In this document: piece after piece, positions 1 through 64,000 of the stretch | How positions within the stretch are numbered: position 1 is the first letter of the stretch | How the letters are laid out: every line of letters begins with the position of its first letter | NCBI GenBank assembly: GCA_002163155.1 | Contig: MAAO01000004.1 | Coordinates: 1-64,000 of the forward strand | Direction of reading: 5' to 3' | Origin: Halobacteriovorax marinus | Lineage (GTDB): Bacteria; Bdellovibrionota; Bacteriovoracia; Bacteriovoracales; Bacteriovoracaceae | DNA length: 64,000 nucleotides | The notes under the pieces: model-generated | The model's input: the letters and a program-made list of their open reading frames with translations, nothing else | What the model was told of the DNA's origin: nothing | Database searches by the model: none | Translations under genes and position numbers: made by a program

Positions 1-5
1 TTTAA

Positions 6-242
6 TTATGTGTTTATACTGTATTTTGGGATCTTCTCATCTTGATAATCAGCCGAAGCTTCATATCTATTAACTATTATTCGAATTTTAAAGAGCTTCC
101 AAAAACAGACAAAAGATCCTAGTAAAGCGACGTTCGCTTTGCTTGTCAGTTGTTTTGTCTTGGGAACAGAACGGAGAATACGCATGTGTAATAAAAAGGT
201 CAAACCATTTAATCGCAAGATGAATAAAAAAATTATCTTCAA
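6..242 (-). CDS. Possible small hydrophobic protein (doubtful)
   Basis: A 78-codon open frame that would start at TTG. Its first 20 residues are hydrophobic and the remainder is basic. There is no clear ribosome binding site, and a hairpin (244-277) sits directly upstream of the start. I do not recognise a family. It may be a chance frame or the tail of something outside the window. Confidence 0.2.
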   Translation of the reverse strand: MKIIFLFILRLNGLTFLLHMRILRSVPKTKQLTSKANVALLGSFVCFWKLFKIRIIVNRYEASADYQDEKIPKYSINT

Positions 243-243
243 T

Positions 244-277
244 AAAAAACATTTCCCTGTAAAGGAAAAATGTTTTT
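244..277. terminator. Possible bidirectional terminator hairpin
   Basis: Arms AAAAACATTT and AAATGTTTTT flank a short CCT/AGG inner stem with a small mismatch. The A-run on one side and T-run on the other would serve transcription in either direction. No well supported gene abuts it, so its role is uncertain. Confidence 0.35.
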
Positions 278-568
278 GAATGATTCTTCTATAGTGGTTA
301 CAAAACCCCCTGTCTCTTTATCAAGCTGGAGCTAGTGTAATTATACCCAAAACTATTTCGCCTTAATTTATCTATTTCAAAAACAATATCTCTAAGCCTT
401 CTTTTTTTTTTGAGCTTTTGATCCAAGGCAAAGCTGTAAACCTAGGGACAATTAGATCTGGAAACACGCTTGTAATTCCAATTGATATTACTACTTCCTG
501 AGTCGCCCTATGCAACCTAAAGTAAACTTACGAAACTGCCGATATATAGCTATAAATGAAGGATAATT
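278..568. other. Gene-free stretch upstream of a secreted protein
   Basis: No open frame with a start and ribosome site is visible. It presumably carries the promoter of the gene at 569, but I could not pick a convincing -35/-10 pair. Confidence 0.5.
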
Positions 569-1159
569 ATGAAAACAATACTTCTCTTAACTCTTTTAAC
601 TATTCCAAGAACTCTGTCAGGTTCAGAAGCGGCTAGATACGCAAAGCATGGATGTTACGTTCAAAATAGTAGTAAAGCATGCCAAGCATATAAGAGGTTA
701 ACGGCTGTTCAGAAAAAATCTAAAGTAAATTCTGAAGATATCCAAGAAGAACAAGTAATAGTTCAACAAGAAAGAGAAATAGCATCAACACATACAGAAG
801 ATGATCCTGTTACTGCATTTAATAGATACTTGTCTTTAATAGAAAGTTTAAAAATTGATGAATATAAAGATTTAAAAGAGCTTGTAACAAAAGAAGCCAT
901 GACCAACTTAGAGAAGCATAAGAGAATGATAGGCTTTTATTTTGCGATGGTTAAATCGAAAAAAAAAGCAGGGCTCTATAAAAATGGCACATTATCAATA
1001 AACAAAAATGAAGCAAAAATAATATACTCACCCGTGGAATACAAAGACTTTAAATCAGGTAAAAAAAGAAAAACTGGCGCCACTATTTTTATGGTTAAAG
1101 AGTCAGGCCGCTGGTTATTTAACAAAGAGAAGGGTTTTACTAGTATCAAAGTAAACTAA
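569..1159 (+). CDS. Secreted hypothetical protein
   Basis: 196 residues. The start follows AAGGA at good spacing. Residues 1-18 form a signal peptide (MKTILLLTLLTIPRTLSG), so the product is probably periplasmic. The mature part has two Cys near the N-terminus (CYVQ, ACQAY), a Gln/Glu-rich linker around residues 50-75, then a domain with alternating basic and hydrophobic residues that resembles small NTF2-like or DUF-type folds. I do not recognise the family. It is monocistronic: the downstream gene faces it. Confidence 0.6.
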   Translation: MKTILLLTLLTIPRTLSGSEAARYAKHGCYVQNSSKACQAYKRLTAVQKKSKVNSEDIQEEQVIVQQEREIASTHTEDDPVTAFNRYLSLIESLKIDEYKDLKELVTKEAMTNLEKHKRMIGFYFAMVKSKKKAGLYKNGTLSINKNEAKIIYSPVEYKDFKSGKKRKTGATIFMVKESGRWLFNKEKGFTSIKVN

Positions 1160-1212
1160 AGATACAGAATAAATAAAAAAATCTTCTTTAAAAGATCTTC
1201 ATTTCTTTTGAA

Positions 1213-1238
1213 GGCCTCCATTCACAATCCTAGAGGCC
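1213..1238. other. Inverted repeat between convergent genes
   Basis: GGCCTC at 1213-1218 pairs with GAGGCC at 1233-1238. It lies between the convergent genes ending at 1159 and 1247. No T-tract follows on either strand, so it is not a textbook terminator. Confidence 0.4.
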
Positions 1239-1246
1239 ACCAGTTT

Positions 1247-2869
1247 CTACTTGAGTGCATTTAATTTTTTCTCTTGCTCTAAAGCATGGAGATAGGGAGC
1301 AATTTGGGTGTATCCACCTTCGAAGTTTTCGATTTTCTTATCATGAATAAGCCAAGTCGTATTACAAGTATTATCTAGGAATGCTCTATCATGGCCAATA
1401 ATGATGACTGCTGATGTATAACTTTTTAATTCTTTTTCTAAAAGCTCAATTGTCTCAATATCTAAGTCGTTTGTTGGCTCATCAAAAACCCATAGGTCTG
1501 CTGATTGCTTCATAAACATAGCAAGTTGCAATCTATTTTTTTCACCACCAGACAGCTTCGATATAGAACGATTAACTTGATTGCTATCAAATAGGAAGTC
1601 AGTTAAATAGGCAGTAACGTGCTTTTTACGCCCATCACCTAAAATAATAAAATCGCTACCTTCACCTACGACTTCTAATGGAGTTTTTGTCTCATCTAGA
1701 GACTCTCTATGCTGATCAAAGACAATGACCTTTAAATCATGTGCATTTTTCTGTGTACCTGAATTTAGTTTTAGTTTTTCTTGAAATATTTTAATGAGAC
1801 TTGTTTTACCTGCCCCATTGGGTCCAATCAAAGCTATCTTATCTTTTTTAGCTATCACTAGGTTTAGCTCATTAAAAATATTCTCGGCGCCGTATGAGAA
1901 GTTACCATCTTTAATTTGCACAAGAAGTTTAGTTTTCCTACCACTATGAGTTAATCCAAGATTAACCACTTGCTTAGCATTACTTTTTATTTTATCGATT
2001 TCACCTTTAACATTATGAAAACCTTCAACACGTTTTTTAGATCTTGTACCTCTCGCCTTTATTCCTTGTCTCATCCAAGAAAGTTCACGGCGGTGCCTGT
2101 TTTGTAATTTATCTAGGTTTTTAGCAAGCTCGATCTCTTTTTCGTTAAGATAATCTAAGTAATCAAGATAGGTACCATTAAAGACCGCAATTTTACCTTT
2201 TTCAATATGACAGATTTTATCTGTCGTATGATTTAGCAAATAACGATCATGACTAATGATCATATATGTTTTGCCACAATTTTGTAGTTCGTCTTCAAAC
2301 CTTTCAATAGTTTCAATATCAAGGTGATTGGTTGGTTCATCCCAGAGTATTAATTCAGCATTAGCACTTAAACCAATACTTAGGGCCATCTTTCTTTGTT
2401 GGCCACCACTTAAAAGTTCAACACTCTTATCAAGATCATCAAGATCAAACTTTTTTAAGTAATTTACATATGAGCTTTGTATGTCCCAACCTTTCAATCT
2501 TTCAAATTCTGAAAAGAGTTTTTCATTTGAATAATCTTTTTCAAGCTCTTGCTGAATCTTATAAAGTTCAGGATAGAAAGCTAGATAGTAATTTTCGACA
2601 GTAAGGTGTTTATAATCTTTAATATTTAATTCTTGTGGAACTAAGAAGATATCAAATTTTTCGTTACTTTTATCATAGAGAAATTGAGGCTTAGACTGAT
2701 CTGGTTTAACTTTCTCTTGTAGAATATTAAATAGAGTACTTTTTCCCTGACCGTTAAGACCAATAAGTCCAATTCGATCTCCCTTATTAATGCTAAGTTG
2801 AGCATCATTAAAGAGGTGCCTTTGTCCAAAGACAAGGTTCATATTTTGTAAGCTTAGTAGTACAGACAT
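1247..2869 (-). CDS. uup: ABC-F family ATPase, Uup-like
   Basis: 540 residues with two ABC ATPase domains on one chain and no membrane segments. Walker A motifs are GLNGQGKST (residues 37-45) and GPNGAGKTS in the second half. The signatures are LSGGQQ and LSGGEK, and the Walker B regions end in WDEPTNHLD and FDEPTNDLD. The interdomain linker carries WMRQGIKARGTRSKKR, the pattern seen in Uup, which acts on ribosomes or branched DNA intermediates. E. coli Uup is about 635 residues with a C-terminal coiled coil; this one stops after the second ATPase domain, so that tail is missing. Uup is the best fit, but another ABC-F subgroup cannot be excluded. Confidence 0.85.
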   Translation of the reverse strand: MSVLLSLQNMNLVFGQRHLFNDAQLSINKGDRIGLIGLNGQGKSTLFNILQEKVKPDQSKPQFLYDKSNEKFDIFLVPQELNIKDYKHLTVENYYLAFYPELYKIQQELEKDYSNEKLFSEFERLKGWDIQSSYVNYLKKFDLDDLDKSVELLSGGQQRKMALSIGLSANAELILWDEPTNHLDIETIERFEDELQNCGKTYMIISHDRYLLNHTTDKICHIEKGKIAVFNGTYLDYLDYLNEKEIELAKNLDKLQNRHRRELSWMRQGIKARGTRSKKRVEGFHNVKGEIDKIKSNAKQVVNLGLTHSGRKTKLLVQIKDGNFSYGAENIFNELNLVIAKKDKIALIGPNGAGKTSLIKIFQEKLKLNSGTQKNAHDLKVIVFDQHRESLDETKTPLEVVGEGSDFIILGDGRKKHVTAYLTDFLFDSNQVNRSISKLSGGEKNRLQLAMFMKQSADLWVFDEPTNDLDIETIELLEKELKSYTSAVIIIGHDRAFLDNTCNTTWLIHDKKIENFEGGYTQIAPYLHALEQEKKLNALK

Positions 2870-3024
2870 AAGGTAATTTCTTTCGTTGAGGGTTTATTGG
2901 CACAATGCAACGAAAACTCGAGATAGTCAAAAGGTTCTAGGGCCTTTAGTGAAGTTTTCCATACTTAATGGAGCTAAGATTGCTTTATTAATAGTATTAA
3001 AGTTTATTACAAAGCACTTATTGT

Positions 3025-4395
3025 TTAATCAATATTGATGTTACAACTGAAACTTGAGCGAGCAGTTGTTTTGCATGCCATTGCCAAAAAACCACTAGTT
3101 TTTTTGCAGGCGGAAAGTGCAGCTTTTAGTTTTAAGCATTCTACAGGCATATTTTTGTCTTCTCCGCTGACCGAGCCCGACTTTACTTGGACCTGACTTT
3201 GCTTAATTAATTCTTTAATTTGCAACATCATGTCTTTATTTTGGCTGGCTAACTTCATTTGTTTTTTATGTTCTGTATTAGTATTAATCATCGCTTCAAT
3301 CAGTTTTTCGTGTAACCCTCTTTTTTTGAGATAAATAATTTCTTTAATTGAAAAGTCTTTATAAGCGGCATTGGTGGCCATAATTTTTGCCGACAAAGTA
3401 CCAACTCCTAGCCCTTCTTTATGATAGTTAAGAACTTTCTGTACTGACATTTCGCTTGGACCAATGGCCATTAATTTAAAGTCCATTTTTATATTGTCAG
3501 GATAAAAGTCTACAATTTCATCGTGTTTATTAGCGTAGAGTTTAAACTGAGATTTTTTTTTCATTTTCATTGTCATCAGTTTATATACATCGTTTCGATT
3601 ATGCGCCTGTGGGAATTGTTCCAAATAACTACTGTAGCTGCTTAATGAATTCGTTGAACTAACTTTTTTGAATACTTCTTTTTCAATTAACAGTAATTTT
3701 TTACGGCGAGTTTTAGCTTCATTTAAAAAGGGACTGTTTCTATTATTGTTAACAAAATTATCTAGAGATGGAATAGAAGTAGTATTAGCATACAATTCCC
3801 ATTCATCTTTATCTTTCCGACTAGCATAAAAATCATTTGGAGACGCCACAAGAGGTGGAATATAATCAAATTTCTCCAAAGTTTTATCTACAACATTACT
3901 CCCATACCTAGGATTGTGTCGAAACCAATGAAAATAATATTGACTGTCTTGCTCATAAACAATTGGAATAATCATAGGTCCTCTCGATGACCTCGGAACA
4001 TTAATAATTTTAGACATAGATAAATGTATATCCTTTAGATGAGGGTGTTTAGAATTTTTATGTACATGATCTGAGGTCATAATTTTTTTGTTAAATGAAA
4101 GATGAAATTCATGCTTGCCAGGATTAAGTTCTAATCGAGTAAAGTTATCTTCCTTGATTTTTGCCACTATGATTCTATCTACAAAAATATTTAATGCGTG
4201 CTTTGTTCCAAATGCCTCGCTACTTATAAAAATATATACTGTCGTCTTATTCGAATCATGACTTTTTTTATTTTTAAGTGCGGCTTTTTTTTGAGCGTCA
4301 GTTCCAATATTTACATTTGTAGTCATACCTTCCATACCTGCACAACTAACAAGTACAGTTACTATTAAAGTTAATAGAAGAAATGGTTTTATCAT
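3025..4395 (-). CDS. Lipoprotein with DUF2846-like domain
   Basis: The longest frame begins at 4422, but ATG at 4395 is preceded by TTTTGGAG at good spacing and gives a proper lipoprotein signal (MIKPFLLLTLIVTVLVSC), so I place the start there (456 residues). The segment just after the lipobox resembles DUF2846-type domains: a beta-rich stretch with NIFVDRIIVAKI and LNPGKHEF. The middle is Ser/Asn-rich, followed by a helical region and a C-terminus with four Cys (CLKLKAALSAC, CKTT, FSCN). Function is unknown; probably an envelope lipoprotein. It is transcribed alone. Confidence 0.65.
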   Translation of the reverse strand: MIKPFLLLTLIVTVLVSCAGMEGMTTNVNIGTDAQKKAALKNKKSHDSNKTTVYIFISSEAFGTKHALNIFVDRIIVAKIKEDNFTRLELNPGKHEFHLSFNKKIMTSDHVHKNSKHPHLKDIHLSMSKIINVPRSSRGPMIIPIVYEQDSQYYFHWFRHNPRYGSNVVDKTLEKFDYIPPLVASPNDFYASRKDKDEWELYANTTSIPSLDNFVNNNRNSPFLNEAKTRRKKLLLIEKEVFKKVSSTNSLSSYSSYLEQFPQAHNRNDVYKLMTMKMKKKSQFKLYANKHDEIVDFYPDNIKMDFKLMAIGPSEMSVQKVLNYHKEGLGVGTLSAKIMATNAAYKDFSIKEIIYLKKRGLHEKLIEAMINTNTEHKKQMKLASQNKDMMLQIKELIKQSQVQVKSGSVSGEDKNMPVECLKLKAALSACKKTSGFLAMACKTTARSSFSCNINID

Positions 4396-4430
4396 TTTTG
4401 TCTCCAAAATGTTGATATCCAATTATGGAT

Positions 4431-4904
4431 CTAAAGTAATATTTGAGCAAATACTTAAGCGCTCCACTACGTTGGTAGAGGATGTGGAAGGTTTGCAACT
4501 AACTTGAATTGTTGAATGGTTTTTGAATATATCTAAAGATTACTATAAATATTAATTTTTTCTTAAATCGTTTACGATTGTATATCGTAATGTTTTTATA
4601 TTTATTTCCTGAAGAAAATTATTCCTATATGTGTTGGGCTAGAACCGCGGTGTACTGTGAATAGTGAACTTATGATATTTATATCAAAGAGAGGTATGCA
4701 CTTACTAGAAGTATCAGAGCCTCGAGTTTGAGAAAAAAGAGAGTCCTCTTCATCGATGATTTGTAGATTAAATTATCTGCCTAGAGTTCTTCATGATAAA
4801 AAATTAACAACAGTTTTCAACTCGACAATCCGTGGAGGCAGACAAGCCGGCAGAGTTCGTAACTCGTAGAGTTTTTTGTTAAATAGATTTTAAAACTATT
4901 CTTA
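4431..4904. other. Gene-free stretch between lipoprotein and fic
   Basis: About 470 bases with no supported gene. There is an ATCCA/TGGAT mini-hairpin at 4417-4430 in the lipoprotein leader. The rest shows scattered short repeats of AGAGTT but no terminator or att-like copy of the tmRNA end. Confidence 0.5.
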
Positions 4905-5975
4905 TCAAGAGGATAGTAAATTATAAAGCTTCTTATTTAAATAGTAATTCTCTTTTCCTATTTTATGCTTTTCAATTAATCCAATGTTAACGAGTGCTTC
5001 CAGATACTTGCTCGCTGTGTTTCTATGTACATTTAATTCTTCAACTAAAAATTCATTTTTTGTGTAAGGATGCTTAAATAAATTATTAATTAACTCATGA
5101 CTATATATCTTAGGAAGGTCTTTTTTCAGTACGACTTTATACTCTGTCATTAGTTTAATCACACCTCGTATGGTAGCTGAGGTTTCACGTGCTGTTTCCT
5201 CTAGGGCCTGCATCATATAAATGAGCCACGACTCCCAAGAACCAGTGTCCCTAACCTCTTGGAGTAATCTATAATATTCGCTTTTATTCTGGTTAATAAA
5301 TCTAGAGAGGTACAATATAGGAGAACTTAAAATATTCGTTTTGGTTAAGTATAGTATATTTAAGATTCGACCTGTTCTTCCATTCCCATCATAAAACGGA
5401 TGGATGCTTTCAAACTGGTGATGTATTAACGCCATTTTTACCAATACATCATAATCAGAAAGTTCATTATCATTAATGAACCTTTCTAATTCACCCATAT
5501 AATGGAGGACCTCTTCTCCAGTTTGTGGTGGAGTATATACTACCTTTCCTGTCTCATTATTTATAAGTGTTGTTCCTGCTTGAGTTCTAAATCCTGCAGT
5601 ATTATTTTCTATGATTTTTTGTATTTCCAGAATATTACTATTTATTAAAAGGTTTGATTCCTGAATGGTATTGAAACCAACCTCCAAGGCCCTAGCATAA
5701 TTGTGGACTTCTTTTGCACTAGTTGAACTAAAAACCTGAGACTGGTAATTACTTTGATAGAGATCATCATGAGTTGTAATTATATTTTCTATCGCGGAAC
5801 TCTCTTTGGCCTCTTGTAGTGAAAGTGTTGCAAGCAAGATATTTTGGTTTGGAATAGTTAATGCCAATCCCTTTAGCTCTCCAAGTTCTTTGTGTGCCTT
5901 TAGACTTGCTTTTAAAACTGCCTTCGTTTCAATATCACCTAATGTTTCAAGGGATCTAATTTCATATCTACTCAT
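4905..5975 (-). CDS. Fic-domain AMP transferase with C-terminal winged helix
   Basis: 356 residues. The catalytic Fic motif HPFYDGNGRTGR is complete at residues 192-203; its His activates the target hydroxyl. The self-inhibitory motif (S/T)xxxE(G/N) is present as SSAIEN at residues 59-64, N-terminal to the Fic core, which makes this a class II Fic protein. Residues from about 300 to the end form a winged-helix-like domain (NEFLVEELNVHRNTASKYLEAL), a common fusion in this family. The start follows AGGTTGA. Target and role are unknown; such proteins modify host or self proteins or act as toxin-like modules. It lies in the accessory patch beside a transposase. Confidence 0.88.
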   Translation of the reverse strand: MSRYEIRSLETLGDIETKAVLKASLKAHKELGELKGLALTIPNQNILLATLSLQEAKESSAIENIITTHDDLYQSNYQSQVFSSTSAKEVHNYARALEVGFNTIQESNLLINSNILEIQKIIENNTAGFRTQAGTTLINNETGKVVYTPPQTGEEVLHYMGELERFINDNELSDYDVLVKMALIHHQFESIHPFYDGNGRTGRILNILYLTKTNILSSPILYLSRFINQNKSEYYRLLQEVRDTGSWESWLIYMMQALEETARETSATIRGVIKLMTEYKVVLKKDLPKIYSHELINNLFKHPYTKNEFLVEELNVHRNTASKYLEALVNIGLIEKHKIGKENYYLNKKLYNLLSS

Positions 5976-6004
5976 TTCAACCTAAGCTTGTGTATGTTTT
6001 CATC

Positions 6005-6078
6005 ATATGCACAGATTTTACCATAAAACTGTGCACATAACAAAGATACGCACTGTTTATTAGCTTTTTCGTGCATAT
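6005..6078. promoter_or_regulatory. Candidate operator upstream of fic
   Basis: TGCACAG (6008-6014) and CTGTGCA (6029-6035) form an inverted repeat. ATATGCAC (6005-6012) and GTGCATAT (6071-6078) form another, and GTGCACAT lies at 6031-6038. The three related half-sites lie 30-100 bases upstream of the fic start. The winged helix of the Fic protein makes autoregulation conceivable, but this is inference. Confidence 0.4.
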
Positions 6079-6119
6079 AAAAGCTTAAATACGAGCTATC
6101 TAACTAATATTACATATCG

Positions 6120-7405
6120 ATTTAACCACACTTTTGACGAAAACATCCCCTATTAACCAAGGGCCTTTCCTTTCGACTAACCGAAGTCTCAATGGCCAAT
6201 TGACGTATCAACTTACTCTGATCAACACTTCCATCGTAAATTTCATTTGGTTTTGCACCATGAAATATACCAAGAGGTGTATCGTTAAATAAAATAATTG
6301 CTCTAGAGATTAATCTGTATAGTTTTCCAAAACGATAATGTCGATACTTACAGATAAACATTTTTTTCAAAATTCTAAAGAAAGACTCGACCATAGAGTT
6401 AGAAAACAGAACATCCTTTTTGGCAACCAGTGCAGTTATTCCCTTCCCTGTTAATATTCTACGAACGGTCTTTGCTATATTTTCACCACCCCCATCAGTT
6501 AGAAAAAATTGTGGTTTCTTCCCATCAAGAGTTGAGTTTAGAATATTTTTAATACTGATTTCGCATGACTTTGAATTTTCTAGCTTCCAACTTACAATCT
6601 TTCTAGAATAATTATCTACTACGACTTGAAGGTAGGCCTTACCTCCTCCCTTTAGCTTGAACTCTGTAATATCCATATGCCAAATTTCATTAATTCGAGA
6701 TGCCCTAACTCCAACTTTATATTTCTTTTCCTTTATCTTCTTCTTCTTACCTCTGAACTCATGTACGTATTTTCTCCAGCTATCATAAGAGCATGAGAGA
6801 ATCCCCTTTCTAAAAGCATGATACTGTAAACCTTTGATACTCATATATGATAGTTTAGGATCATTCGCGAGGTTAAATATCTTCTCCTGCTCTCTAAAAG
6901 TTAATTGATTAGGAGAACGAATTTTACATCTCTTGAAATTAACTTTTTCACATCCTTTAGTTTCAATTTTGAATTTATGAAAAGTACTGTCCTGCAAACC
7001 CAGAAGACGACAAAGCTCAGCCTTAGATAAAAATTTTGAGAACTCAAGGATTTCATCAACAATAACTTCTTTATTCTTTTTTTTCCTAACTAGATCTTTA
7101 AAGCCAGTTAGCTTTACTAAGATAGTTTTCAAAAACATAACTTTAGATTTTTCTTTTCTTAACTGAGCTTCAAGAACTGATATATTTTCCTCAAGAGCTA
7201 AATTGTAATTAATTTCTTTCAAGGTAATTTTTTTCTTACTTTTATTTATCCAGTAAATTGCAGTTGACCTTGGAATACTTAACTCTGGAAAGAGATTTGG
7301 ATTTCCGCTTTTAACAATCATTTCAATTATATAATCATCATATTTTTTATAATTTTTAATCATAGACTCTCAACAAGGTTTACTGTGACGAAAATTCGTC
7401 ATATC
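6120..7405 (-). mobile_element. Putative insertion sequence (ends undefined)
   Basis: Defined mainly by the transposase gene. Candidate ends share TGACGAA in opposite orientation (6135-6141 and 7395-7401; the right copy sits in TGACGAA-AA-TTCGTCA). The left copy falls inside the transposase stop region, so true ends may lie a little outside. No target duplication was found. Confidence 0.4.
6122..7363 (-). CDS. DDE (rve-type) transposase
   Basis: 413 residues. The N-terminus is basic with a helix-turn-helix (SIPRSTAIYWINKS). Next come a coiled region around residues 55-80, a second HTH (SKAELCRLLGLQDSTFHKF) and an integrase-core domain. The catalytic triad is visible: D in IWHMDITEF, D in FFLTDGGGEN and E in NSMVESFFRILKK, with the usual SN-x-ES-F context. 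It belongs with IS3/IS481-like integrase-core transposases. It is a single uninterrupted frame, unlike classic IS3 orfA/orfB. Clean terminal repeats are not evident; TGACGAA occurs at 6135-6141 and inverted at 7395-7401. Confidence 0.88.
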   Translation of the reverse strand: MIKNYKKYDDYIIEMIVKSGNPNLFPELSIPRSTAIYWINKSKKKITLKEINYNLALEENISVLEAQLRKEKSKVMFLKTILVKLTGFKDLVRKKKNKEVIVDEILEFSKFLSKAELCRLLGLQDSTFHKFKIETKGCEKVNFKRCKIRSPNQLTFREQEKIFNLANDPKLSYMSIKGLQYHAFRKGILSCSYDSWRKYVHEFRGKKKKIKEKKYKVGVRASRINEIWHMDITEFKLKGGGKAYLQVVVDNYSRKIVSWKLENSKSCEISIKNILNSTLDGKKPQFFLTDGGGENIAKTVRRILTGKGITALVAKKDVLFSNSMVESFFRILKKMFICKYRHYRFGKLYRLISRAIILFNDTPLGIFHGAKPNEIYDGSVDQSKLIRQLAIETSVSRKERPLVNRGCFRQKCG

Positions 7406-7512
7406 GCTTACTGTTTTTCATATAAACAGGTATTTGAAATAGCAAACCTGGCGAATTTATAAAGTTTTAAATTGTAAGTTGTTTATTTTTTATAGGTTTT
7501 TTTGATGAATGG

Positions 7513-7803
7513 TTACTGAAACAGCGTGGGCTCAAATTTGATAAATTTTTCAATAGATTGAGCACTATCTCCATCAAGCAATGGATGAAATTCCTTACCA
7601 TTATTTGAACTTTCTTTCTTCATCAGCTCTTTGATTTTCGTAATCACCTTAGCTGGCTCTTCCTGCTCATTCAACACTCCATTAATAAAAATGACCTTGA
7701 GTTTTCGTGAAGTACATTTTAAACTATTTGCCTCTTGGCCAGCTAATTGTAAACACGTTAAAAACAAAATCAAAACAAAACTACTTTTTATGACACTTTT
7801 CAT
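7513..7803 (-). CDS. Short secreted protein, possibly the N-terminal remnant of a hydrolase-like gene
   Basis: 96 residues, with an excellent ribosome site (AAGGATTATC before ATG) and a signal peptide (MKSVIKSSFVLILFLTCLQLAG). The mature part contains LKVIFINGVLNEQEEPAKV, reminiscent of the first strand and turn of secreted lipase or alpha/beta-hydrolase-like proteins, but it ends before any catalytic motif. The start overlaps the end of the upstream gene by 23 bases. A transposase gene begins 150 bases downstream, so a deletion that removed the rest of the gene is plausible. No downstream frame continues it. Confidence 0.55.
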   Translation of the reverse strand: MKSVIKSSFVLILFLTCLQLAGQEANSLKCTSRKLKVIFINGVLNEQEEPAKVITKIKELMKKESSNNGKEFHPLLDGDSAQSIEKFIKFEPTLFQ

Positions 7804-8488
7804 GATAATCCTTATAAAGTTTTGGTTGCTGTCTAAAACTTATCTCGTCCCAGTGACTTGAGTCATTTTTATATTTTTTGAAACTATTATCAATAATTTC
7901 ACATAAATTAACTTTCATTCCATTACAAATTTCAACTAAGTTATACATGCTTTCATTAATATCGAGAGCTCCACTTCCAGACATCTGAGCCCAGTTTGTG
8001 TCTACCGCCCTTTGTCTTTCCCTTGTATTGGTCAGATCCTTCTTAAGTTCTCTTTTGATTGAAAAATATTGATCTATTGTTAAAGCTTTAACGAAAGACC
8101 CGTGAAGTATTGAAAAGCAACTATTAATTCTCCAGTAACTTTGCCACCATATTTTTCTTTCCAGCTCCCCCATACTCTGAGTTGTAAATAAAGACCAATT
8201 CCTCAAATCGAGCTTAGCAACCTCTCTTATTTCGTAAGGTTGATTCTCTAACCTTTCGTTCGCAAATATCTCCAAATCGTCCCTTAACCCATCTTTATTC
8301 GAATCAATACCTTGAACGGTTCTAAATGCCTCAAAATAGCTTGGAAAGCGAGGTTCCATTTTCCCATCAACTATTTTTGGTTCATATGTATAGTGCTTAA
8401 AGGTATAGATAAAGAAATTACTATACACAAAAGTAGTCACTACAATTATGAATAAAGCAATCTTAATAATTGCAGGCTTCTTCTTCAT
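7781..8488 (-). CDS. Membrane-anchored hypothetical protein with Asp-rich calcium-type motif
   Basis: About 235 residues. ATG at 8488 (MKKKPAII) lies 9 bases after AGGGG and is preferred to the ATG at 8497. An N-terminal membrane segment (IIKIALFIIVVTTFVYSNFFIY) is followed by the motif GIDSNKDGLRDDLE, of the thrombospondin-3/dockerin calcium-loop type, and then a helical domain of roughly 150 residues. Four Cys occur in the last half. The upstream overlapping gene has the same kind of motif (GVDTDTDGVRDDIQ) before a helical tail, so the two may be related or work together. Function unknown. Confidence 0.6.
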   Translation of the reverse strand: MKKKPAIIKIALFIIVVTTFVYSNFFIYTFKHYTYEPKIVDGKMEPRFPSYFEAFRTVQGIDSNKDGLRDDLEIFANERLENQPYEIREVAKLDLRNWSLFTTQSMGELERKIWWQSYWRINSCFSILHGSFVKALTIDQYFSIKRELKKDLTNTRERQRAVDTNWAQMSGSGALDINESMYNLVEICNGMKVNLCEIIDNSFKKYKNDSSHWDEISFRQQPKLYKDYHEKCHKK

Positions 8489-9668
8489 TTTGAGCATACC
8501 CCTGATTAAATGTTTCTTCCGTTATTAAAGATTTTATATCTACCCATGCTTTCAGTCTATCCAAAGAGTCAAAATTCATAACGTCAATATTCTTAGTGAT
8601 GAATCGCCCTAACTTTGTCCCTACCTTGTTGTTCACACAAAGTCTGATCCTATTTTGCTTTAGAAACTCTTCATTTAAAAGTACAGAATCAGAAAGTAAA
8701 TTCAAGAGTATTGAATTCGATTTCGAATAATCATATAATACTGTTGCCAAATCATTATTTCCTTCTGAAACTCTTAAAATTGCCCTTTGGATATCATCCC
8801 TTACTCCATCAGTATCTGTATCAACTCCGTCATAATTGTTATAAACATCATCCGCAACAGGTTCTGGAACAGAAACGTGGTAAACAATTATTTCTTTTAT
8901 TATTTCGGACTCTTTCCCCTTTGAATCTACAACGACAAGTTTCACTTGATAAGTTCCAGCACCCGTAAAGTTTTTTTCGAAGACAGGAGAAATTACTTCA
9001 ATTTCTTCACCATCATCAATTGTCCACTTATAGAGCTCTACTTTCCTATTGCTACTGCCTGCTAGCGCTCCATTTAGAGACACTTTCCAATCCATATCAA
9101 CTCTATAACTAAAATCAGCAAGAGGATTTAACTCATAATCATAGACATTAACTAGTGATTCTTTAGTAGAAGATTCATTCTCAACATCTTCCACTGTTAA
9201 ATTTATTTTATGAATGCCATAACTTGTAATTGGAATTTCTATAATCTGACCGTCAAAGAAAGTTCCTTCTCCCACTAGCCAAGTATATGTTAAATCACTC
9301 CCTTCAGGATCTAAGGATAACTCTGCATTACAAATTAATTTAAATGAATCCGGCTGCTCGCATGAAAACTCAACAGTCGGTAACATGTTTATATGTAAGG
9401 TCTCTAGCTTTATACTTTCATCTTCAGCATCACTCACGACCAATTTAATGGCCACATCCCCTCTCTCCTCTTCTGTAAATTCATAGCTTAAAGCTTCAGT
9501 TGATTCCTGAAGAACACCATTCACATACCATTTAGATATAAGTAGATCAGAATCTTGATCTGTGGAATTATTTTGACAACTAAGAACAAAAGTACTTAGA
9601 AATTGGCAACTTAGTGCTGCAACAGGTGCATTATTACCATCAAGTAATATATGGACGCAAGAACCCAC
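8463..9668 (-). pseudogene. PKD-repeat surface protein lacking its 5' end
   Basis: About 401 codons can be read from a GTG at 9668, but no ribosome site or signal peptide precedes it and an in-frame stop lies 18 bases upstream. The remaining protein begins in mid-domain with NAPVAALSC, continues through about three PKD/Ig-like repeats (SKWYVNG, LTYTWLVGEG, ELYKWTIDDGEE are the conserved tryptophan strands), then GVDTDTDGVRDDIQ and a helical tail. An envelope or secreted protein of this type needs a leader, so I read it as 5' truncated. The break lies about 60 bases from the 3' end of tmRNA, a favoured integration site. It may still be translated from a cryptic start. Confidence 0.6.
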
Positions 9669-9678
9669 ATGGGTTCTT
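9659..9678. repeat. Perfect inverted repeat at the tmRNA/PKD-gene junction
   Basis: AAGAACCC (9659-9666), loop ACAT, GGGTTCTT (9671-9678). It lies where the truncated PKD frame begins, 48 bases beyond the tmRNA CCA end. It could terminate ssrA, but no U-tract follows on the minus strand. It could also mark the recombination junction. Confidence 0.55.
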
Positions 9679-9725
9679 GAGACCTACTTAAACACCTGAA
9701 TTTTAAAGGGTTTTCAGTATAAAAC

Positions 9726-10102
9726 TGGTGGAGGTGGCGAGAATCGAACTCGCGTCCGAATTAATTTCTATAGAGCGGACTACGTGCGTAGTCTACGGTT
9801 ATCGTCAGTAGACAAGACTGTCCGAGATACGCGACCTCGACAAACCCCATTCGTTTTTTGAGATGGTTTTCATGGCAGTTCCATCAAGCCCGTTTTATTT
9901 GTGGACTTACCAAGGTTGCTTACTTTTTGTTATCGGTGTAAGCCCCTCATGCTTTATGGTTTTGCTTATTAAGCAGCCATTGGCATAGCGAAATCGTTCG
10001 ATTTAGCAATTATGGTTTGGGCTCCTTTTTACCAGGACCTTGGAGACCAACCTGGACACGCCCACAAAATTTCCAGTAACCCGTCGAAACCAGGGCACCC
10101 CC
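9726..10102 (-). ncRNA. ssrA: Transfer-messenger RNA (tmRNA)
   Basis: About 377 nt on the minus strand. The 5' end GGGGGTG pairs with CACCTCC at the 3' end (one G-U), followed by ACCA, so CCA is encoded. The 5' segment has the diagnostic TGGTTTCGACGGG and the 3' segment the T-arm GTTCGATTC. The tag frame lies at 9966-10007 and reads AKSNDFAMPMAA before tandem TAA stops; the resume codon is GCT. tmRNA rescues stalled ribosomes with SmpB, whose gene is at 42831. The 3' end is a common site for integration of mobile DNA, in keeping with the disturbed genes on that side. Confidence 0.95.
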
Positions 10103-10201
10103 ACGAAATATTTGCGAAGTTGTAATTTAACATAAGTAGATACGTAAGGCCATACTGAGCCCATCGCGTCAATTATCATTAAACACTTCATCATCAACCT
10201 C

Positions 10202-10663
10202 CTATTGATAGAACTTCTTAAACTCTAGATTGAAATCAATCACTCCTTCACCCAGATAACTAATGGCAACACCCTCGGCTTCCGCCAGTACAATGGTAGA
10301 ACCGTTGGCAATATGGACGCCGTACTTGGAACTACAGCGCCCCTCACCCTTGCCAGAATTGGTCACTGAATAAGTTTTATCGTCAGCATAACAATAGAGC
10401 CCCTCACTGGTTTCTATCCACACACTCTCGTGTTTAGCTAGATAGCTCTTTGGAAAGTTTGGAATTCGAAATTCCGCCACATCGTAGGCAATCAGCGTAT
10501 CATTTGCTTGGATATAGACCTTCTCTCTTATCTCCACTATCACCGACTCTCGAGTGACATTAACCGGCGTAATATCAGTAGTTGTACTTTCCCCTTCACT
10601 CTTACATCCCACAACCACACTCATCATGGTCATCACTAGAAATAGATTCATAACAACTTTCAT
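10202..10663 (-). CDS. Small lipoprotein
   Basis: About 153 residues. Two ATGs lie 6 bases apart; the second (10663) has GAGGG at the better spacing. The signal peptide MKVVMNLFLVMTMMSVVVGC ends in a lipobox. The mature protein is beta-rich with three Cys (LYCYADD, GRCSSK and the lipid-bearing one). No family recognised. It is divergent from the DUF1304 gene, with a 7-6-7 inverted repeat between them. Confidence 0.6.
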   Translation of the reverse strand: MKVVMNLFLVMTMMSVVVGCKSEGESTTTDITPVNVTRESVIVEIREKVYIQANDTLIAYDVAEFRIPNFPKSYLAKHESVWIETSEGLYCYADDKTYSVTNSGKGEGRCSSKYGVHIANGSTIVLAEAEGVAISYLGEGVIDFNLEFKKFYQ

Positions 10664-10731
10664 TTTCATACCCTCATGTAACTTGCGTCCTCATGCCTAG
10701 AATAAAAATAACCCGAAGCGGAATTTCTCTC

Positions 10732-10751
10732 TACTTACACTTTCGTAAGTA
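10732..10751. promoter_or_regulatory. Inverted repeat between divergent genes, candidate operator
   Basis: TACTTAC (10732-10738), 6-base spacer, GTAAGTA (10745-10751). Perfect 7-bp arms, with a geometry typical of a homodimeric repressor site, placed between the divergent lipoprotein and DUF1304 genes. The binding protein is unknown. Confidence 0.45.
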
Positions 10752-10807
10752 AAATTTTATCCCTGTGATATAATTGAAATCACTCACTTATTAAAAAAGG
10801 AAAAGTT

Positions 10808-11173
10808 ATGATTCTAACCATTCAAATCCTCACGGGGTTAATCGCCCTCATCCATATCTACTTTCTAGTGCTAGAAATGTTCTTATGGGACAAACCCAAA
10901 GGTCTTAAAGTTTTTGGTCAAACCCAAGAAATGGCCACGGCAACTAAAGTTTTAGCGGCCAATCAAGGACTCTATAATGGCTTTCTTTCAGCGGGTCTTA
11001 TCTGGGGACTTTTTGTAGGAGGAGTTGTAGGTTTCCAATTCTGCGTCTTCTTTCTAAGCTGTGTAGTAGTAGCAGGACTTTACGGAGCGTACAGTGTGAA
11101 TAAGAGAATTCTCTTTGTACAAGCTCTGCCCGCAGCGGTTGCACTTGGTTTAACTCTCTGTTGTGGTCAGTAA
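10808..11173 (+). CDS. DUF1304 family membrane protein
   Basis: 121 residues with four membrane segments. The hallmark of the family is the N-terminal helix with HIYFLVLEMFLW followed by an NQGLYNGFLSAGL helix; both are present. The start follows AAAAAAGGAAAAG. The family has no established biochemical role. Its stop is 3 bases from the stop of the convergent histidine kinase. Confidence 0.88.
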   Translation: MILTIQILTGLIALIHIYFLVLEMFLWDKPKGLKVFGQTQEMATATKVLAANQGLYNGFLSAGLIWGLFVGGVVGFQFCVFFLSCVVVAGLYGAYSVNKRILFVQALPAAVALGLTLCCGQ

Positions 11174-11176
11174 TTT

Positions 11177-14038
11177 TTAAGCGGCGAGATCATTGAAGAC
11201 GCGGCTAATTTCAGCAGCACTTATTGGTTTCGCTATAAAGTCATTCATGCCTGCATCGAAGCAGGCATCTCTATCTTCTTGAAAAATATTAGCAGTCATC
11301 GCCACAATCCGTGGCCCTTCGGATCCATATATCTTGCGAATTTCTCTAGTACAAGTCACCCCGTCCATTATGGGCATTTGCATATCCATGAAAATCAAAT
11401 CGTATGTACTCTTCTCAAGGGCCAGTAATGCTTCAACTCCATTTTCTGCCAAGTCACAGCGATAACCAAGCTTTCGTAATAACATCATAGCAATTTTCTG
11501 ATTGATTTTATTATCTTCCACTAAGAGAATTTTCATCACTCTAGAGTCATCCTCTGCCTTATGCAGGGGAATAACTTTAGCTTTATGCTCTTCTCTTCGC
11601 TTACTACTCTCGATCTCTAGAAGATTAACTTCAAAAAAGAAAGTTGAACCTTTCCCCAGCCTACTCTCCAGCCAAATTTTCCCGTGCATGAGGTTTGCCA
11701 GTTTCGCCGCAATGGCGAGACCCAGACCTGTTCCTCCAAATTTTCTAGTAATTGAAGTGTCCCCTTGCTCAAAGGCATGAAAGAGAACCTTCTGATTCTT
11801 CTCACTAATTCCCATTCCAGAATCCGTCACAGAAAAAGCGATTGTATTCAAGTCCCCCTCTTTTCCCCCTAGGGCGACTTTCACCACGACTTGTCCAATC
11901 TCAGTAAACTTAATAGCATTATCTAAGAAATTTAAGAGCACTTGTTTAATTCGCATGGGATCTCCCCTAAAGTACTCCCCTAAACTTTCCTGAAAGACGA
12001 CCCCCACTTGCAACCCTTTCATATTCGCCTTATGAGTCACCAAACTCACAACTTCCTCTACTGTATCTCTTAGATGAAAAGTCTTTAGCTCAATTTCAAA
12101 TTTTCCCGATTCGATCTTACTATAGTCGAGCACATCATTAATAATTCCCAAAAGGATATCACTCGACTCTCTAATAGTTTTCATCATATCAACTTGACCG
12201 ATAGTGAGATCGGTTTTCTCTAACAACTCCACCATCCCCACAATACCATTCATGGGAGTTCGGATTTCGTGACTCATATTTGCGAGAAATTCTTCCTTCG
12301 CCTTAGCGTGAATCTTAGCCGCTTCCTGTCTTTTAATAATTTCAAGTTCTAAGATTTTTCTGTCTAGTACGCTTCCTAGTTCTTCTCCAATTTTCTTAAG
12401 AGCACTCATAAACTCTCGATCCACATCTCTTTCGTCTAGGGAGTGAAATTCTAGAATCGAAACAAGCTCTTCTTTATAGAACACCGGAATACAGATGCAG
12501 CTCTTTAATTTCATTTGGGTATTAATAGAGCTTTGAAAGTAGATTTCATTCTCAGGATTTCTTACTTCCCATAGACAGCGTCTCTCTTCTAGAGTTCTCA
12601 TTGCGAGACTCTCTTTGAGTATCACTTTATCAACTTCATCATCAGCTAGTGCTAGTTGGTCAGTAAGCATTGTCTTAAAAACTTCTGAATCAATGAGAGT
12701 ATTTTTCTCCACTAAGTAGAGGTGGCCACAGTGCCAATTAAAGAGGTGACAAAAGTCGTCTATAAATTCTAAGTAGACACTCATAGGATCTTTAGTCTTT
12801 GCAGTCCGCTCTACAACTCGATTGAGAATTTTCAAGAGATTTCCTTCAACTTCGTAGTACTTCCTTTGAAATATCTCTTGTTCTTGTAAGCGTTTTTTCT
12901 GTGTTATATCAGTTGTAATATAGACATACTTATCAATTACGCCTTTCTTATTACGGGTAGGATAGATAGACGAAGAGACCCAGTAAATAATTCCATCTTT
13001 TGCCCTATTACAAATTTCCCCCTCCCATACGTTGCCAATAGTGATTGTGTCCCACATTCCTTTGTAAAAATCATTAGAGTGTAGTCCCGATTTAATAATA
13101 CTATGATTCTTCCCTAACACCTCTTCTCTTTCATACTTTGAAACTTCACAGAATTTATCATTTACAAAAATGATATTTCCTACGCTATCGGTTTCTGAAA
13201 CCATGGAACGGGCATTTAGGGCATCTTGAATTATTTCCACATCGTTAAATTCACTCTGCCAATTATTTAATCTATCAATCATACTCCAAGAGACACCTAG
13301 AAGCGGAATGGCGTAGCTTAGAAACTCTAAGTAGTGAACGATACTATCGTGTCTCTCAATGAGAAAACCAGGGACAATAAAGGCAAATCCAATTGCGAGA
13401 ATACGAGGAAAAAAACTCAGTAGAATACTTTGTAATAGTTTTCCCTTTCCCTTCACATATCGAAAAAAAGAAAAGAAGGCCAAAGAATTAATTATGAATG
13501 TTGCCAATTCAATCGGTCTTCTAAAGAGAGAGACCTCAAACTGTGTTTGAAAGCTATCACCTCTTGTTATTATTAAGAAACTTGCCAAGATTGTGGAAAG
13601 TCCAAAGAAGACCCCCATGGTGATCACTTCTTTCTTTTTAGCTTTAGAAAATATATGGCAAAAGAAAGAGGCGCATAAAATCATAGATGCGGAAAAAACT
13701 TTTCCTAGGGCCCAGAGATGTGACGAATGATTACCGAGTAAGGGAAAGATTTGTATAAAGTCCATCACTCCACAACAGAGAATGGCATATCCAAAAGAAG
13801 AGAGCATGATGTCCTCTTCAAATTTTTGTCCTACAATTAATAAGAAAGAAACTAGAAGTGCTAAGAAGAAACCGCTCCACTCTAAGAGTCTATTTATATG
13901 ATAGATCCACCCCTGAGAGAATTCCTCCGTAGGATTTAAAAAGTAAATAGACATGACAAAGGGAATAACACTAAGACTCACTAATAAGTAAATGGTCTTT
14001 CGTGGAAATTGCCTCGCCTTAAAATTCAATTCGGCCAT
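11177..14038 (-). CDS. Hybrid sensor histidine kinase (7TM-PAS-GAF-HisKA-HATPase-REC)
   Basis: 953 residues. Residues about 15-255 hold roughly seven membrane helices, a MASE-type input region. A PAS domain with PAC tail follows (about 270-385, ending YVYITTDITQKK). A GAF-like domain spans about 400-575 (CICIPVFYKEEL). The dimerisation/phosphoacceptor motif is HEIRTPMNGIVG. The ATPase has an N box (LDNAIKF) and G boxes (DSGMGIS, GGTGLGLAI). A C-terminal receiver shows LLVEDN, the acceptor Asp in IFMDMQMPIMDG and FIAKP. The kinase autophosphorylates and passes phosphate to its own receiver; the output partner is not adjacent. The signal is unknown. Confidence 0.93.
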   Translation of the reverse strand: MAELNFKARQFPRKTIYLLVSLSVIPFVMSIYFLNPTEEFSQGWIYHINRLLEWSGFFLALLVSFLLIVGQKFEEDIMLSSFGYAILCCGVMDFIQIFPLLGNHSSHLWALGKVFSASMILCASFFCHIFSKAKKKEVITMGVFFGLSTILASFLIITRGDSFQTQFEVSLFRRPIELATFIINSLAFFSFFRYVKGKGKLLQSILLSFFPRILAIGFAFIVPGFLIERHDSIVHYLEFLSYAIPLLGVSWSMIDRLNNWQSEFNDVEIIQDALNARSMVSETDSVGNIIFVNDKFCEVSKYEREEVLGKNHSIIKSGLHSNDFYKGMWDTITIGNVWEGEICNRAKDGIIYWVSSSIYPTRNKKGVIDKYVYITTDITQKKRLQEQEIFQRKYYEVEGNLLKILNRVVERTAKTKDPMSVYLEFIDDFCHLFNWHCGHLYLVEKNTLIDSEVFKTMLTDQLALADDEVDKVILKESLAMRTLEERRCLWEVRNPENEIYFQSSINTQMKLKSCICIPVFYKEELVSILEFHSLDERDVDREFMSALKKIGEELGSVLDRKILELEIIKRQEAAKIHAKAKEEFLANMSHEIRTPMNGIVGMVELLEKTDLTIGQVDMMKTIRESSDILLGIINDVLDYSKIESGKFEIELKTFHLRDTVEEVVSLVTHKANMKGLQVGVVFQESLGEYFRGDPMRIKQVLLNFLDNAIKFTEIGQVVVKVALGGKEGDLNTIAFSVTDSGMGISEKNQKVLFHAFEQGDTSITRKFGGTGLGLAIAAKLANLMHGKIWLESRLGKGSTFFFEVNLLEIESSKRREEHKAKVIPLHKAEDDSRVMKILLVEDNKINQKIAMMLLRKLGYRCDLAENGVEALLALEKSTYDLIFMDMQMPIMDGVTCTREIRKIYGSEGPRIVAMTANIFQEDRDACFDAGMNDFIAKPISAAEISRVFNDLAA

Positions 14039-14177
14039 ATAGATTCTTTTCGTTAAATAGCTAGAAATGATTGATATAATTGTGCCTAAAGATATGGTCC
14101 AAAACTCCTGATAAAAGTGTTTTAATACGAGGACTTAGCACCTAAAGTTAAAAGCTTAGATAACCGATTAGTAGAGT

Positions 14178-14630
14178 GTGAGAGAATACGTTTTACTATT
14201 GTTATTTATAACTGGACCAATTTGTTTTTCCAAAGAGAAGAGCGCGTGCCATCCTGAAAGTATTTTGGGAGAAGTATCCAGTTATGAATTGATTGGCGGT
14301 CATCTCAAAGAGAGAAGATCTTGGCATAAATTGCCAAAAGAAGTCAGCCTCCACACAGGAGAATTTGGTCGTCTAAAGTTCTCCGAAGGTCATAGTGTAA
14401 GACTCACGTACGACGGAAAATCCTACAAGAAAATTTTAACTAAGAAATTAGATCAATCATTTATTGCAGATATAAATTTTGTAAAATGGTTTGATGACGT
14501 GCACACCTTTAAAGGTGGCACCTTAAAATTTGAATTACTTAAATTACAAAAAAAGAACAAGAAAATTAAAAAGAAAGATAACCACAGAGTTATCTGTTCC
14601 TACAACATGGAAATTACCGGTGGCGACTAA
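14178..14630 (+). CDS. Small secreted protein upstream of M15-type peptidase
   Basis: 150 residues starting at GTG with a weak ribosome site. Signal peptide MREYVLLLLFITGPICFSK, then a beta-rich mature domain with two Cys and a Lys-rich stretch near the C-terminus (KLQKKNKKIKKK). The next gene starts inside its last codons, so the two are translationally coupled. Family not recognised; it may be an inhibitor or partner of the peptidase, by position only. Confidence 0.6.
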   Translation: MREYVLLLLFITGPICFSKEKSACHPESILGEVSSYELIGGHLKERRSWHKLPKEVSLHTGEFGRLKFSEGHSVRLTYDGKSYKKILTKKLDQSFIADINFVKWFDDVHTFKGGTLKFELLKLQKKNKKIKKKDNHRVICSYNMEITGGD

Positions 14631-15960
14631 ACTACTCTTCTCATTTCTTCTCTTACTTAATTCCCTACAGGCAATGCAGCTAGAGTGCAAAGACGTACTA
14701 GTTGATGAACCTCCCTTTTACGTCAGTGACGAATACAGGCAGGGAAATAAAGTCTGGGAAAATTTTAGAAATTTTGAAAATTCAAATATTAAAGACCGCT
14801 ATATTCCAAGAGGCTCAGTGGTGTTCATTGATGATGAACTCTATGAACAATCAGACGCCCCGTCGCACCGAGTCCCCGTACGAGTCCTTTCAGTTCCTAA
14901 CACGAAGACAGAAGATATGCTTAAGAAAACCAAGAGTCGTTCTCATGACTCTTTAAGAACCATGGTGAGTGGAATCTCTGGAAAGAAGAGAGTCAAAAGA
15001 GGAGACATTGGTTGGATGAGTAAGAGGAGTTTAAAAGTTTCTGGGAAGTACACTTTCACAGTGGCCAAAGACTCCCCTATTTACAAAACTCCTAATATTG
15101 ATTCCTCAAGAAATTACTACTTGAAGTTAGAAATGGACAATGGAAAATATCTCGCCGAATACTGTTGTACCCCTGACACAGAACCTGGTGAAGAAGTGTG
15201 TGTGGAAAAGTATAAAATGAAACTTATCAATGACGACGGCGATGAACTCTCCAGCAGTTATGTTGATCTTGGTCAGTGCTCTTTCCTGAGAGACTCCTTT
15301 CCCATTGCAGATAAGAATTTCTCTTCTGTAAGAGAGGTTTTAAAGAGTATGAAAGATGAGAGTCCCAGTTTAAAAATAACCGACCTAGAAATTCTTCCCG
15401 CTCACCAGCGCTGGAGAGGCACTAGCCCCACGGTACTGCGCGATGAATTGATAAAAATGCCTATTGAAGCGGGGACGAGAAAAGGTCCCTTTGGCAGTTA
15501 TCACTATAGAGGTGATGACAAAGTGAATTCCGATGCCTACTTCAAACCAAAATCTCTGTGTGTCTTTACTAAAGTTTTAAAAGAATGGCAGAAAGAATGT
15601 ACCACTCCAGGTTGTCAGGTTCAATTTGGCGACGCCTTCCATCCCCGCTCTTGGAAGGGACACAGTACCCACGGTTCAGGAAATTGTATTGATATCAGGC
15701 CGCTTAGAAAAGATGATGACGAAACGGTGAACGGCCTCAAGTATGGCTGGGAACGCTACAGTTATGAAAAGACAAAGAAATTCGTTGAGTTGTTATCTCG
15801 GGCGGGGGGAACCAAGCTCTACTTCAATGATCCCGATGTCGTAAAAAACACCAAGGCCGCTTACGTCGGTGGACATGCAGATCATATTCACGTATGTTTC
15901 CCGGAAAATGAAAAGAAGACTCAAGAAGTCTGTGAAAATGGGATCCCTAGTGCCAAGTAA
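14620..15960 (+). CDS. Secreted peptidase, M15 (VanY/D-Ala-D-Ala) type
   Basis: The frame is open from 14530, but the GTG at 14620, 8 bases after GGA, gives a good signal peptide (MATKLLFSFLLLLNSLQA). I choose it: about 446 residues. The C-terminal domain has STHGSGNCIDI, matching SxHxxGxAxD of M15 zinc peptidases (Ala replaced by Cys), and HADHIHVCF, which supplies the last zinc ligand (HxH). Known members cut D-Ala-D-Ala or cross-links in peptidoglycan. The N-terminal 270 residues look like an SH3-like or prodomain region with several Cys pairs (CCTPD, EVCVE). For a predator this could remodel prey or own wall; that is inference. Confidence 0.75.
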   Translation: MATKLLFSFLLLLNSLQAMQLECKDVLVDEPPFYVSDEYRQGNKVWENFRNFENSNIKDRYIPRGSVVFIDDELYEQSDAPSHRVPVRVLSVPNTKTEDMLKKTKSRSHDSLRTMVSGISGKKRVKRGDIGWMSKRSLKVSGKYTFTVAKDSPIYKTPNIDSSRNYYLKLEMDNGKYLAEYCCTPDTEPGEEVCVEKYKMKLINDDGDELSSSYVDLGQCSFLRDSFPIADKNFSSVREVLKSMKDESPSLKITDLEILPAHQRWRGTSPTVLRDELIKMPIEAGTRKGPFGSYHYRGDDKVNSDAYFKPKSLCVFTKVLKEWQKECTTPGCQVQFGDAFHPRSWKGHSTHGSGNCIDIRPLRKDDDETVNGLKYGWERYSYEKTKKFVELLSRAGGTKLYFNDPDVVKNTKAAYVGGHADHIHVCFPENEKKTQEVCENGIPSAK

Positions 15961-16480
15961 GAAGCGTGTTGTTGAATTAATGGAATACACTCCAATGTAT
16001 AAGCAATTCTATCTAAAAGAATGTAAAGTGCTGGAGAAAATTCTAAGAAGTAATTTAATCGACGTGCATCACATAGGCTCTACTGCCATTCCAAAAATTC
16101 TCGCCAAACCAACACTAGATATTATGTGTGTAGTGCACACGTTAGACGGAATTGCTGTCTTTAAAGATGAGTTTGAGAAACTAGGCCTTATTTTTAAAGG
16201 TGAAAACGGAATGGAAAATAGACTCTACTTTGTTCGCCTAGCTAAAGACGGAATCACTCACTTAAGTCATATCCATATTTTTGAAAAATTTGATGAGAGG
16301 ATTGAAGAACATCTGCTTTTTAGAGATCGTCTCAATCAAGATGAGTCACTAGCTAAGAAGTATGAAGCTAAGAAGATTGAACTTAAAGATATGTATGGAG
16401 ATGATCCTGCTAAGTACACTGAAGAAAAAGGTGCCTTTATTAAAATTCTAGCATCTGCCTTCGCAACAGCTCTAGACTAG
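15938..16480 (+). CDS. GrpB family (UPF0157) nucleotidyltransferase-like protein
   Basis: About 181 residues from the ATG at 15938, which overlaps the peptidase gene end by 23 bases. The family signature VHHIGSTAIPKILAKPTLDI is intact, corresponding to the nucleotidyltransferase-like core (GS motif and D-x-D-type residues). LSHIHIFEK and FRDRLNQDESLAKKYEAKK are also typical. Substrate unknown. The 3' end overlaps the convergent gene by 41 bases. Confidence 0.88.
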   Translation: MGSLVPSKKRVVELMEYTPMYKQFYLKECKVLEKILRSNLIDVHHIGSTAIPKILAKPTLDIMCVVHTLDGIAVFKDEFEKLGLIFKGENGMENRLYFVRLAKDGITHLSHIHIFEKFDERIEEHLLFRDRLNQDESLAKKYEAKKIELKDMYGDDPAKYTEEKGAFIKILASAFATALD

Positions 16481-17492
16481 AGTTTAAAAATAATGATCTA
16501 ATCGGTTTAAAGTCGTATCGTTTAGGTTCGACTTTATAACTTAAACTATCGTCAAAACAAGACTCATGTAAGAGATCTTTGGCATAGATTCCATACTTTG
16601 CTTTTTCAAACCTACAGCTTCTCTTCACCATTGGACAAACTCTGCCACCGGATTCTTTGAGTTTCTTGTAACCTATTCTGTGAGCGGCGGCTCCTATAAC
16701 TTTATTTCTTATTTCTTCAGTATCATATTCATTACAGTTTAAACTCTCGTCCCAACTATTATCCACAAAGCGCCGAAAGTTAAACTTACTATTGAGCTCC
16801 CATTGTCCTTCATGACATTTAAGCATGGGCTTACTTATATAAGAAGGAGAAGTGTTCGCAACTGGGTCTTTTGAAAAGAGAAAGAGTTGATTCCAAAAGC
16901 GCATTCCATTGTAATTCGCCACTAAATCAGCGTGAGAGTAAACTCCCGTAGTAGTCTTTCCAAAGTAGGTTCTTTCAGTAAACTTACCCCATTCTACTGC
17001 CTTTCTAACTGAAGCATCTTCTCTAAGATAAGCTCTTTTATAAAATCCCCATCCTTCTACTAGAAAGTGCCCTAGTTTATCTACACCAATGTTACGCCTA
17101 CCTATTTTCATAACTCCAAGTAGTCCCTTTAAATTTAAAGAGAATCCTTCTAGCCAACTTAGGGTTGCGTAAATTGAAAAATCAAATGGAGTTCTTTGAA
17201 TCATACTGTCAGGTAGGATTGAATCATAGTATACGGCTATTGAGTGACCAATAAAAGATACAGGTAATTCACCTTTGATAATTTTATAAATAGGTTCTGC
17301 TTCTTCTACATTTCGGGGACACTGAATTCTTTCACTGTTAAGTTTAATCGTGGCATGCTTGAGCCATACATGCATATTGTGATTGATTATTCTATCCGCA
17401 GATTTCTTAGCACCCATATAGGTATAAGAATCAATTTCCGCAGCGCGTGCGAGAGAGAGCATGAGAATAAAGGCCGTAAAGATTTTCAACAT
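16440..17492 (-). CDS. Secreted hypothetical protein
   Basis: 350 residues with a signal peptide (MLKIFTAFILMLSLARAAE). It contains GVDKLGHFLVEGWGFYKRAY and GVYSHADLVANYNGMRFWNQL; the His, Glu and Asp in these segments could be ligands or catalytic residues, but I cannot assign a family. At least five Cys occur in the C-terminal 150 residues. It is encoded opposite the last 41 bases of the GrpB gene. Probably a conserved periplasmic protein of this group. Confidence 0.6.
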   Translation of the reverse strand: MLKIFTAFILMLSLARAAEIDSYTYMGAKKSADRIINHNMHVWLKHATIKLNSERIQCPRNVEEAEPIYKIIKGELPVSFIGHSIAVYYDSILPDSMIQRTPFDFSIYATLSWLEGFSLNLKGLLGVMKIGRRNIGVDKLGHFLVEGWGFYKRAYLREDASVRKAVEWGKFTERTYFGKTTTGVYSHADLVANYNGMRFWNQLFLFSKDPVANTSPSYISKPMLKCHEGQWELNSKFNFRRFVDNSWDESLNCNEYDTEEIRNKVIGAAAHRIGYKKLKESGGRVCPMVKRSCRFEKAKYGIYAKDLLHESCFDDSLSYKVEPKRYDFKPIRSLFLNSSLELLRRQMLEF

Positions 17493-17538
17493 GGTACTAA
17501 AATAGCCTAAATCCTCAAAATTTATGGGAAAGTTGTAA

Positions 17539-19209
17539 TTATTTCTTCGGTGTATAAGAATTGATCAGCTCTATAAGTTCCTGATTTTGTGTCTCTTTTG
17601 CCAAGATCTGTGCCGTAGCACCCTCTGGCCCAATAAGCGTTGTATCAATTCCCTTAGCCAGTAGAAAATTCACCACTTCCATATTCTCAAATGAGATCAT
17701 AGAGAGAAATTGTTCGAAGTAATTATTGGCCTCAAAGGGAACTCCCTTGGAGATGAGAAAGTCTATGATATCAAGTTTCTTTGACCACCATGCCGCTTCG
17801 GTTAAGCTATTTCCGTAACCATCTCTTACGCTAAGATTTGGTGAGAATCTCATAAGTTCTTTTATAATTAAAAGATGTCCCTCAAAGACAGCAGTCAGAA
17901 GAATAGTATCTCCCCTTTTATCTTTCATATTAACAGCAGCGATAGAATTAGTTTTAATACTCTTTAGAGTCTGTAGTGCTTTTTCCGCTTCTCCAATTTT
18001 TAAGTAGAGAAAAGCTAGCGTAAAAGTTGCAAATGAATCATTTGGATACTCTAGTAAATCAAGTTTTGCCAGGTGAAGATCACCTTTTTGAAAACGTCCT
18101 ATTCCTCTAGAGATTTCTGCTTTCTCTTTCTTTCCAAGCTCTACCAATCGCTCAAAATAACGAGTAGTATTTGGAGAGAGAACAATTAATCTCGAAAGAA
18201 TTGTAATTTCAGAAAACTTATCTTCTTGGATAGCATGAATTTTTGCCAAATTATCTAAGGCCTCAATATTGTCTGCTTTAATAAGAGAAGCATTGAGAAA
18301 ATTTCTCGATGCCTTATTTATATTCCTAAATTTTAAGTAAACTTTTCCAAGTTCTAAGTAGGCTTTAAAGTAGCGAGGGTATATTTGTAGTGACTTCTCT
18401 AAGAGTTTAATACTCTCCTCATTAGAGAGCTCAATCGCTTTCGCAATAAGTCTCTCCGCCTCTACCCATTTCATGGCCACAGAGACTTTTCCATAAATAG
18501 TCTTATCTCCGCAAAATACAGAAGCGTCGTCTGGAGTTCTTGAAGTCACTCCTACAAATTCATAAATATCTTTTTGATTTTTTTGAAAAACTGGTCCGCC
18601 AGAATCTCCTGAACAAGTGTCCTTACCCTTACCACCAGCTGTGAATTCCACATGCTGATCTTCACGAATGACAGTGCCCGCTTCAAACTTTATTCCGCTC
18701 TCACCGTTCTCTCTCTTTCCAAATCCCACAATTCGAACCACATCACGAGCTTCAAATGTTTTCTTCTTACTAGGAGCAATGATTTTTTCAGCGCTAATCT
18801 CAAAAGCACTTTCAACTTTCACTAGAGCGAAATCATATGAACTATCCTTTCCCTGGTATTTAGGGTGCAGGATAATAGCTTTTATCTTACTAATTCTTGG
18901 ATCTTTGGCATCAACGTTATCGCGAGTGATAACAGCTTTTCTCTTATAGTAACTTAGGTTGCGACTAAAGCAATGGGCCGCAGTCAGGACAGTGCTTTGG
19001 TCTATTAGAGTTCCCGTACAAAAACTCTCACGTAATCCACCGTCTGAATTCAACTTAGCGATGGCCACAACACTGGGCCACTGACCACTCTTTACAATAT
19101 CTCCACCGTAAATTTTCGATGTTTTAATTTCGTGTGTACTTGGTGTCTGCTCTGACTTTCCACAGGACACGAGAAGAGATAAGAAAATGATTAAACTAGT
19201 TGATTTCAC
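17539..19209 (-). CDS. Trypsin-like lipoprotein with TPR and ankyrin repeats
   Basis: 556 residues. GTG start after AAGGGAG. A lipoprotein signal (MKSTSLIIFLSLLVSC) is followed by a chymotrypsin-fold (S1) protease. The triad is His79 (LTAAHC), Asp126 (DFALVKV) and Ser203 (GDSGGP). Asp197, six residues before the Ser, predicts cleavage after Arg/Lys. Residues about 265-420 form TPR repeats (YFKAYLELGKVYLKF and others). The last 130 residues are ankyrin repeats (GDTILLTAVFEGHLLIIKELM). A protease carrying two protein-binding repeat types on one lipid anchor is unusual. Likely envelope-located; substrate unknown. Confidence 0.9.
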   Translation of the reverse strand: MKSTSLIIFLSLLVSCGKSEQTPSTHEIKTSKIYGGDIVKSGQWPSVVAIAKLNSDGGLRESFCTGTLIDQSTVLTAAHCFSRNLSYYKRKAVITRDNVDAKDPRISKIKAIILHPKYQGKDSSYDFALVKVESAFEISAEKIIAPSKKKTFEARDVVRIVGFGKRENGESGIKFEAGTVIREDQHVEFTAGGKGKDTCSGDSGGPVFQKNQKDIYEFVGVTSRTPDDASVFCGDKTIYGKVSVAMKWVEAERLIAKAIELSNEESIKLLEKSLQIYPRYFKAYLELGKVYLKFRNINKASRNFLNASLIKADNIEALDNLAKIHAIQEDKFSEITILSRLIVLSPNTTRYFERLVELGKKEKAEISRGIGRFQKGDLHLAKLDLLEYPNDSFATFTLAFLYLKIGEAEKALQTLKSIKTNSIAAVNMKDKRGDTILLTAVFEGHLLIIKELMRFSPNLSVRDGYGNSLTEAAWWSKKLDIIDFLISKGVPFEANNYFEQFLSMISFENMEVVNFLLAKGIDTTLIGPEGATAQILAKETQNQELIELINSYTPKK

Positions 19210-19270
19210 AGTAACTCCCTTAAGATTGACGCACTATAGCAGACATTTCTCAAGAAGCAGGCCCATGTGT

Positions 19271-19305
19271 AAAAGGTACCCAAAAGGTACGCGGGTACCA
19301 ATCGT
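19271..19305. terminator. Terminator of the MATE gene
   Basis: GGTACCC (19275-19281) pairs with GGGTACC (19293-19299). On the minus strand the stem is followed by TTTT; on the plus strand by AATCGTTTTTT. It lies between the MATE stop (19352) and the start of the next gene (19209). A third GGTAC lies in the loop. Confidence 0.65.
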
Positions 19306-19351
19306 TTTTTCAATAAGTTAGATGTGATTACTGACTATTAACCATTTAGAA

Positions 19352-20740
19352 TCAAGTTAACGACTCGCCAACCTCGGCCTCAACTGTCTCAGTAACGAGC
19401 TGACCGCTTACTTCAAAAGAGCGATAGAGCCGTTTTAGGTAGTAGTAGGAAACAAGGCCACTTAGCATATTGGCAATAAAGCCTGCCCAGTAAATTCCCT
19501 GGTAAGAAAAGGTCTCACCCAGAATCAGAGCCAGAGGAATATACAATACAAAGATGCGCGAGACACTAATGATGAGAGAAGTCTTAGATTTCCCAATGGC
19601 ATTGTGAGTAGAGATCACGTTTTGCATAATCGCCAAACCAACAATCGAGAAGATCATAATCTGCAAATAACTCTTGGCCACTTCAATAATAACTGGATCG
19701 TCGTTAAAGATAGCCGCAACATTCTCTGCAAATATTGAGATAAAGAAAGCGCAAAATAGAATCCAAATAACGGAATACTTATTGGCAAAATTCAATGCCG
19801 TTCTAATACGGTCATATTTCTTTGCGCCGTAGTTCTGTCCCACAAAGGGCGAGAGCGACGCTGCGATACCAATGAGAACGATGGCAAAGAGTGACTCCAC
19901 TCTAGTCCCTACTCCAAAACCAGCAACAACTACATCGCCGTGTTTAGCCACTAGTTTTGTAATGATAAACATAGAAATTGGATTCACTAAATTATTTAAA
20001 AAAGCAGGAAAGGCCACTTGCCCAATTTTTCTCCAGTGATTGAGAACGATAGAAAAACCTCTAAAGGGATTGATCAAAATCCCGTACTTATAGTGGAGAA
20101 AGTACATACCAGCAATGAGTGTACAAAATCTAGAAATTGCCGTGGCGACAGCTGCCCCCTGTAATCCCATTTCAGGAAAAGGACCAATACCAAAAATTAA
20201 CAGAGGATCAAAAATAAAATTCACCACTGCGGCCACCACCATAACCATGGCGGGAAATTTTGTATTTCCCATGGCGCGAATGACAGAGTTTCCAGTCATG
20301 GGAATCATGATGAAGGGAATACTTAAATACCAAATACTCATGTAATCACTAATGAGTGGAATTAAGTCTGGCGTTGCTCCCATAAAGAGAAAGAGTGGCT
20401 CTATAGTAAGCTCACCTATGATCGTTAAAATGATTCCTAAAAATAGAACTAGCGAGAGACTATCTGTTGCGTAACAAGCAACCTCATCTGTCTTACCAGA
20501 ACCTAGCGACATGGAAACAAACGACGTAGCGGCGATTCCAACACCAAAAGCAACAGCACCTACAATCATAGGAATAGGAAAAGTATAAGCTGCCGCGGCC
20601 AACTCTTTCACTCCCAATTTTCCAATGAAATAGGTATCAACTAGATTGAATATAATTATGGAGAAGACTCCAAAAATCATAGGACCGGCTAAATCAATAA
20701 GTTGTCGAGGGACATCACCCTGCGTTAAGCGTGCTTTCAT
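19352..20740 (-). CDS. MATE family efflux transporter
   Basis: About 462 residues if started at the ATG at 20740 (MKARLTQGDVPRQLIDLAGP), the usual distance before the first membrane helix in this family; a GTG at 20827 would add 29 atypical residues. Twelve hydrophobic helices. The family feature of a conserved Pro/Gly-rich first helix and the repeat of two six-helix halves are visible (AFPAFLNNLVNPIS begins the second half). Members export cationic drugs or metabolites using Na+ or H+. Substrate not predictable. Confidence 0.88.
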   Translation of the reverse strand: MKARLTQGDVPRQLIDLAGPMIFGVFSIIIFNLVDTYFIGKLGVKELAAAAYTFPIPMIVGAVAFGVGIAATSFVSMSLGSGKTDEVACYATDSLSLVLFLGIILTIIGELTIEPLFLFMGATPDLIPLISDYMSIWYLSIPFIMIPMTGNSVIRAMGNTKFPAMVMVVAAVVNFIFDPLLIFGIGPFPEMGLQGAAVATAISRFCTLIAGMYFLHYKYGILINPFRGFSIVLNHWRKIGQVAFPAFLNNLVNPISMFIITKLVAKHGDVVVAGFGVGTRVESLFAIVLIGIAASLSPFVGQNYGAKKYDRIRTALNFANKYSVIWILFCAFFISIFAENVAAIFNDDPVIIEVAKSYLQIMIFSIVGLAIMQNVISTHNAIGKSKTSLIISVSRIFVLYIPLALILGETFSYQGIYWAGFIANMLSGLVSYYYLKRLYRSFEVSGQLVTETVEAEVGESLT

Positions 20741-20961
20741 AGCCTTATCTTTAGCACTAAAGACATAAGTTTGCACAATCTTAACAATTGAATCACTTAT
20801 ACATAACAATCTATCCACAGTTTCCACCTATACTGAGTACAGGTTTTAAGGAGCAGTTGAGATTTCACACACTTCAACTCTCTAAGAGATCGACCCTGCT
20901 AAAAATAGATGAAGGAAATTTATTTAAAGCGCTGCCATAAATGGGTACTTCAAGAAAACTA

Positions 20962-20982
20962 ATGGAGGAGAATTGCTCCTAG
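20962..20982 (+). other. Mini-ORF in the leader of the 42-residue protein
   Basis: ATG followed by five codons and TAG, reading MEENCS. It overlaps an AGGAG...CTCCT hairpin (20966-20980). Its own ribosome site is weak. It could be a chance frame or a leader peptide coupled to the downstream start. Confidence 0.2.
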
Positions 20983-21013
20983 ATATTCTTGGAAGAATGG
21001 TAAAAAGAGGAGG
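20966..21013 (+). promoter_or_regulatory. Possible two-state leader that can hide a Shine-Dalgarno site
   Basis: CTCCT (20976-20980) can pair with AGGAG of the ribosome site (21008-21012), enclosing a 6-bp hairpin ATTCTT-GG-AAGAAT (20985-20998). The same CTCCT can instead pair with an upstream AGGAG (20966-20970) over a 5-base loop, freeing the ribosome site. The geometry resembles a translational switch, but the short stem could be chance. Confidence 0.4.
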
Positions 21014-21018
21014 TTTTA

Positions 21019-21147
21019 ATGAACGTAGTAAAAAAAATAATAAGTGTTTGGCACAACTGGATGCAAACATTAACTGAGTTACAATTTTCCATGTCTAAGC
21101 ATTCACTCGCTAGAATTCCAGTCAGAGTGCATAGCTATAGAATCTAA
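21019..21147 (+). CDS. Small protein of 42 residues
   Basis: The reading frame begins at ATG 21019, five bases after a near-perfect ribosome site (AGAGGAGG), and ends at TAA 21147. The product begins MNVVKKIISVWHNW and ends RVHSYRI. It is basic, with an amphipathic-looking N-terminal helix, and has no signal peptide. A strong terminator follows at 21207, so the transcript is short and self-contained. No family recognised. The strong ribosome site and terminator argue that it is real, although it is tiny. Confidence 0.6.
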   Translation: MNVVKKIISVWHNWMQTLTELQFSMSKHSLARIPVRVHSYRI

Positions 21148-21206
21148 AAAAGAATACCTTCCTTAGGGATATAAAATTCCCAAGGTATAAAATAAATTGC
21201 CACCTA

Positions 21207-21245
21207 ATGAAAGGGAGGTCTCTCTCCCCTCCCTTTCATTTTTTT
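21207..21245 (+). terminator. Rho-independent terminator
   Basis: Perfect 12-bp stem ATGAAAGGGAGG / CCTCCCTTTCAT (21207-21218 and 21228-21239) followed by a run of T. It ends the transcript of the 42-residue protein. Confidence 0.9.
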
Positions 21246-21307
21246 CTTCAAAACAATCCATAACTTCTACTTATACATACATAAGAACTATTAATTTTTA
21301 TTAAACC

Positions 21308-21348
21308 TCTCCTTGTGGCAGTTTGTCTTCAAGACTTACACAAGGAGA
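21308..21348 (+). promoter_or_regulatory. 5' leader hairpin hiding the ribosome site
   Basis: TCTCCTTGTG (21308-21317) is a perfect 10-bp complement of CACAAGGAGA (21339-21348), and the latter contains the Shine-Dalgarno AAGGAG of the gene at 21354. The loop is 21 bases. The hairpin would block initiation unless opened by heat, ligand, protein or antisense RNA. The upstream terminator at 21207 shows that the leader starts a new transcript. Confidence 0.65.
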
Positions 21349-21353
21349 ATTAC

Positions 21354-22088
21354 ATGAAGTCATTACATAACTACAAAACAATACTTTTCTTATTCATCGC
21401 TCTTTTAGCGCCACTAAACTTCGCTCAACATCACCATCACACAGATGCCCCATCCGTTCATGGGATGTTCTTCTTTGGACAAGAGAAAATCTATCTCTCT
21501 CACTTACCCATGTTTCATAATCCCCACGATTACCAAGTACTCTTTGAAGTGGAGATTCCAAAAGAGGTTAAGAAAGCATACTTACAATCCCTAAAAGATC
21601 ATGCACAGCAACCTGTTTATACAATCGTTCCAGAAGCCTTTGTGCTAACTGAGATGGCGAAGAATCCTACTTCTTTTATGGCCCAGATTTACTTGGGTCA
21701 CTTTGAGCGCGGCGGAACTCCTATTACAGGAAGCATTAAAGTGAATGTTAAAGAGGTTCTCTACTTTAAGAAGTTTAAACCTGGAGCAGTTAAACCTGAA
21801 CTCTCAGAGTACATACTCATTGGAAATGAAAAGGAGCAATATCTCGTTCACTCTATAGTTTCTAAGCCTGACTTTGATTATATAAGCCAAGTGGAAATTG
21901 AAGATATGAAAATCATAGAAGAGCTTTCCCAAGTGGGACATATTAATTTAGAAATCAACTCAACGAACTTAAAACCATTAGAAGTTGGTAACAAGTTTGA
22001 AGCTAAATTTAAAGATATGGAGAGCGTTGAATTTCAATTGAACCTCACGAAGTCGCTCTATCTTGAATTTGGAGATTTGTCATTTTAA
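21354..22088 (+). CDS. Secreted His-rich hypothetical protein
   Basis: The start is the ATG at 21354 after CAAGGAGAAT; the longer frame from 21315 has no ribosome site. 244 residues. Signal peptide MKSLHNYKTILFLFIALLAPLNFAQ, then four His in a row and another His a few residues later (HHHHTDAPSVHG), so metal binding at the mature N-terminus is possible. The rest is beta-rich (YQVLFEVEIPKEVKKAYLQ). Family not recognised. Expression may be set by the leader hairpin that covers the ribosome site. Confidence 0.65.
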   Translation: MKSLHNYKTILFLFIALLAPLNFAQHHHHTDAPSVHGMFFFGQEKIYLSHLPMFHNPHDYQVLFEVEIPKEVKKAYLQSLKDHAQQPVYTIVPEAFVLTEMAKNPTSFMAQIYLGHFERGGTPITGSIKVNVKEVLYFKKFKPGAVKPELSEYILIGNEKEQYLVHSIVSKPDFDYISQVEIEDMKIIEELSQVGHINLEINSTNLKPLEVGNKFEAKFKDMESVEFQLNLTKSLYLEFGDLSF

Positions 22089-22112
22089 TGAATAACTAGA
22101 AAGGTAAACCAA

Positions 22113-22144
22113 AAAAAAGGTGACTCATACAAGTCACCTTTTCG
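22113..22144. terminator. Bidirectional terminator
   Basis: AAGGTGACT / AGTCACCTT stem with A-run before and T-run after, between the convergent genes ending at 22088 and 22162. Confidence 0.85.
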
Positions 22145-22161
22145 TTTCTTTTATATTTTAT

Positions 22162-22644
22162 CTACAAAGATTCAGAACAATTAACTCTAACAACAGTCTT
22201 TCCACCGCTCTTAGGAACTGAATGCGAAGTCATTTGACCAGCAACAGTTGTATCTTTAATTCTTGTTCTAGAAACGATTAGAGAAGAATTTAAGTTCGTC
22301 TTATTCTTAACTAACTTATAATCATATCTTCCAGAGATGCTATAAACAAATGCATCCATAACAACTTCACCGTTAACTGTTTTCTTCTTAGTTTCAACAG
22401 TTGGAAAAGCTGAAATACTTGTTTCAAGTAACATGTCTTTCGCCGTACCATCAGCAAGAATTCTCTTTGAATCAAGAACAGTATCAACCGTCATCATTCC
22501 AAAGTTATTAAAAGAGACCGTGTACTTAGTTACTCTTGTAAGCGTGTCTGTTTTCTTTACGTAGTTACAGTTAAATTGTTTTGCGTTCACAGCAATTGAA
22601 CAAACTGTGGCAAATAGGACTACAAGTAGCTTTTGTGTTCTCAT
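22162..22644 (-). CDS. Secreted hypothetical protein
   Basis: 160 residues. Ribosome site AAGGAG before ATG. Signal peptide MRTQKLLVVLFATVCSIAVNA. The mature domain is beta-rich with one Cys near each end (FNCNYVKK and VNCSESL), which could form a disulfide. No family recognised. The leader carries a stem over the ribosome site (22649-22674). Confidence 0.6.
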   Translation of the reverse strand: MRTQKLLVVLFATVCSIAVNAKQFNCNYVKKTDTLTRVTKYTVSFNNFGMMTVDTVLDSKRILADGTAKDMLLETSISAFPTVETKKKTVNGEVVMDAFVYSISGRYDYKLVKNKTNLNSSLIVSRTRIKDTTVAGQMTSHSVPKSGGKTVVRVNCSESL

Positions 22645-22648
22645 ATGA

Positions 22649-22674
22649 ATTCTCCTTATTTAATAATAGAGAAT
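22649..22674 (-). promoter_or_regulatory. Leader stem over the ribosome site of the 22644 gene
   Basis: On the minus strand ATTCTCT pairs with GGAGAAT (7 bp, one G-U), the latter containing the ribosome site. A possible -10 (TATAGA) lies just upstream of the first arm, so the arm may only partly be transcribed. Confidence 0.35.
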
Positions 22675-22951
22675 CTATACACAGCGCTCCTTTCTATGTA
22701 AATCACATCAAGTAAAAAGCAAGAAACCTTACTTTTCAATACTTTAAATCTGTAAACTTTTCTAAAAATTGCTTTCTGATTGATTCTGATCCCAACTCCA
22801 ACCCTTTTGTCTATAACCTGCCCACAAAAGTACCTTTTACCAGCTGAATAGATTTACAACTTTTCTTACCAATAGAAATTAAAGCTCACAAATATCTATA
22901 ACTTAAAGAGCTTAACTATAGTGTAATTTAATTTACCTTTAGCTTGGGCCA
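22675..22951. other. Intergenic region between divergent genes
   Basis: No gene visible. A plausible -10 (TATAGT near 22915-22920) would start the plus-strand transcript around 22927. Confidence 0.4.
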
Positions 22952-23001
22952 TTCTCCACCGAATATTAATTAAGTAAAAATTAATCAAGATTTCTGGAGA
23001 A
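22952..23001 (+). promoter_or_regulatory. Nested leader hairpin hiding the ribosome site of the 23007 lipoprotein
   Basis: Outer stem TTCTCCA (22952-22958) / TGGAGAA (22995-23001), perfect and covering the Shine-Dalgarno GGAGAA. Inner stem ATTAATT (22965-22971) / AATTAAT (22979-22985), also perfect. The two stacked stems make one long hairpin ending 5 bases before the ATG. Confidence 0.55.
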
Positions 23002-23006
23002 CGTAT

Positions 23007-24986
23007 ATGAAACTGAACCGTTTATTTATTGCCGGCATGACAGCCTCGGCGCTACTTTTAACTTCTTGTGGAGGCAGTGGTGACTCTGGCGGATCAGCAG
23101 GCGCTAGTAGTGGATCTACCCTTTCGGGGATCGCAGCAACTGGAGCTCCAGTAGTTAACGGTAAAGTTGAAATTAAAGGTAAGTCTGGAACAACAGTAAG
23201 TACAACAACCAATTCAACTGGTTCATACAGTGCAAATATCGCAAACCTCTTGGAGCCATTTCTAATTCGTATTACAACTCCTGTAGGACAGAAGATTGTT
23301 TCTGTTGCAACAGCAAGTGATGTGGCCGCTGGTAAGAAAATTAATGTGACTCCACTAACTCACACAATTGTCGCCAACATCTTTCAAAACAAAGACCCTG
23401 ATACTCTCTTTGATAACTTCACAACAGAAGCAGCAGATTACTCAGACGCTAAAAGAGAAACTCAAAAACAAGAACTCTTAGATACTCTAATCACTGCTGG
23501 TGTTATTAAAGGTGCTGGTGGAATTATAACTGATACAAATATCGATTTAATGAATGGTAGTTTTGTCGCTGGTTCTGGTGCGGGAATGGATAAACTTCTC
23601 GATTCACTTGATGTAAACACTGAATCCGGAGCAAATATTGTTATTAAAATAAAAGGTGCTGGAGCCACAATTGTAAATGATGATCCCACTGTTGCTGATG
23701 AAACACCTATTGATGTGACAGCAAATATTGCTGCAGCTAATGCGCAATTAACTGTTCTTGCAGAACTTAAAACGGCGCTAAATAATGCTTCCTCAGCTTT
23801 TGCAGCGATACCTGCATGTAATGGTACTGCCGTTACCACTGGTGCTTGTGATAAGAATGCTCTTCACACAGCAGTACTTGGTTTCATGCACACAAATTAT
23901 AATTGGAATGGATTGAATGCAGCTACAGATGCTTGGTCTTGGTTTTGTAGGAACGGTAGCGGAGGCTCAGATGCTACCAATGCTGCAACTTGTACTTGGA
24001 TTGATGCAGATACTGTTGGAATGAAAGATGTAACAATTATTAATCACGACCTAGGTGGAGATACCACTGCCGGAACTGCTGATGATATTGTTGAAATTTC
24101 TTATAACTTCTATGAAAATGGTGTTTTTGAAGAAATGGAATATGATCGCATGAAGAAAGATGGTGGAGTATGGAAACTGCTTGGAAATGATCACAATTAC
24201 CAAATTTGGCCAAACAGCCAATCAGTACATAAGACTTACTATGATATCAATAATGCTTTAGCTGCGACTCATACTTATAAATCTGAAGTACAAATATGGA
24301 TGGATAACAATAGTTTGACAGCAGCTGCTGCTGACAATATCACTGGTATCACTCTTAGCGTTGTTGGAAATGCCTCTCTACAAACGGCCCTTACAGCTGC
24401 TAATGGTGGATCTCTTGCCATGAAGATTAATAATATAAACCAATTAGTTTTTACTGCAAGAGAGTGTCAAAAGTTTTCAGATGGTTCAGAAGTTAATGCT
24501 GCCGTTGGTGGAGCCAATTGCTCAAACGTAGGTTACGGAATTAATCACCTAGCTAATGCTCTTATTATAGACTCTGCTTCAAGGGCCTTAATGAGTACTA
24601 ATAATAAATTTCAGCTTGGTTACACGGACGATACTCATGGTGCGACTACAGAAACTTATAATATCTTAAAGCCACTAAAAATAACTTCTGCCAACTCAGC
24701 TGAAGTTATGCCAGTCCTTGGAAATGCTAATCCATGTACAGTTTCACAATCAAACTTTACAGTATCAGCTCCAACTGGAATCAGTTTAGATTACTTAAGT
24801 GTTTACTACTATGATAATACAAATACGTCACACAACGGCAGCGGTAGTAGTTATAGTGGAAGTGTTGATCTATCAGGTTCAATGGCTGCTATCAATGGTA
24901 CACAAACTCTCTTAAGTGCGAATTTCTGGATGAGTGGTGAAAATACAAACGGAAATAAATTTGTAAGAATTTTAGAATGTTACTAA
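23007..24986 (+). CDS. Large lipoprotein with carboxypeptidase-regulatory-like domain
   Basis: 659 residues. Ribosome site TGGAG. Lipoprotein signal MKLNRLFIAGMTASALLLTSC, then a Gly/Ser-rich linker. A short beta-sandwich follows (ATGAPVVNGKVEIKGKSGTT...TTNSTGSYSANI), the pattern of carboxypeptidase-regulatory-like or Big-type surface domains. The remaining 550 residues are Asn/Thr/Ala-rich with paired Cys (IPACNGTAVTTGACDKN, WFCRNG/TCTWID). Likely a surface lipoprotein; function unknown. A terminator follows. Confidence 0.7.
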   Translation: MKLNRLFIAGMTASALLLTSCGGSGDSGGSAGASSGSTLSGIAATGAPVVNGKVEIKGKSGTTVSTTTNSTGSYSANIANLLEPFLIRITTPVGQKIVSVATASDVAAGKKINVTPLTHTIVANIFQNKDPDTLFDNFTTEAADYSDAKRETQKQELLDTLITAGVIKGAGGIITDTNIDLMNGSFVAGSGAGMDKLLDSLDVNTESGANIVIKIKGAGATIVNDDPTVADETPIDVTANIAAANAQLTVLAELKTALNNASSAFAAIPACNGTAVTTGACDKNALHTAVLGFMHTNYNWNGLNAATDAWSWFCRNGSGGSDATNAATCTWIDADTVGMKDVTIINHDLGGDTTAGTADDIVEISYNFYENGVFEEMEYDRMKKDGGVWKLLGNDHNYQIWPNSQSVHKTYYDINNALAATHTYKSEVQIWMDNNSLTAAAADNITGITLSVVGNASLQTALTAANGGSLAMKINNINQLVFTARECQKFSDGSEVNAAVGGANCSNVGYGINHLANALIIDSASRALMSTNNKFQLGYTDDTHGATTETYNILKPLKITSANSAEVMPVLGNANPCTVSQSNFTVSAPTGISLDYLSVYYYDNTNTSHNGSGSSYSGSVDLSGSMAAINGTQTLLSANFWMSGENTNGNKFVRILECY

Positions 24987-25012
24987 GAACAAGTTAAAAT
25001 ACTTTTAAAACT

Positions 25013-25038
25013 GGGCCCCAATTTCTGGGCCCTTTTTT
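25013..25038. terminator. Bidirectional terminator
   Basis: GGGCCC (25013-25018) and GGGCCC (25027-25032) form the stem, followed by six T on the plus strand. It separates the lipoprotein at 23007 and the convergent gene ending at 25037. Confidence 0.75.
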
Positions 25039-25627
25039 ATTTCTTTGGAAACTTAATAATCAAAAGACCTTTCTCAGTATCCTGATCAATTTTAAATCTA
25101 TTAGCGTAAACATTGGCCGGCACAGGAAAGGACTTACTAAAACTTGAAGTAAAAGTACTCTTAAAACTTCCCTCTCCTTTATTACTCACAACTTTTCCGC
25201 TAACAGAGAGATAACCATCTTTCACATTAACGTCGATTTCATTTTGTTCTGAGCTTCCAACCTTTACATCGAAGTAGTAGAATTGATCGTCTTCCCTCTC
25301 CGTAGTCTCTCCCACATCAAAGACTGATCCTATATTAGAAAGTCCCTGGGCAATTCCTTGAAAGATTGTCGCCTGTTCTTCCAGCGCTTTCTCTTCTTCT
25401 TCCATCATGTCTTGCATGTGTTTCTTCATTTTTCCTAACTTACCGCTAAGAGATTTTAGAGGATTGGGAATATTGATCCCCTCTTCGTATTGAATCAACT
25501 CTTTTCTGAGTTTCGCCAATTCTATGCGCTCTTCTTTATTTACATTGTTCATTAGATTGTAAGTTATAGAGAAAGCAAAAATGCATCCTAGGATAAAAGA
25601 AAAGATAATAGGTATTTTTTTATTCAC
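25037..25627 (-). CDS. Membrane-anchored small heat-shock (alpha-crystallin) protein
   Basis: 196 residues. GTG start 8 bases after GGAG. A single N-terminal membrane segment (IPIIFSFILGCIFAFSITYNLM) is followed by a charged coiled coil (residues about 30-85, EERIELAKLRKELIQYEEG and KHMQDMMEEEEKALEEQ). A C-terminal Hsp20-like domain shows YYFDVKVG, IDVNVKDGYLSVSGK, FSKSFPVPANVYANRFKID and GLLIIKFPKK, the usual strand order. Soluble sHSPs bind unfolding proteins; with this anchor the domain would face the periplasm. The assignment rests on the fold pattern. Confidence 0.75.
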   Translation of the reverse strand: MNKKIPIIFSFILGCIFAFSITYNLMNNVNKEERIELAKLRKELIQYEEGINIPNPLKSLSGKLGKMKKHMQDMMEEEEKALEEQATIFQGIAQGLSNIGSVFDVGETTEREDDQFYYFDVKVGSSEQNEIDVNVKDGYLSVSGKVVSNKGEGSFKSTFTSSFSKSFPVPANVYANRFKIDQDTEKGLLIIKFPKK

Positions 25628-25629
25628 GA

Positions 25630-25657
25630 AGAGACTCCAAAAGATTTGTGAGTCTCT
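25630..25657 (-). promoter_or_regulatory. Inverted repeat at the start of the sHSP transcript
   Basis: AGAGACTC and GAGTCTCT, 8 bp perfect with a 12-base loop, ending 2 bases from the GTG start. The ribosome site GGAG straddles the stem edge. A consensus TATAAT lies directly upstream, so the repeat overlaps the likely transcription start. It could be an operator or an RNA hairpin. Confidence 0.5.
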
Positions 25658-25675
25658 ATTATACAGAAGTTTTTA

Positions 25676-26167
25676 TTATTTTACGATAACGTATTTCTTA
25701 GTCTTCTTATTGTATTTTAAGAGAGTAAGCTTTGTTTGAATAATATTCGCAGTCTCATTGGGACCATCATTTTCCAAACTAAAACTTGAAAGTAGTCTGA
25801 CCTCAGCCCCTTCATTTCCCCAGTACTGAGAGGCAGTAAGCAGCAAGTGAAAGTCAATTGCTTGTTCATCTGAGCCTTCACTAAAGAGAAGATGGGCCAC
25901 TGGCAATCCTCTAAGCATTCCGTTGTCTCCACCTTCAATACTTATTGTCGCTGGAAACTGCTCATTAGCATCACCATCATACCAATCTGTTTTAACGACT
26001 TGCAGTTTTCCGCTTGATCGAATCACAAAATGAATCTCGCCGGAAAAATTTGTTTGCAGAATATACTTTCCTTTAATCACCTTTAAGACATCTTCTTTAT
26101 CGAAAGAAGAAAACGAGGAGAACGAGAGAAAGAAGAAAGATAATAAAAGTAGAAGTTTTGTTTTCAT
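25676..26167 (-). CDS. Secreted hypothetical protein
   Basis: 163 residues. Ribosome site AAGGAA 10 bases before ATG. Signal peptide rich in Leu, Phe and Ser (MKTKLLLLLSFFFLSFSSFSS). The mature part has no Cys and is beta-rich. Upstream of the sHSP gene with a 48-base gap, possibly read together. Family not recognised. Confidence 0.6.
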   Translation of the reverse strand: MKTKLLLLLSFFFLSFSSFSSFDKEDVLKVIKGKYILQTNFSGEIHFVIRSSGKLQVVKTDWYDGDANEQFPATISIEGGDNGMLRGLPVAHLLFSEGSDEQAIDFHLLLTASQYWGNEGAEVRLLSSFSLENDGPNETANIIQTKLTLLKYNKKTKKYVIVK

Positions 26168-26313
26168 TTAAGAGTGTTCCTTAGTTATTTAGAAATTTAT
26201 CTAAGAATCTACGTCTTTTCAAAGAGATTAATGAGCTAGTGATCATACAATTCTTCTCATATGTTCGCCTAAGCTACTGAAACTACGAAAATGTTAACAA
26301 TTTTACATATCCA

Positions 26314-26351
26314 TTTCACAAGTTGTGAAATCATTGATACAACTCTTGTGA
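26314..26351. promoter_or_regulatory. Overlapping palindromes, candidate operator
   Basis: TTTCACA-AGT-TGTGAAA (26314-26330) is a perfect palindrome. TTCACAAG (26315-26322) is repeated inverted as CTTGTGAA (26344-26351). The spacing suggests two or three binding sites for a dimeric regulator, about 100 bases upstream of the gene at 26446. Confidence 0.5.
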
Positions 26352-26376
26352 ATTTTGATTTACGACTTTAATCCAG

Positions 26377-26438
26377 AAAGTTAGCTTGTGTTTAGACAAG
26401 TAACAAACACAGCTCGTAACGAGCACTAACTTTAGGAG
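26377..26438 (+). promoter_or_regulatory. Three-way-junction-like structured leader
   Basis: P1: AAAGTTAG (26377-26384) / CTAACTTT (26426-26433), 8 bp perfect. P2: CTTGT / ACAAG (26385-26400), directly adjoining P1. P3: GCTCG-TAA-CGAGC (26412-26424). The Shine-Dalgarno AGGAG begins at the base after P1. The layout of three helices closing on the ribosome site resembles a riboswitch or protein-binding leader. Confidence 0.55.
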
Positions 26439-26445
26439 AATAAAA

Positions 26446-26970
26446 ATGAAAACACTTTTAATTCTAGTAGCTACACTTTTAGTATCTGCAACTGCTTCTG
26501 CACACATGCCAACTGAATCTGATTCTTGGAAAACTATCCGTAAGCATTACTCAAAAGTTATCGTTGACGAGCCAAGTGTTAAACTTGACGGTGGTCCAAT
26601 GACTTCTGCATTTTTTGTATGTAAATCAGGTGACGTTCTTAGAACTCTTAAGAAACTTACTAAATGTGTTAAGTGGGACAATAGAAGAGGCGGAAACAGA
26701 GACAATGACAGACGTGTTTGTGTTGAAGAAGTAAAATACTTTGGAACTGCAGTTATCGAAGGTCAAAGAGAAAGATGTGTTAGCTGGCGTACAATAAGAC
26801 GTGGTGACGACAGAGAAAGAATCTGTACTGGTTACGAGTCTTACGATTATACTCTTGCATTATCTCACAACGTAGACGTTTTCAGAATGGAACGTGGTGG
26901 TAGAGACAATGATAACAGAAGAGGAAGAAAACTTTTTACAAAGACTCTCTCAATCGAAGATTGCGAATAA
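26446..26970 (+). CDS. Secreted Arg-rich hypothetical protein
   Basis: 174 residues. Ribosome site TAGGAG. Signal peptide MKTLLILVATLLVSATASA. The mature protein has at least six Cys and several Arg/Asp/Asn-rich patches (RRGGNRDNDRR, RRGDDRERIC, RDNDNRRGRK). Codon use looks like the highly expressed class (many GTT, GGT, CGT codons), and a UUCG terminator follows. The structured leader suggests post-transcriptional control. Family not recognised. Confidence 0.65.
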   Translation: MKTLLILVATLLVSATASAHMPTESDSWKTIRKHYSKVIVDEPSVKLDGGPMTSAFFVCKSGDVLRTLKKLTKCVKWDNRRGGNRDNDRRVCVEEVKYFGTAVIEGQRERCVSWRTIRRGDDRERICTGYESYDYTLALSHNVDVFRMERGGRDNDNRRGRKLFTKTLSIEDCE

Positions 26971-26981
26971 TAGTGTGTGAT

Positions 26982-27009
26982 AAAGGTCCTTCTTCGGAAG
27001 GGCCTTTTG
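26982..27009 (+). terminator. Rho-independent terminator with UUCG loop
   Basis: AAAGGTCCTTC pairs with GAAGGGCCTTT (one G-U) around a TTCG tetraloop, followed by T. It separates the secreted protein from the regulator gene. Confidence 0.85.
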
Positions 27010-27043
27010 TTGTATGCACGAAACTTTTAACTTAACGAGAATT

Positions 27044-27901
27044 ATGAAAGAAACGGTAGAACAACCAAGAATTTCAATATTTGATTTCGAAAATTATCGA
27101 GATTTTCTTATTAAGGTCGGCATGCCCGATGGTCTCTACTCGCATACTTCAAACAATCTTCAAACTTGGGCCAAGCGCTTAGGTTACAAATCTCCCAGTT
27201 CATTAACAATGGTTTTAAAAGGTCAAAGATCTCCCAGCTTCGAAATGGTAGGAGCTCTCTCAGAAGATCTAGGAATGAACACCAAAGAGAGAACATTTTT
27301 TCAACTTCTCATTCAATTAGAAAAAGCTATAAAGAAAAATAAAGACCCTAAAGAAATTCTAGAAAAAATCGAGAAATTAAATTCTGATAAGCATTCAATA
27401 TCTCTTGGTTTAAAAGAATTTTCCGCCATCAGTGAATGGTACTTCCTCACTATAAAACAACTTATTTCAACACCATGTTTTATTGAAGATGAAGATTGGA
27501 TCTTTAGAAAGTTAAGAAAGAAAGTCACTCCTTCACAAATTAAAAATGCCATCTCTATCATGTTAGAAATGGAAACAATTGGAAGAGATGAGACAGGAAA
27601 GTTAGTCGTTCTAAAAGAAGGTCTCGTTACTACAAATGATGTACCAAGCTCTGCTATTAAGAGACACCACTTTGGTATGATTAACAGAGCACTTGAGGCG
27701 ATTGAAGAACAAGATGTGAAAGACAGACAAGTCACTTCCATCACAATGAAAATAAAAGAAGAAGATTTAAGCGCTGCAAAGAAAAGTATATTTGAATTCA
27801 TCAAAGATTTTAATGAAAAGTTCTCAACAACAGAAGCAGATGAACTATTCCAGATGAATATGCAATTTTTTAAACACACCAGAGAAGTTACTAAACAATA
27901 G
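27044..27901 (+). CDS. TIGR02147 family regulator
   Basis: About 285 residues from the ATG at 27044; an earlier ATG (27014) lies inside the terminator region and is less likely. The family begins with a short FDFENYRDFL segment, then an HTH (SPSSLTMVLKGQRSPSFEMV), a helical region with LGMNTKERTFFQLLIQLE, and a C-terminal DUF4423-like domain (SEWYFLTIKQLI; AEDL-type VTSITMKIKEEDL). The family is expanded in Fibrobacter and Bdellovibrio-like bacteria and is usually next to secreted proteins; here it is 9 bases from one. Regulation of that neighbour is inferred. Confidence 0.85.
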   Translation: MKETVEQPRISIFDFENYRDFLIKVGMPDGLYSHTSNNLQTWAKRLGYKSPSSLTMVLKGQRSPSFEMVGALSEDLGMNTKERTFFQLLIQLEKAIKKNKDPKEILEKIEKLNSDKHSISLGLKEFSAISEWYFLTIKQLISTPCFIEDEDWIFRKLRKKVTPSQIKNAISIMLEMETIGRDETGKLVVLKEGLVTTNDVPSSAIKRHHFGMINRALEAIEEQDVKDRQVTSITMKIKEEDLSAAKKSIFEFIKDFNEKFSTTEADELFQMNMQFFKHTREVTKQ

Positions 27902-27910
27902 GGAATCATT

Positions 27911-28876
27911 ATGAGAAATGCCACATTTCTAGTGCTATTGCTTTTGTCTAATATCGTCAGCGCTGTTGAGATAATTAGAATCGAAAAACCAGAAAGAGAA
28001 ATCTTAAATATAAAATTTGACCGTACCATTCTTCCTTTAATCGAAAGATTTGGTTCAGGAGATATCGTTGGAAACGGCGGAGGGCTTCTTGAGCAAAATT
28101 TCATGCTCGCATACCATAGTCTACAAGCATCAATTGAAAATTGTCTTACTAACGTAGATTGCTTCACTTCAAGAGATCAGAAAATGGTTCTCAAAGAAAT
28201 CAATCAACTTATTATCAAAAAAATTGATCAAACGAATCCCATTATCTTTTTAAAAAATAAAGATGCAAATGGATTCTTCCTTGACGAGTTTGATATGACA
28301 GAACGAATGGCAAAAACAGGTTATTCTGAGAAACATCCAATTTTTATCAACTTAGATATTGCTAAAGAAATTAAGAACGATATTCCCTCAATGCTAGGAA
28401 TATTAATTCATGAACTTGGACACCAAATTGGAATCGCCAACCACAGTTTCCTTGATAGCCTAGGGGCGAAAGTCAGAAGAATCTGGAGTTCGAATTGGAC
28501 TGTCTCAGATATTAAAATTGGACCATTGAAACTTTCTACGCGTCTCTTTAGTAACAAATCAAACTTCATTAACGCAAAACTTAGTTATGAATTTGACGGT
28601 CAAATAAAGAGCATAAATTCTCAAATTTTTGATTCTATTAGTTGCCCAACAGGTGAACAACTTTATGGATTCTATCTAACAAATGGTCACTGGCAGAGAT
28701 TACAAGAATCGGGACGAAGAACAATGGCCAAGATGACTTTCTGGTTAGATGTTTACTGTCAGAATCTCTATGGAGATCTCTACCCTATTCAAAGAGATTT
28801 AAACGTTCTCTTTAAATTTCATACTAAGAGATCAAAAGACCCAGTTCTTAGGTCAGTTACAGTAGAAGTAGAATAA
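27911..28876 (+). CDS. Secreted metalloprotease-like protein
   Basis: 321 residues with a signal peptide (MRNATFLVLLLLSNIVSA). It contains a zinc-type HELGHQIGIANH (H-E-x-x-H plus a later His one residue off metzincin spacing). SLDS-like and four Cys follow in the C-terminal half. It sits in an operon with the TIGR02147 regulator. I infer a secreted zinc protease, but the remaining fold is not recognised. Confidence 0.6.
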   Translation: MRNATFLVLLLLSNIVSAVEIIRIEKPEREILNIKFDRTILPLIERFGSGDIVGNGGGLLEQNFMLAYHSLQASIENCLTNVDCFTSRDQKMVLKEINQLIIKKIDQTNPIIFLKNKDANGFFLDEFDMTERMAKTGYSEKHPIFINLDIAKEIKNDIPSMLGILIHELGHQIGIANHSFLDSLGAKVRRIWSSNWTVSDIKIGPLKLSTRLFSNKSNFINAKLSYEFDGQIKSINSQIFDSISCPTGEQLYGFYLTNGHWQRLQESGRRTMAKMTFWLDVYCQNLYGDLYPIQRDLNVLFKFHTKRSKDPVLRSVTVEVE

Positions 28877-28885
28877 ATCGAGTAG

Positions 28886-29767
28886 CTAAGAGTGATTCAA
28901 CATTCTTAGCGATTTACTTATTTTCTTAAAGTCACTAGTTTCTAAGTGCGACTTCCTCTTAATCATATATACATCTTGCGTTGACTTCTTTAGAGGTTCT
29001 CTATGCTTAACCTCATGTAAGACATGCGAGCTTTTAACTTTCTTATTGTGCAGGTCTATGATGAACTTTGGGAAGTATCCTACGCACACACCCTGTCTAC
29101 ATAACTCCAACGCCGTCTCCATCATGGTAACCCTATAGAGAATATTGCGTGGAATCTTATCATCAGGCCATCCATCTAACCCCCTTACTTTTGAAGGAGT
29201 GCCCACTAACTTTTGAATGGGTACCACAAAGGGAACTTCAGAGAGTTTACTTTTATCAAACTTATTCTTTAAGCCGTAAATACCCATTTCAATTTTCATG
29301 ATCTTAAAAATATCAATATCCGGATTTGGTATAGGAAGATAAGTGATTCCAATATCTACCGATCGATCACAAATGGACTTCTCCAACTCTCCAGGCATAA
29401 GTTCTAAGACATCAACTGCACGGTTTTTAAATTCTTTAGAGATCACCTGCCCTAGAAAGTATGTTGAGAAAACTTCAAAGGTTCCAATAGAAAGAGGAGC
29501 TCCCGCCAACACATCCTGGCTGAATATATCTTTAAGTCCCGTGACACTATCCACTAGTGGGCGTGCCTTCTTTGCAAGAAGTTTTCCGTCATCAGTGATT
29601 GAAATACCTCGACCGGAGGGAATAATCAGCTTTTTTCCTAGTTCTCCCTCTAATGACTTAATTGCCTTTGAGATGGCGGGCTGAGAAATATGTAGCAATT
29701 CGGAGGCCTTAGCTAAGGATCCAGTTTGTTCAACGGTGCAAAAGTAGTGAAGTTTATTCATATCCAT
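28886..29767 (-). CDS. LysR family transcriptional regulator
   Basis: 293 residues. The N-terminal winged HTH is typical (LHYFCTVEQTGSLAKASELL, QPAISKAIKSLE), followed by a two-lobed periplasmic-binding-like effector domain. It is divergent from the small secreted protein at 29857, and LysR proteins often control the divergent gene, here perhaps with the nitroreductase. Inducer unknown. Confidence 0.92.
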   Translation of the reverse strand: MDMNKLHYFCTVEQTGSLAKASELLHISQPAISKAIKSLEGELGKKLIIPSGRGISITDDGKLLAKKARPLVDSVTGLKDIFSQDVLAGAPLSIGTFEVFSTYFLGQVISKEFKNRAVDVLELMPGELEKSICDRSVDIGITYLPIPNPDIDIFKIMKIEMGIYGLKNKFDKSKLSEVPFVVPIQKLVGTPSKVRGLDGWPDDKIPRNILYRVTMMETALELCRQGVCVGYFPKFIIDLHNKKVKSSHVLHEVKHREPLKKSTQDVYMIKRKSHLETSDFKKISKSLRMLNHS

Positions 29768-29826
29768 AAGTTATGAATACTTACCTATTATTCACTATTT
29801 TTCAAGACAAAAGCGTTATAAATATA

Positions 29827-29851
29827 CTCCCATGAACTTTTAACAAGGGAG
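29827..29851 (+). promoter_or_regulatory. Leader stem over the ribosome site of the 29857 gene (weak)
   Basis: CTCCC (29827-29831) / GGGAG (29847-29851), 5 bp. A possible -10 TATACT overlaps the first arm, so that arm may not be transcribed. Confidence 0.25.
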
Positions 29852-29856
29852 AAAAA

Positions 29857-30318
29857 GTGAAAAAACTACTATTGCTACTACTATTTATAACACCTCTAGC
29901 GCACGCTCAATTAATTGAGGGAAAATATGAAATTGAACTAAGTTTTGGTGAGAATACTTTTATAGATTTTTTAGAAATAACGGGTTTTGAAAATGATGAT
30001 CAAACGGGAAATTCCTTTTGTGAGAACTCTCGTTATCAATCTAGAATCAGTGGTAGTTTTACCTCCCCAGATAGATTTACTGTTCCCCTAGATCAAGCAA
30101 GTTGCTTGGCAGATAATCCAGATGTTATTTCTTATAATGGACATAGGTTTTCAATAGTCATCGTTGTTGATGAAGGGGCAGGCCCTGTGACTTACACCTT
30201 CAACGGAACAACGAAAATTGCTTACTGGGCCAACAAACTCTATCTAGATGGTGTGGTTTTAGTTGAAGGAAAAGAGATTGGAAAATTTTCTGGTCAATAC
30301 CTGGGAGAAGTATTTTGA
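29857..30318 (+). CDS. Secreted hypothetical protein
   Basis: 153 residues. GTG start after AAGGGAG. Signal peptide MKKLLLLLLFITPLAHA. The mature part is a small beta-rich domain with two Cys (FCENSRY, ASCLADN). The nitroreductase starts inside its stop codon (TTGA overlap), so the two are coupled. Family not recognised. Confidence 0.6.
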   Translation: MKKLLLLLLFITPLAHAQLIEGKYEIELSFGENTFIDFLEITGFENDDQTGNSFCENSRYQSRISGSFTSPDRFTVPLDQASCLADNPDVISYNGHRFSIVIVVDEGAGPVTYTFNGTTKIAYWANKLYLDGVVLVEGKEIGKFSGQYLGEVF

Positions 30319-31085
30319 ATTTTCATAATTTCGCGAAATCTCATCGCTCCATAAGGAAGTACAAAGAGAAGAAGGTTCCTGTTGAAATTTTAGATAAGAT
30401 TTTAGAGACAGGTACCATGGCCTCAACTTCAGGAAATATGCAGGCCTATTCTATTATTGTGACTACGGACAAAGAACTAAAGAAAGAATTGCTCGTGCCC
30501 CACTTTAATCAAGAGATGGTCACGCAAGCACCAGTGCTGATAACTTTTTGTGCAGACTTTCATCGCATGCGCGAATGGGTTCGTATAAGTGGAGGAGAAA
30601 ATAACTTTGATAACTTCATGAGTTTTATGATTGCTAGTATTGATGCTACTCTCGCCTCTCAAAACGTAGCTCTTGCCGCAGAGGCAGAAGGTTTGGGGAT
30701 TTGTTATATGGGAACAACACTTGCGAGCTGTGATGAGATTGGCAGGATTTTAAAGTTGCCACAGAATGTAGTTCCCATTGTGGGCTTCTCTTTAGGATAT
30801 CCTGATGAGACTCCGGAGTTTAGAGAGAGACTTCCCATGGACGCTGTTATTCACAGAGAAACCTATCAGCACTCAAGCACAGAAGAAATAAAAGAGATTT
30901 ACTCTAAAAAAGAAGAGAGCGGATTTAAGAGATATATGGAAGTGCCAGAATTACGCGAGAAAATTGAAAGTTTAGGTATTGATAACTTGGCGAAGATTTA
31001 CACCACTTTGAAATACACAGAAGAGTCTCACATTGGGTACTCAAAGACGGTACTGGACTATATTTCTTCGCAAAACTTCATGTAA
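30315..31085 (+). CDS. Nitroreductase family FMN oxidoreductase (NfsA-like)
   Basis: 256 residues. TTG start overlapping the upstream stop (TTGA). Conserved FMN-contacting elements are HRSIRKYKEKKVP near the N-terminus, MASTSGNMQAYSI, and GLGICYMGT in the second half. NfsA-type members reduce nitro compounds, quinones or flavins with NAD(P)H. The true physiological substrate is not visible. Confidence 0.88.
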   Translation: MNFHNFAKSHRSIRKYKEKKVPVEILDKILETGTMASTSGNMQAYSIIVTTDKELKKELLVPHFNQEMVTQAPVLITFCADFHRMREWVRISGGENNFDNFMSFMIASIDATLASQNVALAAEAEGLGICYMGTTLASCDEIGRILKLPQNVVPIVGFSLGYPDETPEFRERLPMDAVIHRETYQHSSTEEIKEIYSKKEESGFKRYMEVPELREKIESLGIDNLAKIYTTLKYTEESHIGYSKTVLDYISSQNFM

Positions 31086-31156
31086 ACTTTGTGAAAAGCA
31101 TTTTAGCCATATAAGATAATGCTGTGAATGAAAGTAGCAAATTAGGATATGAGACC

Positions 31157-32176
31157 ATGATTGATTTAAGAAGTGATACTGTAACAAAACCAAGTGCAGC
31201 TATGCTTGAAGCGATGATGAATGCTGAAGTTGGTGATGATGTCTTTGGCGAAGATCCAAGTATAAATAAACTGCAGGAAAAAGCGGCGGCCATGTTTAAT
31301 ATGGAGGCGGCACTCTTTTGTCCCTCGGGAACCATGACCAATCAAATAGCTCTCACGACTCATGTTCAGAGTATGGAAGAAATCATTGTCGAAAAAGATT
31401 CTCACATCTACCAATATGAAGGTGGGGGAATTTTTCATAATACTAGGGCCAGTGTGAAACTTGTTGATGGTATCAATGGAAAAATGACTGCAGCACAAGT
31501 GGTGGCGGCCATTAATCCTGATGATATTCATAAACCTATTTCAAAACTAGTCTCCCTAGAAAATACAACTAACCGCGGAGGCGGTGGAACATATTCACTG
31601 TCTGAATTACAAGAAATTTCTAAAATTTGTAAAGAGAAAGAATTGATCCTTCATCTTGATGGAGCGAGAGTTTTCAACGCCTTTATTAAAGAAGGTTACG
31701 GACCAAGTGATTTAGGTCCAATATTTGATTCTATCTCAATTTGCCTATCTAAAGGATTGGGCTGTCCAGTGGGCTCTCTCCTACTAGGTTCAAAGGCCTT
31801 TATTAGAAAATCTCTTCGTGTGAGAAAAGTTTTTGGTGGAGGAATGAGGCAAGCAGGTTTTCTAGCGGCGGCGGGAATTTATGCCCTCGATAATAATATT
31901 GAACGATTGAGAGATGACCATCAATTGGCCATGCAGTTTAAAGATATTTTAAATGAATTAAGTTATGTAAGCAATGTTGTTCCGGTACAAACAAATATTG
32001 TGATCTTTAATTTGAAAGAAAACATTGACCCTTTTAAATTTCTTGATTACTTATCTGAAGCTGGAGTTAAGGCAGTATCCTTCGGTGGTCAGGCCATTCG
32101 TTTCGTCACTCATATGGATTTTAAAGAAGATATGATTAAGGAAGTGAAGAAAGTGCTTGAGTCATTTAATCCTTAA
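31157..32176 (+). CDS. ltaE: Low-specificity L-threonine aldolase
   Basis: About 339 residues from the ATG at 31157, preceded by AGGA; the GTG at 31124 lacks a ribosome site. A PLP fold-type I enzyme. The start MIDLRSDTVTKPS and GDDVFGEDPSINKLQEKAA are family hallmarks, LHLDGARVFNA carries the cofactor Asp, and the PLP-binding Lys is in SICLSKGLGCPVGS. It cleaves L-threonine or allo-threonine to glycine and acetaldehyde. Monocistronic; the convergent response regulator ends 4 bases inside it. Confidence 0.95.
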   Translation: MIDLRSDTVTKPSAAMLEAMMNAEVGDDVFGEDPSINKLQEKAAAMFNMEAALFCPSGTMTNQIALTTHVQSMEEIIVEKDSHIYQYEGGGIFHNTRASVKLVDGINGKMTAAQVVAAINPDDIHKPISKLVSLENTTNRGGGGTYSLSELQEISKICKEKELILHLDGARVFNAFIKEGYGPSDLGPIFDSISICLSKGLGCPVGSLLLGSKAFIRKSLRVRKVFGGGMRQAGFLAAAGIYALDNNIERLRDDHQLAMQFKDILNELSYVSNVVPVQTNIVIFNLKENIDPFKFLDYLSEAGVKAVSFGGQAIRFVTHMDFKEDMIKEVKKVLESFNP

Positions 32177-32565
32177 GCACTTTTCTGCATGGGAAATATT
32201 TCAAATATTTTTTCTTTTAATTTTATAAAATCAACTGGCTTGGTGAAATAGTTTTTAGAACCAAGCTCAGTGGCCCTCTCTAAGTACTCTTCACTGTCAT
32301 AGGCTGAAACCATGAAAACTACGATCTCAGAATGCTTTGTTCGCACTTGCTCCAAGACTTGAAAACCATCCATTTCAGGCATGTTTATGTCACAGAGAAT
32401 TAAATGAGAGTCGCTACCAGCTTCAGAGCTAAGAAAATTAAGACACTCTTCTCCCGAGTTCACACATGTTAATTTTACGATGCCTTTCTTCACTTCTTTT
32501 TTGAAGTAAACACGATAAAGAGCTGCTACATCTTCTTCATCATCAACGGCAATGATATTTAGCAT
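32173..32565 (-). CDS. Single-domain response regulator (CheY-like)
   Basis: 130 residues, receiver domain only. Acidic pocket VDDEED (residues 7-12), phosphoacceptor Asp59 (LILCDINMPEMDG), switch Ser in FMVSAYD and Lys in FTKPVD. No output domain, so it works through protein contacts, as CheY or Spo0F do. No kinase is adjacent. Its leader carries the strongest ribosome-site-covering repeat in the window. Confidence 0.95.
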   Translation of the reverse strand: MLNIIAVDDEEDVAALYRVYFKKEVKKGIVKLTCVNSGEECLNFLSSEAGSDSHLILCDINMPEMDGFQVLEQVRTKHSEIVVFMVSAYDSEEYLERATELGSKNYFTKPVDFIKLKEKIFEIFPMQKSA

Positions 32566-32567
32566 TC

Positions 32568-32618
32568 TTTTCTCCCTAATTTTTGATCTATTTATACTTT
32601 CGGTCTATAGGGAGAAAA
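32568..32618 (-). promoter_or_regulatory. 11-bp perfect repeat covering the ribosome site of the response regulator
   Basis: On the minus strand TTTTCTCCCTA (32618-32608 region) pairs exactly with TAGGGAGAAAA (32578-32568), which contains the Shine-Dalgarno GGGAG a few bases before the ATG. The loop is 29 bases and includes TATAAAT, so a promoter inside the loop cannot be excluded. If transcribed whole, the stem would block translation. Confidence 0.6.
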
Positions 32619-32655
32619 ACTAAGGGATATTGTAAAAGTTAAGAAAGTCTTAAAA

Positions 32656-35370
32656 TTAAAAAGAGAAGCCACCTTTAAATAAGAAGTTAGTTGTATCAAC
32701 ATTCTCTCCATATTTATTCTGCACAAAGCTCTTAATCATCTCTATAGAAATTGGCAGAGAATAAAACCAAGTCATGTCCAATCTTACTCCTGTCCAATAT
32801 GACTGTAGAGATTTATTCCTGAGGATTTGAGATCCAATTAAGATTCTATCTGCTGCAATATAATCAGTTCCAGCAAGGAAGTGAATCTTTTCAAAGTAAA
32901 AGGGAACTAATCCAAATCCTTTATACAAATCAATGGCATCCCATCTTAGTCCAACTCTCCCAGATTTAATTTCATTCCCATAGATATCACTGTAGGGAAT
33001 TCCGTAAAATTGATGAAACTCAGTATAAGCTCCACCTCCGTAGAGAACACCATTAGAAAAGGTTCTCTTATCAAGGGATCCATAAGTTCCAAAAGCTTGT
33101 AAGTAAAACCTTCTAAAGGGATTCACTTCAGTTGAGAGAAGTGATTGCATACCATTAAAACTTTTTTGACCATCGACAACTTTCTTAAAGAACCTTCCTT
33201 TTAACTCCAGTTCTTGAAAGAAGTCATTAAATTGAGTTCTAGGTTTCTTAAATTTGAGTAACATTCCATATTCTTTCTCATCTCTTGTCGAAAGAAAATC
33301 GTCTACTTTTAATAAACTAGCATAGAGAGAAGGTGTAAAATTAAAACTCTTAAACTCGAGACGTTTTGTGTAAGAGAGAATATCAACTTCTGCTGAGTCA
33401 CTTGCTTTTCTAAACGTACTTTGTGAATAAGTTTTAGAGTGTCCGTAGGATAGATACTGATAATAAGGTAATTCATAAATGTAAGTAACATCCGGAACAA
33501 CTTCAGAAATTTCAGGATAGTAAAGCATTCCTAAATCAAGAGTGTGCCTAGAGTCAGGATCATTTATAGAAGTATTCACTCCCCATGCAGAGAGTTCATC
33601 CGTGGCCGTAAAATATTCAAAGAACCAATACTTGGGAAGAAAGTGATTAAAGCTCGGAAAACTCTTTTTGGAAACTTCCTGATTATTAATTTCTTCTGTA
33701 TTGGGTTTAAGAACCTTTGGAGAAACTTTTTTAAAGGCTGATCTCATCACTTTTAATTGATGACATCCTTTATTCCATACATAGGATGAAGACTTAGCAC
33801 TGTCGAGTAGAACAACTGACTTCTCTGCTCCAAAAGCACCGAAGATAACTCTATTGGCTATGGGTGATTTAATGATTGCAGACTGTTTAGAATTTACCAA
33901 ATAGAGTGAATTCTCTTTCTTTATCAGAACACTTTCTTCACAGGTATCAAGTATTTCAAATGGACTTTTGTGAGATAGGACAGTAAAGACTTTATTTTCT
34001 TTAAAAGAATAGAATGCCAATTGTTTAAATCTGTCTCTGATATCAAAGTATTTAAAATACACTCCTTTTGGAGTCCCTTTTAATGATCCAATGGTCACTT
34101 CTTTTGGGAAGATATAATCTCTATCACCAATTACCCATCGATCCGTAAGAAATTTAAATCCAATAATTTCATCGCCGTATTTAAAACTATAGTCAGCTTT
34201 CGTCTCTATTTTTTCAACTGTCTTAAAATTATAAACTTCTGTTGATCTCTCAGTTGTAGCTCTTAAGTCTGAAAAGGATTTAAGAGAGATTTCCGTAGAA
34301 CTTAATTTTTCAATTCCTGTGATACGACCACTAGTTTTAAGAGTTTCAAAAGTGCCTGTTACCAAATCTTGGATAATGACTTTTTTCACTCTGTTGTCTG
34401 ATTCTGTACTAATCACTTTATTCCCAATGACTACTAGCCCAGATTGAAAATCCTTAGCACCAATGGCATTTGCTAATTTTGTGAGTTCACTACTTGTCTC
34501 TTCATTTCTCTCGCTAATCTTTTTTACGACAGAAGTTCTATACTTCTGGTACATATCTGTTGCAGAAATTCCAAAGCATTCTCTAAAGGCTGAATTTAAA
34601 AAGAAGGGGACATTATTATTATTGGCCTTCACTAAACAGCGAACAGAACCTTTATGGCGACCTTCTAAGTACTCCATGAAGAATGAGCCGCCCCAATAAG
34701 GAAATTGTCTGTAGGGATACATTCCTGGATTATCTAGACAATCTATAGAGTCACAAAATCCTTCAGTAATGAGCACTTGTTCCCACTGGGATCTCATTAA
34801 ATTATTTCTAAGTCTTCCCCCATCTGTAAATTCACTCTCCCCCCAAGTTGCAACCCCTTCAGTAAACCATCTAGGAGTGACTCCCCCTAATTTACCAATG
34901 GCACCAAAAATCGTTCTAATCACTTCCAACACACCTTCTGTCTGATCCATATGGATGATATGAATCAATTCATGGAGAACGAGACCTTGAAGATAGTCAT
35001 CCCCAGTTGTTAAATGCTCTGATCCTAGAGGAGGAAATTTTCTAAGGACAATTAAGTCTCTTGGAAAGACAGTAGCACTACCATTGGCCTCAAAAGCTTT
35101 TTCTTTTAAAACAAAGTGCACCACTTCTCTTGGAGCATATTGAAAGTACTCGGCAAGTTTAGCAGTGTCCTCTTGCAGAATTTTGACAACACGCTTTGTG
35201 AAATTTTCATCATTCACTGGTAAATGGAGTTCAAAGTTATAGTCACCATATTGTGTACTAACTTTAAAGGAGGTGGTTTCCACCGATGCGTCCATTCTCG
35301 CCATGGAATTTTGAGCGAGGGAGATAAAGAGAATAACCGAGCAAAACAATCTACTAAAACTAATTTTCAT
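32656..35370 (-). CDS. Secreted zinc-peptidase-like outer-membrane protein
   Basis: 904 residues. Signal peptide up to about residue 24. Residues 130-220 hold LHELIHIIHMDQTEG (HExxH) followed 60 residues on by PRWFTEGVATWGESE, the Glu-containing second motif of gluzincin/peptidase_MA proteins. The middle 300 residues are beta-propeller-like (repeated strands around YNFKTVEKIETK). The last 300 residues are amphipathic strands and the chain ends in Phe (FKGGFSF), as outer-membrane barrels do. Thus a peptidase-propeller-barrel composite at the surface, divergent from pal. Function unknown. Confidence 0.72.
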   Translation of the reverse strand: MKISFSRLFCSVILFISLAQNSMARMDASVETTSFKVSTQYGDYNFELHLPVNDENFTKRVVKILQEDTAKLAEYFQYAPREVVHFVLKEKAFEANGSATVFPRDLIVLRKFPPLGSEHLTTGDDYLQGLVLHELIHIIHMDQTEGVLEVIRTIFGAIGKLGGVTPRWFTEGVATWGESEFTDGGRLRNNLMRSQWEQVLITEGFCDSIDCLDNPGMYPYRQFPYWGGSFFMEYLEGRHKGSVRCLVKANNNNVPFFLNSAFRECFGISATDMYQKYRTSVVKKISERNEETSSELTKLANAIGAKDFQSGLVVIGNKVISTESDNRVKKVIIQDLVTGTFETLKTSGRITGIEKLSSTEISLKSFSDLRATTERSTEVYNFKTVEKIETKADYSFKYGDEIIGFKFLTDRWVIGDRDYIFPKEVTIGSLKGTPKGVYFKYFDIRDRFKQLAFYSFKENKVFTVLSHKSPFEILDTCEESVLIKKENSLYLVNSKQSAIIKSPIANRVIFGAFGAEKSVVLLDSAKSSSYVWNKGCHQLKVMRSAFKKVSPKVLKPNTEEINNQEVSKKSFPSFNHFLPKYWFFEYFTATDELSAWGVNTSINDPDSRHTLDLGMLYYPEISEVVPDVTYIYELPYYQYLSYGHSKTYSQSTFRKASDSAEVDILSYTKRLEFKSFNFTPSLYASLLKVDDFLSTRDEKEYGMLLKFKKPRTQFNDFFQELELKGRFFKKVVDGQKSFNGMQSLLSTEVNPFRRFYLQAFGTYGSLDKRTFSNGVLYGGGAYTEFHQFYGIPYSDIYGNEIKSGRVGLRWDAIDLYKGFGLVPFYFEKIHFLAGTDYIAADRILIGSQILRNKSLQSYWTGVRLDMTWFYSLPISIEMIKSFVQNKYGENVDTTNFLFKGGFSF

Positions 35371-35460
35371 ATTTACTATACCTAAGAAGTGTTTTTTTCG
35401 TTATAATATCCAATAAGTACTGAGATTTTAAATCTTTTTTTTAACTATTAAGGAGTTTAT

Positions 35461-35976
35461 ATGAAATTCAAGTTTAAGCCGGTAACACTACTTGCTGTAA
35501 TTGCCCTATCTTTTTCTCTAGTTGGTTGTTCAACTACAAAAAAGAAAGAAATGGGAAGTGACGGCCAAACAATGGAAACAGTCGGTTCTGACTCTTCATC
35601 TGCCATTGAATTAAATGCAGATTCGGACTCAGGAAAAGCTGGTGCGATTAGAACTGTATTCTTTGGTTTTAATTCTTCTGTTCTTTCAACAGGTACTCGT
35701 GAAGCACTTAATGCTAATGCTGACTTCTTAAAAGCAAATCCTTCTGTTGAAGTTCAAATTGAAGGTCACTGTGATGAAAGAGGCGGAGTACAATACAACC
35801 TTGCACTTGGTGAAAGAAGAGCAAAATCAATTAAAGATTACTTAGTTGCCATGGGTGTGACTTCTTCTAGAATCTCTACTATTTCTTTTGGAAAAGAGAG
35901 ACCTGTTGCTTTTGGACATGACGAAAGTGCCTGGGGACAAAACAGAAGAGGAAACTTCGTAGTAACAGCGAAGTAA
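35461..35976 (+). CDS. pal: Peptidoglycan-associated lipoprotein Pal
   Basis: 171 residues. AAGGAG ribosome site. Lipoprotein signal with lipobox LVGC. The OmpA-like domain from residue 65 has ANADFLKANP, VQIEGHCDERGGVQYNLALG and RRAKSIKDYL, the diaminopimelate-binding pattern. It anchors the outer membrane to the wall in the Tol-Pal system. It heads an operon with a second lipoprotein, CpoB and a nucleotidase-cytochrome protein. TolQRAB are not in the window. Confidence 0.95.
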   Translation: MKFKFKPVTLLAVIALSFSLVGCSTTKKKEMGSDGQTMETVGSDSSSAIELNADSDSGKAGAIRTVFFGFNSSVLSTGTREALNANADFLKANPSVEVQIEGHCDERGGVQYNLALGERRAKSIKDYLVAMGVTSSRISTISFGKERPVAFGHDESAWGQNRRGNFVVTAK

Positions 35977-35978
35977 GT

Positions 35979-36278
35979 ATTAAAAAAATATCTGTATACC
36001 TCATATTTTTTCTACTTTTGGGCTGTGGTTTAGCAACCACCCGCCCAAAAATGGAAATGAGTCTTGCTCAGGTGGCCTTCTTAGCCGCCAGAGAAGCCAA
36101 AGCCCAAACACTTGCTCCTGGAATCTTTCGTAAAGCTGAATTCTATTACCTTAAAGCGAAGTCTGCTTACAAAAGAAAATATTTCAACAAAGCTAAACAA
36201 TACGCTATCCTATCTAAAAAGTTTTCTGAAAAAGCAGAGTTTATTGCCATTAGAAAACAAACCCTTGAAAATCTATAG
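35979..36278 (+). CDS. Small DUF4398-like lipoprotein with apparent ATT start
   Basis: About 100 residues. The in-frame region has no ATG or GTG; an upstream TGA (35919) limits the choices. A TTG at 36018 would give MGCGLATT with no signal, whereas ATT at 35979, two bases after the pal stop, gives (M)KKISVYLIFFLLLGC, a perfect lipoprotein signal. I take ATT (as in infC), helped by coupling to pal. The mature part is one helical DUF4398-type hairpin (AREAKAQTLAPGIFRKAEFY). A sequencing error is the alternative. Likely an envelope partner of Pal. Confidence 0.65.
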   Translation: MKKISVYLIFFLLLGCGLATTRPKMEMSLAQVAFLAAREAKAQTLAPGIFRKAEFYYLKAKSAYKRKYFNKAKQYAILSKKFSEKAEFIAIRKQTLENL

Positions 36279-36317
36279 CTAGCAAAGGGTCACACCTAAT
36301 GCTCCAAAGGAAGAAAA

Positions 36318-37109
36318 ATGCAAAGAGAATTCAAGCTTCTTATGCTCATTACTTTACTCTCACTTGGTGCTTGTAAAACACAAGAAGAAATTCAAAGAGA
36401 ACAAATGGTAGATAATCTCTCTATCCAATTAGTGGAAAATCAAAAGCTCACAGCTGATTCCAAAGTTAGACTTCAAGGAATAGAAGAGCGTCTAGGTATG
36501 CTCACAGGTCAATTTGAAGACACAACACACGACACGAAGACACAACTCTTAACTCAACTCTCCACTCTTTCAGAGAAAGTCTCTCTCTTAGAAGAAAAAG
36601 ATAAGCTTTCGAGCAATACATTAGACGTGACTCAAAAGCGACTGACTTCCATCGAACAGAAGCTTAAAAAACAAGACACTTATCTAAAGAAACTTCTCGC
36701 CACTCTTTCAGGAAAATCGAAGAAGAAATCAAAAGCTAAGAAAATGTCAAAATATGACTCGGCCATGTATGATTATAAGAAAGGTCGTTACAAGAATGCG
36801 AAGCGAAAACTAGAAGCTCTTGAAGGAAATAAGAGAATCAAAGGTACTAAGAGAGCGAGAGTTCTACACAACCTTGGAATGGTTTCTTATATTCAAAAAA
36901 ATAATAACGGAGCCACTGCTTACTTTGGAAAACTCTTTACTGAATATCCTAAGTCGAGTTACAACGCCAACGGACTACTCTTTCTCTCCAAGACTCTAAG
37001 TAGAATGAAACAAAATGAACAGGCGAAACAAACATTAGAAGAACTCATCAAGAGATTTCCAAAATCGAAGAAAGTTAAAGAGGCCAAAAAGCTCTTATCA
37101 AAATTATAG
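36318..37109 (+). CDS. cpoB: CpoB/YbgF-like TPR lipoprotein
   Basis: 263 residues. Ribosome site AGGAAG. Lipoprotein signal MQREFKLLMLITLLSLGAC. Residues 25-130 form a coiled coil, then a Lys/Ser linker and C-terminal TPRs (SAMYDYKKGRYKNAKRKLEAL, YNANGLLFLSKTLSRMKQ). YbgF/CpoB proteins follow pal and link Tol-Pal with wall synthesis; this one has lipid attachment, unlike the E. coli protein. Confidence 0.8.
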   Translation: MQREFKLLMLITLLSLGACKTQEEIQREQMVDNLSIQLVENQKLTADSKVRLQGIEERLGMLTGQFEDTTHDTKTQLLTQLSTLSEKVSLLEEKDKLSSNTLDVTQKRLTSIEQKLKKQDTYLKKLLATLSGKSKKKSKAKKMSKYDSAMYDYKKGRYKNAKRKLEALEGNKRIKGTKRARVLHNLGMVSYIQKNNNGATAYFGKLFTEYPKSSYNANGLLFLSKTLSRMKQNEQAKQTLEELIKRFPKSKKVKEAKKLLSKL

Positions 37110-37117
37110 GATTCAAT

Positions 37118-38719
37118 ATGACTAAAAGGATTGTTTGGTTATTACTCATAAGTGGATTAATTACTTCTTGTACTTATTTTATTCAGACTGTTGATCAAGG
37201 TGATTACACAGTTCAAGGAATATCTAAAGATCACTTTTCAATTCTCTTTAGTCATAATATTAACGGTGAAACCCACCCCTGTGGATGTCGCCACCACCCT
37301 CTTGGAGGTCTGCCACAAATCGCAGGACTCTTTCATCAAATAAAACAAAAAAGTGACGTTCTCTACGTTGATAGTGGTGACACTTTCTTTGCTTCGTCTT
37401 CAATTCCTTCAACTCTAGAAAAATCCCTTACTTTTACGGCAAAGAACCTTGCCCACGGATTAAACGAGTTAAAGCTCTCTTACATGTTGCCAGGTGAGCA
37501 AGACTTGGCCATGGGCTGGGAGTTTTTAAAAGAAGTAGAAAATGAAAATGATTTCACTTACCTAGTTTCAAATCCATCAGAGACATTTCCTCTTAAACAT
37601 AAGAGATTTGCTCTTGTGCAAAAAGGTCCACATAAGATTTTCTTCCTGGCCCTTGCTGATCCTAATATTATGGGACCCAGTTACCAGGGAGCCTTCACTT
37701 CAGTATTTTCAGCCATTGAACCTATTAGAAAAGAATTAAAGAAGATGGGTTACAAGAAATCAAATCCATTTCATAGATTGATTGCTTTAACCAACTCAGG
37801 GATTGATGTTGATACAGACATTGCCAAGGCCTTTCCTGAACTCGATTGGATCATAGGATCTCACTCACAAAGTTTTACAAAGTTCCCTGTTGAAGAAGGT
37901 CAAACAAAAATGGTGCAGGTTCTCTCAAGGAATCATTACTTAGGCGAGATTAAAATTTCTCTAAAGACAGACAAATCAAAAGATAGCTTCATGATTCATG
38001 AAGCTAGAGATGAGAAAGCGAAACTTCTCTCCCCTAACCCATTTGTAGATTTTCTAAGTACACACAAACAAAAACTCTCAAAAATTCAAATTGAAGAACA
38101 AGAGGCGATGACAGCAAGTTTTGGCGATCTTCCAAAATACAATACACCAACAAGCTGTATTGAATGTCATCAGGCACAAGGAGAAAAGTGGCAAAAAACG
38201 GCTCACTCTCTAGCCTATTTAACATTGGTCAAAGCGCAGGAAGAGAATAATCTCACCTGTATTAAGTGCCATAGTTTAGGTTTAAATTCTCCCCATGGTT
38301 TTTCAAAAGCTAGTGAGCTTGTAACTTTTGAAGAAGAGGAAACAAAGAAGCTGAGGAAGCTTAAACGAGACTATATCGAGAATTTAAAAAACAATTACTT
38401 GGACTTCTCCTCTATTAGGAAGTTACCAGAAAAGGCTGTACAGAAAATTTCTACAAAATGGTTAAAACATGATCAATCAATTGGTGTTACACATAACTAT
38501 GCCAATGTTCAGTGCTTAAATTGCCACGATAAACATATTGAACATCCTTTCTCAACTTCTGAAGTTGAATTGTCTCCAGCGAAGAAATTAACGGCCATGA
38601 AGAATAAGTGCCTTAAGTGTCACGATCCGGATCAAAGTCCTGAGTGGTATAAGAATAATAAACCTATCGAGTCCAAAATTCTTAGGCATATGAAACAAGT
38701 AGGATGCCCTAAGAGCTAG
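37118..38719 (+). CDS. Nucleotidase-like phosphoesterase fused to tetraheme cytochrome c
   Basis: 533 residues. Lipoprotein-like signal (LLLISGLITSC). The N-terminal half has a 5'-nucleotidase (UshA-type) metallophosphoesterase pattern: SHNINGETHPCGCRHHPLGG, LYVDSGDTFFA and IIGSHSQSF. The C-terminal half has four heme sites: CIECH, CIKCH, CLNCH and CLKCH, in cytochrome c554-like spacing. The combination is known in deltaproteobacteria-type genomes. The phosphatase metal ligands are degenerate (N for D in SHNINGE), so catalysis is doubtful. Probably a periplasmic redox protein in the pal operon. Confidence 0.82.
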   Translation: MTKRIVWLLLISGLITSCTYFIQTVDQGDYTVQGISKDHFSILFSHNINGETHPCGCRHHPLGGLPQIAGLFHQIKQKSDVLYVDSGDTFFASSSIPSTLEKSLTFTAKNLAHGLNELKLSYMLPGEQDLAMGWEFLKEVENENDFTYLVSNPSETFPLKHKRFALVQKGPHKIFFLALADPNIMGPSYQGAFTSVFSAIEPIRKELKKMGYKKSNPFHRLIALTNSGIDVDTDIAKAFPELDWIIGSHSQSFTKFPVEEGQTKMVQVLSRNHYLGEIKISLKTDKSKDSFMIHEARDEKAKLLSPNPFVDFLSTHKQKLSKIQIEEQEAMTASFGDLPKYNTPTSCIECHQAQGEKWQKTAHSLAYLTLVKAQEENNLTCIKCHSLGLNSPHGFSKASELVTFEEEETKKLRKLKRDYIENLKNNYLDFSSIRKLPEKAVQKISTKWLKHDQSIGVTHNYANVQCLNCHDKHIEHPFSTSEVELSPAKKLTAMKNKCLKCHDPDQSPEWYKNNKPIESKILRHMKQVGCPKS

Positions 38720-39546
38720 AGGTCCTGTAATAATTCTAAGAACCTCATCCTGTATTTTTCATGATGAGGATAGAAAACATCGGTGTGACTGCCATCTTTT
38801 ATAGACCACCACCACTTCTTCTTCGACGTTAACTTTTCAAAGATTTCTTCACCAAATTTATAAGGTACCACTGGATCCTTATCTCCATGAATAACTAGAG
38901 TTGGTATTTTAATTTTAGAAACAAAGTCTGTCGCTGCATACTCATCAGAAACTAAGACATACGCCAAAGGACTAAAGGGAATGAGAATTCCTGCATGCAA
39001 GAGTTTATCAAAGGCAATTCCTTGGTAGGAAGTAAATGTAGAGTCCAACACCAGTAAATTAATGTCTGCTCTGTGGGGAAAGTCCTGAAGCGCTCGCAAA
39101 CTCACGACTCCTCCAAGAGATTGCCCATAGACAATAAATTTTGGATAGGACTTAGCACGCTTATGCGCCCAATCAAGCGCAGCTAATGAATCTTTATTTA
39201 AGCCCTGTTGATTGGCGCTACCTTTTGAAAGTCCATAACCCCTATAGTCAAAAATAAAAACATCGTATCCCTCTCTTAAAATCCAACCCAAGTTTAGCCA
39301 GTGAGAGGTTAAGTTTTGTGCATTTCCGTGAAAGAAGATGATCAGTCCTTTCTTCTCCTTTGGCTGTGCTTTATCAAACATAAACCACCCATGGAGATCA
39401 GTTCCATCTAGCGATTTAAAATCGACATCTTCATAACTCAGGTTGCTATTTTTGGGGTCTGCAAAGAAGTCTGCTGAGGGAAAATAGAAAAATGATGAAC
39501 AGCTGTAAAAAAATGAAGAAAACAAGAAGATGAGGAGCTTTTTCAT
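38716..39546 (-). CDS. Alpha/beta hydrolase lipoprotein (BEM46-like)
   Basis: 276 residues. Signal region with FSSFFYSCSSF suggesting a lipobox. The nucleophile elbow GQSLGG is present, the oxyanion region is FFHGNAQN, acid in HGDKDPVVP, and His in DGSHTDVF. The family includes BEM46/FrsA-like hydrolases with unknown substrates. Convergent with the cytochrome gene by 4 bases. Confidence 0.88.
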   Translation of the reverse strand: MKKLLIFLFSSFFYSCSSFFYFPSADFFADPKNSNLSYEDVDFKSLDGTDLHGWFMFDKAQPKEKKGLIIFFHGNAQNLTSHWLNLGWILREGYDVFIFDYRGYGLSKGSANQQGLNKDSLAALDWAHKRAKSYPKFIVYGQSLGGVVSLRALQDFPHRADINLLVLDSTFTSYQGIAFDKLLHAGILIPFSPLAYVLVSDEYAATDFVSKIKIPTLVIHGDKDPVVPYKFGEEIFEKLTSKKKWWWSIKDGSHTDVFYPHHEKYRMRFLELLQDL

Positions 39547-39605
39547 AGACTAAAAACCCTAAAAGATTTAATAAATACAGACTATTATGCTAGGATTTTA
39601 TCTCT

Positions 39606-40691
39606 ATGACTACAAAGTTTATTTTGGGTATTGAAACAAGTTGTGACGACACGTCAATCGCAGTAATTGAAGCTGATTCTAAGGACTTAGAAACACCTCC
39701 AAGAATTTTGACGCAGAAGTCATTTTCGCAGGAACAGCTTCTCAGCAAGTGGGGCGGTGTTGTACCAGAAATTGCAGCGCGAAATCACTTAGCAAAACTT
39801 GTCCCGCTCCTCGAAGAAACATTAAATTCTGTTTCAATTGATATGGAAAATATCGACTCCATCGGAGTAACCACGCAACCAGGTTTATTGGGCCCGCTGC
39901 TTACGGGATTAAATACAGCGAAAACGCTTTCGCTCATTTTTGAAAAGCCCATCATTCCAGTGAACCATCTCTTTGCTCACCTTGAGGCCATTCACCTCAC
40001 ACGAACCACAAAATATCCTTATATTGGACTCTTAGTCTCTGGTGGTCACTCACTCTATCTATTAGTGACTTCGCAAGTAGACTTTGAAATTCTTGGTTCG
40101 ACTATTGATGATGCCGCAGGCGAAGCTTTTGATAAAGGTGGAAAAATTCTAGGTCTTGGTTATCCTGCGGGAAAACTCATCGATGATCTCTCCAAAACGG
40201 GAGACCCTAAGAAGTATGAATTTCCCATTGGTCTTAGAGGCTCAGCGGATTGTCGTTTAAGTTATTCAGGAGTGAAAACTTCTCTTAGATTATTTACAGA
40301 GAAAAACCCACATGTTCTTCATGATGGTTCTGAAAACTATTCACAAGACCTAAGAGATGTTTGTGCCTCTTATCAACATGCCATTGTTGGAGCACTAAAA
40401 TTAAAATTAAGATATGCCATGAAAATGGTAAATGAAAAATACAACAAGAAACTTCCTGTCATTGTAGGTGGTGGTGTTGCTTGTAATAGTTATCTTAGAA
40501 AACAATTAATCGAAACTTATAAAGATGTCTTCTTCGTTGCTCCTAAATATTGTACAGATAATGGGGCCATGGTTGCAAACTATGCACATCGAATAAGTAA
40601 CAATGCAATCCCCTTTCCAGAATGTTTAACATTAGATGCGAAAGGGAGATATATTTCTAAAAAAGGCCTACAAGAAAAAGGAAAACTATAG
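39606..40691 (+). CDS. tsaD: tRNA N6-threonylcarbamoyladenosine transferase
   Basis: 361 residues. ASKHA fold with GIETSCDDTSIAV at the start, iron ligands in HLFAHLEAIHL, and GLLVSGGHSLYLL. Catalyses the last step of t6A37 formation in tRNAs reading ANN codons, with TsaB/TsaE (not in the window). The stop overlaps the rsmA GTG by one base. Confidence 0.97.
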   Translation: MTTKFILGIETSCDDTSIAVIEADSKDLETPPRILTQKSFSQEQLLSKWGGVVPEIAARNHLAKLVPLLEETLNSVSIDMENIDSIGVTTQPGLLGPLLTGLNTAKTLSLIFEKPIIPVNHLFAHLEAIHLTRTTKYPYIGLLVSGGHSLYLLVTSQVDFEILGSTIDDAAGEAFDKGGKILGLGYPAGKLIDDLSKTGDPKKYEFPIGLRGSADCRLSYSGVKTSLRLFTEKNPHVLHDGSENYSQDLRDVCASYQHAIVGALKLKLRYAMKMVNEKYNKKLPVIVGGGVACNSYLRKQLIETYKDVFFVAPKYCTDNGAMVANYAHRISNNAIPFPECLTLDAKGRYISKKGLQEKGKL

Positions 40692-41500
40692 TGTCTAATA
40701 AACTACCAAAGGCGAATAAAGATCTAGGTCAACATTTCCTCAGAAGCCAATCCGTAATAGATAGTATTACTAATGACTTTAAAGATGAAGCAGAGGCCAT
40801 GATTGAAATTGGTCCAGGACCTGGAATCCTCACAGAATTTCTCGCCAAACATGATCTTCCTTTCTACGTTATTGAAAAAGATAAACGCTTTCCTGAGTAT
40901 CTTGAAAAATTTATCTCACCGGAACAAATTACTCTCAGCGACGCTCTAGATATTTACTTAAGTAAATTCTTCGAAGAGAAGGATATTGCAGATCAGGATA
41001 TTTGGTTGGTTTCAAATCTTCCTTATAACGTGAGCGTTCCCCTACTAGTTAATTTTATCAAAGCTCCTGAAATTAAATATATGACTTTAATGTTTCAAAG
41101 AGAAGTTGCTGATAAAGTTTTTGCTTTTATGACTAAGAAGAATAAGGCGATGGGCTCACTACTGGCCCTGTGTCAAACATACTTTGATATCAATGTTCTG
41201 TGCCAAGTTCCACCAGATGCCTTTCAACCGCCGCCAAAGGTTGACTCAACAGTGATTAGTTTCACTAGAAAAGAAAAACCCATATTCCCACTTAGTGAGT
41301 TTAAACAGTTTGAATCCTTTTTAAGAAAACTTTTTCAATTCAAGAGAAAACAACTTGGAAGTGTTCTTAAATCTTTTTATGACAAAGAAACAATCGAAGC
41401 CGCATGTGAAAGTGTAGGAATAAGTAGGACTGACAGAGCTCAATCATTTAGTTTAGAAGTTGTTCAAAACCTCTACATTACACTGAACCCAAAGGGGTAA
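40691..41500 (+). CDS. rsmA: 16S rRNA dimethyladenosine transferase
   Basis: 269 residues. GTG start overlapping tsaD. QHFLRS and IEIGPGPGILTEFLA (SAM site) and the catalytic SNLPYNVSVPLL are all present. Methylates the two adjacent adenines near the 3' end of 16S rRNA. Second of the tsaD-rsmA-barrel-smpB run. Confidence 0.96.
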   Translation: MSNKLPKANKDLGQHFLRSQSVIDSITNDFKDEAEAMIEIGPGPGILTEFLAKHDLPFYVIEKDKRFPEYLEKFISPEQITLSDALDIYLSKFFEEKDIADQDIWLVSNLPYNVSVPLLVNFIKAPEIKYMTLMFQREVADKVFAFMTKKNKAMGSLLALCQTYFDINVLCQVPPDAFQPPPKVDSTVISFTRKEKPIFPLSEFKQFESFLRKLFQFKRKQLGSVLKSFYDKETIEAACESVGISRTDRAQSFSLEVVQNLYITLNPKG

Positions 41501-41504
41501 GAAT

Positions 41505-42824
41505 ATGAAAAGTATTTTATTAGTTTTAATAACTTTTGTTACATTCAATTCATCAGCAAATTACTTTGAGTTTTTTGGAAGTCATGTTTCCACTTCAGGA
41601 ATTGGTAACCAGGCGAACTTAAATCCCCATGATCCTTCAAATAACTACTACATCCCGGCACTCATGGCCTTTTCTGATACTGTTAACTTTGCCGCCAGCA
41701 TCTCCTCTGCACAAACTGACTTTAAAGCAATTAACAATGTAGTTATACAGAATGATTCTTATCAAGATCCCGCACTAAATGAACAAACGGGTTCTGTAGA
41801 TACTGATTATCAAAAATACATAAGTACATCACTACACTTTGCTGTTCCACTTGCAAGAAACCTAGGAACTCTTGCTCTTAGTTTAAGCACTCCTGTTGGA
41901 AACCTCATGGAAACCAACTCAGGAAATCCTTATCTTCCTGAATATGTTATGTACCGTTCTCGTTATAGAAGAACTATCATTTACTTAAACCTAGCGAAAA
42001 AATTTTCAGACTCCCTAGCATTTTCTCTTGGGACACAACTTGGATTCCAAGCTGCAGCTGACGTAAATACTCAAGTCTCAATTCAAAGTGATTTTGGTTC
42101 GCAGGGCTCAGCTAAGTCAAAAATTAAACCTACCCTAGCACTTCTTCTTTCTGGAGTTTATAAACCAAGTAACGACTCCCATATCTATCTTTCTTATCAA
42201 CAAGAGATGAAGAATAATTTAGAGGCCAATGCCTTTGGTAAGGTTAGTATCTCTACCACTACTGACTATATTCTCGATTTAAATATTAGTTCTATGATTT
42301 ATTACGATCCACATATCATTAGATTAGGTACGGCCACAACATTAGGTCTTTTCAAGCTCTATGGCCTACTTGAATATCAAATGTGGGGAAATTATAAAAC
42401 TCCTGTAGTGCGAGTTGCCCAAAGAGGTGGTGGAATAAAACCCAGTAGTGATTACGAAGTAACTACAACTGAGGATATTTTTGTTCCAAAACTAGGAATG
42501 GCCTTTTCAGTAACTGACAATTTTGAACTTGATCTTGGAATCGTCTACAAACCAACACCACTTAAGGGAGACTTCTCTGGTTCAGGAAATTCTGTAGATA
42601 CCGACTCAACTATTTTAGCAGGAGCTGCCCTCTACAAAACAAAATTATTTGAAATTCCAATGCAAATTGGAGCAGCTATGCAGTATCATAAGTTAAAGGA
42701 AGTTAAAGTTGTAAAATCTTCTGGTCTTGAGAATGGTAATGCTGGAAACAAGATTGGTTCAGCTGGTTACACAGTTGGTGGAAGTGTAGTGGTTGGCTCA
42801 CTTGGTTTAACGGTTCATTTCTAG
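41505..42824 (+). CDS. Outer-membrane beta-barrel protein (FadL/OmpP1-like)
   Basis: 439 residues. Ribosome site AAAGGGG. Signal peptide MKSILLVLITFVTFNSSA, mature N-terminus ANYFEFFGSHVSTSGIGNQAN. Alternating strands and a C-terminal ...LTVHF suit an outer-membrane barrel; early region and length resemble FadL-type transporters, though I see no NPAA-like plug motif. Four bases downstream of rsmA. Hydrophobic-compound uptake is only a guess. Confidence 0.65.
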   Translation: MKSILLVLITFVTFNSSANYFEFFGSHVSTSGIGNQANLNPHDPSNNYYIPALMAFSDTVNFAASISSAQTDFKAINNVVIQNDSYQDPALNEQTGSVDTDYQKYISTSLHFAVPLARNLGTLALSLSTPVGNLMETNSGNPYLPEYVMYRSRYRRTIIYLNLAKKFSDSLAFSLGTQLGFQAAADVNTQVSIQSDFGSQGSAKSKIKPTLALLLSGVYKPSNDSHIYLSYQQEMKNNLEANAFGKVSISTTTDYILDLNISSMIYYDPHIIRLGTATTLGLFKLYGLLEYQMWGNYKTPVVRVAQRGGGIKPSSDYEVTTTEDIFVPKLGMAFSVTDNFELDLGIVYKPTPLKGDFSGSGNSVDTDSTILAGAALYKTKLFEIPMQIGAAMQYHKLKEVKVVKSSGLENGNAGNKIGSAGYTVGGSVVVGSLGLTVHF

Positions 42825-42830
42825 GTAAGT

Positions 42831-43280
42831 ATGGGAATTAAAATAATAGCTAAAAATAAACGTGCACACTACGACTACGCTCTAGAAGATAAACTAGAAG
42901 TGGGAATGGTTCTAGTTGGAACTGAGGTTAAGAGTCTTCGCGGCGGAAAGGTTTCCATTGCAGAGTCTCATATTACCATTGATAACAAAGGTGAAATGTG
43001 GGCACACAATATTAAAATTCCTCACTACGAATTTGGAAATTTAAATAATCACGAAGAAACAAGAAAGAGAAAACTTCTCCTACATGGAAAAGAAATTACT
43101 AAAATGTTTCATAAAATGAAAGTTCAAAAACTCACAATTATTCCTACAATGATTTATTTCAAAGGATCAATTGTTAAACTTGAAATTGCCTTAGGTCGCG
43201 GAAAGAAACTTCACGATAAAAGGGCCGATGATCAAAAGAAAGATATTCAAAGAAAACTCCAAAAAGGAATTTACGAATAA
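42831..43280 (+). CDS. smpB: SsrA-binding protein SmpB
   Basis: 149 residues. NKRAHYDYALEDKLEVGMVL, GTEVKSLRGGKVSIAESH and the basic tail GRGKKLHDKRADDQKKD are diagnostic. It delivers tmRNA to stalled ribosomes; ssrA is at 9726-10102. Confidence 0.97.
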   Translation: MGIKIIAKNKRAHYDYALEDKLEVGMVLVGTEVKSLRGGKVSIAESHITIDNKGEMWAHNIKIPHYEFGNLNNHEETRKRKLLLHGKEITKMFHKMKVQKLTIIPTMIYFKGSIVKLEIALGRGKKLHDKRADDQKKDIQRKLQKGIYE

Positions 43281-43293
43281 CCAAAGGATCACT

Positions 43294-43770
43294 ATGTCTA
43301 TTTACGATTGCAAAGTAAAAACTAATAAGAACGAAGAAATTGATTTCTCAACTTATAAGGGAAAAGTTCTCCTAATTGTAAATACGGCTTCTAAGTGTGG
43401 ATTTACTCCTCAGTACGCAGGGCTTGAAGAGCTATACAAATCCTATAAATCAAAAGGCCTTGAGATTTTAGCTTTCCCTTGCAATCAATTTGGAGAGCAA
43501 GAGCCAGGAACAAGCGAAGATATAGCCTCGTTCTGTGATCTACAATTTAATATTACTTTTCCACTATTTGATAAAATTGATGTTAATGGTGAAAATTCTC
43601 ACCCTCTCTATGAATACCTAAAAAAAGAAGCTCCAGGTCTTCTGGGTTCTAAGAAAATCAAATGGAATTTTACAAAATTTCTCGTATCCAAAGATGGTGA
43701 AGCGATTAAGAGATACTCTCCTCAATCAAAACCAGATTCTTTAATCAACGATATAGAATCTTTACTATAA
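43294..43770 (+). CDS. Glutathione peroxidase family protein
   Basis: 158 residues from the ATG at 43294 after AAAGGATC; the longer frame from 43228 overlaps smpB and is rejected. Thioredoxin fold with catalytic Cys in NTASKCGFTPQY, Gln in FPCNQFGEQEPG and Trp in KWNFTKFLV. The nucleophile is Cys, not selenocysteine. Reduces peroxides, probably with thioredoxin. Confidence 0.95.
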   Translation: MSIYDCKVKTNKNEEIDFSTYKGKVLLIVNTASKCGFTPQYAGLEELYKSYKSKGLEILAFPCNQFGEQEPGTSEDIASFCDLQFNITFPLFDKIDVNGENSHPLYEYLKKEAPGLLGSKKIKWNFTKFLVSKDGEAIKRYSPQSKPDSLINDIESLL

Positions 43771-43780
43771 CGGATAGCTT

Positions 43781-45163
43781 ATGAGAGTTGGACTAGTCTT
43801 TCTTCCCGCATGGATCCCCTATAATCCTCCTCTAGGAATTAGTTGTATTTCTGCGGCTTTGTTAAAGGAAGGCCATACAGTTGAGCTTTTTGACTATAAT
43901 GTTCTCATTTATGATGAGGTGAAGGACCAAGCCGGAAAGTATTGGCTCATGGATCAAGCTGACAAGTGGGAAAATAAACAGAAATTTGATAAGTATATTT
44001 TCCCACATATTGCTCCCTATTTAAAAAATCTCATTAAAGATATTGCATCAAAACAGCTCGATGCCGTAGGTTTTAGTACCTACACTTCAAACTCGCAACC
44101 AAGCTCCATTGTGATTCAAATGCTTAAGCGGGTTTTTCCAGATCTTAAGATTTTTATTGGAGGAGCTCTAGTTGAGGATTCCTTTGCTTACGAACTCCTA
44201 GAAGATCGCCTTATAGATGCGGCAATTCTAGGAGAAGGTGAAGAGAGTGCAATTGAGCTTTTAAAACACTGGCAAGATGATATTCCCATTACCAAAATAG
44301 CTGGAACTATTGTTAGAAATAAAGATGATGAAATCGTAAAGGGAGACAAGCGACCTTTACTCAATATGAAAAATCTACCAATCCCCGACTTTTCTAAGTT
44401 TGATCTCTCTAAATATACTTCAAAAGGTTTTCCTGTGGAGTTTAGTAGAGGTTGTGTCGCCAAGTGTACTTTTTGCTCAGAAACTAATTACTGGGTTAGC
44501 TTTAGAACAAAAACTCCAGCGCAAGTTTTTAAAGAGTTTAAATACTTTAAAGAAACTTTTGGAGTAGATCAATTTAGAATTGTCGACTCTCTCATGAATG
44601 GTAATCATAAAATGTTAGAGGATATGTGTGATCTTATCATCAGTGAAGGATTGAAAATTAACTGGTATGGCTTTTGTCGAATCAGTAATAAACTAACTCC
44701 AGAGCTCCTAGCAAAGATGAAGAAGGCCGGTTGTATTCACGTAAATTACGGAATAGAGTCTGGTTCACAGAAAGTCTTAGATCTTATGAAAAAGAGATAT
44801 AAACTCTCTGAAATCTATAAAAATGTAAAAGATACTTATGAATCTGGAATTGAAGTTCACTCGCAAATATTAATTGGATTTCCGGGAGAAGGTTGGTTTG
44901 AGTATTTTGAAACGCTAAAGCTTATTTTCAACCTAAGAAACTTCTTCCATAAGATCTACCCAGGTATCCCTCTCGATATAACAACGAGAACTCATATCTT
45001 TGATAATCTCGACTCTTACAATGTCATTAATGAACCTGGAAAACCCTGGCGAACTAAGGACAATTCTAATACTATAAATATTAGAAAATTTAGACACTGG
45101 TTTTTAATTAAATTCCTAAATACAATCAAAATGCAACAGGGTTATCCCCTAGCTGTCGAATAA
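43781..45163 (+). CDS. B12-binding radical SAM protein
   Basis: 460 residues. N-terminal Rossmann B12-binding-type domain (FLPAWIPYNPPLGISCISAA, LLEDR...AILGEGE), then radical SAM with cluster motif CVAKCTFCSE. Members modify small molecules, lipids or peptides through methyl transfer or rearrangement; substrate unknown. Eleven bases after the peroxidase gene. Confidence 0.9.
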   Translation: MRVGLVFLPAWIPYNPPLGISCISAALLKEGHTVELFDYNVLIYDEVKDQAGKYWLMDQADKWENKQKFDKYIFPHIAPYLKNLIKDIASKQLDAVGFSTYTSNSQPSSIVIQMLKRVFPDLKIFIGGALVEDSFAYELLEDRLIDAAILGEGEESAIELLKHWQDDIPITKIAGTIVRNKDDEIVKGDKRPLLNMKNLPIPDFSKFDLSKYTSKGFPVEFSRGCVAKCTFCSETNYWVSFRTKTPAQVFKEFKYFKETFGVDQFRIVDSLMNGNHKMLEDMCDLIISEGLKINWYGFCRISNKLTPELLAKMKKAGCIHVNYGIESGSQKVLDLMKKRYKLSEIYKNVKDTYESGIEVHSQILIGFPGEGWFEYFETLKLIFNLRNFFHKIYPGIPLDITTRTHIFDNLDSYNVINEPGKPWRTKDNSNTINIRKFRHWFLIKFLNTIKMQQGYPLAVE

Positions 45164-45180
45164 GCTATCCCCAGAGGCCG

Positions 45181-46116
45181 CTAAGCTGCAACCCACTGGT
45201 AAACAATCGCAATATAAGAACCAAAGAAAACGAGGCCAGATAGGCGGTGAAAACTCTTTTTCATTGATGCCACTGCTATCAAAAAGACAGCTGCAGAAAT
45301 CAAGAATCCCATTTCAAGAGTGTAATCCTTATTAATTGGTATCTCATAGAAACCCAAAGAACCAAATACAAAGGCCACATTAAAAATATTTGAACCAATA
45401 ATATTTCCTGTAATTAAATCCGTATTCTTCTTTTTCACACAGGCCATCAGGGCCGTAACAAGTTCAGGAAAAGATGTTCCAAAGGCCACAAAAACTGCGG
45501 AAATGACATAACTCGAAACTCCCAGCATAATTCCAATTTGCGATCCAGAACTTACTAGTAACTCTCCCCCAAAATAAAGAAGAATAAAACCAATGATCAG
45601 TTTCATAATCATCACAGGACCTATCTCATGTTCAATCTCAGTGGCATCCGAATTTTTTAGATGTCTCTCTTTACGCATTTCACTAAAAGTACTCCACAGA
45701 TAGTAAGCAAAGAAACTCACAAGTAGAGCTGTTCCCCACCAATAGAGCCTATTTTGAAAGAGAATAATTCCTAAAATACATGTGAGAACAATATGAAAAT
45801 AGAATTGAATTTTAATTTCTTTTCTGGCGATATGGAGCGGAACAAATAATCCTGTTAACCCCATAATTAAAAAGAGATTCGCAATATTAGACCCTACTAT
45901 ATTCCCCAAGGCCATGGGGCTCTCCCCTCTAAAACAGGCCAATTGAGAAACAAAGAACTCAGGAAGAGACGTTCCGAAACCTACAATTAAAAGTCCTATA
46001 ACTAGCGGTGACATTCCAAAAAATACCCCGATTTTCTCTGCGGCCTCTAGTGTAAACTCTGCACCAAAATAGAGCATAACAATGGCCAAAACCAATAATA
46101 TCACTTGTAGTGTCAT
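45181..46116 (-). CDS. Calcium/sodium antiporter (YrbG-like)
   Basis: 311 residues with about ten helices in two repeats. The alpha repeats GFGTSLPEFFVSQLA and AFGTSFPELVTALMA carry the acidic residues for ion binding, with GNIVGSNIANLFLI and GNIIGSNIFNVAFV. Exchanges Na+ and Ca2+ across the inner membrane. Convergent with the radical SAM gene. Confidence 0.92.
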   Translation of the reverse strand: MTLQVILLVLAIVMLYFGAEFTLEAAEKIGVFFGMSPLVIGLLIVGFGTSLPEFFVSQLACFRGESPMALGNIVGSNIANLFLIMGLTGLFVPLHIARKEIKIQFYFHIVLTCILGIILFQNRLYWWGTALLVSFFAYYLWSTFSEMRKERHLKNSDATEIEHEIGPVMIMKLIIGFILLYFGGELLVSSGSQIGIMLGVSSYVISAVFVAFGTSFPELVTALMACVKKKNTDLITGNIIGSNIFNVAFVFGSLGFYEIPINKDYTLEMGFLISAAVFLIAVASMKKSFHRLSGLVFFGSYIAIVYQWVAA

Positions 46117-46138
46117 AATCCTTCCCTATAATAATTCT

Positions 46139-46636
46139 ATGGACTCTTTATATAATAATCTCACCGAAAAGAAATTCAAATTAATTGCTATTTTCTTCTG
46201 TTTTCTAGGAGATTTAGTCATTTCAAAATATGCTTGGATTATAGTCTCGAAAAAAGAGCTATTTGAAAAAGTTTTTCTGATGATTATTAAGAATAACCCT
46301 GATTTTGATGAAAGCGCGGTTCCAAAGAACTTCTTTAATGAACTTTTTCAATTATGTTCGCAAGCCGTATTGGCGATGATCGTACTCGTTATTATTATTC
46401 ATGCCATCAATTATATTCTCTATTTCAAAAATAAGATCTTTGCATACAAATATTTGAGAATTCAATCGTGGTTAGGTGGTCTTGGACTCTGTGTCTTAGG
46501 ATTTCCAAATTTAACCCAAGGTTGGTTTAACATGGTGATGGCACTGTCTGGAGTCACTCTTATTTATACAGGAATTGGACTTAGTCACTTTACTCCGAAA
46601 AGTTTGGTACCAAAAGTCTCGTCAAAGAAGGCTTAG
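46139..46636 (+). CDS. Inner-membrane hypothetical protein
   Basis: About 165 residues from the ATG at 46139; the earlier ATG (46082) lies inside the divergent antiporter gene. Four membrane helices (KLIAIFFCFLGDLVIS, AVLAMIVLVIIIHAINYILYF and two near the C-terminus). No family recognised. The 3' end overlaps the next gene on the other strand. Confidence 0.6.
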   Translation: MDSLYNNLTEKKFKLIAIFFCFLGDLVISKYAWIIVSKKELFEKVFLMIIKNNPDFDESAVPKNFFNELFQLCSQAVLAMIVLVIIIHAINYILYFKNKIFAYKYLRIQSWLGGLGLCVLGFPNLTQGWFNMVMALSGVTLIYTGIGLSHFTPKSLVPKVSSKKA

Positions 46637-47543
46637 TCCATTCAGGAATTTTTCTCACTTTATCGAGTAGATTTCTCTGTCCAGTTACCGCCAAGATAAA
46701 TGAATCAAAAGCACGTGGATTTTTAACGATGAGTTCTAAGTCATGATCGTAAATGAAAATATTTAATTTAGCTTCTATCTTCTTAATGATATCTAAGCGA
46801 GCTTCAATACCCGCTTCAATATCACCCATATTGTAGATATCTCTATTGAGTAAAATCTTCGATCTAAGAAGTTCAATAAGAGTTAAATTTACATTTCCTT
46901 CATACAGTTCAATATTTTTTGGAAAGTGTCTCTTCAAGTAAGAAAAACGAGAAAGAATCATCAGTGAAGTATTTCCAAATGAATCATAAGAAGATTTAAA
47001 TAAGTCTAAATATTGATCGTAGTAATATTTCCAAATCCAAAAATCAACGGAGCGATTCCAATAAGGGAGGAACCCTTTCTTTAATCTTCTCTTAAATGAT
47101 CTCGAAAGTAGATGTTCGTGAGATTCTTTATCCCACATACCTCTACCCATATCAAATTCATCATCACTAACTCTAGATCTCTCATATTCTTTAGGGTGTC
47201 GAGTATGAATATTAGAATCTTCATCTAAGATAGCTTCAACTCTATCTCTAACACTTACAACAGAATCAACAGGACAGAGTTTTGAACCAGGACAATCTAA
47301 CTGACAAGCATGGCATTCAGGCCAAGTGAGAGGAAAATCAACAACTAGCTGATTCACTTTATAATCTTCAATCCAAGACCGAATAGCATCATCACCCTCA
47401 AGTCCCTCTTCGTCTTTTACTTGAAGAAGTGAGCGTAAAAACCATCTATCACTAGACTCATAGTACTCAACAAGGCAGAAGAAGAAATTATCTTTTCTTC
47501 CACCTTTCATACTCATGCCAGCAATGTTCCTTGATTGACCCAC
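46590..47543 (-). CDS. DUF429-like protein
   Basis: 317 residues. GTG start after GAGAG. The N-terminal fold (RNIAGMSMKGGRKDNFFFCL... VVDFPLTWP) suits DUF429, a proposed RNase H-fold nuclease family. A Cys cluster CHACQLDCPGSKLCP, metal-binding by look, follows. The rest is helical. It is the last gene of a tdk-hpt-GHMP kinase run, separated by only 11 bases. Function unknown. Confidence 0.6.
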   Translation of the reverse strand: MGQSRNIAGMSMKGGRKDNFFFCLVEYYESSDRWFLRSLLQVKDEEGLEGDDAIRSWIEDYKVNQLVVDFPLTWPECHACQLDCPGSKLCPVDSVVSVRDRVEAILDEDSNIHTRHPKEYERSRVSDDEFDMGRGMWDKESHEHLLSRSFKRRLKKGFLPYWNRSVDFWIWKYYYDQYLDLFKSSYDSFGNTSLMILSRFSYLKRHFPKNIELYEGNVNLTLIELLRSKILLNRDIYNMGDIEAGIEARLDIIKKIEAKLNIFIYDHDLELIVKNPRAFDSFILAVTGQRNLLDKVRKIPEWTKPSLTRLLVPNFSE

Positions 47544-47554
47544 AAGATTCTCTC

Positions 47555-48565
47555 TTAAAGAGGTTTATCTATAGAAAATGGTAGGATTTCCATATCATTT
47601 TCATTGATAATATTTTCAACAACTGATCTCTTATCCTCAGGGTGAATAATGAGAAAACAGCCTCCACCACCTGCTCCACACACTTTTATACCTGCGCTTG
47701 GAACCTGCAACTTCACTTTATTATACACCATATCCATCTTTTCAGAAACAATTCCAGGAAAAAGCTCTTTTCTAATCGCTCCTTCGTTTGAAATTAAATC
47801 CGCTAGTAGTTGGAACTCTTTATTTTTAATGGCCTTATAAGCTTTCGCACTAAGGGCAGCAATTTCAGTTAATCCAGATCGAATAAATTCATTCTTATCA
47901 AAGAAGCCCTTGTAAACTTCCCAATTATTAATTCCTGAGAGCCTTGATTGCCTTGAATAAACTAATGAGATATTTTTTTCTAAGTAATTTTTTAATTCAT
48001 CACTATATAGCTGATCAACTTTTACTTCGCCTGGCGAAGGAATCAGCGCCAAGATACCACCGTAGATAGCGGGATAGTAATCCTGATATCCTGCGGGACC
48101 AGAATCTAACATTCTGCCCTCTATACCTCTTACAACTCTTACGCCTATTTCTCTATCAAGTTCAATATTTAAATACTTGCAAATGGCACCATAGAGAGTA
48201 ATTCCCATGGAAGAGGACCCACCAAGACCGGCGCCCGGAGGAGAGCCCGATTTTAAATTTAATTTCACTCCACTTGTTAAATTAAAGTGATTTAAAATTT
48301 GGCATACGAAAGAAAAGTGTGAGAAATGATCACCTAATAATAACTCACTAGTGAAATCACTTTCGTTATATGTTTCAGTAGTATTGTAATCAAGAGAATG
48401 AATTTGAACTTTTCCTTTCTCAAACTCTTCTATATAAACTTCAGCCTTTAAACTTGTGGCTAAATTTAGAGTCACCGTATCAGGAATAATTAAATTGATT
48501 GGCTCAAGATCAAGAGTTCCTCCTAAAAGATCAACTCTAACCGATCCACTATACTTCGCCATCAT
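47555..48565 (-). CDS. GHMP family sugar/heptose-type kinase
   Basis: 336 residues. The ATP loop is PPGAGLGGSSSMG, the N-terminal substrate motif is GSVRVDLLGGTLDLEP, and the C-terminal motif is CGAGGGGCFLI. The type resembles HddA-like or fucokinase/galactokinase-type kinases. Starts inside the end of hpt (17-base overlap). The substrate cannot be told from the sequence. Confidence 0.82.
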   Translation of the reverse strand: MMAKYSGSVRVDLLGGTLDLEPINLIIPDTVTLNLATSLKAEVYIEEFEKGKVQIHSLDYNTTETYNESDFTSELLLGDHFSHFSFVCQILNHFNLTSGVKLNLKSGSPPGAGLGGSSSMGITLYGAICKYLNIELDREIGVRVVRGIEGRMLDSGPAGYQDYYPAIYGGILALIPSPGEVKVDQLYSDELKNYLEKNISLVYSRQSRLSGINNWEVYKGFFDKNEFIRSGLTEIAALSAKAYKAIKNKEFQLLADLISNEGAIRKELFPGIVSEKMDMVYNKVKLQVPSAGIKVCGAGGGGCFLIIHPEDKRSVVENIINENDMEILPFSIDKPL

Positions 48566-49067
48566 ATATTCCTACATAAGGAAGTTCTCTAAAACGTCCA
48601 TTGAAGTCCAGCCCATATCCAATCACAAAGTGATCTTCAATTTCAAATGCGAGGTAATCAATATCGACCTTATGCTCTAGACGAGCTGGTTTATATAAAA
48701 GGGTAGCTAATTTAACACTCTTAGGATTTTTATTTTTGAATAATTTAGAAAGAGTCGAAATAGTAAAACCTGTATCAACAATGTCTTCTACTAGAAGAAC
48801 ATTTTTTCCTTCAACATTAGTACTAATATCAAGGTTAATTTTAAGGTTTCCAGTAGACTCTGTTCCTTCATAGGAAGAAACTGACATAAACTCTAAATGA
48901 ACAGGAAGATTTAACTCTCTGATTAGATCCGCGCAAAAAACAAATGAGCCCTTTAGAACTCCAACTACTACAAGCTCTTCACCTGCATAATCTTTTGTAA
49001 TTTGTTGACCTAGTTCTTCAACTCTTTTTCTGATCTCTTCTCTTGAAATTAACTCTGGGTACGACAT
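48549..49067 (-). CDS. hpt: Hypoxanthine phosphoribosyltransferase
   Basis: 172 residues from the ATG at 49067, which has GAGGTG at good spacing; GTG at 49073 is an alternative. PRPP loop VLLVEDIVDTGFTIS and SYEGTEST match HPRT. Salvages hypoxanthine/guanine. Confidence 0.95.
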   Translation of the reverse strand: MSYPELISREEIRKRVEELGQQITKDYAGEELVVVGVLKGSFVFCADLIRELNLPVHLEFMSVSSYEGTESTGNLKINLDISTNVEGKNVLLVEDIVDTGFTISTLSKLFKNKNPKSVKLATLLYKPARLEHKVDIDYLAFEIEDHFVIGYGLDFNGRFRELPYVGIYDGEV

Positions 49068-49138
49068 ACTCACCTCTGTCTGAATTTATACCCATTCATT
49101 ATAACAAAAAAAAAAGGAGACTACAGTCTCCTTTCAAA

Positions 49139-49780
49139 TTAATTTTGAACTTTTAAATTTTCTTGATCGGTGGAATCAATACCAACAGAAAATGCTAGGA
49201 GATCCTCATCTTTTGGTTGGAAATCCCAATGAGCAGTACATCTTGCTTCATAGAGATCTGCTTCACCGACTAAGACCTGATCAGAGTTTTCAGATGGCTT
49301 TCTGTGAGTCTTTGAAGCTGGCGCTCCACAAGAAGTACATACGGCCTTTACTTTGGTCACATCGTCAGCAATGGCCATCAAATGTGGAATCGGACCAAAA
49401 GGTTCACCTTTATAATCCTGGTCAAGACCCGCAAGAATAACTCTAACGCCACGCCTCGAGAGCTTGTTTACAACTTTTATAATATCTTCATCGAAGAATT
49501 GAACTTCATCGATGGCCACGATTCGAGTTGAATCATAAATCTTCTTTAAAATATCAATGGCACATTCAACTGAAACGGCATTAACAGATTGGGAAGAATG
49601 ACTAACCACTTTTGTTTCGTGATAGCGATCATCTAGTGCTGGTTTAAAAATTTGGATTTTCTGTTTAGCGATTTGGGCCCTTCTAACTCTTCTGATTAAC
49701 TCTTCAGTTTTACCAGAAAACATGGGTCCGCATACGACTTCAACACATCCTGTCATGAAGCTTGCTACAAAAGGCGACAC
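49139..49780 (-). CDS. tdk: Thymidine kinase
   Basis: 213 residues. GTG start after GAGGAG. P-loop GPMFSGKT (residues 18-25), IAIDEVQFF-type Walker B ([12 protein letters not shown]), and a lasso zinc site beginning CTSCG. The second zinc pair is CTAH in place of CxxC, as in many type II enzymes. Phosphorylates thymidine for salvage. Confidence 0.95.
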
Positions 49781-49971
49781 GTCTCTCTCCTCGTTGTGAT
49801 ATTAAAATTAAGTTGTGTAGTGTGTGTAGAATGAATTCTTACAAAGATCTTACTCTCTGTAAATGAGCTCACTCTTAGTGTCATTTTATATCTTAATGAA
49901 TTCCAATAGATAGTGTGAAATTATTTTCTAACACCTCCTGACTTTGGCAAGACGTCAAAATAGATATTATT
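49781..49971. other. Short intergenic leader of the salvage cluster
   Basis: Upstream region of tdk; a promoter is expected here but no consensus pair stands out. Confidence 0.3.
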
Positions 49972-50670
49972 TTAAAGCATTGCAATAAGAGAGGATATGT
50001 ATACGGCGCCTAGGATAATGAGCAGAACAAAAATAAAAAGAGGGGAGGCCACCACAATTAGGCTTTGTAGTGTTGAAAGTTCCATATTTTTTCTAAGACC
50101 TGCAAAGAGATAAACAATAGATGAAAAGTGTCTAACCATTTCTCCAAAAATAGGAACAATCAGAAATAAACTTGTCACCATTGAGTGATTTACAATTTGA
50201 ACTGTAACTTCTTCCACATCTCCATCAAACTCAAAGAGATTTCCAAAGAATTTGATAATGACCATCCAAACTTTTGCGTAGAACCAAAGAGTCACAGGAA
50301 AAAGTACAACTTGAAGAATTGACCACGAGATTAAGATTTTCTGAGTCTCAAACTGAAAAGTAGAACTTATTAAAAATGATAGTGATTCACTTTCGCTTAA
50401 GACATCACTGGTCATATATCCAAAATAAATAAAGCCAATAGAATATACACCATTCACGATGGCCATAATCCAAGAAATACTTAGGACCTCTACGAAGTTA
50501 AGACCGCTAACGTCAGAAGTACTTTCATCAATAACCTGATCTTCACTAGCAATAACTAGAGGTGTGTCTTTAAATTTATCTTTTAAGTTTTCACGACTCT
50601 CTCTCAAGAATTCATGAGTCTTAAAAGGATGAAGAAATGTTAGAATGTAATCTGTTACGATTGATGTCAT
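49972..50670 (-). CDS. Yip1-domain membrane protein
   Basis: 232 residues, about five helices, with YIP1-type packing and sequence (VNHSMVTSLFLIVPIFGEM). The start overlaps the stop of the upstream DUF4340 gene (ATGA), so it belongs to the Gld-type operon. Function unknown. Confidence 0.8.
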   Translation of the reverse strand: MTSIVTDYILTFLHPFKTHEFLRESRENLKDKFKDTPLVIASEDQVIDESTSDVSGLNFVEVLSISWIMAIVNGVYSIGFIYFGYMTSDVLSESESLSFLISSTFQFETQKILISWSILQVVLFPVTLWFYAKVWMVIIKFFGNLFEFDGDVEEVTVQIVNHSMVTSLFLIVPIFGEMVRHFSSIVYLFAGLRKNMELSTLQSLIVVASPLFIFVLLIILGAVYISSLIAML

Positions 50671-51947
50671 TTCAAAGCTCGATAATCACTAGATTCTAAG
50701 CTAATAGAATCTTTTAGAGGTCTATTATAATGATACGAAATTTTTTGTTCTCTTTCTACTAAGATCACTTCTTTCTTTAAAAAGAACAAATCAAAGCTTT
50801 TCTCTCCTGAATTGAAGACTAGACTCTTTTTCGGCAATTGCTTTAAATCTAAGTCATCTCTCGTATAACTTGCTCTGCTAGTAAAGAGCTCTAGTAAATG
50901 ACTCACCTTTTTGCCAGATTTAGTAAGATCCAATTCAATGCTCTTGCCGCTCTTTATAGTTAAGTTAATTGCTTGGTTAAATTTTTCAAAAGGTTTTAAA
51001 TTCCAAAGAGTTTGAACATTAAAGAGAAACTTCCTCTGCTCATTTGGCTTTAATTGATAGAGGCCAGAAATACTAGGGGCTGTCATGTAATAGAATTTAT
51101 CTTGATCGTAAGATTCATAAAGTTTAAATACTCCAGAACTCGTTTTCAGTGATCCTACAACTTTTCCTAACTTAGAAGGCTTATAATCTTTAATAAATCT
51201 CTGCGCCTTAAACTCTTCTAAATTCTTCTTTAGGAAACGTATTTTAGACTGAGATATGGAAAGAATTCTATAAGGGTTAGGTGTAGTCTTATAGTTTTGA
51301 AAATCTACAGTGAAATCTCTATTTCTTATATTACTAAAACTAATAACCTCATTTGTAATATCACTTGGAAAGAGATTCATTTTCATAAAGAAGTTTGGAG
51401 GTAAGAAAAAGAGTGCCTTAATTCTTCTATATTTATGATCAGATTTATGAGCACCTTCTTTAGCTATGACTCCTTCAAAAGGTAGAGAGTCCTTTGATAT
51501 GGCCACAACATCTCTGCCCTGCCCTACAAATTGAATGTAAAATTCTTGGGAGTAATCAAGCTTCTTTCCTAAACGGTATTCAAGCGTTCCATTTTCAAAA
51601 CGAAAAGTCATTTTCAAAAATTTGTCTGGAAAGAAGTCATCAAAATTATTAATATCTTCTTTTTCCAAATATTTAACCGCTCTCACATATGAGATTCTAT
51701 TTAAGAAATCATTCACTTTCTTTAGATCAACAGGGTGACCATCACTAAAATTCCTGAAGAAATTCCCTTCTTTTTTAATATGATTGTAAGGAGTTTGAAT
51801 CTCAAGTAGATCTCCATACTTACTAGTATCTAACAATCGAGAGTACTCATCCTCTGAAGAAGCTTTCTCTATCCCCTTTTTCTCCTGAGTAATATAAACC
51901 GTACACAAGAGGGCAACAAGAAAGAGAAAGAGAAAGAGGTTTTTCAC
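50667..51947 (-). CDS. DUF4340 protein of the Gld-type ABC operon
   Basis: 426 residues. GTG start overlapping the GldG stop (TAGTG). One N-terminal membrane helix then a large periplasmic domain, DUF4340-like (beta-rich, RLLDTSKYGDLLEIQ and YRLGKKLDYSQEFYIQ). In many genomes it follows the GldG-like gene. Function unknown. Confidence 0.78.
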   Translation of the reverse strand: MKNLFLFLFLVALLCTVYITQEKKGIEKASSEDEYSRLLDTSKYGDLLEIQTPYNHIKKEGNFFRNFSDGHPVDLKKVNDFLNRISYVRAVKYLEKEDINNFDDFFPDKFLKMTFRFENGTLEYRLGKKLDYSQEFYIQFVGQGRDVVAISKDSLPFEGVIAKEGAHKSDHKYRRIKALFFLPPNFFMKMNLFPSDITNEVISFSNIRNRDFTVDFQNYKTTPNPYRILSISQSKIRFLKKNLEEFKAQRFIKDYKPSKLGKVVGSLKTSSGVFKLYESYDQDKFYYMTAPSISGLYQLKPNEQRKFLFNVQTLWNLKPFEKFNQAINLTIKSGKSIELDLTKSGKKVSHLLELFTSRASYTRDDLDLKQLPKKSLVFNSGEKSFDLFFLKKEVILVEREQKISYHYNRPLKDSISLESSDYRALK

Positions 51948-53455
51948 TACAACTTCCCTCTTCTTCTGTAGATAACAATTGAAAAAATGATGAGAACAAT
52001 AGGAAGGAAGACCACACTAAAAAAGAAAATAATTCCCAACTGAGGTCTGCTAATGAAAACTGGTTCATTACTCATAGTGACTCGTTCAAAACTTATGAGC
52101 TGATCATTCCTTGTTAACCAAGAAATTGAATTCACAAATAAAGAAAAATGATTCGTGAATTTTCTATAAGAGTTAGAGACAAAACTAGTATTTGAAAAAG
52201 TTAATATCCTCCCACCTTTCTTATATTCGTGAGCAAGGGCGAAGTGAATAGGTCCGGGAAGATCTTTTCCCTCGTCGAAACTTTGTTTATCCAATGTAAG
52301 GAAATCACTCTCTCCCCAACTAATAGGACTTGAAGTAATGAGTTTGGTTCCTTTTTTAATAACTTTTCTATTAAAATCTAGAGCGGTTGAAAGTGGAAAG
52401 AAAACAATGCCAGAAAATCCTTCGAGAATAGGGTGTTTTTTTGAGTAATCAGTGGCAATAGGCACTGTCCCCTTAGACCCTTTAATGTGGGAACTTGGAG
52501 AGAGAGCTAGTACGTTATGCACTAAAATCCCTTTCTGCTTCAAGTAACTTCTAAACTGAGGAATCGTATCTCCATTAAACTTTGGATTAATTCCCACTAA
52601 GAGAGAGCGTCCTTTCTCAAGAAAACTATTTACCGATAAGATCTCTCTCTCATCTAAATCAATCTCAACTCCCCAAAGCACTAGAACGTCACAGGCATTT
52701 AAAGGTTCAGAAGAAACCAATTTATAATCTTCTACGCGATAATTCTCAAGTTCAAGTAAACCTCTTAAGGCACTATGATGATTCGCATCCTCTGAGAACC
52801 AACTAAGTCTCGTATGTGAACTGTCGACACAAACAACTGTTTCCTTTTCTCTCGAAATTTTAAAAATAGCGTTTGTCAGCTCCAATTCTCTAATGCGAGT
52901 AATACGTGATGACTTCCCCTTCATCTCTACAATTATAGTCGGGGCCTTAGTGACGCTATGTAGTTTCACAAGGTCAGGTCTTGTTTGAACATCAATATAT
53001 TCGACTTGGATATCTGATTTCTTAACTCTATAGAGTTTAAGCAGATCATTTATAGGTAAGTGATCCTTTTTTAAAGCAAAAACTTTTAGCTGAATTTCCT
53101 CGTCAACACTTTCTAAAACTTTTATCGATTGAGCTCTCAAAGAGTTAAGAGCACTTTCACTTAAATCAACTTGATAAGGATTTTTAAATGCTAAGTAATT
53201 AAATAATGAAATAATACAGAATACGAGAACACATGTGGTCAGTGCGGAGGTTAGTCCCTTGAACTGAGTACTCATATAATACGACATAAAAGACTTTCTA
53301 TTCATTAAAACAACGATAACTGTACAAACCAAGGTAATAATTGTGACTACAGAATTTAAAAAGACTTCATCAGAGATTGAAATCCACAGGGCAAAAGACA
53401 CGAGGTACAGAATGATATTAACGATGACCAAGATAGTTGAGAGCATCTTTTTCAT
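51947..53455 (-). CDS. gldG: GldG-like ABC auxiliary subunit
   Basis: About 502 residues from the ATG at 53455, which overlaps the GldF stop (TAATG) and follows GAGGAG. Three N-terminal helices, a long periplasmic domain of the ABC_transp_aux type (VLESVDEEIQLKVFALKK, LKQKGILVHNVLAL), and one C-terminal helix with a basic end (YRRRGK). Pairs with GldF and GldA. In Flavobacterium GldFG are needed for gliding; a related role here is inferred. Confidence 0.82.
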   Translation of the reverse strand: MKKMLSTILVIVNIILYLVSFALWISISDEVFLNSVVTIITLVCTVIVVLMNRKSFMSYYMSTQFKGLTSALTTCVLVFCIISLFNYLAFKNPYQVDLSESALNSLRAQSIKVLESVDEEIQLKVFALKKDHLPINDLLKLYRVKKSDIQVEYIDVQTRPDLVKLHSVTKAPTIIVEMKGKSSRITRIRELELTNAIFKISREKETVVCVDSSHTRLSWFSEDANHHSALRGLLELENYRVEDYKLVSSEPLNACDVLVLWGVEIDLDEREILSVNSFLEKGRSLLVGINPKFNGDTIPQFRSYLKQKGILVHNVLALSPSSHIKGSKGTVPIATDYSKKHPILEGFSGIVFFPLSTALDFNRKVIKKGTKLITSSPISWGESDFLTLDKQSFDEGKDLPGPIHFALAHEYKKGGRILTFSNTSFVSNSYRKFTNHFSLFVNSISWLTRNDQLISFERVTMSNEPVFISRPQLGIIFFFSVVFLPIVLIIFSIVIYRRRGKL

Positions 53456-54180
53456 TACCATCTCCTCGATTCAAGTGACTTTGAAGTGAAGAGCATAAAC
53501 AGACCTACGAAGGAGCTATAGTAAATAAAACTATAACTTCGAATATCTCCTTTTACGAAATAGGAAAAGTGAGAAATGTTATTTAGGTAATTAAAGATTT
53601 GACCAACAATAAAACTATTGGCCGTATTGGCAGTTAAATTAACGAGAAGGATTCCTAAGATTATTGAAAATGAAACAAAACCAGAAACAATTTGATTTTC
53701 AGTAAGTGAAGAAGCAAAAAGTCCCACGATAATGTAACAACTTATATTTAAAATCAATCCAAGGTATGCACTCCCTACTATCCCCCAATCACTATAACCA
53801 GAGAACATTAAAATAAGAGGGCAAATTATAGACAGTGAAAGCATCAAGGAAATAAGAGTGACATGGGAGAGAAACTTCCCCAAGATAATTTCCCAAATAC
53901 TTACTTTAGAGCGCAGAAGTAAGTCTAGAGTTCCACTATTTTTCTCTTCAACAAATGAATTCATTGTCAAAATAGGTGAAAAGAACATGAATAACGAATT
54001 CATAACTCCAAACAGTGGAATGAGAACATTATTAGTAAGAGTGGTGCCTGTGTGCTCTTTAGACCCTAAGATATAATTATAAAACAACCACCCCACTATG
54101 GCGCTAAAGATAGCACATAGAATATAAAATAGTGGAGAAGAGAGAGCTTCTTTTAATTCTCTTTTAAAAATACTAAACAT
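53455..54180 (-). CDS. gldF: ABC-2 type permease, GldF-like
   Basis: 241 residues, six helices. Conserved pattern FKRELKEALSSPLFYI, then SFVEEKNSGTLDLLLRSKVSIWEIILGKFLSH. The start overlaps the GldA end by 8 bases. Confidence 0.87.
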   Translation of the reverse strand: MFSIFKRELKEALSSPLFYILCAIFSAIVGWLFYNYILGSKEHTGTTLTNNVLIPLFGVMNSLFMFFSPILTMNSFVEEKNSGTLDLLLRSKVSIWEIILGKFLSHVTLISLMLSLSIICPLILMFSGYSDWGIVGSAYLGLILNISCYIIVGLFASSLTENQIVSGFVSFSIILGILLVNLTANTANSFIVGQIFNYLNNISHFSYFVKGDIRSYSFIYYSSFVGLFMLFTSKSLESRRW

Positions 54181-55066
54181 CTAATTTACTCGTTACTTTA
54201 TCAAAGATTTGCTCTAGATCCATTTCTTCTAACTTTAGAGAAGTTACAATATAGTTTCTATCCAAGAGGAATTTATTAATCTCTCCCCTAATATCTTTCT
54301 CACCTATCGTGGTTATTTTTAAAGAGTTCCCTTCGCAATTAATCTCAGAGAGTTCAAACTCAGACTTAAGCAATTGAATATCGTCCTCTTTCACAGGTGA
54401 ATCTAAATCTATTAAAATAATCTGCCCCGAAACAAGATCTTTTTTTACGTCTTCAATTTTTCCCGACTTTAAAATACGTCCCTTATTGATAATGGTAACT
54501 TCATCACAGAGATTACTCGCTTCATAAAGCTGGTGAGTAGAAAATAAGATGGTATGGTTCTCTTTTAAACTTAGAATAAGCTCTCTCATTTCTTTAATGG
54601 CATGAGGATCAAGACCTACTGTAGGTTCATCCAGAATGATAATTTCAGGATCAACCACTAGCGCCTGGGCAATACCAACTCTTTGCTGATAACCCTTGGA
54701 TAAGTTTCTAATCATTCTCTTTTCAACGTGTTTTAATCCGCACTTTGAAAGAATGGACTCAATATCACTATTTGACTTGTAAATGTCTCTGACGAATTCG
54801 AGAAAATCTCGCACAATCATATTCTTATAAAGAGGAGGATGTTCCGGAAGAAAACCAATGGGCTTCTTAGACTCAATAATGACACTTCCGTCACAGGCCT
54901 TTAGAATTCCGGTGATAATTTTCATCGTTGTCGATTTTCCCGCTCCATTGGGACCGAGAAAGCCATGAATACTTCCCTTTGAAACTTTAAACGATATTTC
55001 TTCGAGGGCAGTGACACCACCGAACTTTTTTTGAATATGCGAAACTTGAATGGCACTTTCTTCCAT
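54173..55066 (-). CDS. gldA: ABC transporter ATPase, GldA-like
   Basis: 297 residues. Walker A GPNGAGKST, signature LSKGYQQRVGIAQAL, Walker B IIILDEPTVGLDP, H-loop FSTHQL. Typical of the export-type DrrA/GldA family. First gene of the gldA-gldF-gldG-DUF4340-Yip1 operon. Confidence 0.9.
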   Translation of the reverse strand: MEESAIQVSHIQKKFGGVTALEEISFKVSKGSIHGFLGPNGAGKSTTMKIITGILKACDGSVIIESKKPIGFLPEHPPLYKNMIVRDFLEFVRDIYKSNSDIESILSKCGLKHVEKRMIRNLSKGYQQRVGIAQALVVDPEIIILDEPTVGLDPHAIKEMRELILSLKENHTILFSTHQLYEASNLCDEVTIINKGRILKSGKIEDVKKDLVSGQIILIDLDSPVKEDDIQLLKSEFELSEINCEGNSLKITTIGEKDIRGEINKFLLDRNYIVTSLKLEEMDLEQIFDKVTSKLDV

Positions 55067-55200
55067 AAAATTACCTACTAAATTGATTCATCCCAATCTT
55101 AGCAAATTATTCTTTGAAAGTTAAAGTCAATCACTCTATAAAAAGCAGAATAATCTGATTTTTATCAAGAATTTTCACTTAGTTACCGATAGTATTAGAT

Positions 55201-56184
55201 ATGAATAAGATATTTAAAAAGTATATTGAAAAAGCCAATAATATTGTTATCACGACTCACATCTACCCAGATGCAGATGGAATAGGTAGTCAAATTGCTC
55301 TTTGCATGGCACTTCAGTCCATTGGAAAAAACGTTATTTGTGTAAACGAACTAGCGCTCTTTGAGAGATATAAATATCTAGATCCAAAAGGCGTTATCAT
55401 TTCCCATGATGAGTACATGGAAAATCCTTTTGACGAAATTGATTTATTCATTGTAGCCGATACTAATAGTCTGCCAAGAATTGGTAAGAATACGCAGGAG
55501 TTAGTCCTAAAATCAAAAGACCTACTCTTCATAGATCATCATCCGTGCCCTAGAGAGTTAGCATCCATTCACTGTATAGATACAACGATGGCAGCTACAG
55601 GAGAATTAGTAGGAAATTTAATACAAGGCCTAGGCATAAAATTTACTCCAGAAATTTCACTAGCGCTATATACAGCGATAATTATAGATACATCAAGTTT
55701 TAGATATCCTACCGTTTCAGCAAATACTCATCGCATGGTTGGGGATTTAATGGATACAGGAGTTAAACCTCCTGAGGCCTTTAATCAAATCAATGGAACT
55801 AAGAAGATTGGTTACATGAGACTTATTGGAGAGGTCCTTACCTCTGCAAAGACCAATGAGACAGAAGAAGTCGCTTGGATTTGTCTAGATGAAGAAATGA
55901 TTAAAAGGCATAAGTCTGATCCCGAAGACACCCACGGTTTCATTAATCACTTACTCATACTCGATAAAATCAAAGTCGCTTGTATGTTTAGACAAAATGA
56001 TAAGAGTGTAAAACTAAGTCTTCGTTCAGCTGACAATAGTGTTGATGTTGGAGTTATGGCCCAGGCACTTGGTGGCGGTGGTCACAATCACTCAGCAGCA
56101 ACAATTCTTGAAGGAAAAATGGAAGATGTTGTTAAAAGTTCAATTGAAAAGATTCAATTAATGATTAATGGGTCTAAAGACTAA
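55201..56184 (+). CDS. nrnA: DHH phosphoesterase (NrnA-type)
   Basis: 327 residues. DHH domain with HIYPDADGIGSQIAL, VADTN and DHHPCP, and a DHHA1 domain with ALGGGGHNHSAAT. NrnA enzymes degrade nano-RNA and/or pAp or cyclic dinucleotide products. Its stop overlaps the convergent gene by 4 bases. Confidence 0.85.
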   Translation: MNKIFKKYIEKANNIVITTHIYPDADGIGSQIALCMALQSIGKNVICVNELALFERYKYLDPKGVIISHDEYMENPFDEIDLFIVADTNSLPRIGKNTQELVLKSKDLLFIDHHPCPRELASIHCIDTTMAATGELVGNLIQGLGIKFTPEISLALYTAIIIDTSSFRYPTVSANTHRMVGDLMDTGVKPPEAFNQINGTKKIGYMRLIGEVLTSAKTNETEEVAWICLDEEMIKRHKSDPEDTHGFINHLLILDKIKVACMFRQNDKSVKLSLRSADNSVDVGVMAQALGGGGHNHSAATILEGKMEDVVKSSIEKIQLMINGSKD

Positions 56185-56642
56185 CCCTTACCTAGAATTT
56201 CTTGAAGAGCTGCTCGCTCCTTATCATTCCAGCCAAAACCACCTGCACTTAGAAGACCTCTAAGTTTTTCCTGCGTATTAGTATTTGTCGGATCATTCTT
56301 GGCGATATCAGAATGAAGCATAATATCTTTCTTTTCCTTAGAAACATCCTCACCCTTAGCAGCTTTAGCTGTTTCGGTCTTAGTTCTAATATCAACTCTA
56401 GGTGCTGGATTATCTAGGGACATATAAGTACTAATCTGCTTTCCAGTCTTAACAACGACTTTCTTTTCAGGTTTAGCTGTCTTAGCTGCAACTTTTGCGC
56501 GAATCTCTTCGGCCGAAAGCTTTTCTCTTGGCGGCCGATAGGACTTCTTAACTTTCTTAGGCTTCCCATTTTTGTGGGTCACCCTCTTTTTAGAAGTATC
56601 GTTGTCTGCCGGTCTACTGTCAAAGGTACTAAAGACTCTCAT
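56181..56642 (-). CDS. Basic hypothetical protein
   Basis: 153 residues, very rich in Lys (KKRVTHKNGKPKKVKKSYRP), little hydrophobic content; the C-terminus is a short acidic helix (GFGWNDKERAALQEILGKG). No signal peptide. Could bind nucleic acid; not recognised. Confidence 0.55.
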   Translation of the reverse strand: MRVFSTFDSRPADNDTSKKRVTHKNGKPKKVKKSYRPPREKLSAEEIRAKVAAKTAKPEKKVVVKTGKQISTYMSLDNPAPRVDIRTKTETAKAAKGEDVSKEKKDIMLHSDIAKNDPTNTNTQEKLRGLLSAGGFGWNDKERAALQEILGKG

Positions 56643-56918
56643 TCATCTATTATAGCGAGTTCTGCCTTTATTTTCGCTGAGGAAAGAGTTGCGCTCGTTT
56701 AAGTTATTGGCAGAGTGAAATTGGTGCCTGGCAAAATATTGTGGCACTCAGCAAAGCAGGAATATTTGTAAAAAGTTCACCTAAACTGATGATATTAAAG
56801 AACAAAAATATAAACCGACATATTTCCTAAAGTATCTTTTTTTAAAACCGAAAAATTAATTGACCATATTGCTCAAACTGCTAATCTTGGTCCTCGTAAA
56901 GGTAATGAGAGAAAAAAT
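56643..56918. other. Intergenic stretch, no gene seen
   Basis: About 280 bases with only short frames; probably the promoter area for 57026. Confidence 0.4.
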
Positions 56919-57007
56919 TCTACACCGAGTTTGTAAGTCGTACGTAAGTTCCATCGGTCCGTAAAATGTTAAACACAGTGTAGAGAACTTAGAAACAACG
57001 TTTCTAA
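56919..57007 (+). promoter_or_regulatory. Structured leader of the 57026 lipoprotein
   Basis: TCTACAC (56919-56925) pairs with GTGTAGA (56978-56984). A separate perfect hairpin TTAGAAAC-AAC-GTTTCTAA lies at 56989-57007. Together they fold about 90 bases just ahead of the ribosome site. Confidence 0.4.
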
Positions 57008-57025
57008 AAATAAGAGAGAGTTATT

Positions 57026-57679
57026 ATGAAGAAGATGGAACTAGCACAGAAATCAAAACTTCTATTTTTATCACTTATGTTATCAGTATCACTTTTCACA
57101 ACTTCTTGTGGTGGCGGAAAGAGCGGATCAAACTTATCAATTCCAGGTGTGGTTGGACCAGTGGTTACACTACAACAAGATGACGTATTAATTTCAATGG
57201 TTTTTGATAACTTACATCTACAAGGTGGACTTAGATACGCAATTCCAAAGTATCCTAATTCTTACATTGAAATTTCACCAGATCTTCAATCAAATGGAAC
57301 ACTAATGTCTGTATCTATTTCTTTAGACGATGTGTTTAACGGAGATCTAAACAGATTAGATCCACAATCACTTCCAGGGGGTAGAGCTCTTCCAGGTGTT
57401 GCAAGTGGACGCTTACCTGCAGTTGCTTTTAGTATTGAGAAATTTCACAACATGGGTGTTTACATAGGCCCAAGTATTTTTGGAATCTTTATTCCAGTAA
57501 ATGGTCTTAATATTCAAAACTCTATCATCACTGCAAGATTCTTTGCTGGTGGATCGAGAGTTGGTAACTTATCTCTAGTTGGTGAAGATCAAAACGGAGA
57601 AAATGGTGGATTCTTACTTATGTTAGATATGAAAGGTTCTGTTAAAAGAAAACTTAAAAAGGTTGCTAGAAAATACTAA
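57026..57679 (+). CDS. Lipoprotein
   Basis: 217 residues. Ribosome site GAGAG. Lipoprotein signal (LFLSLMLSVSLFTTSC) then GGGKSGS linker. Mature part is a single beta-rich domain; no Cys beyond the anchor. Basic C-terminus (KRKLKKVARKY). Family not recognised. Confidence 0.65.
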   Translation: MKKMELAQKSKLLFLSLMLSVSLFTTSCGGGKSGSNLSIPGVVGPVVTLQQDDVLISMVFDNLHLQGGLRYAIPKYPNSYIEISPDLQSNGTLMSVSISLDDVFNGDLNRLDPQSLPGGRALPGVASGRLPAVAFSIEKFHNMGVYIGPSIFGIFIPVNGLNIQNSIITARFFAGGSRVGNLSLVGEDQNGENGGFLLMLDMKGSVKRKLKKVARKY

Positions 57680-57704
57680 TTCAAAGAAATCACGACTTAT
57701 AATT

Positions 57705-57732
57705 AAGGGAGCTCTTAGGGCTCCCTTTTTTA
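57705..57732. terminator. Bidirectional terminator
   Basis: AAGGGAGC / GCTCCCTT stem (57705-57712 and 57720-57727) followed by T-run. Ends both the 57026 gene and the minus-strand TRAP operon. Confidence 0.88.
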
Positions 57733-59316
57733 TTTATCAATTTTATAAAAGTCCAAAATATTTAACTGCCACTTATAATTTGTTTCTTTATTATTCACAA
57801 TCTCTGCATAAACGGGTCGTGTTTTGCCATCAATATCATTTAAAAGCCAAAACCTCTCCCCCACTATAGAAGTGATATTATAAAGACCTTGGTGTAGATT
57901 ATTCTCAATTAAATATTTCAAAAAGATTAACCTCATAGGCTCACTCTTCTTACCAAGACCATCATACTTCTTCATATCAGAGAGAGCTTCTCTTGTTTGA
58001 TAATCCTTAAGAGGGGCCTTAAGTGCCCTTATCATCGCCTTAGTGAAAATAAAGTCATTCTTCATTAATTTCATATTTACAGAAACACTCTTTTTTCTCT
58101 TAAAAAGAAGGGTCGCTACTGCTTGCTCAAACGCTGAAACTTTCACAACTGCCTTAGGTATAGGCTTTGGTTTTGGCATTGGCTTAACCACAACAACAAC
58201 AGGCTTAGGCACTGGTTTTGGCTTAGGTTTAGGTTTTGGTTTTATGACAATAATGGGTTTTGGCTTAGATTTTGGTTTAACTTTCTGCTCTACAAAGAGA
58301 AAGTCCCCTAGCCCCTTGTCATCAAATTCTTTTAAAGCTCCTGGAAGAAATAACTCTCCTTGAGCATATCTTGAATTGGAAACAGATAGCTGTTTACTTA
58401 TTAGAGCGAAAATTAACTGTAAATCTGGATAGAGTCTTTCTTTAGAACTAAATAATTTTGAATATCTCTTCAAACAACTTAGTCCATGTCCACCAGAGTT
58501 AATAACATTAGCAGCATTGGACTTATACAAAAGCTCGATTGACTCTGGGATATAACTTAGTCCGTAGACATCATCTTTTTCAGAACAAAGAGTTAACATG
58601 AGATTTAAATCATCTTTACAGACATTCCCTAGCGCTTGCTGAGAGTTTTTTAATGTGAACTGCTCTGAACTAATACCATGCTCAATGAGATTTTTAAAAG
58701 TTCTTACTTTTGCGACTCCCCTAGGTCTTAGAGTCCTAAAGTTCTTAAGCCATGTTTTTCTATCGCTCTTATTTAATTTATTTAATTTTCCTGCATTCCA
58801 ATTTTCTAAATAGCGAGTTTTGGCCCTCTTTATGAACTTCTTCATTTCGAGAGATTTTGGACGACATTGATTTAGAGTTTTCTTCCAATCCAACGAACAA
58901 AGGTTTTCATTGCCACCGATTTCATACATGAGAGAATGATATTCTTTTAAACTTTCAAAAATATAACTCACACTAAGTAGACGATTCAAATAACGAATAT
59001 ATTCAATATTCTTATTGAGGTAAAAGTCTGGGCAATTAGATTTAACAGGAAACTCATGCTTCCACATATAATTTAATTTATGCAAACCTTCTGTGGTGAT
59101 TCTTGGAATATAATAATCAAAGAACTCAGTATCTTCGAAAGTAATTTTTCCTAATTGATTACTGAATTTATAAGATGGAGATAAGGGGCCAAAATATTCA
59201 GGAGTTTGTCTCTCCCCTAAGTGAACGTTATCATAGAAACTATTCGACAGGTTCTTTGAGCTACCCATCGAAAAGTTTGAAACTAAGAGTACATATATTA
59301 AAATAAAGTTTTTCAA
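57730..59316 (-). CDS. Secreted protein with Lys-Pro repeat, last gene of the TRAP operon
   Basis: 528 residues, TTG start after AAGGAATAAG, 15 bases downstream of dctM. Signal peptide MKNFILIYVLLVSNFSMGS. A helical domain of about 330 residues with six or more Cys, then a Lys-Pro spacer (repeats of KPKP around residues 350-395, as in TonB-like extensions), then a C-terminal domain. The spacer would let it cross the periplasm or wall. Not recognised; by position it may serve the transporter. Confidence 0.6.
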   Translation of the reverse strand: MKNFILIYVLLVSNFSMGSSKNLSNSFYDNVHLGERQTPEYFGPLSPSYKFSNQLGKITFEDTEFFDYYIPRITTEGLHKLNYMWKHEFPVKSNCPDFYLNKNIEYIRYLNRLLSVSYIFESLKEYHSLMYEIGGNENLCSLDWKKTLNQCRPKSLEMKKFIKRAKTRYLENWNAGKLNKLNKSDRKTWLKNFRTLRPRGVAKVRTFKNLIEHGISSEQFTLKNSQQALGNVCKDDLNLMLTLCSEKDDVYGLSYIPESIELLYKSNAANVINSGGHGLSCLKRYSKLFSSKERLYPDLQLIFALISKQLSVSNSRYAQGELFLPGALKEFDDKGLGDFLFVEQKVKPKSKPKPIIVIKPKPKPKPKPVPKPVVVVVKPMPKPKPIPKAVVKVSAFEQAVATLLFKRKKSVSVNMKLMKNDFIFTKAMIRALKAPLKDYQTREALSDMKKYDGLGKKSEPMRLIFLKYLIENNLHQGLYNITSIVGERFWLLNDIDGKTRPVYAEIVNNKETNYKWQLNILDFYKIDK

Positions 59317-59331
59317 CTTATTCCTTTAAAA

Positions 59332-60600
59332 TCATTTATCTGAAATTAACATTAAGCTTAAATCTGGTACGTAAGTAATTATGATTAAAGCTATAAGTAA
59401 AAGTAACAAAAAGGGAAACGAAGCTTTATACAATTCAGTAACAGGTTTATTAAACCTAAAACTTGAAATGAATAAATTAATTCCAACAGGTGGAGTGATG
59501 TATCCAATTTCTAAATTTGTTAAAAAGATAATGGCCAAATGAACAGGATGAACTCCAAACTCAGTGGCAATCGGCACTATTAAAGGGACAACAACAATGA
59601 TAGCACTAAAGATGTCCATTAGACTTCCCACAATGAGAAGGAAGACATTTAAGAAGAATAAGAATGAATATTTATTTGTTAAGTACTTCCTCATGAAATC
59701 TAAGATTTGCATTGGAACTTCTTCATCAACAAGATAATTAGTAAGTCCAAGAGCACAGCAAAGAATTAATAAAATCCCCCCTACTAAACTCATACTATCC
59801 CCAATAATCTTTGGGATATCTTTAAAAATATCTAAATCTCTATAAACAAAACACTCTATAATCAAAATATAAAATGCTGTTATCGCCGCTGCTTCTGTTG
59901 CAGTGGTAAAACCACCATAAATAGCAACTAAAACCCCAACAGGTAGAAGCGCTTCAAAGAAACAACCTTTAAATGCCGCGACAAATTCAATTTTATCAAA
60001 CTTCTTCTTATTCCCTGACATTTTCCCATTCTTAATAGACCAAATAGAAAGGATAGTAATGAGTAAGAATCCAGGAATAATTCCCGCCAGAAAGAGTTGA
60101 TCAATATCAACTTTAGCAACGAGACCATAGAGAATAATAGGAAGAGACGGTGGAAACAAAAGTCCTAAAGATCCAGAGGTGGTGATAAGACCTAGACTGA
60201 ATTTTTCTGAGTAACCTTCATTCTTAAGAATTGGGTATAAGAGTCCACCAAGTGCGATAATCGTCACTCCACTGGCCCCTGTAAATGCCGTAAAGAAGGC
60301 ACAAATAACAAGACTTACAATGGCGACCCCACCAGGCATCCACCCCAGAGAAGCTTCAGCAAAACGAAGAAGCCTTTGAGGAGATTTTGACTCTGCCATG
60401 ATATAACCAGCAAAAGTAAAAAGTGGAATAGTTAATAAGGTCGGTGCACTTGAAATTCGATAGATTTCAACAGCAACCGCCATAGTCTCAACATCAGTAA
60501 AACTAAAAGCCGTTAGCGCAGCAAGAGACATTATAATAAATAGTGGCACGCCTAAAGCGGCCAATATTAATATACCTACAAAAGAAAATAATTCTATCAA
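59332..60600 (-). CDS. dctM: TRAP transporter large permease DctM
   Basis: About 422 residues if the TTG at 60600 is used: it overlaps the DctQ stop (TTGA) and has GGAG 7 bases upstream, giving (M)IELFSFVGILILA, the usual DctM beginning. The frame is also open from an ATG at 60618. Twelve-helix ion transporter domain with GGITPPVGINLF-like YITPPVGINLFI near the end. Works with DctP and DctQ. Confidence 0.93.
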   Translation of the reverse strand: MIELFSFVGILILAALGVPLFIIMSLAALTAFSFTDVETMAVAVEIYRISSAPTLLTIPLFTFAGYIMAESKSPQRLLRFAEASLGWMPGGVAIVSLVICAFFTAFTGASGVTIIALGGLLYPILKNEGYSEKFSLGLITTSGSLGLLFPPSLPIILYGLVAKVDIDQLFLAGIIPGFLLITILSIWSIKNGKMSGNKKKFDKIEFVAAFKGCFFEALLPVGVLVAIYGGFTTATEAAAITAFYILIIECFVYRDLDIFKDIPKIIGDSMSLVGGILLILCCALGLTNYLVDEEVPMQILDFMRKYLTNKYSFLFFLNVFLLIVGSLMDIFSAIIVVVPLIVPIATEFGVHPVHLAIIFLTNLEIGYITPPVGINLFISSFRFNKPVTELYKASFPFLLLLLIALIIITYVPDLSLMLISDK

Positions 60601-61088
60601 GATCTTTCTCCAATACATAAATTTAAGAATTGATAAAAGAATCTATAGGCAATAAGAGAAAAACCTAAAGGAATGATTCCCACAAGATATCCACTTTGTA
60701 TTCCCCAGAAGACAGGCTTACCATACTTTAGTTCTATCAATAGAAATCCATAAGAAGCATAAATCATCCATACTAAAGTACAAAAAGAAGTCAGTGCAAC
60801 GATTCTCTTAATCCAAATTAGGGCGTGATCTTTTTTTATAGATTCTAAATATTTTCCAATGATATCAATTCCAATGTGAGTCCCTCTTCCTGTAGCCAAA
60901 ACACCACCTAAAAAAGTACTTAAGAAGACTAAGTGCCGAACAAATGGCTCAATCCAATGAAATGTCATATCAAACCATCTAAGTACAATGGCCAGGACAC
61001 TAAAGAGAAGCATTGTAAGCACACCAATGACTAAAAACCAGGTGGCTAATTTTTCTATGAATAGATCAATTAATCTAAGTGCCTTCAT
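60597..61088 (-). CDS. dctQ: TRAP transporter small permease DctQ
   Basis: 163 residues, four helices, with RWFDMTFHWIEPFVRHLVFLS typical of DctQ. The start overlaps the DctP stop (TAATG). Confidence 0.92.
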   Translation of the reverse strand: MKALRLIDLFIEKLATWFLVIGVLTMLLFSVLAIVLRWFDMTFHWIEPFVRHLVFLSTFLGGVLATGRGTHIGIDIIGKYLESIKKDHALIWIKRIVALTSFCTLVWMIYASYGFLLIELKYGKPVFWGIQSGYLVGIIPLGFSLIAYRFFYQFLNLCIGERS

Positions 61089-62059
61089 TAAAGTTGGCTC
61101 TCCAATTTAGATAAGGCTTCAGCAGAAAAGAGCTTTCCTTTTAGTTTTCCGATAACTTCTTTTCTAAGAACCTTTCCACGATCAATATCTGCCTTAGAGA
61201 ACTTTAAGAATTCAATTCCTTGTGCTTTCATTGCAGCAAGAGCATCTTGATTATCTTTATCATTCCCTTTATTAATTTCGCCTACAAATTTCTGAGAAAT
61301 TTCTTCAATAATTTTTCTATGCTCAGGACTAATTTTATTCCAAGTTTTGTCATTTATTAAGAATGCTCCTACAGAAAAGGAGATAGGTAGATCGATGACA
61401 TATTTAATTTTAGTATTCCACTGTAGAGAAATAATTCCAAGTGGCGGAGCATAAGCAGCTTGAATAACTCCAGTAGAAAGTGAAGAAAGAACATCTGGCA
61501 GTGAAAGTGGAACAGAAACAAATTTCATAGTTTCAATCATTGTTGAAACAAGAGTATCCCCTTCCCATGACCAAATCTTAACTCCCTTCATATTTTCTAA
61601 AGAGTCTGTTTTCTTCTGAGAAACAAAGTAGACATTTCCAATTTCAAAGAAGCCTAGGTTTTTGAATTCATTCTCTGCAAACTTCTTATTAAAAAATGGT
61701 TCCATTTTCTTTACTAACTTTAAAGCCTTTTCTCTATTATGGAAAAATGTAAATGGTAATTCAATGACTCTCACATCACCATTAATATCCCCAAGAGTTT
61801 TCCCAGTGAAAATCCCTCCATGAAGCTGACCAATTCTAATTTTTCTTAGAACATCCGGCTCGTCTCCTTGAGAACCACCAAAGTAAAACTTTATTTTTAC
61901 TTTCTTATTAGTTTTTTGCTTAATCTCTTTGGCCATTCTTTTTAAATTCTTTGACCAATTTGTTCCCTCAGGAGCAAGCACACCAACTTTAATTTTTAGT
62001 GCTGAAACATTCGTACAAAATAGAGCTGCTAAGATAATTGTTGAAATTATTTTTTTCAT
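61088..62059 (-). CDS. dctP: TRAP transporter solute-binding protein DctP
   Basis: 323 residues from the ATG at 62059 after AGGTGACG. Signal peptide MKKIISTIILAALFCTNVSA. Type: KIKVGVLAPEGTNWSKNLKRM, RKIRIGQLHGGIFTG, and a substrate-pocket region DVLSSLSTGVIQAAYAPP. Close to the TatP type that partners a TatT protein. Substrate unknown, perhaps hydrophobic acid. Confidence 0.92.
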   Translation of the reverse strand: MKKIISTIILAALFCTNVSALKIKVGVLAPEGTNWSKNLKRMAKEIKQKTNKKVKIKFYFGGSQGDEPDVLRKIRIGQLHGGIFTGKTLGDINGDVRVIELPFTFFHNREKALKLVKKMEPFFNKKFAENEFKNLGFFEIGNVYFVSQKKTDSLENMKGVKIWSWEGDTLVSTMIETMKFVSVPLSLPDVLSSLSTGVIQAAYAPPLGIISLQWNTKIKYVIDLPISFSVGAFLINDKTWNKISPEHRKIIEEISQKFVGEINKGNDKDNQDALAAMKAQGIEFLKFSKADIDRGKVLRKEVIGKLKGKLFSAEALSKLESQL

Positions 62060-62074
62060 TTTCGTCACCTATTA

Positions 62075-63058
62075 TTAGAATAAATCTTCTTGATATTTCT
62101 TTATTACTTCATACCTTTTTACAGCAAGAGACTGATAAAGTCTCAGTCTAGGCTCTTTAAACGCATTGTCTAATTTTCTATTGGGTTTACCTAGTAATTC
62201 TCTATAATGTTTTCTAAGTGCTGATTCCATGAAGAATTGTTGAGTTTTAAACTCTTCTTCATCAGACATGGGTATTATATAAAATTGCATAAAGGCGACT
62301 CTTGCTAACCAATTGTTGGGATTATTCTTGATTAACTTTTCAAAAATTTTCTTTCCTTTCTCTGGGTTGCCTCCCAACATTTTAGGTCTTGAAGCCTCAT
62401 ATGTACCATAGAAGATTTGGCAAACTCCAAAGCTAATATCTGGCTCTTTATTACAAACCCAATCAAACATTCCCTTCACAATTGGTAGATAAGATACAAG
62501 AGTCATATCTGTTTTCTGAAGGTTAATCATTCCACCCAAGGCTTGGGCCGTAAATAGAATGGCTTCATAACTTTCCATGTTATTAGATAGGTGCATATTT
62601 AATTTTGCTTCTACTCCACCCTCTTTATTTTGAGATTTCACAATATCGTCCCAAGAGATTCCTTCATTTCCGAGGAATCTTCTTCCATAGGCAAAGGCTT
62701 TAGCGTAGTTATAGATCGCCTGATCACCATATGAACTGCTCTCTTCTTCAGCAAAATAATCATTTAAGTATTCGGTTTCATTGATCGCAAAGGCATAACC
62801 GGCATAACCCTTTATAGCCGTCACTAATAATTCCACATCGTTAGGCTTCAGATAAAGTAAACCATCTACCAGTAGTAAATTGCCTAAAGCTCCCTGTTTG
62901 AAGTTCTGCCAATTTCCTTCTGTCTCTAATCCCTTCGTTGCGTCGTACATAAGTGTCCCAGTCGTCCCAACTGCGATTTTTTGAACGCTTCCACAGCTAC
63001 TTAGCACCCCTACTGTCAAAAGTGACAACAGTAGCGACCTGATTGAGTGATTAGACAT
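62075..63058 (-). CDS. TRAP transporter TatT-like lipoprotein
   Basis: About 327 residues from the ATG at 63058 (ribosome site AGGAAG). Lipobox LSSC at residues 19-22. TPR-like helices (YAKAFAYGRRFLG, MESYEAILFTAQALGGMINLQK) match TatT (Treponema Tp0956), a trimeric partner of the TRAP binding protein. First gene of the operon. Gram-negative TatPT systems are thought to handle hydrophobic ligands. Confidence 0.82.
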   Translation of the reverse strand: MSNHSIRSLLLSLLTVGVLSSCGSVQKIAVGTTGTLMYDATKGLETEGNWQNFKQGALGNLLLVDGLLYLKPNDVELLVTAIKGYAGYAFAINETEYLNDYFAEEESSSYGDQAIYNYAKAFAYGRRFLGNEGISWDDIVKSQNKEGGVEAKLNMHLSNNMESYEAILFTAQALGGMINLQKTDMTLVSYLPIVKGMFDWVCNKEPDISFGVCQIFYGTYEASRPKMLGGNPEKGKKIFEKLIKNNPNNWLARVAFMQFYIIPMSDEEEFKTQQFFMESALRKHYRELLGKPNRKLDNAFKEPRLRLYQSLAVKRYEVIKKYQEDLF

Positions 63059-63352
63059 AATTCGTCTTCCTTTTTGACATTTTTCCATAGATTTAATGTA
63101 TAGATTGCCCTAGATTTCAGCTATTTACAACTCACGGCGCACGCGGTCAAAACTTCCGCCTATAGAGGGTGATTTTTCTGGCAATATGTGTTAAAATAAG
63201 TGAAACTTGATCCAATTTATTGAGTTAAGTTTGTACACTCATTTACCGACAAGGTACAAGTTATAGCAAATTTGGCTAAAGGATTCGCCGTTGTTAAAAA
63301 CATGCTTAAAAGGTAGAAATACCCATCTTCTTGATCATCCATAGGTACTAGA
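63059..63352. other. Intergenic region between divergent TRAP operon and the 63416 gene
   Basis: No gene is supported here. A TAAAAT at about 63190 could be the -10 of the plus-strand transcript. Confidence 0.35.
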
Positions 63353-63408
63353 CCTCCTATTTGTGTGAACTGAAGGTGAATAAAATTCAGACACACTAAA
63401 AAAGGAGG
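63353..63408 (+). promoter_or_regulatory. Nested leader hairpin hiding the ribosome site of the 63416 gene
   Basis: CCTCCT (63353-63358) pairs with AGGAGG (63403-63408), the ribosome site. GTGTG (63363-63367) pairs with CACAC (63392-63396). CTGAA (63370-63374) pairs with TTCAG (63386-63390) over an 11-base loop. About 18 base pairs in one arm. Confidence 0.65.
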
Positions 63409-63415
63409 AAGTCGC

Positions 63416-63622
63416 ATGAGCACTTCAAATGAAACATCTACACAAAATGAAAACCTGATCAAAATTGATCACAAAGGGTTCAAAAGAGCTACAAAGTCAG
63501 CGAGTCGCTCACTAAGCCTTAAACCTTCTAGATCATTTGCTGGAATTAAAAGTATTAGATCGAGAACTGCACTGGCAACGACAAAAGTTGTAACTTCTAA
63601 CGATAATTTAGCGGATAAGTAG
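63416..63622 (+). CDS. Small basic protein
   Basis: 68 residues. AAAGGAGGAAG ribosome site, the strongest here. Rich in Ser, Thr, Lys and Arg with no hydrophobic segment; SLSLKPSRSFAGIKSIRSRT is the middle. It could be a nucleic-acid binding or ribosome-associated protein; no family recognised. The leader hairpin masks its start. Confidence 0.6.
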   Translation: MSTSNETSTQNENLIKIDHKGFKRATKSASRSLSLKPSRSFAGIKSIRSRTALATTKVVTSNDNLADK

Positions 63623-63631
63623 GACAGGATT

Positions 63632-63943
63632 CTACCTGCTACGTTTTGATCTACTCTTCTTATTAAAGCTTCTTTGTAAGCTCTTGATGGCCTTTTCTCT
63701 TTCTTGATCTAATTCCAATATATTTTTCTCATGAATAGATTGTAAGAAATTCTTTCTAGCAATGAAGAGGTTGTTTATAAAGGTCGTTTGCAAGGCCTTC
63801 AGCTCTCTAAAACACAGCCCCCTCTCTTCCTTTGTTAACTTATTAATTTTATCACTTTGTTCACTGTTATCCATGAGAATTAACGAGGAGAACTCTCCGT
63901 TGCAAACTTTCTTCTTATGCGAGAAAAATGTTTCCAAACTCAT
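63632..63943 (-). CDS. Small helical hypothetical protein
   Basis: About 103 residues from the ATG at 63943; a TTG 6 bases upstream is also possible. All-helical, charged, with a basic C-terminus (SFNKKSRSKRSR). No signal. Convergent with the 63416 gene by 10 bases. Weak ribosome site. Confidence 0.45.
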   Translation of the reverse strand: MSLETFFSHKKKVCNGEFSSLILMDNSEQSDKINKLTKEERGLCFRELKALQTTFINNLFIARKNFLQSIHEKNILELDQEREKAIKSLQRSFNKKSRSKRSR

Positions 63944-64000
63944 TTTCAAATCATGGACTTCAAAAAGGTAATTATTTGAACTAATAGTTTTTATTTTAGA

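Follow-up and report, generated by a model that had tools for sequence, protein, structure and literature searches.

A structured leader RNA, partly conserved in close relatives, in front of a secreted-protein operon of Halobacteriovorax marinus

In 5' untranslated regions (UTRs) of the ompA type, a stem lies near the 5' end of the mRNA, before the strong Shine-Dalgarno sequence (SD) of a gene for an exported protein. The leader described here shares with them the strong SD and the gene for an exported protein, and its stem would likewise lie near the 5' end, whereas its SD is predicted to be paired with the 5' end and the sequences are unrelated. Stem-loops of the ompA type are treated in a review on mRNA stability (PMC7509114). 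The second group of comparable elements are SD-occluding leaders, i.e., translational riboswitches and ribosomal-protein leaders, with which the present leader has in common a junction-like fold and a closing helix that adjoins the SD or runs into it; it differs from them in that it is without a known ligand and without a ribosomal-protein gene, is found in one gene family only, and changes its interior between genera. The ompA-type stems and the SD-occluding leaders are its nearest working analogues, and the leader itself is real but narrow, and cis-acting.

The window analysed (a stretch of 64,000 nucleotides of H. marinus) is part of contig 15 of a 4.55-Mb genome, and the features of the locus are given in Table 1. 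As originally predicted, the gene behind the leader encodes a secreted Arg-rich protein and is followed by a UUCG terminator. Neither Pfam nor NCBIfam yielded a match at threshold for the 174-aa protein, no relative of it was found in the PDB, and its AlphaFold model (pLDDT 52.8) is too poor for a structure search; its close homologues exhibit 46-71% identity. In most homologous loci the gene is adjoined by the TIGR02147 regulator, which (as TIGR02147/DUF4423) receives scarcely any mention in the open papers searched, and most loci also possess a second secreted protein, which carries the motif GDxVGNGGGL (own copy at 27911-28876). The order of secreted protein, TIGR02147 regulator, and second secreted protein extends over 26446-28876 in the window and recurs in the loci L002-L010, L018, L019, and L024. 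The second secreted protein of this genome additionally contains HELGHQ, as in zinc peptidases. A terminator hairpin between the first and the second gene is also seen by eye in several relatives; with such a terminator, expression of the secreted protein would greatly exceed that of its regulator.

Table 1. Positions in the window of the leader elements and of the features surrounding them
Feature	Position	Strand	Basis and remarks
Tripartite DNA operator TCACA-nnn-TGTGA-N18-TGTGA	26316-26351	+	exact pattern search; promoter region
Inferred promoter TTGATA, 17 nt, GATTTA	26334-26362	+	sequence; similar letters in L002, L004, L005, L006
UCC, predicted to pair with GGA of the SD (P1 extension)	26372-26374	+	predicted pairing, depends on transcript start
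P1 closing helix, 5' strand AAAGTTAG	26377-26384	+	sequence and fold; 8 bp with 26426-26433
P3 hairpin, 5' strand TGTGTTT	26387-26393	+	fold; 7 bp
P3 hairpin, 3' strand AAACACA	26405-26411	+	fold
P2 hairpin GCTCG-TAA-CGAGC	26412-26424	+	fold and compensatory changes across 9 homologues
P2 arms GCTCG / CGAGC	26412-26416 / 26420-26424	+	5 bp
P1 closing helix, 3' strand CTAACTTT	26426-26433	+	sequence and fold
SD AGGAG	26434-26438	+	sequence; slight variants in homologues
Gene for 174-aa secreted Arg-rich protein, conserved Cys	26446-26970	+	signal-peptide-like start
Intrinsic terminator, UUCG loop, between first and second gene	26982-27007	+	11-pair stem
TIGR02147 / DUF4423 helix-turn-helix regulator	27014-27901	+	E 4.3e-37 (TIGR02147); 4.8e-36 (PF14394)

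The predicted architecture of an 8-bp closing helix with two inner hairpins is found in this sequence, in which P1, P3, and P2 are all present. The minimum free energy of the 62-nt leader is -16.3 (z -2.63), whereas dinucleotide shuffles average -9.8 and 3 of 200 of them do equally well. Taken alone, this constitutes moderate evidence for the fold, and the comparison with relatives therefore matters. Homologues of the gene were found in 17 of the 98 genomes searched, with one further close homologue (L056) coming from a family search; their upstream regions were oriented before comparison, and nine relatives were compared. The relatives with a name are Halobacteriovorax, Bacteriovorax, and other Bacteriovoracaceae.

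Six loci (L002, L004, L005, L006, L018, and L019) have GTTAGTTT in common, with one letter off in L018, and likewise possess CAGA and an A-rich block ending in AAC; the P2 hairpin, AACTAAC, and the SD are all kept in them. L007 and L003 share the leader features in part only. Much of the leader architecture is lost in L003 and L056, the sole remnant in the latter being a GTTAGG/CCTAAT stem before the SD, and the leaders of distant homologues are unrelated. As regards the conserved junction bases to be looked for according to the original prediction, CAGA and AACAC between P1 and P2 are conserved within the genus, but the interior is lost outside the closest loci. Concerning P1, the core GTTAG/CTAAC is identical in all six same-genus loci, and L018 exhibits a C-A mismatch; judged from these letters, the helix is conserved in the genus, with too little variation for a proof by covariation.

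The pairing variants of P2 among the homologues are GCTC/GAGC, GTTC/GAAC, GCCC/GGGC, ACTC/GAGT, and ATTC/GAGT. In an alignment trimmed to the P2 hairpin, and hence leaning towards the hairpin, 97.2% of the cells are paired, both sides have changed in three of the four pairs, and the covariation score exceeds that of all 500 shuffles and of every slid version; when the register is set by hand such that L002 fits as well, the count is 36/36. The free search serves as a check on this alignment, and the pooled stem length of P2 that it gives is matched by 1 of 5000 shuffles. The compensatory changes on which the original prediction was made to depend are therefore present, since P2 covaries across nine homologues. 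For P3, 46 of 5000 shuffles match the pooled value, most of which comes from this genome, and the hairpin is firm only here and in L002. The compact three-way junction accordingly holds for this sequence but not as a general layout; as a conserved general feature it was rejected, the P3 pairing of the relatives being little above that of shuffles. The structured leader is thus real, with partial conservation among close relatives, and it adds a leader RNA with covariation to the small number of such elements described from marine predatory bacteria.

The putative promoter, together with the position of the operator, would place the transcription start at about 26369-26371, i.e., a few bases before the UCC; this promoter is rated weak because a scan for the sigma-70 consensus did not report TTGATA-17-GATTTA. 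With a 5' end at 26369, the UCC is predicted to pair with the GGA of the SD, whose G, G, and A are unpaired at 0.05, 0.01, and 0.09, respectively. If the 5' end is placed at 26376, the UCC/GGA pairing is predicted to be largely gone and both G of the GGA to be open, and in a transcript from 26377, the first base of the leader as first delimited, the SD is predicted to be free. The SD had been described as directly following the closing helix, which is correct as to its position, but in a transcript that includes the UCC the prediction makes it part of a lengthened P1. As in SD-occluding leaders, the SD is paired in the predicted ground state, in dependence on the start site; in L002 the UCC is absent.

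The explanation to which we give about even chances is that of a gene-specific 5'-UTR fold tuning translation and/or mRNA lifetime. A structured 5' UTR of about 75 nt, private to one operon, would fold with P1 closing and P2 inside, P3 being added in this species, and its UCC would pair with the GGA of the SD and thereby lengthen P1. This extension would close the 5' end and partly hide the ribosome site, and would thereby set the rate of translation, the lifetime of the mRNA, or both; on this reading, an effect on mRNA lifetime would be probable. A 5' stem of the ompA kind that stabilises the mRNA constitutively, and would protect the transcript only and leave the SD open, appears rather unlikely. 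The leader stem would lie at the 5' end if transcription starts at about 26369-26371, a position for which the promoter scan gave no confirmation, and the strong SD, the terminator directly 3' of the gene, the two G opened by a 5' end at 26376, and an architecture free to vary in relatives (e.g., L056) would all agree with such a stem; however, the SD is predicted to be occluded for just these starts, and the covarying P2 together with the genus-conserved CAGA and AACAC suggests more than any stem.

Concerning SD pairing in the family as a whole, pairing with partners located 30 nt or more upstream has a mean of 0.57 in 23 homologues compared to 0.23 in shuffles (combined p about 4e-7; 0.001 for the 12 distant loci), and distant pairing stands at 0.63, versus 0.34 for a set of 25 window genes that includes this one (p 0.006). 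Total SD pairing is hardly above that of shuffles (0.73 vs. 0.68; combined p 0.02 in the test of 23 homologues), such that only the pairing with distant partners is enriched, not total pairing. The test is post hoc, and as the idea was conceived after viewing these folds and the loci are related, SD pairing is a lead and not a result. We regard it as improbable that throughout this operon family of predatory bacteria pairing between the mRNA 5' end and the SD is kept as a structure while the sequences involved are not conserved, and that a signal of the predatory cycle opens the closure; if true across the family, the closure from 5' end to SD would constitute a simple translation control of secreted proteins without conserved sequence.

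The leader might also be bound in trans, by a small RNA or an RNA-binding protein, for which the genus-conserved CAGA and AACAC between P1 and P2 would be suitable; no partner was found, however, and the operon's own secreted product would exit the cytoplasm, which makes this very unlikely.

Within the genus, the tripartite operator is restricted to this operon. Exact TCACAnnnTGTGA-N18-TGTGA occurs once in each of five genus genomes, always before this operon, and genome G010 contains three copies, at its three homologues (loci with the pattern: L047-L052, L054, and L055); a control with the reversed pattern gave 0 matches. The only exact copy outside the operon family (L053, genome G006) is situated in what looks like a replication-origin region, where TTATTCACA boxes are repeated, and is probably due to chance. 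With up to two mismatches, there are 11 places in the own genome versus 4 for the reversed control, and the sole place with one mismatch is inside a gene, such that no clear wider operator regulon is evident. From its adjacency, the operator may be the binding site of the TIGR02147 protein encoded downstream, and via TCACAnnnTGTGA-N18-TGTGA transcription is probably controlled separately from the leader. The leader is tied to an operon family with a TIGR02147/DUF4423 regulator whose likely DNA site is now testable. Given this strong operator just upstream, the inverted repeats of the leader, which also fit DNA binding, could themselves act as DNA and form part of the regulator's operator, the RNA fold being incidental. 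This is hardly likely, as P2 remains paired although its letters vary freely, a pattern more in keeping with RNA than with recognition by a sequence-specific protein, and the TGTGA half-site is absent from P1 and P2. TGTGAA half-sites are also situated ahead of several of the more distant homologues, and one of the places at which they occur is next to the TIGR02147 paralogue that is closest in this genome (L040).

Concerning distribution, a covariance model built from six of the leader sequences scores its own six with E-values of 1e-15 to 2e-9 and L019, which had been left out, with 5e-5. Among 59 whole genomes, all its matches below E 0.002 belong to this gene or to the paralogues in G004 and G010; the next two matches are not leaders, one being inside a coding region (L031) and the other not ahead of a gene (L032). 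The covariance-model search proposed with the prediction thus recovered the leaders of this gene and its paralogues, but nothing wider in the 59 genomes. At threshold, Rfam reports a tmRNA alone in the window and nothing in 12 homologous loci, and with lax E-values no convincing match is obtained; a known Rfam riboswitch class was rejected, since no class model reaches its gathering score. The freshwater-2 RNA (RF02980), a cis-regulatory element, matches 26364-26448 in full length, up to the start codon of the gene, whereas P1 is not the counterpart of its first stem; as the score of 26.5 bits falls short of the gathering score (49.9) and 0 of the 12 homologous loci yield a match, membership was rejected.

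This single-gene distribution and the Rfam result at threshold argue against a regulon-type riboswitch, as does the interior not being kept outside the closest loci, and a ribosomal-protein leader does not fit an operon composed of two secreted proteins and a TIGR02147 regulator. The layout had originally been likened to translational riboswitches and ribosomal-protein leaders; with a single, non-ribosomal gene family, no Rfam class at threshold, and neither P3 nor the interior kept outside the closest relatives, such an assignment is not supported, and the leader looks more like a private control of translation or stability than a widespread metabolite sensor. A ligand-sensing translational riboswitch, in which the interior (GTTAGTTT, CAGA, and AAACAC) would bind a small molecule and P1/SD pairing would be the switch, would accord with the unpaired letters conserved in the genus, the covarying P2, and the predicted SD occlusion, but is highly improbable in view of one copy per genome before the same gene family, no Rfam family at threshold, an interior lost in L003 and L056, and a gene encoding neither a transporter nor an enzyme of a known pathway. 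A leader peptide was likewise rejected: a 13-codon GTG frame is present at the junction here and in L002, is absent by eye from L006 and L018, and has no SD before it. The tmRNA gene of the window (RF00023, 137.7 bits) is situated at 9726-10102 on the minus strand.
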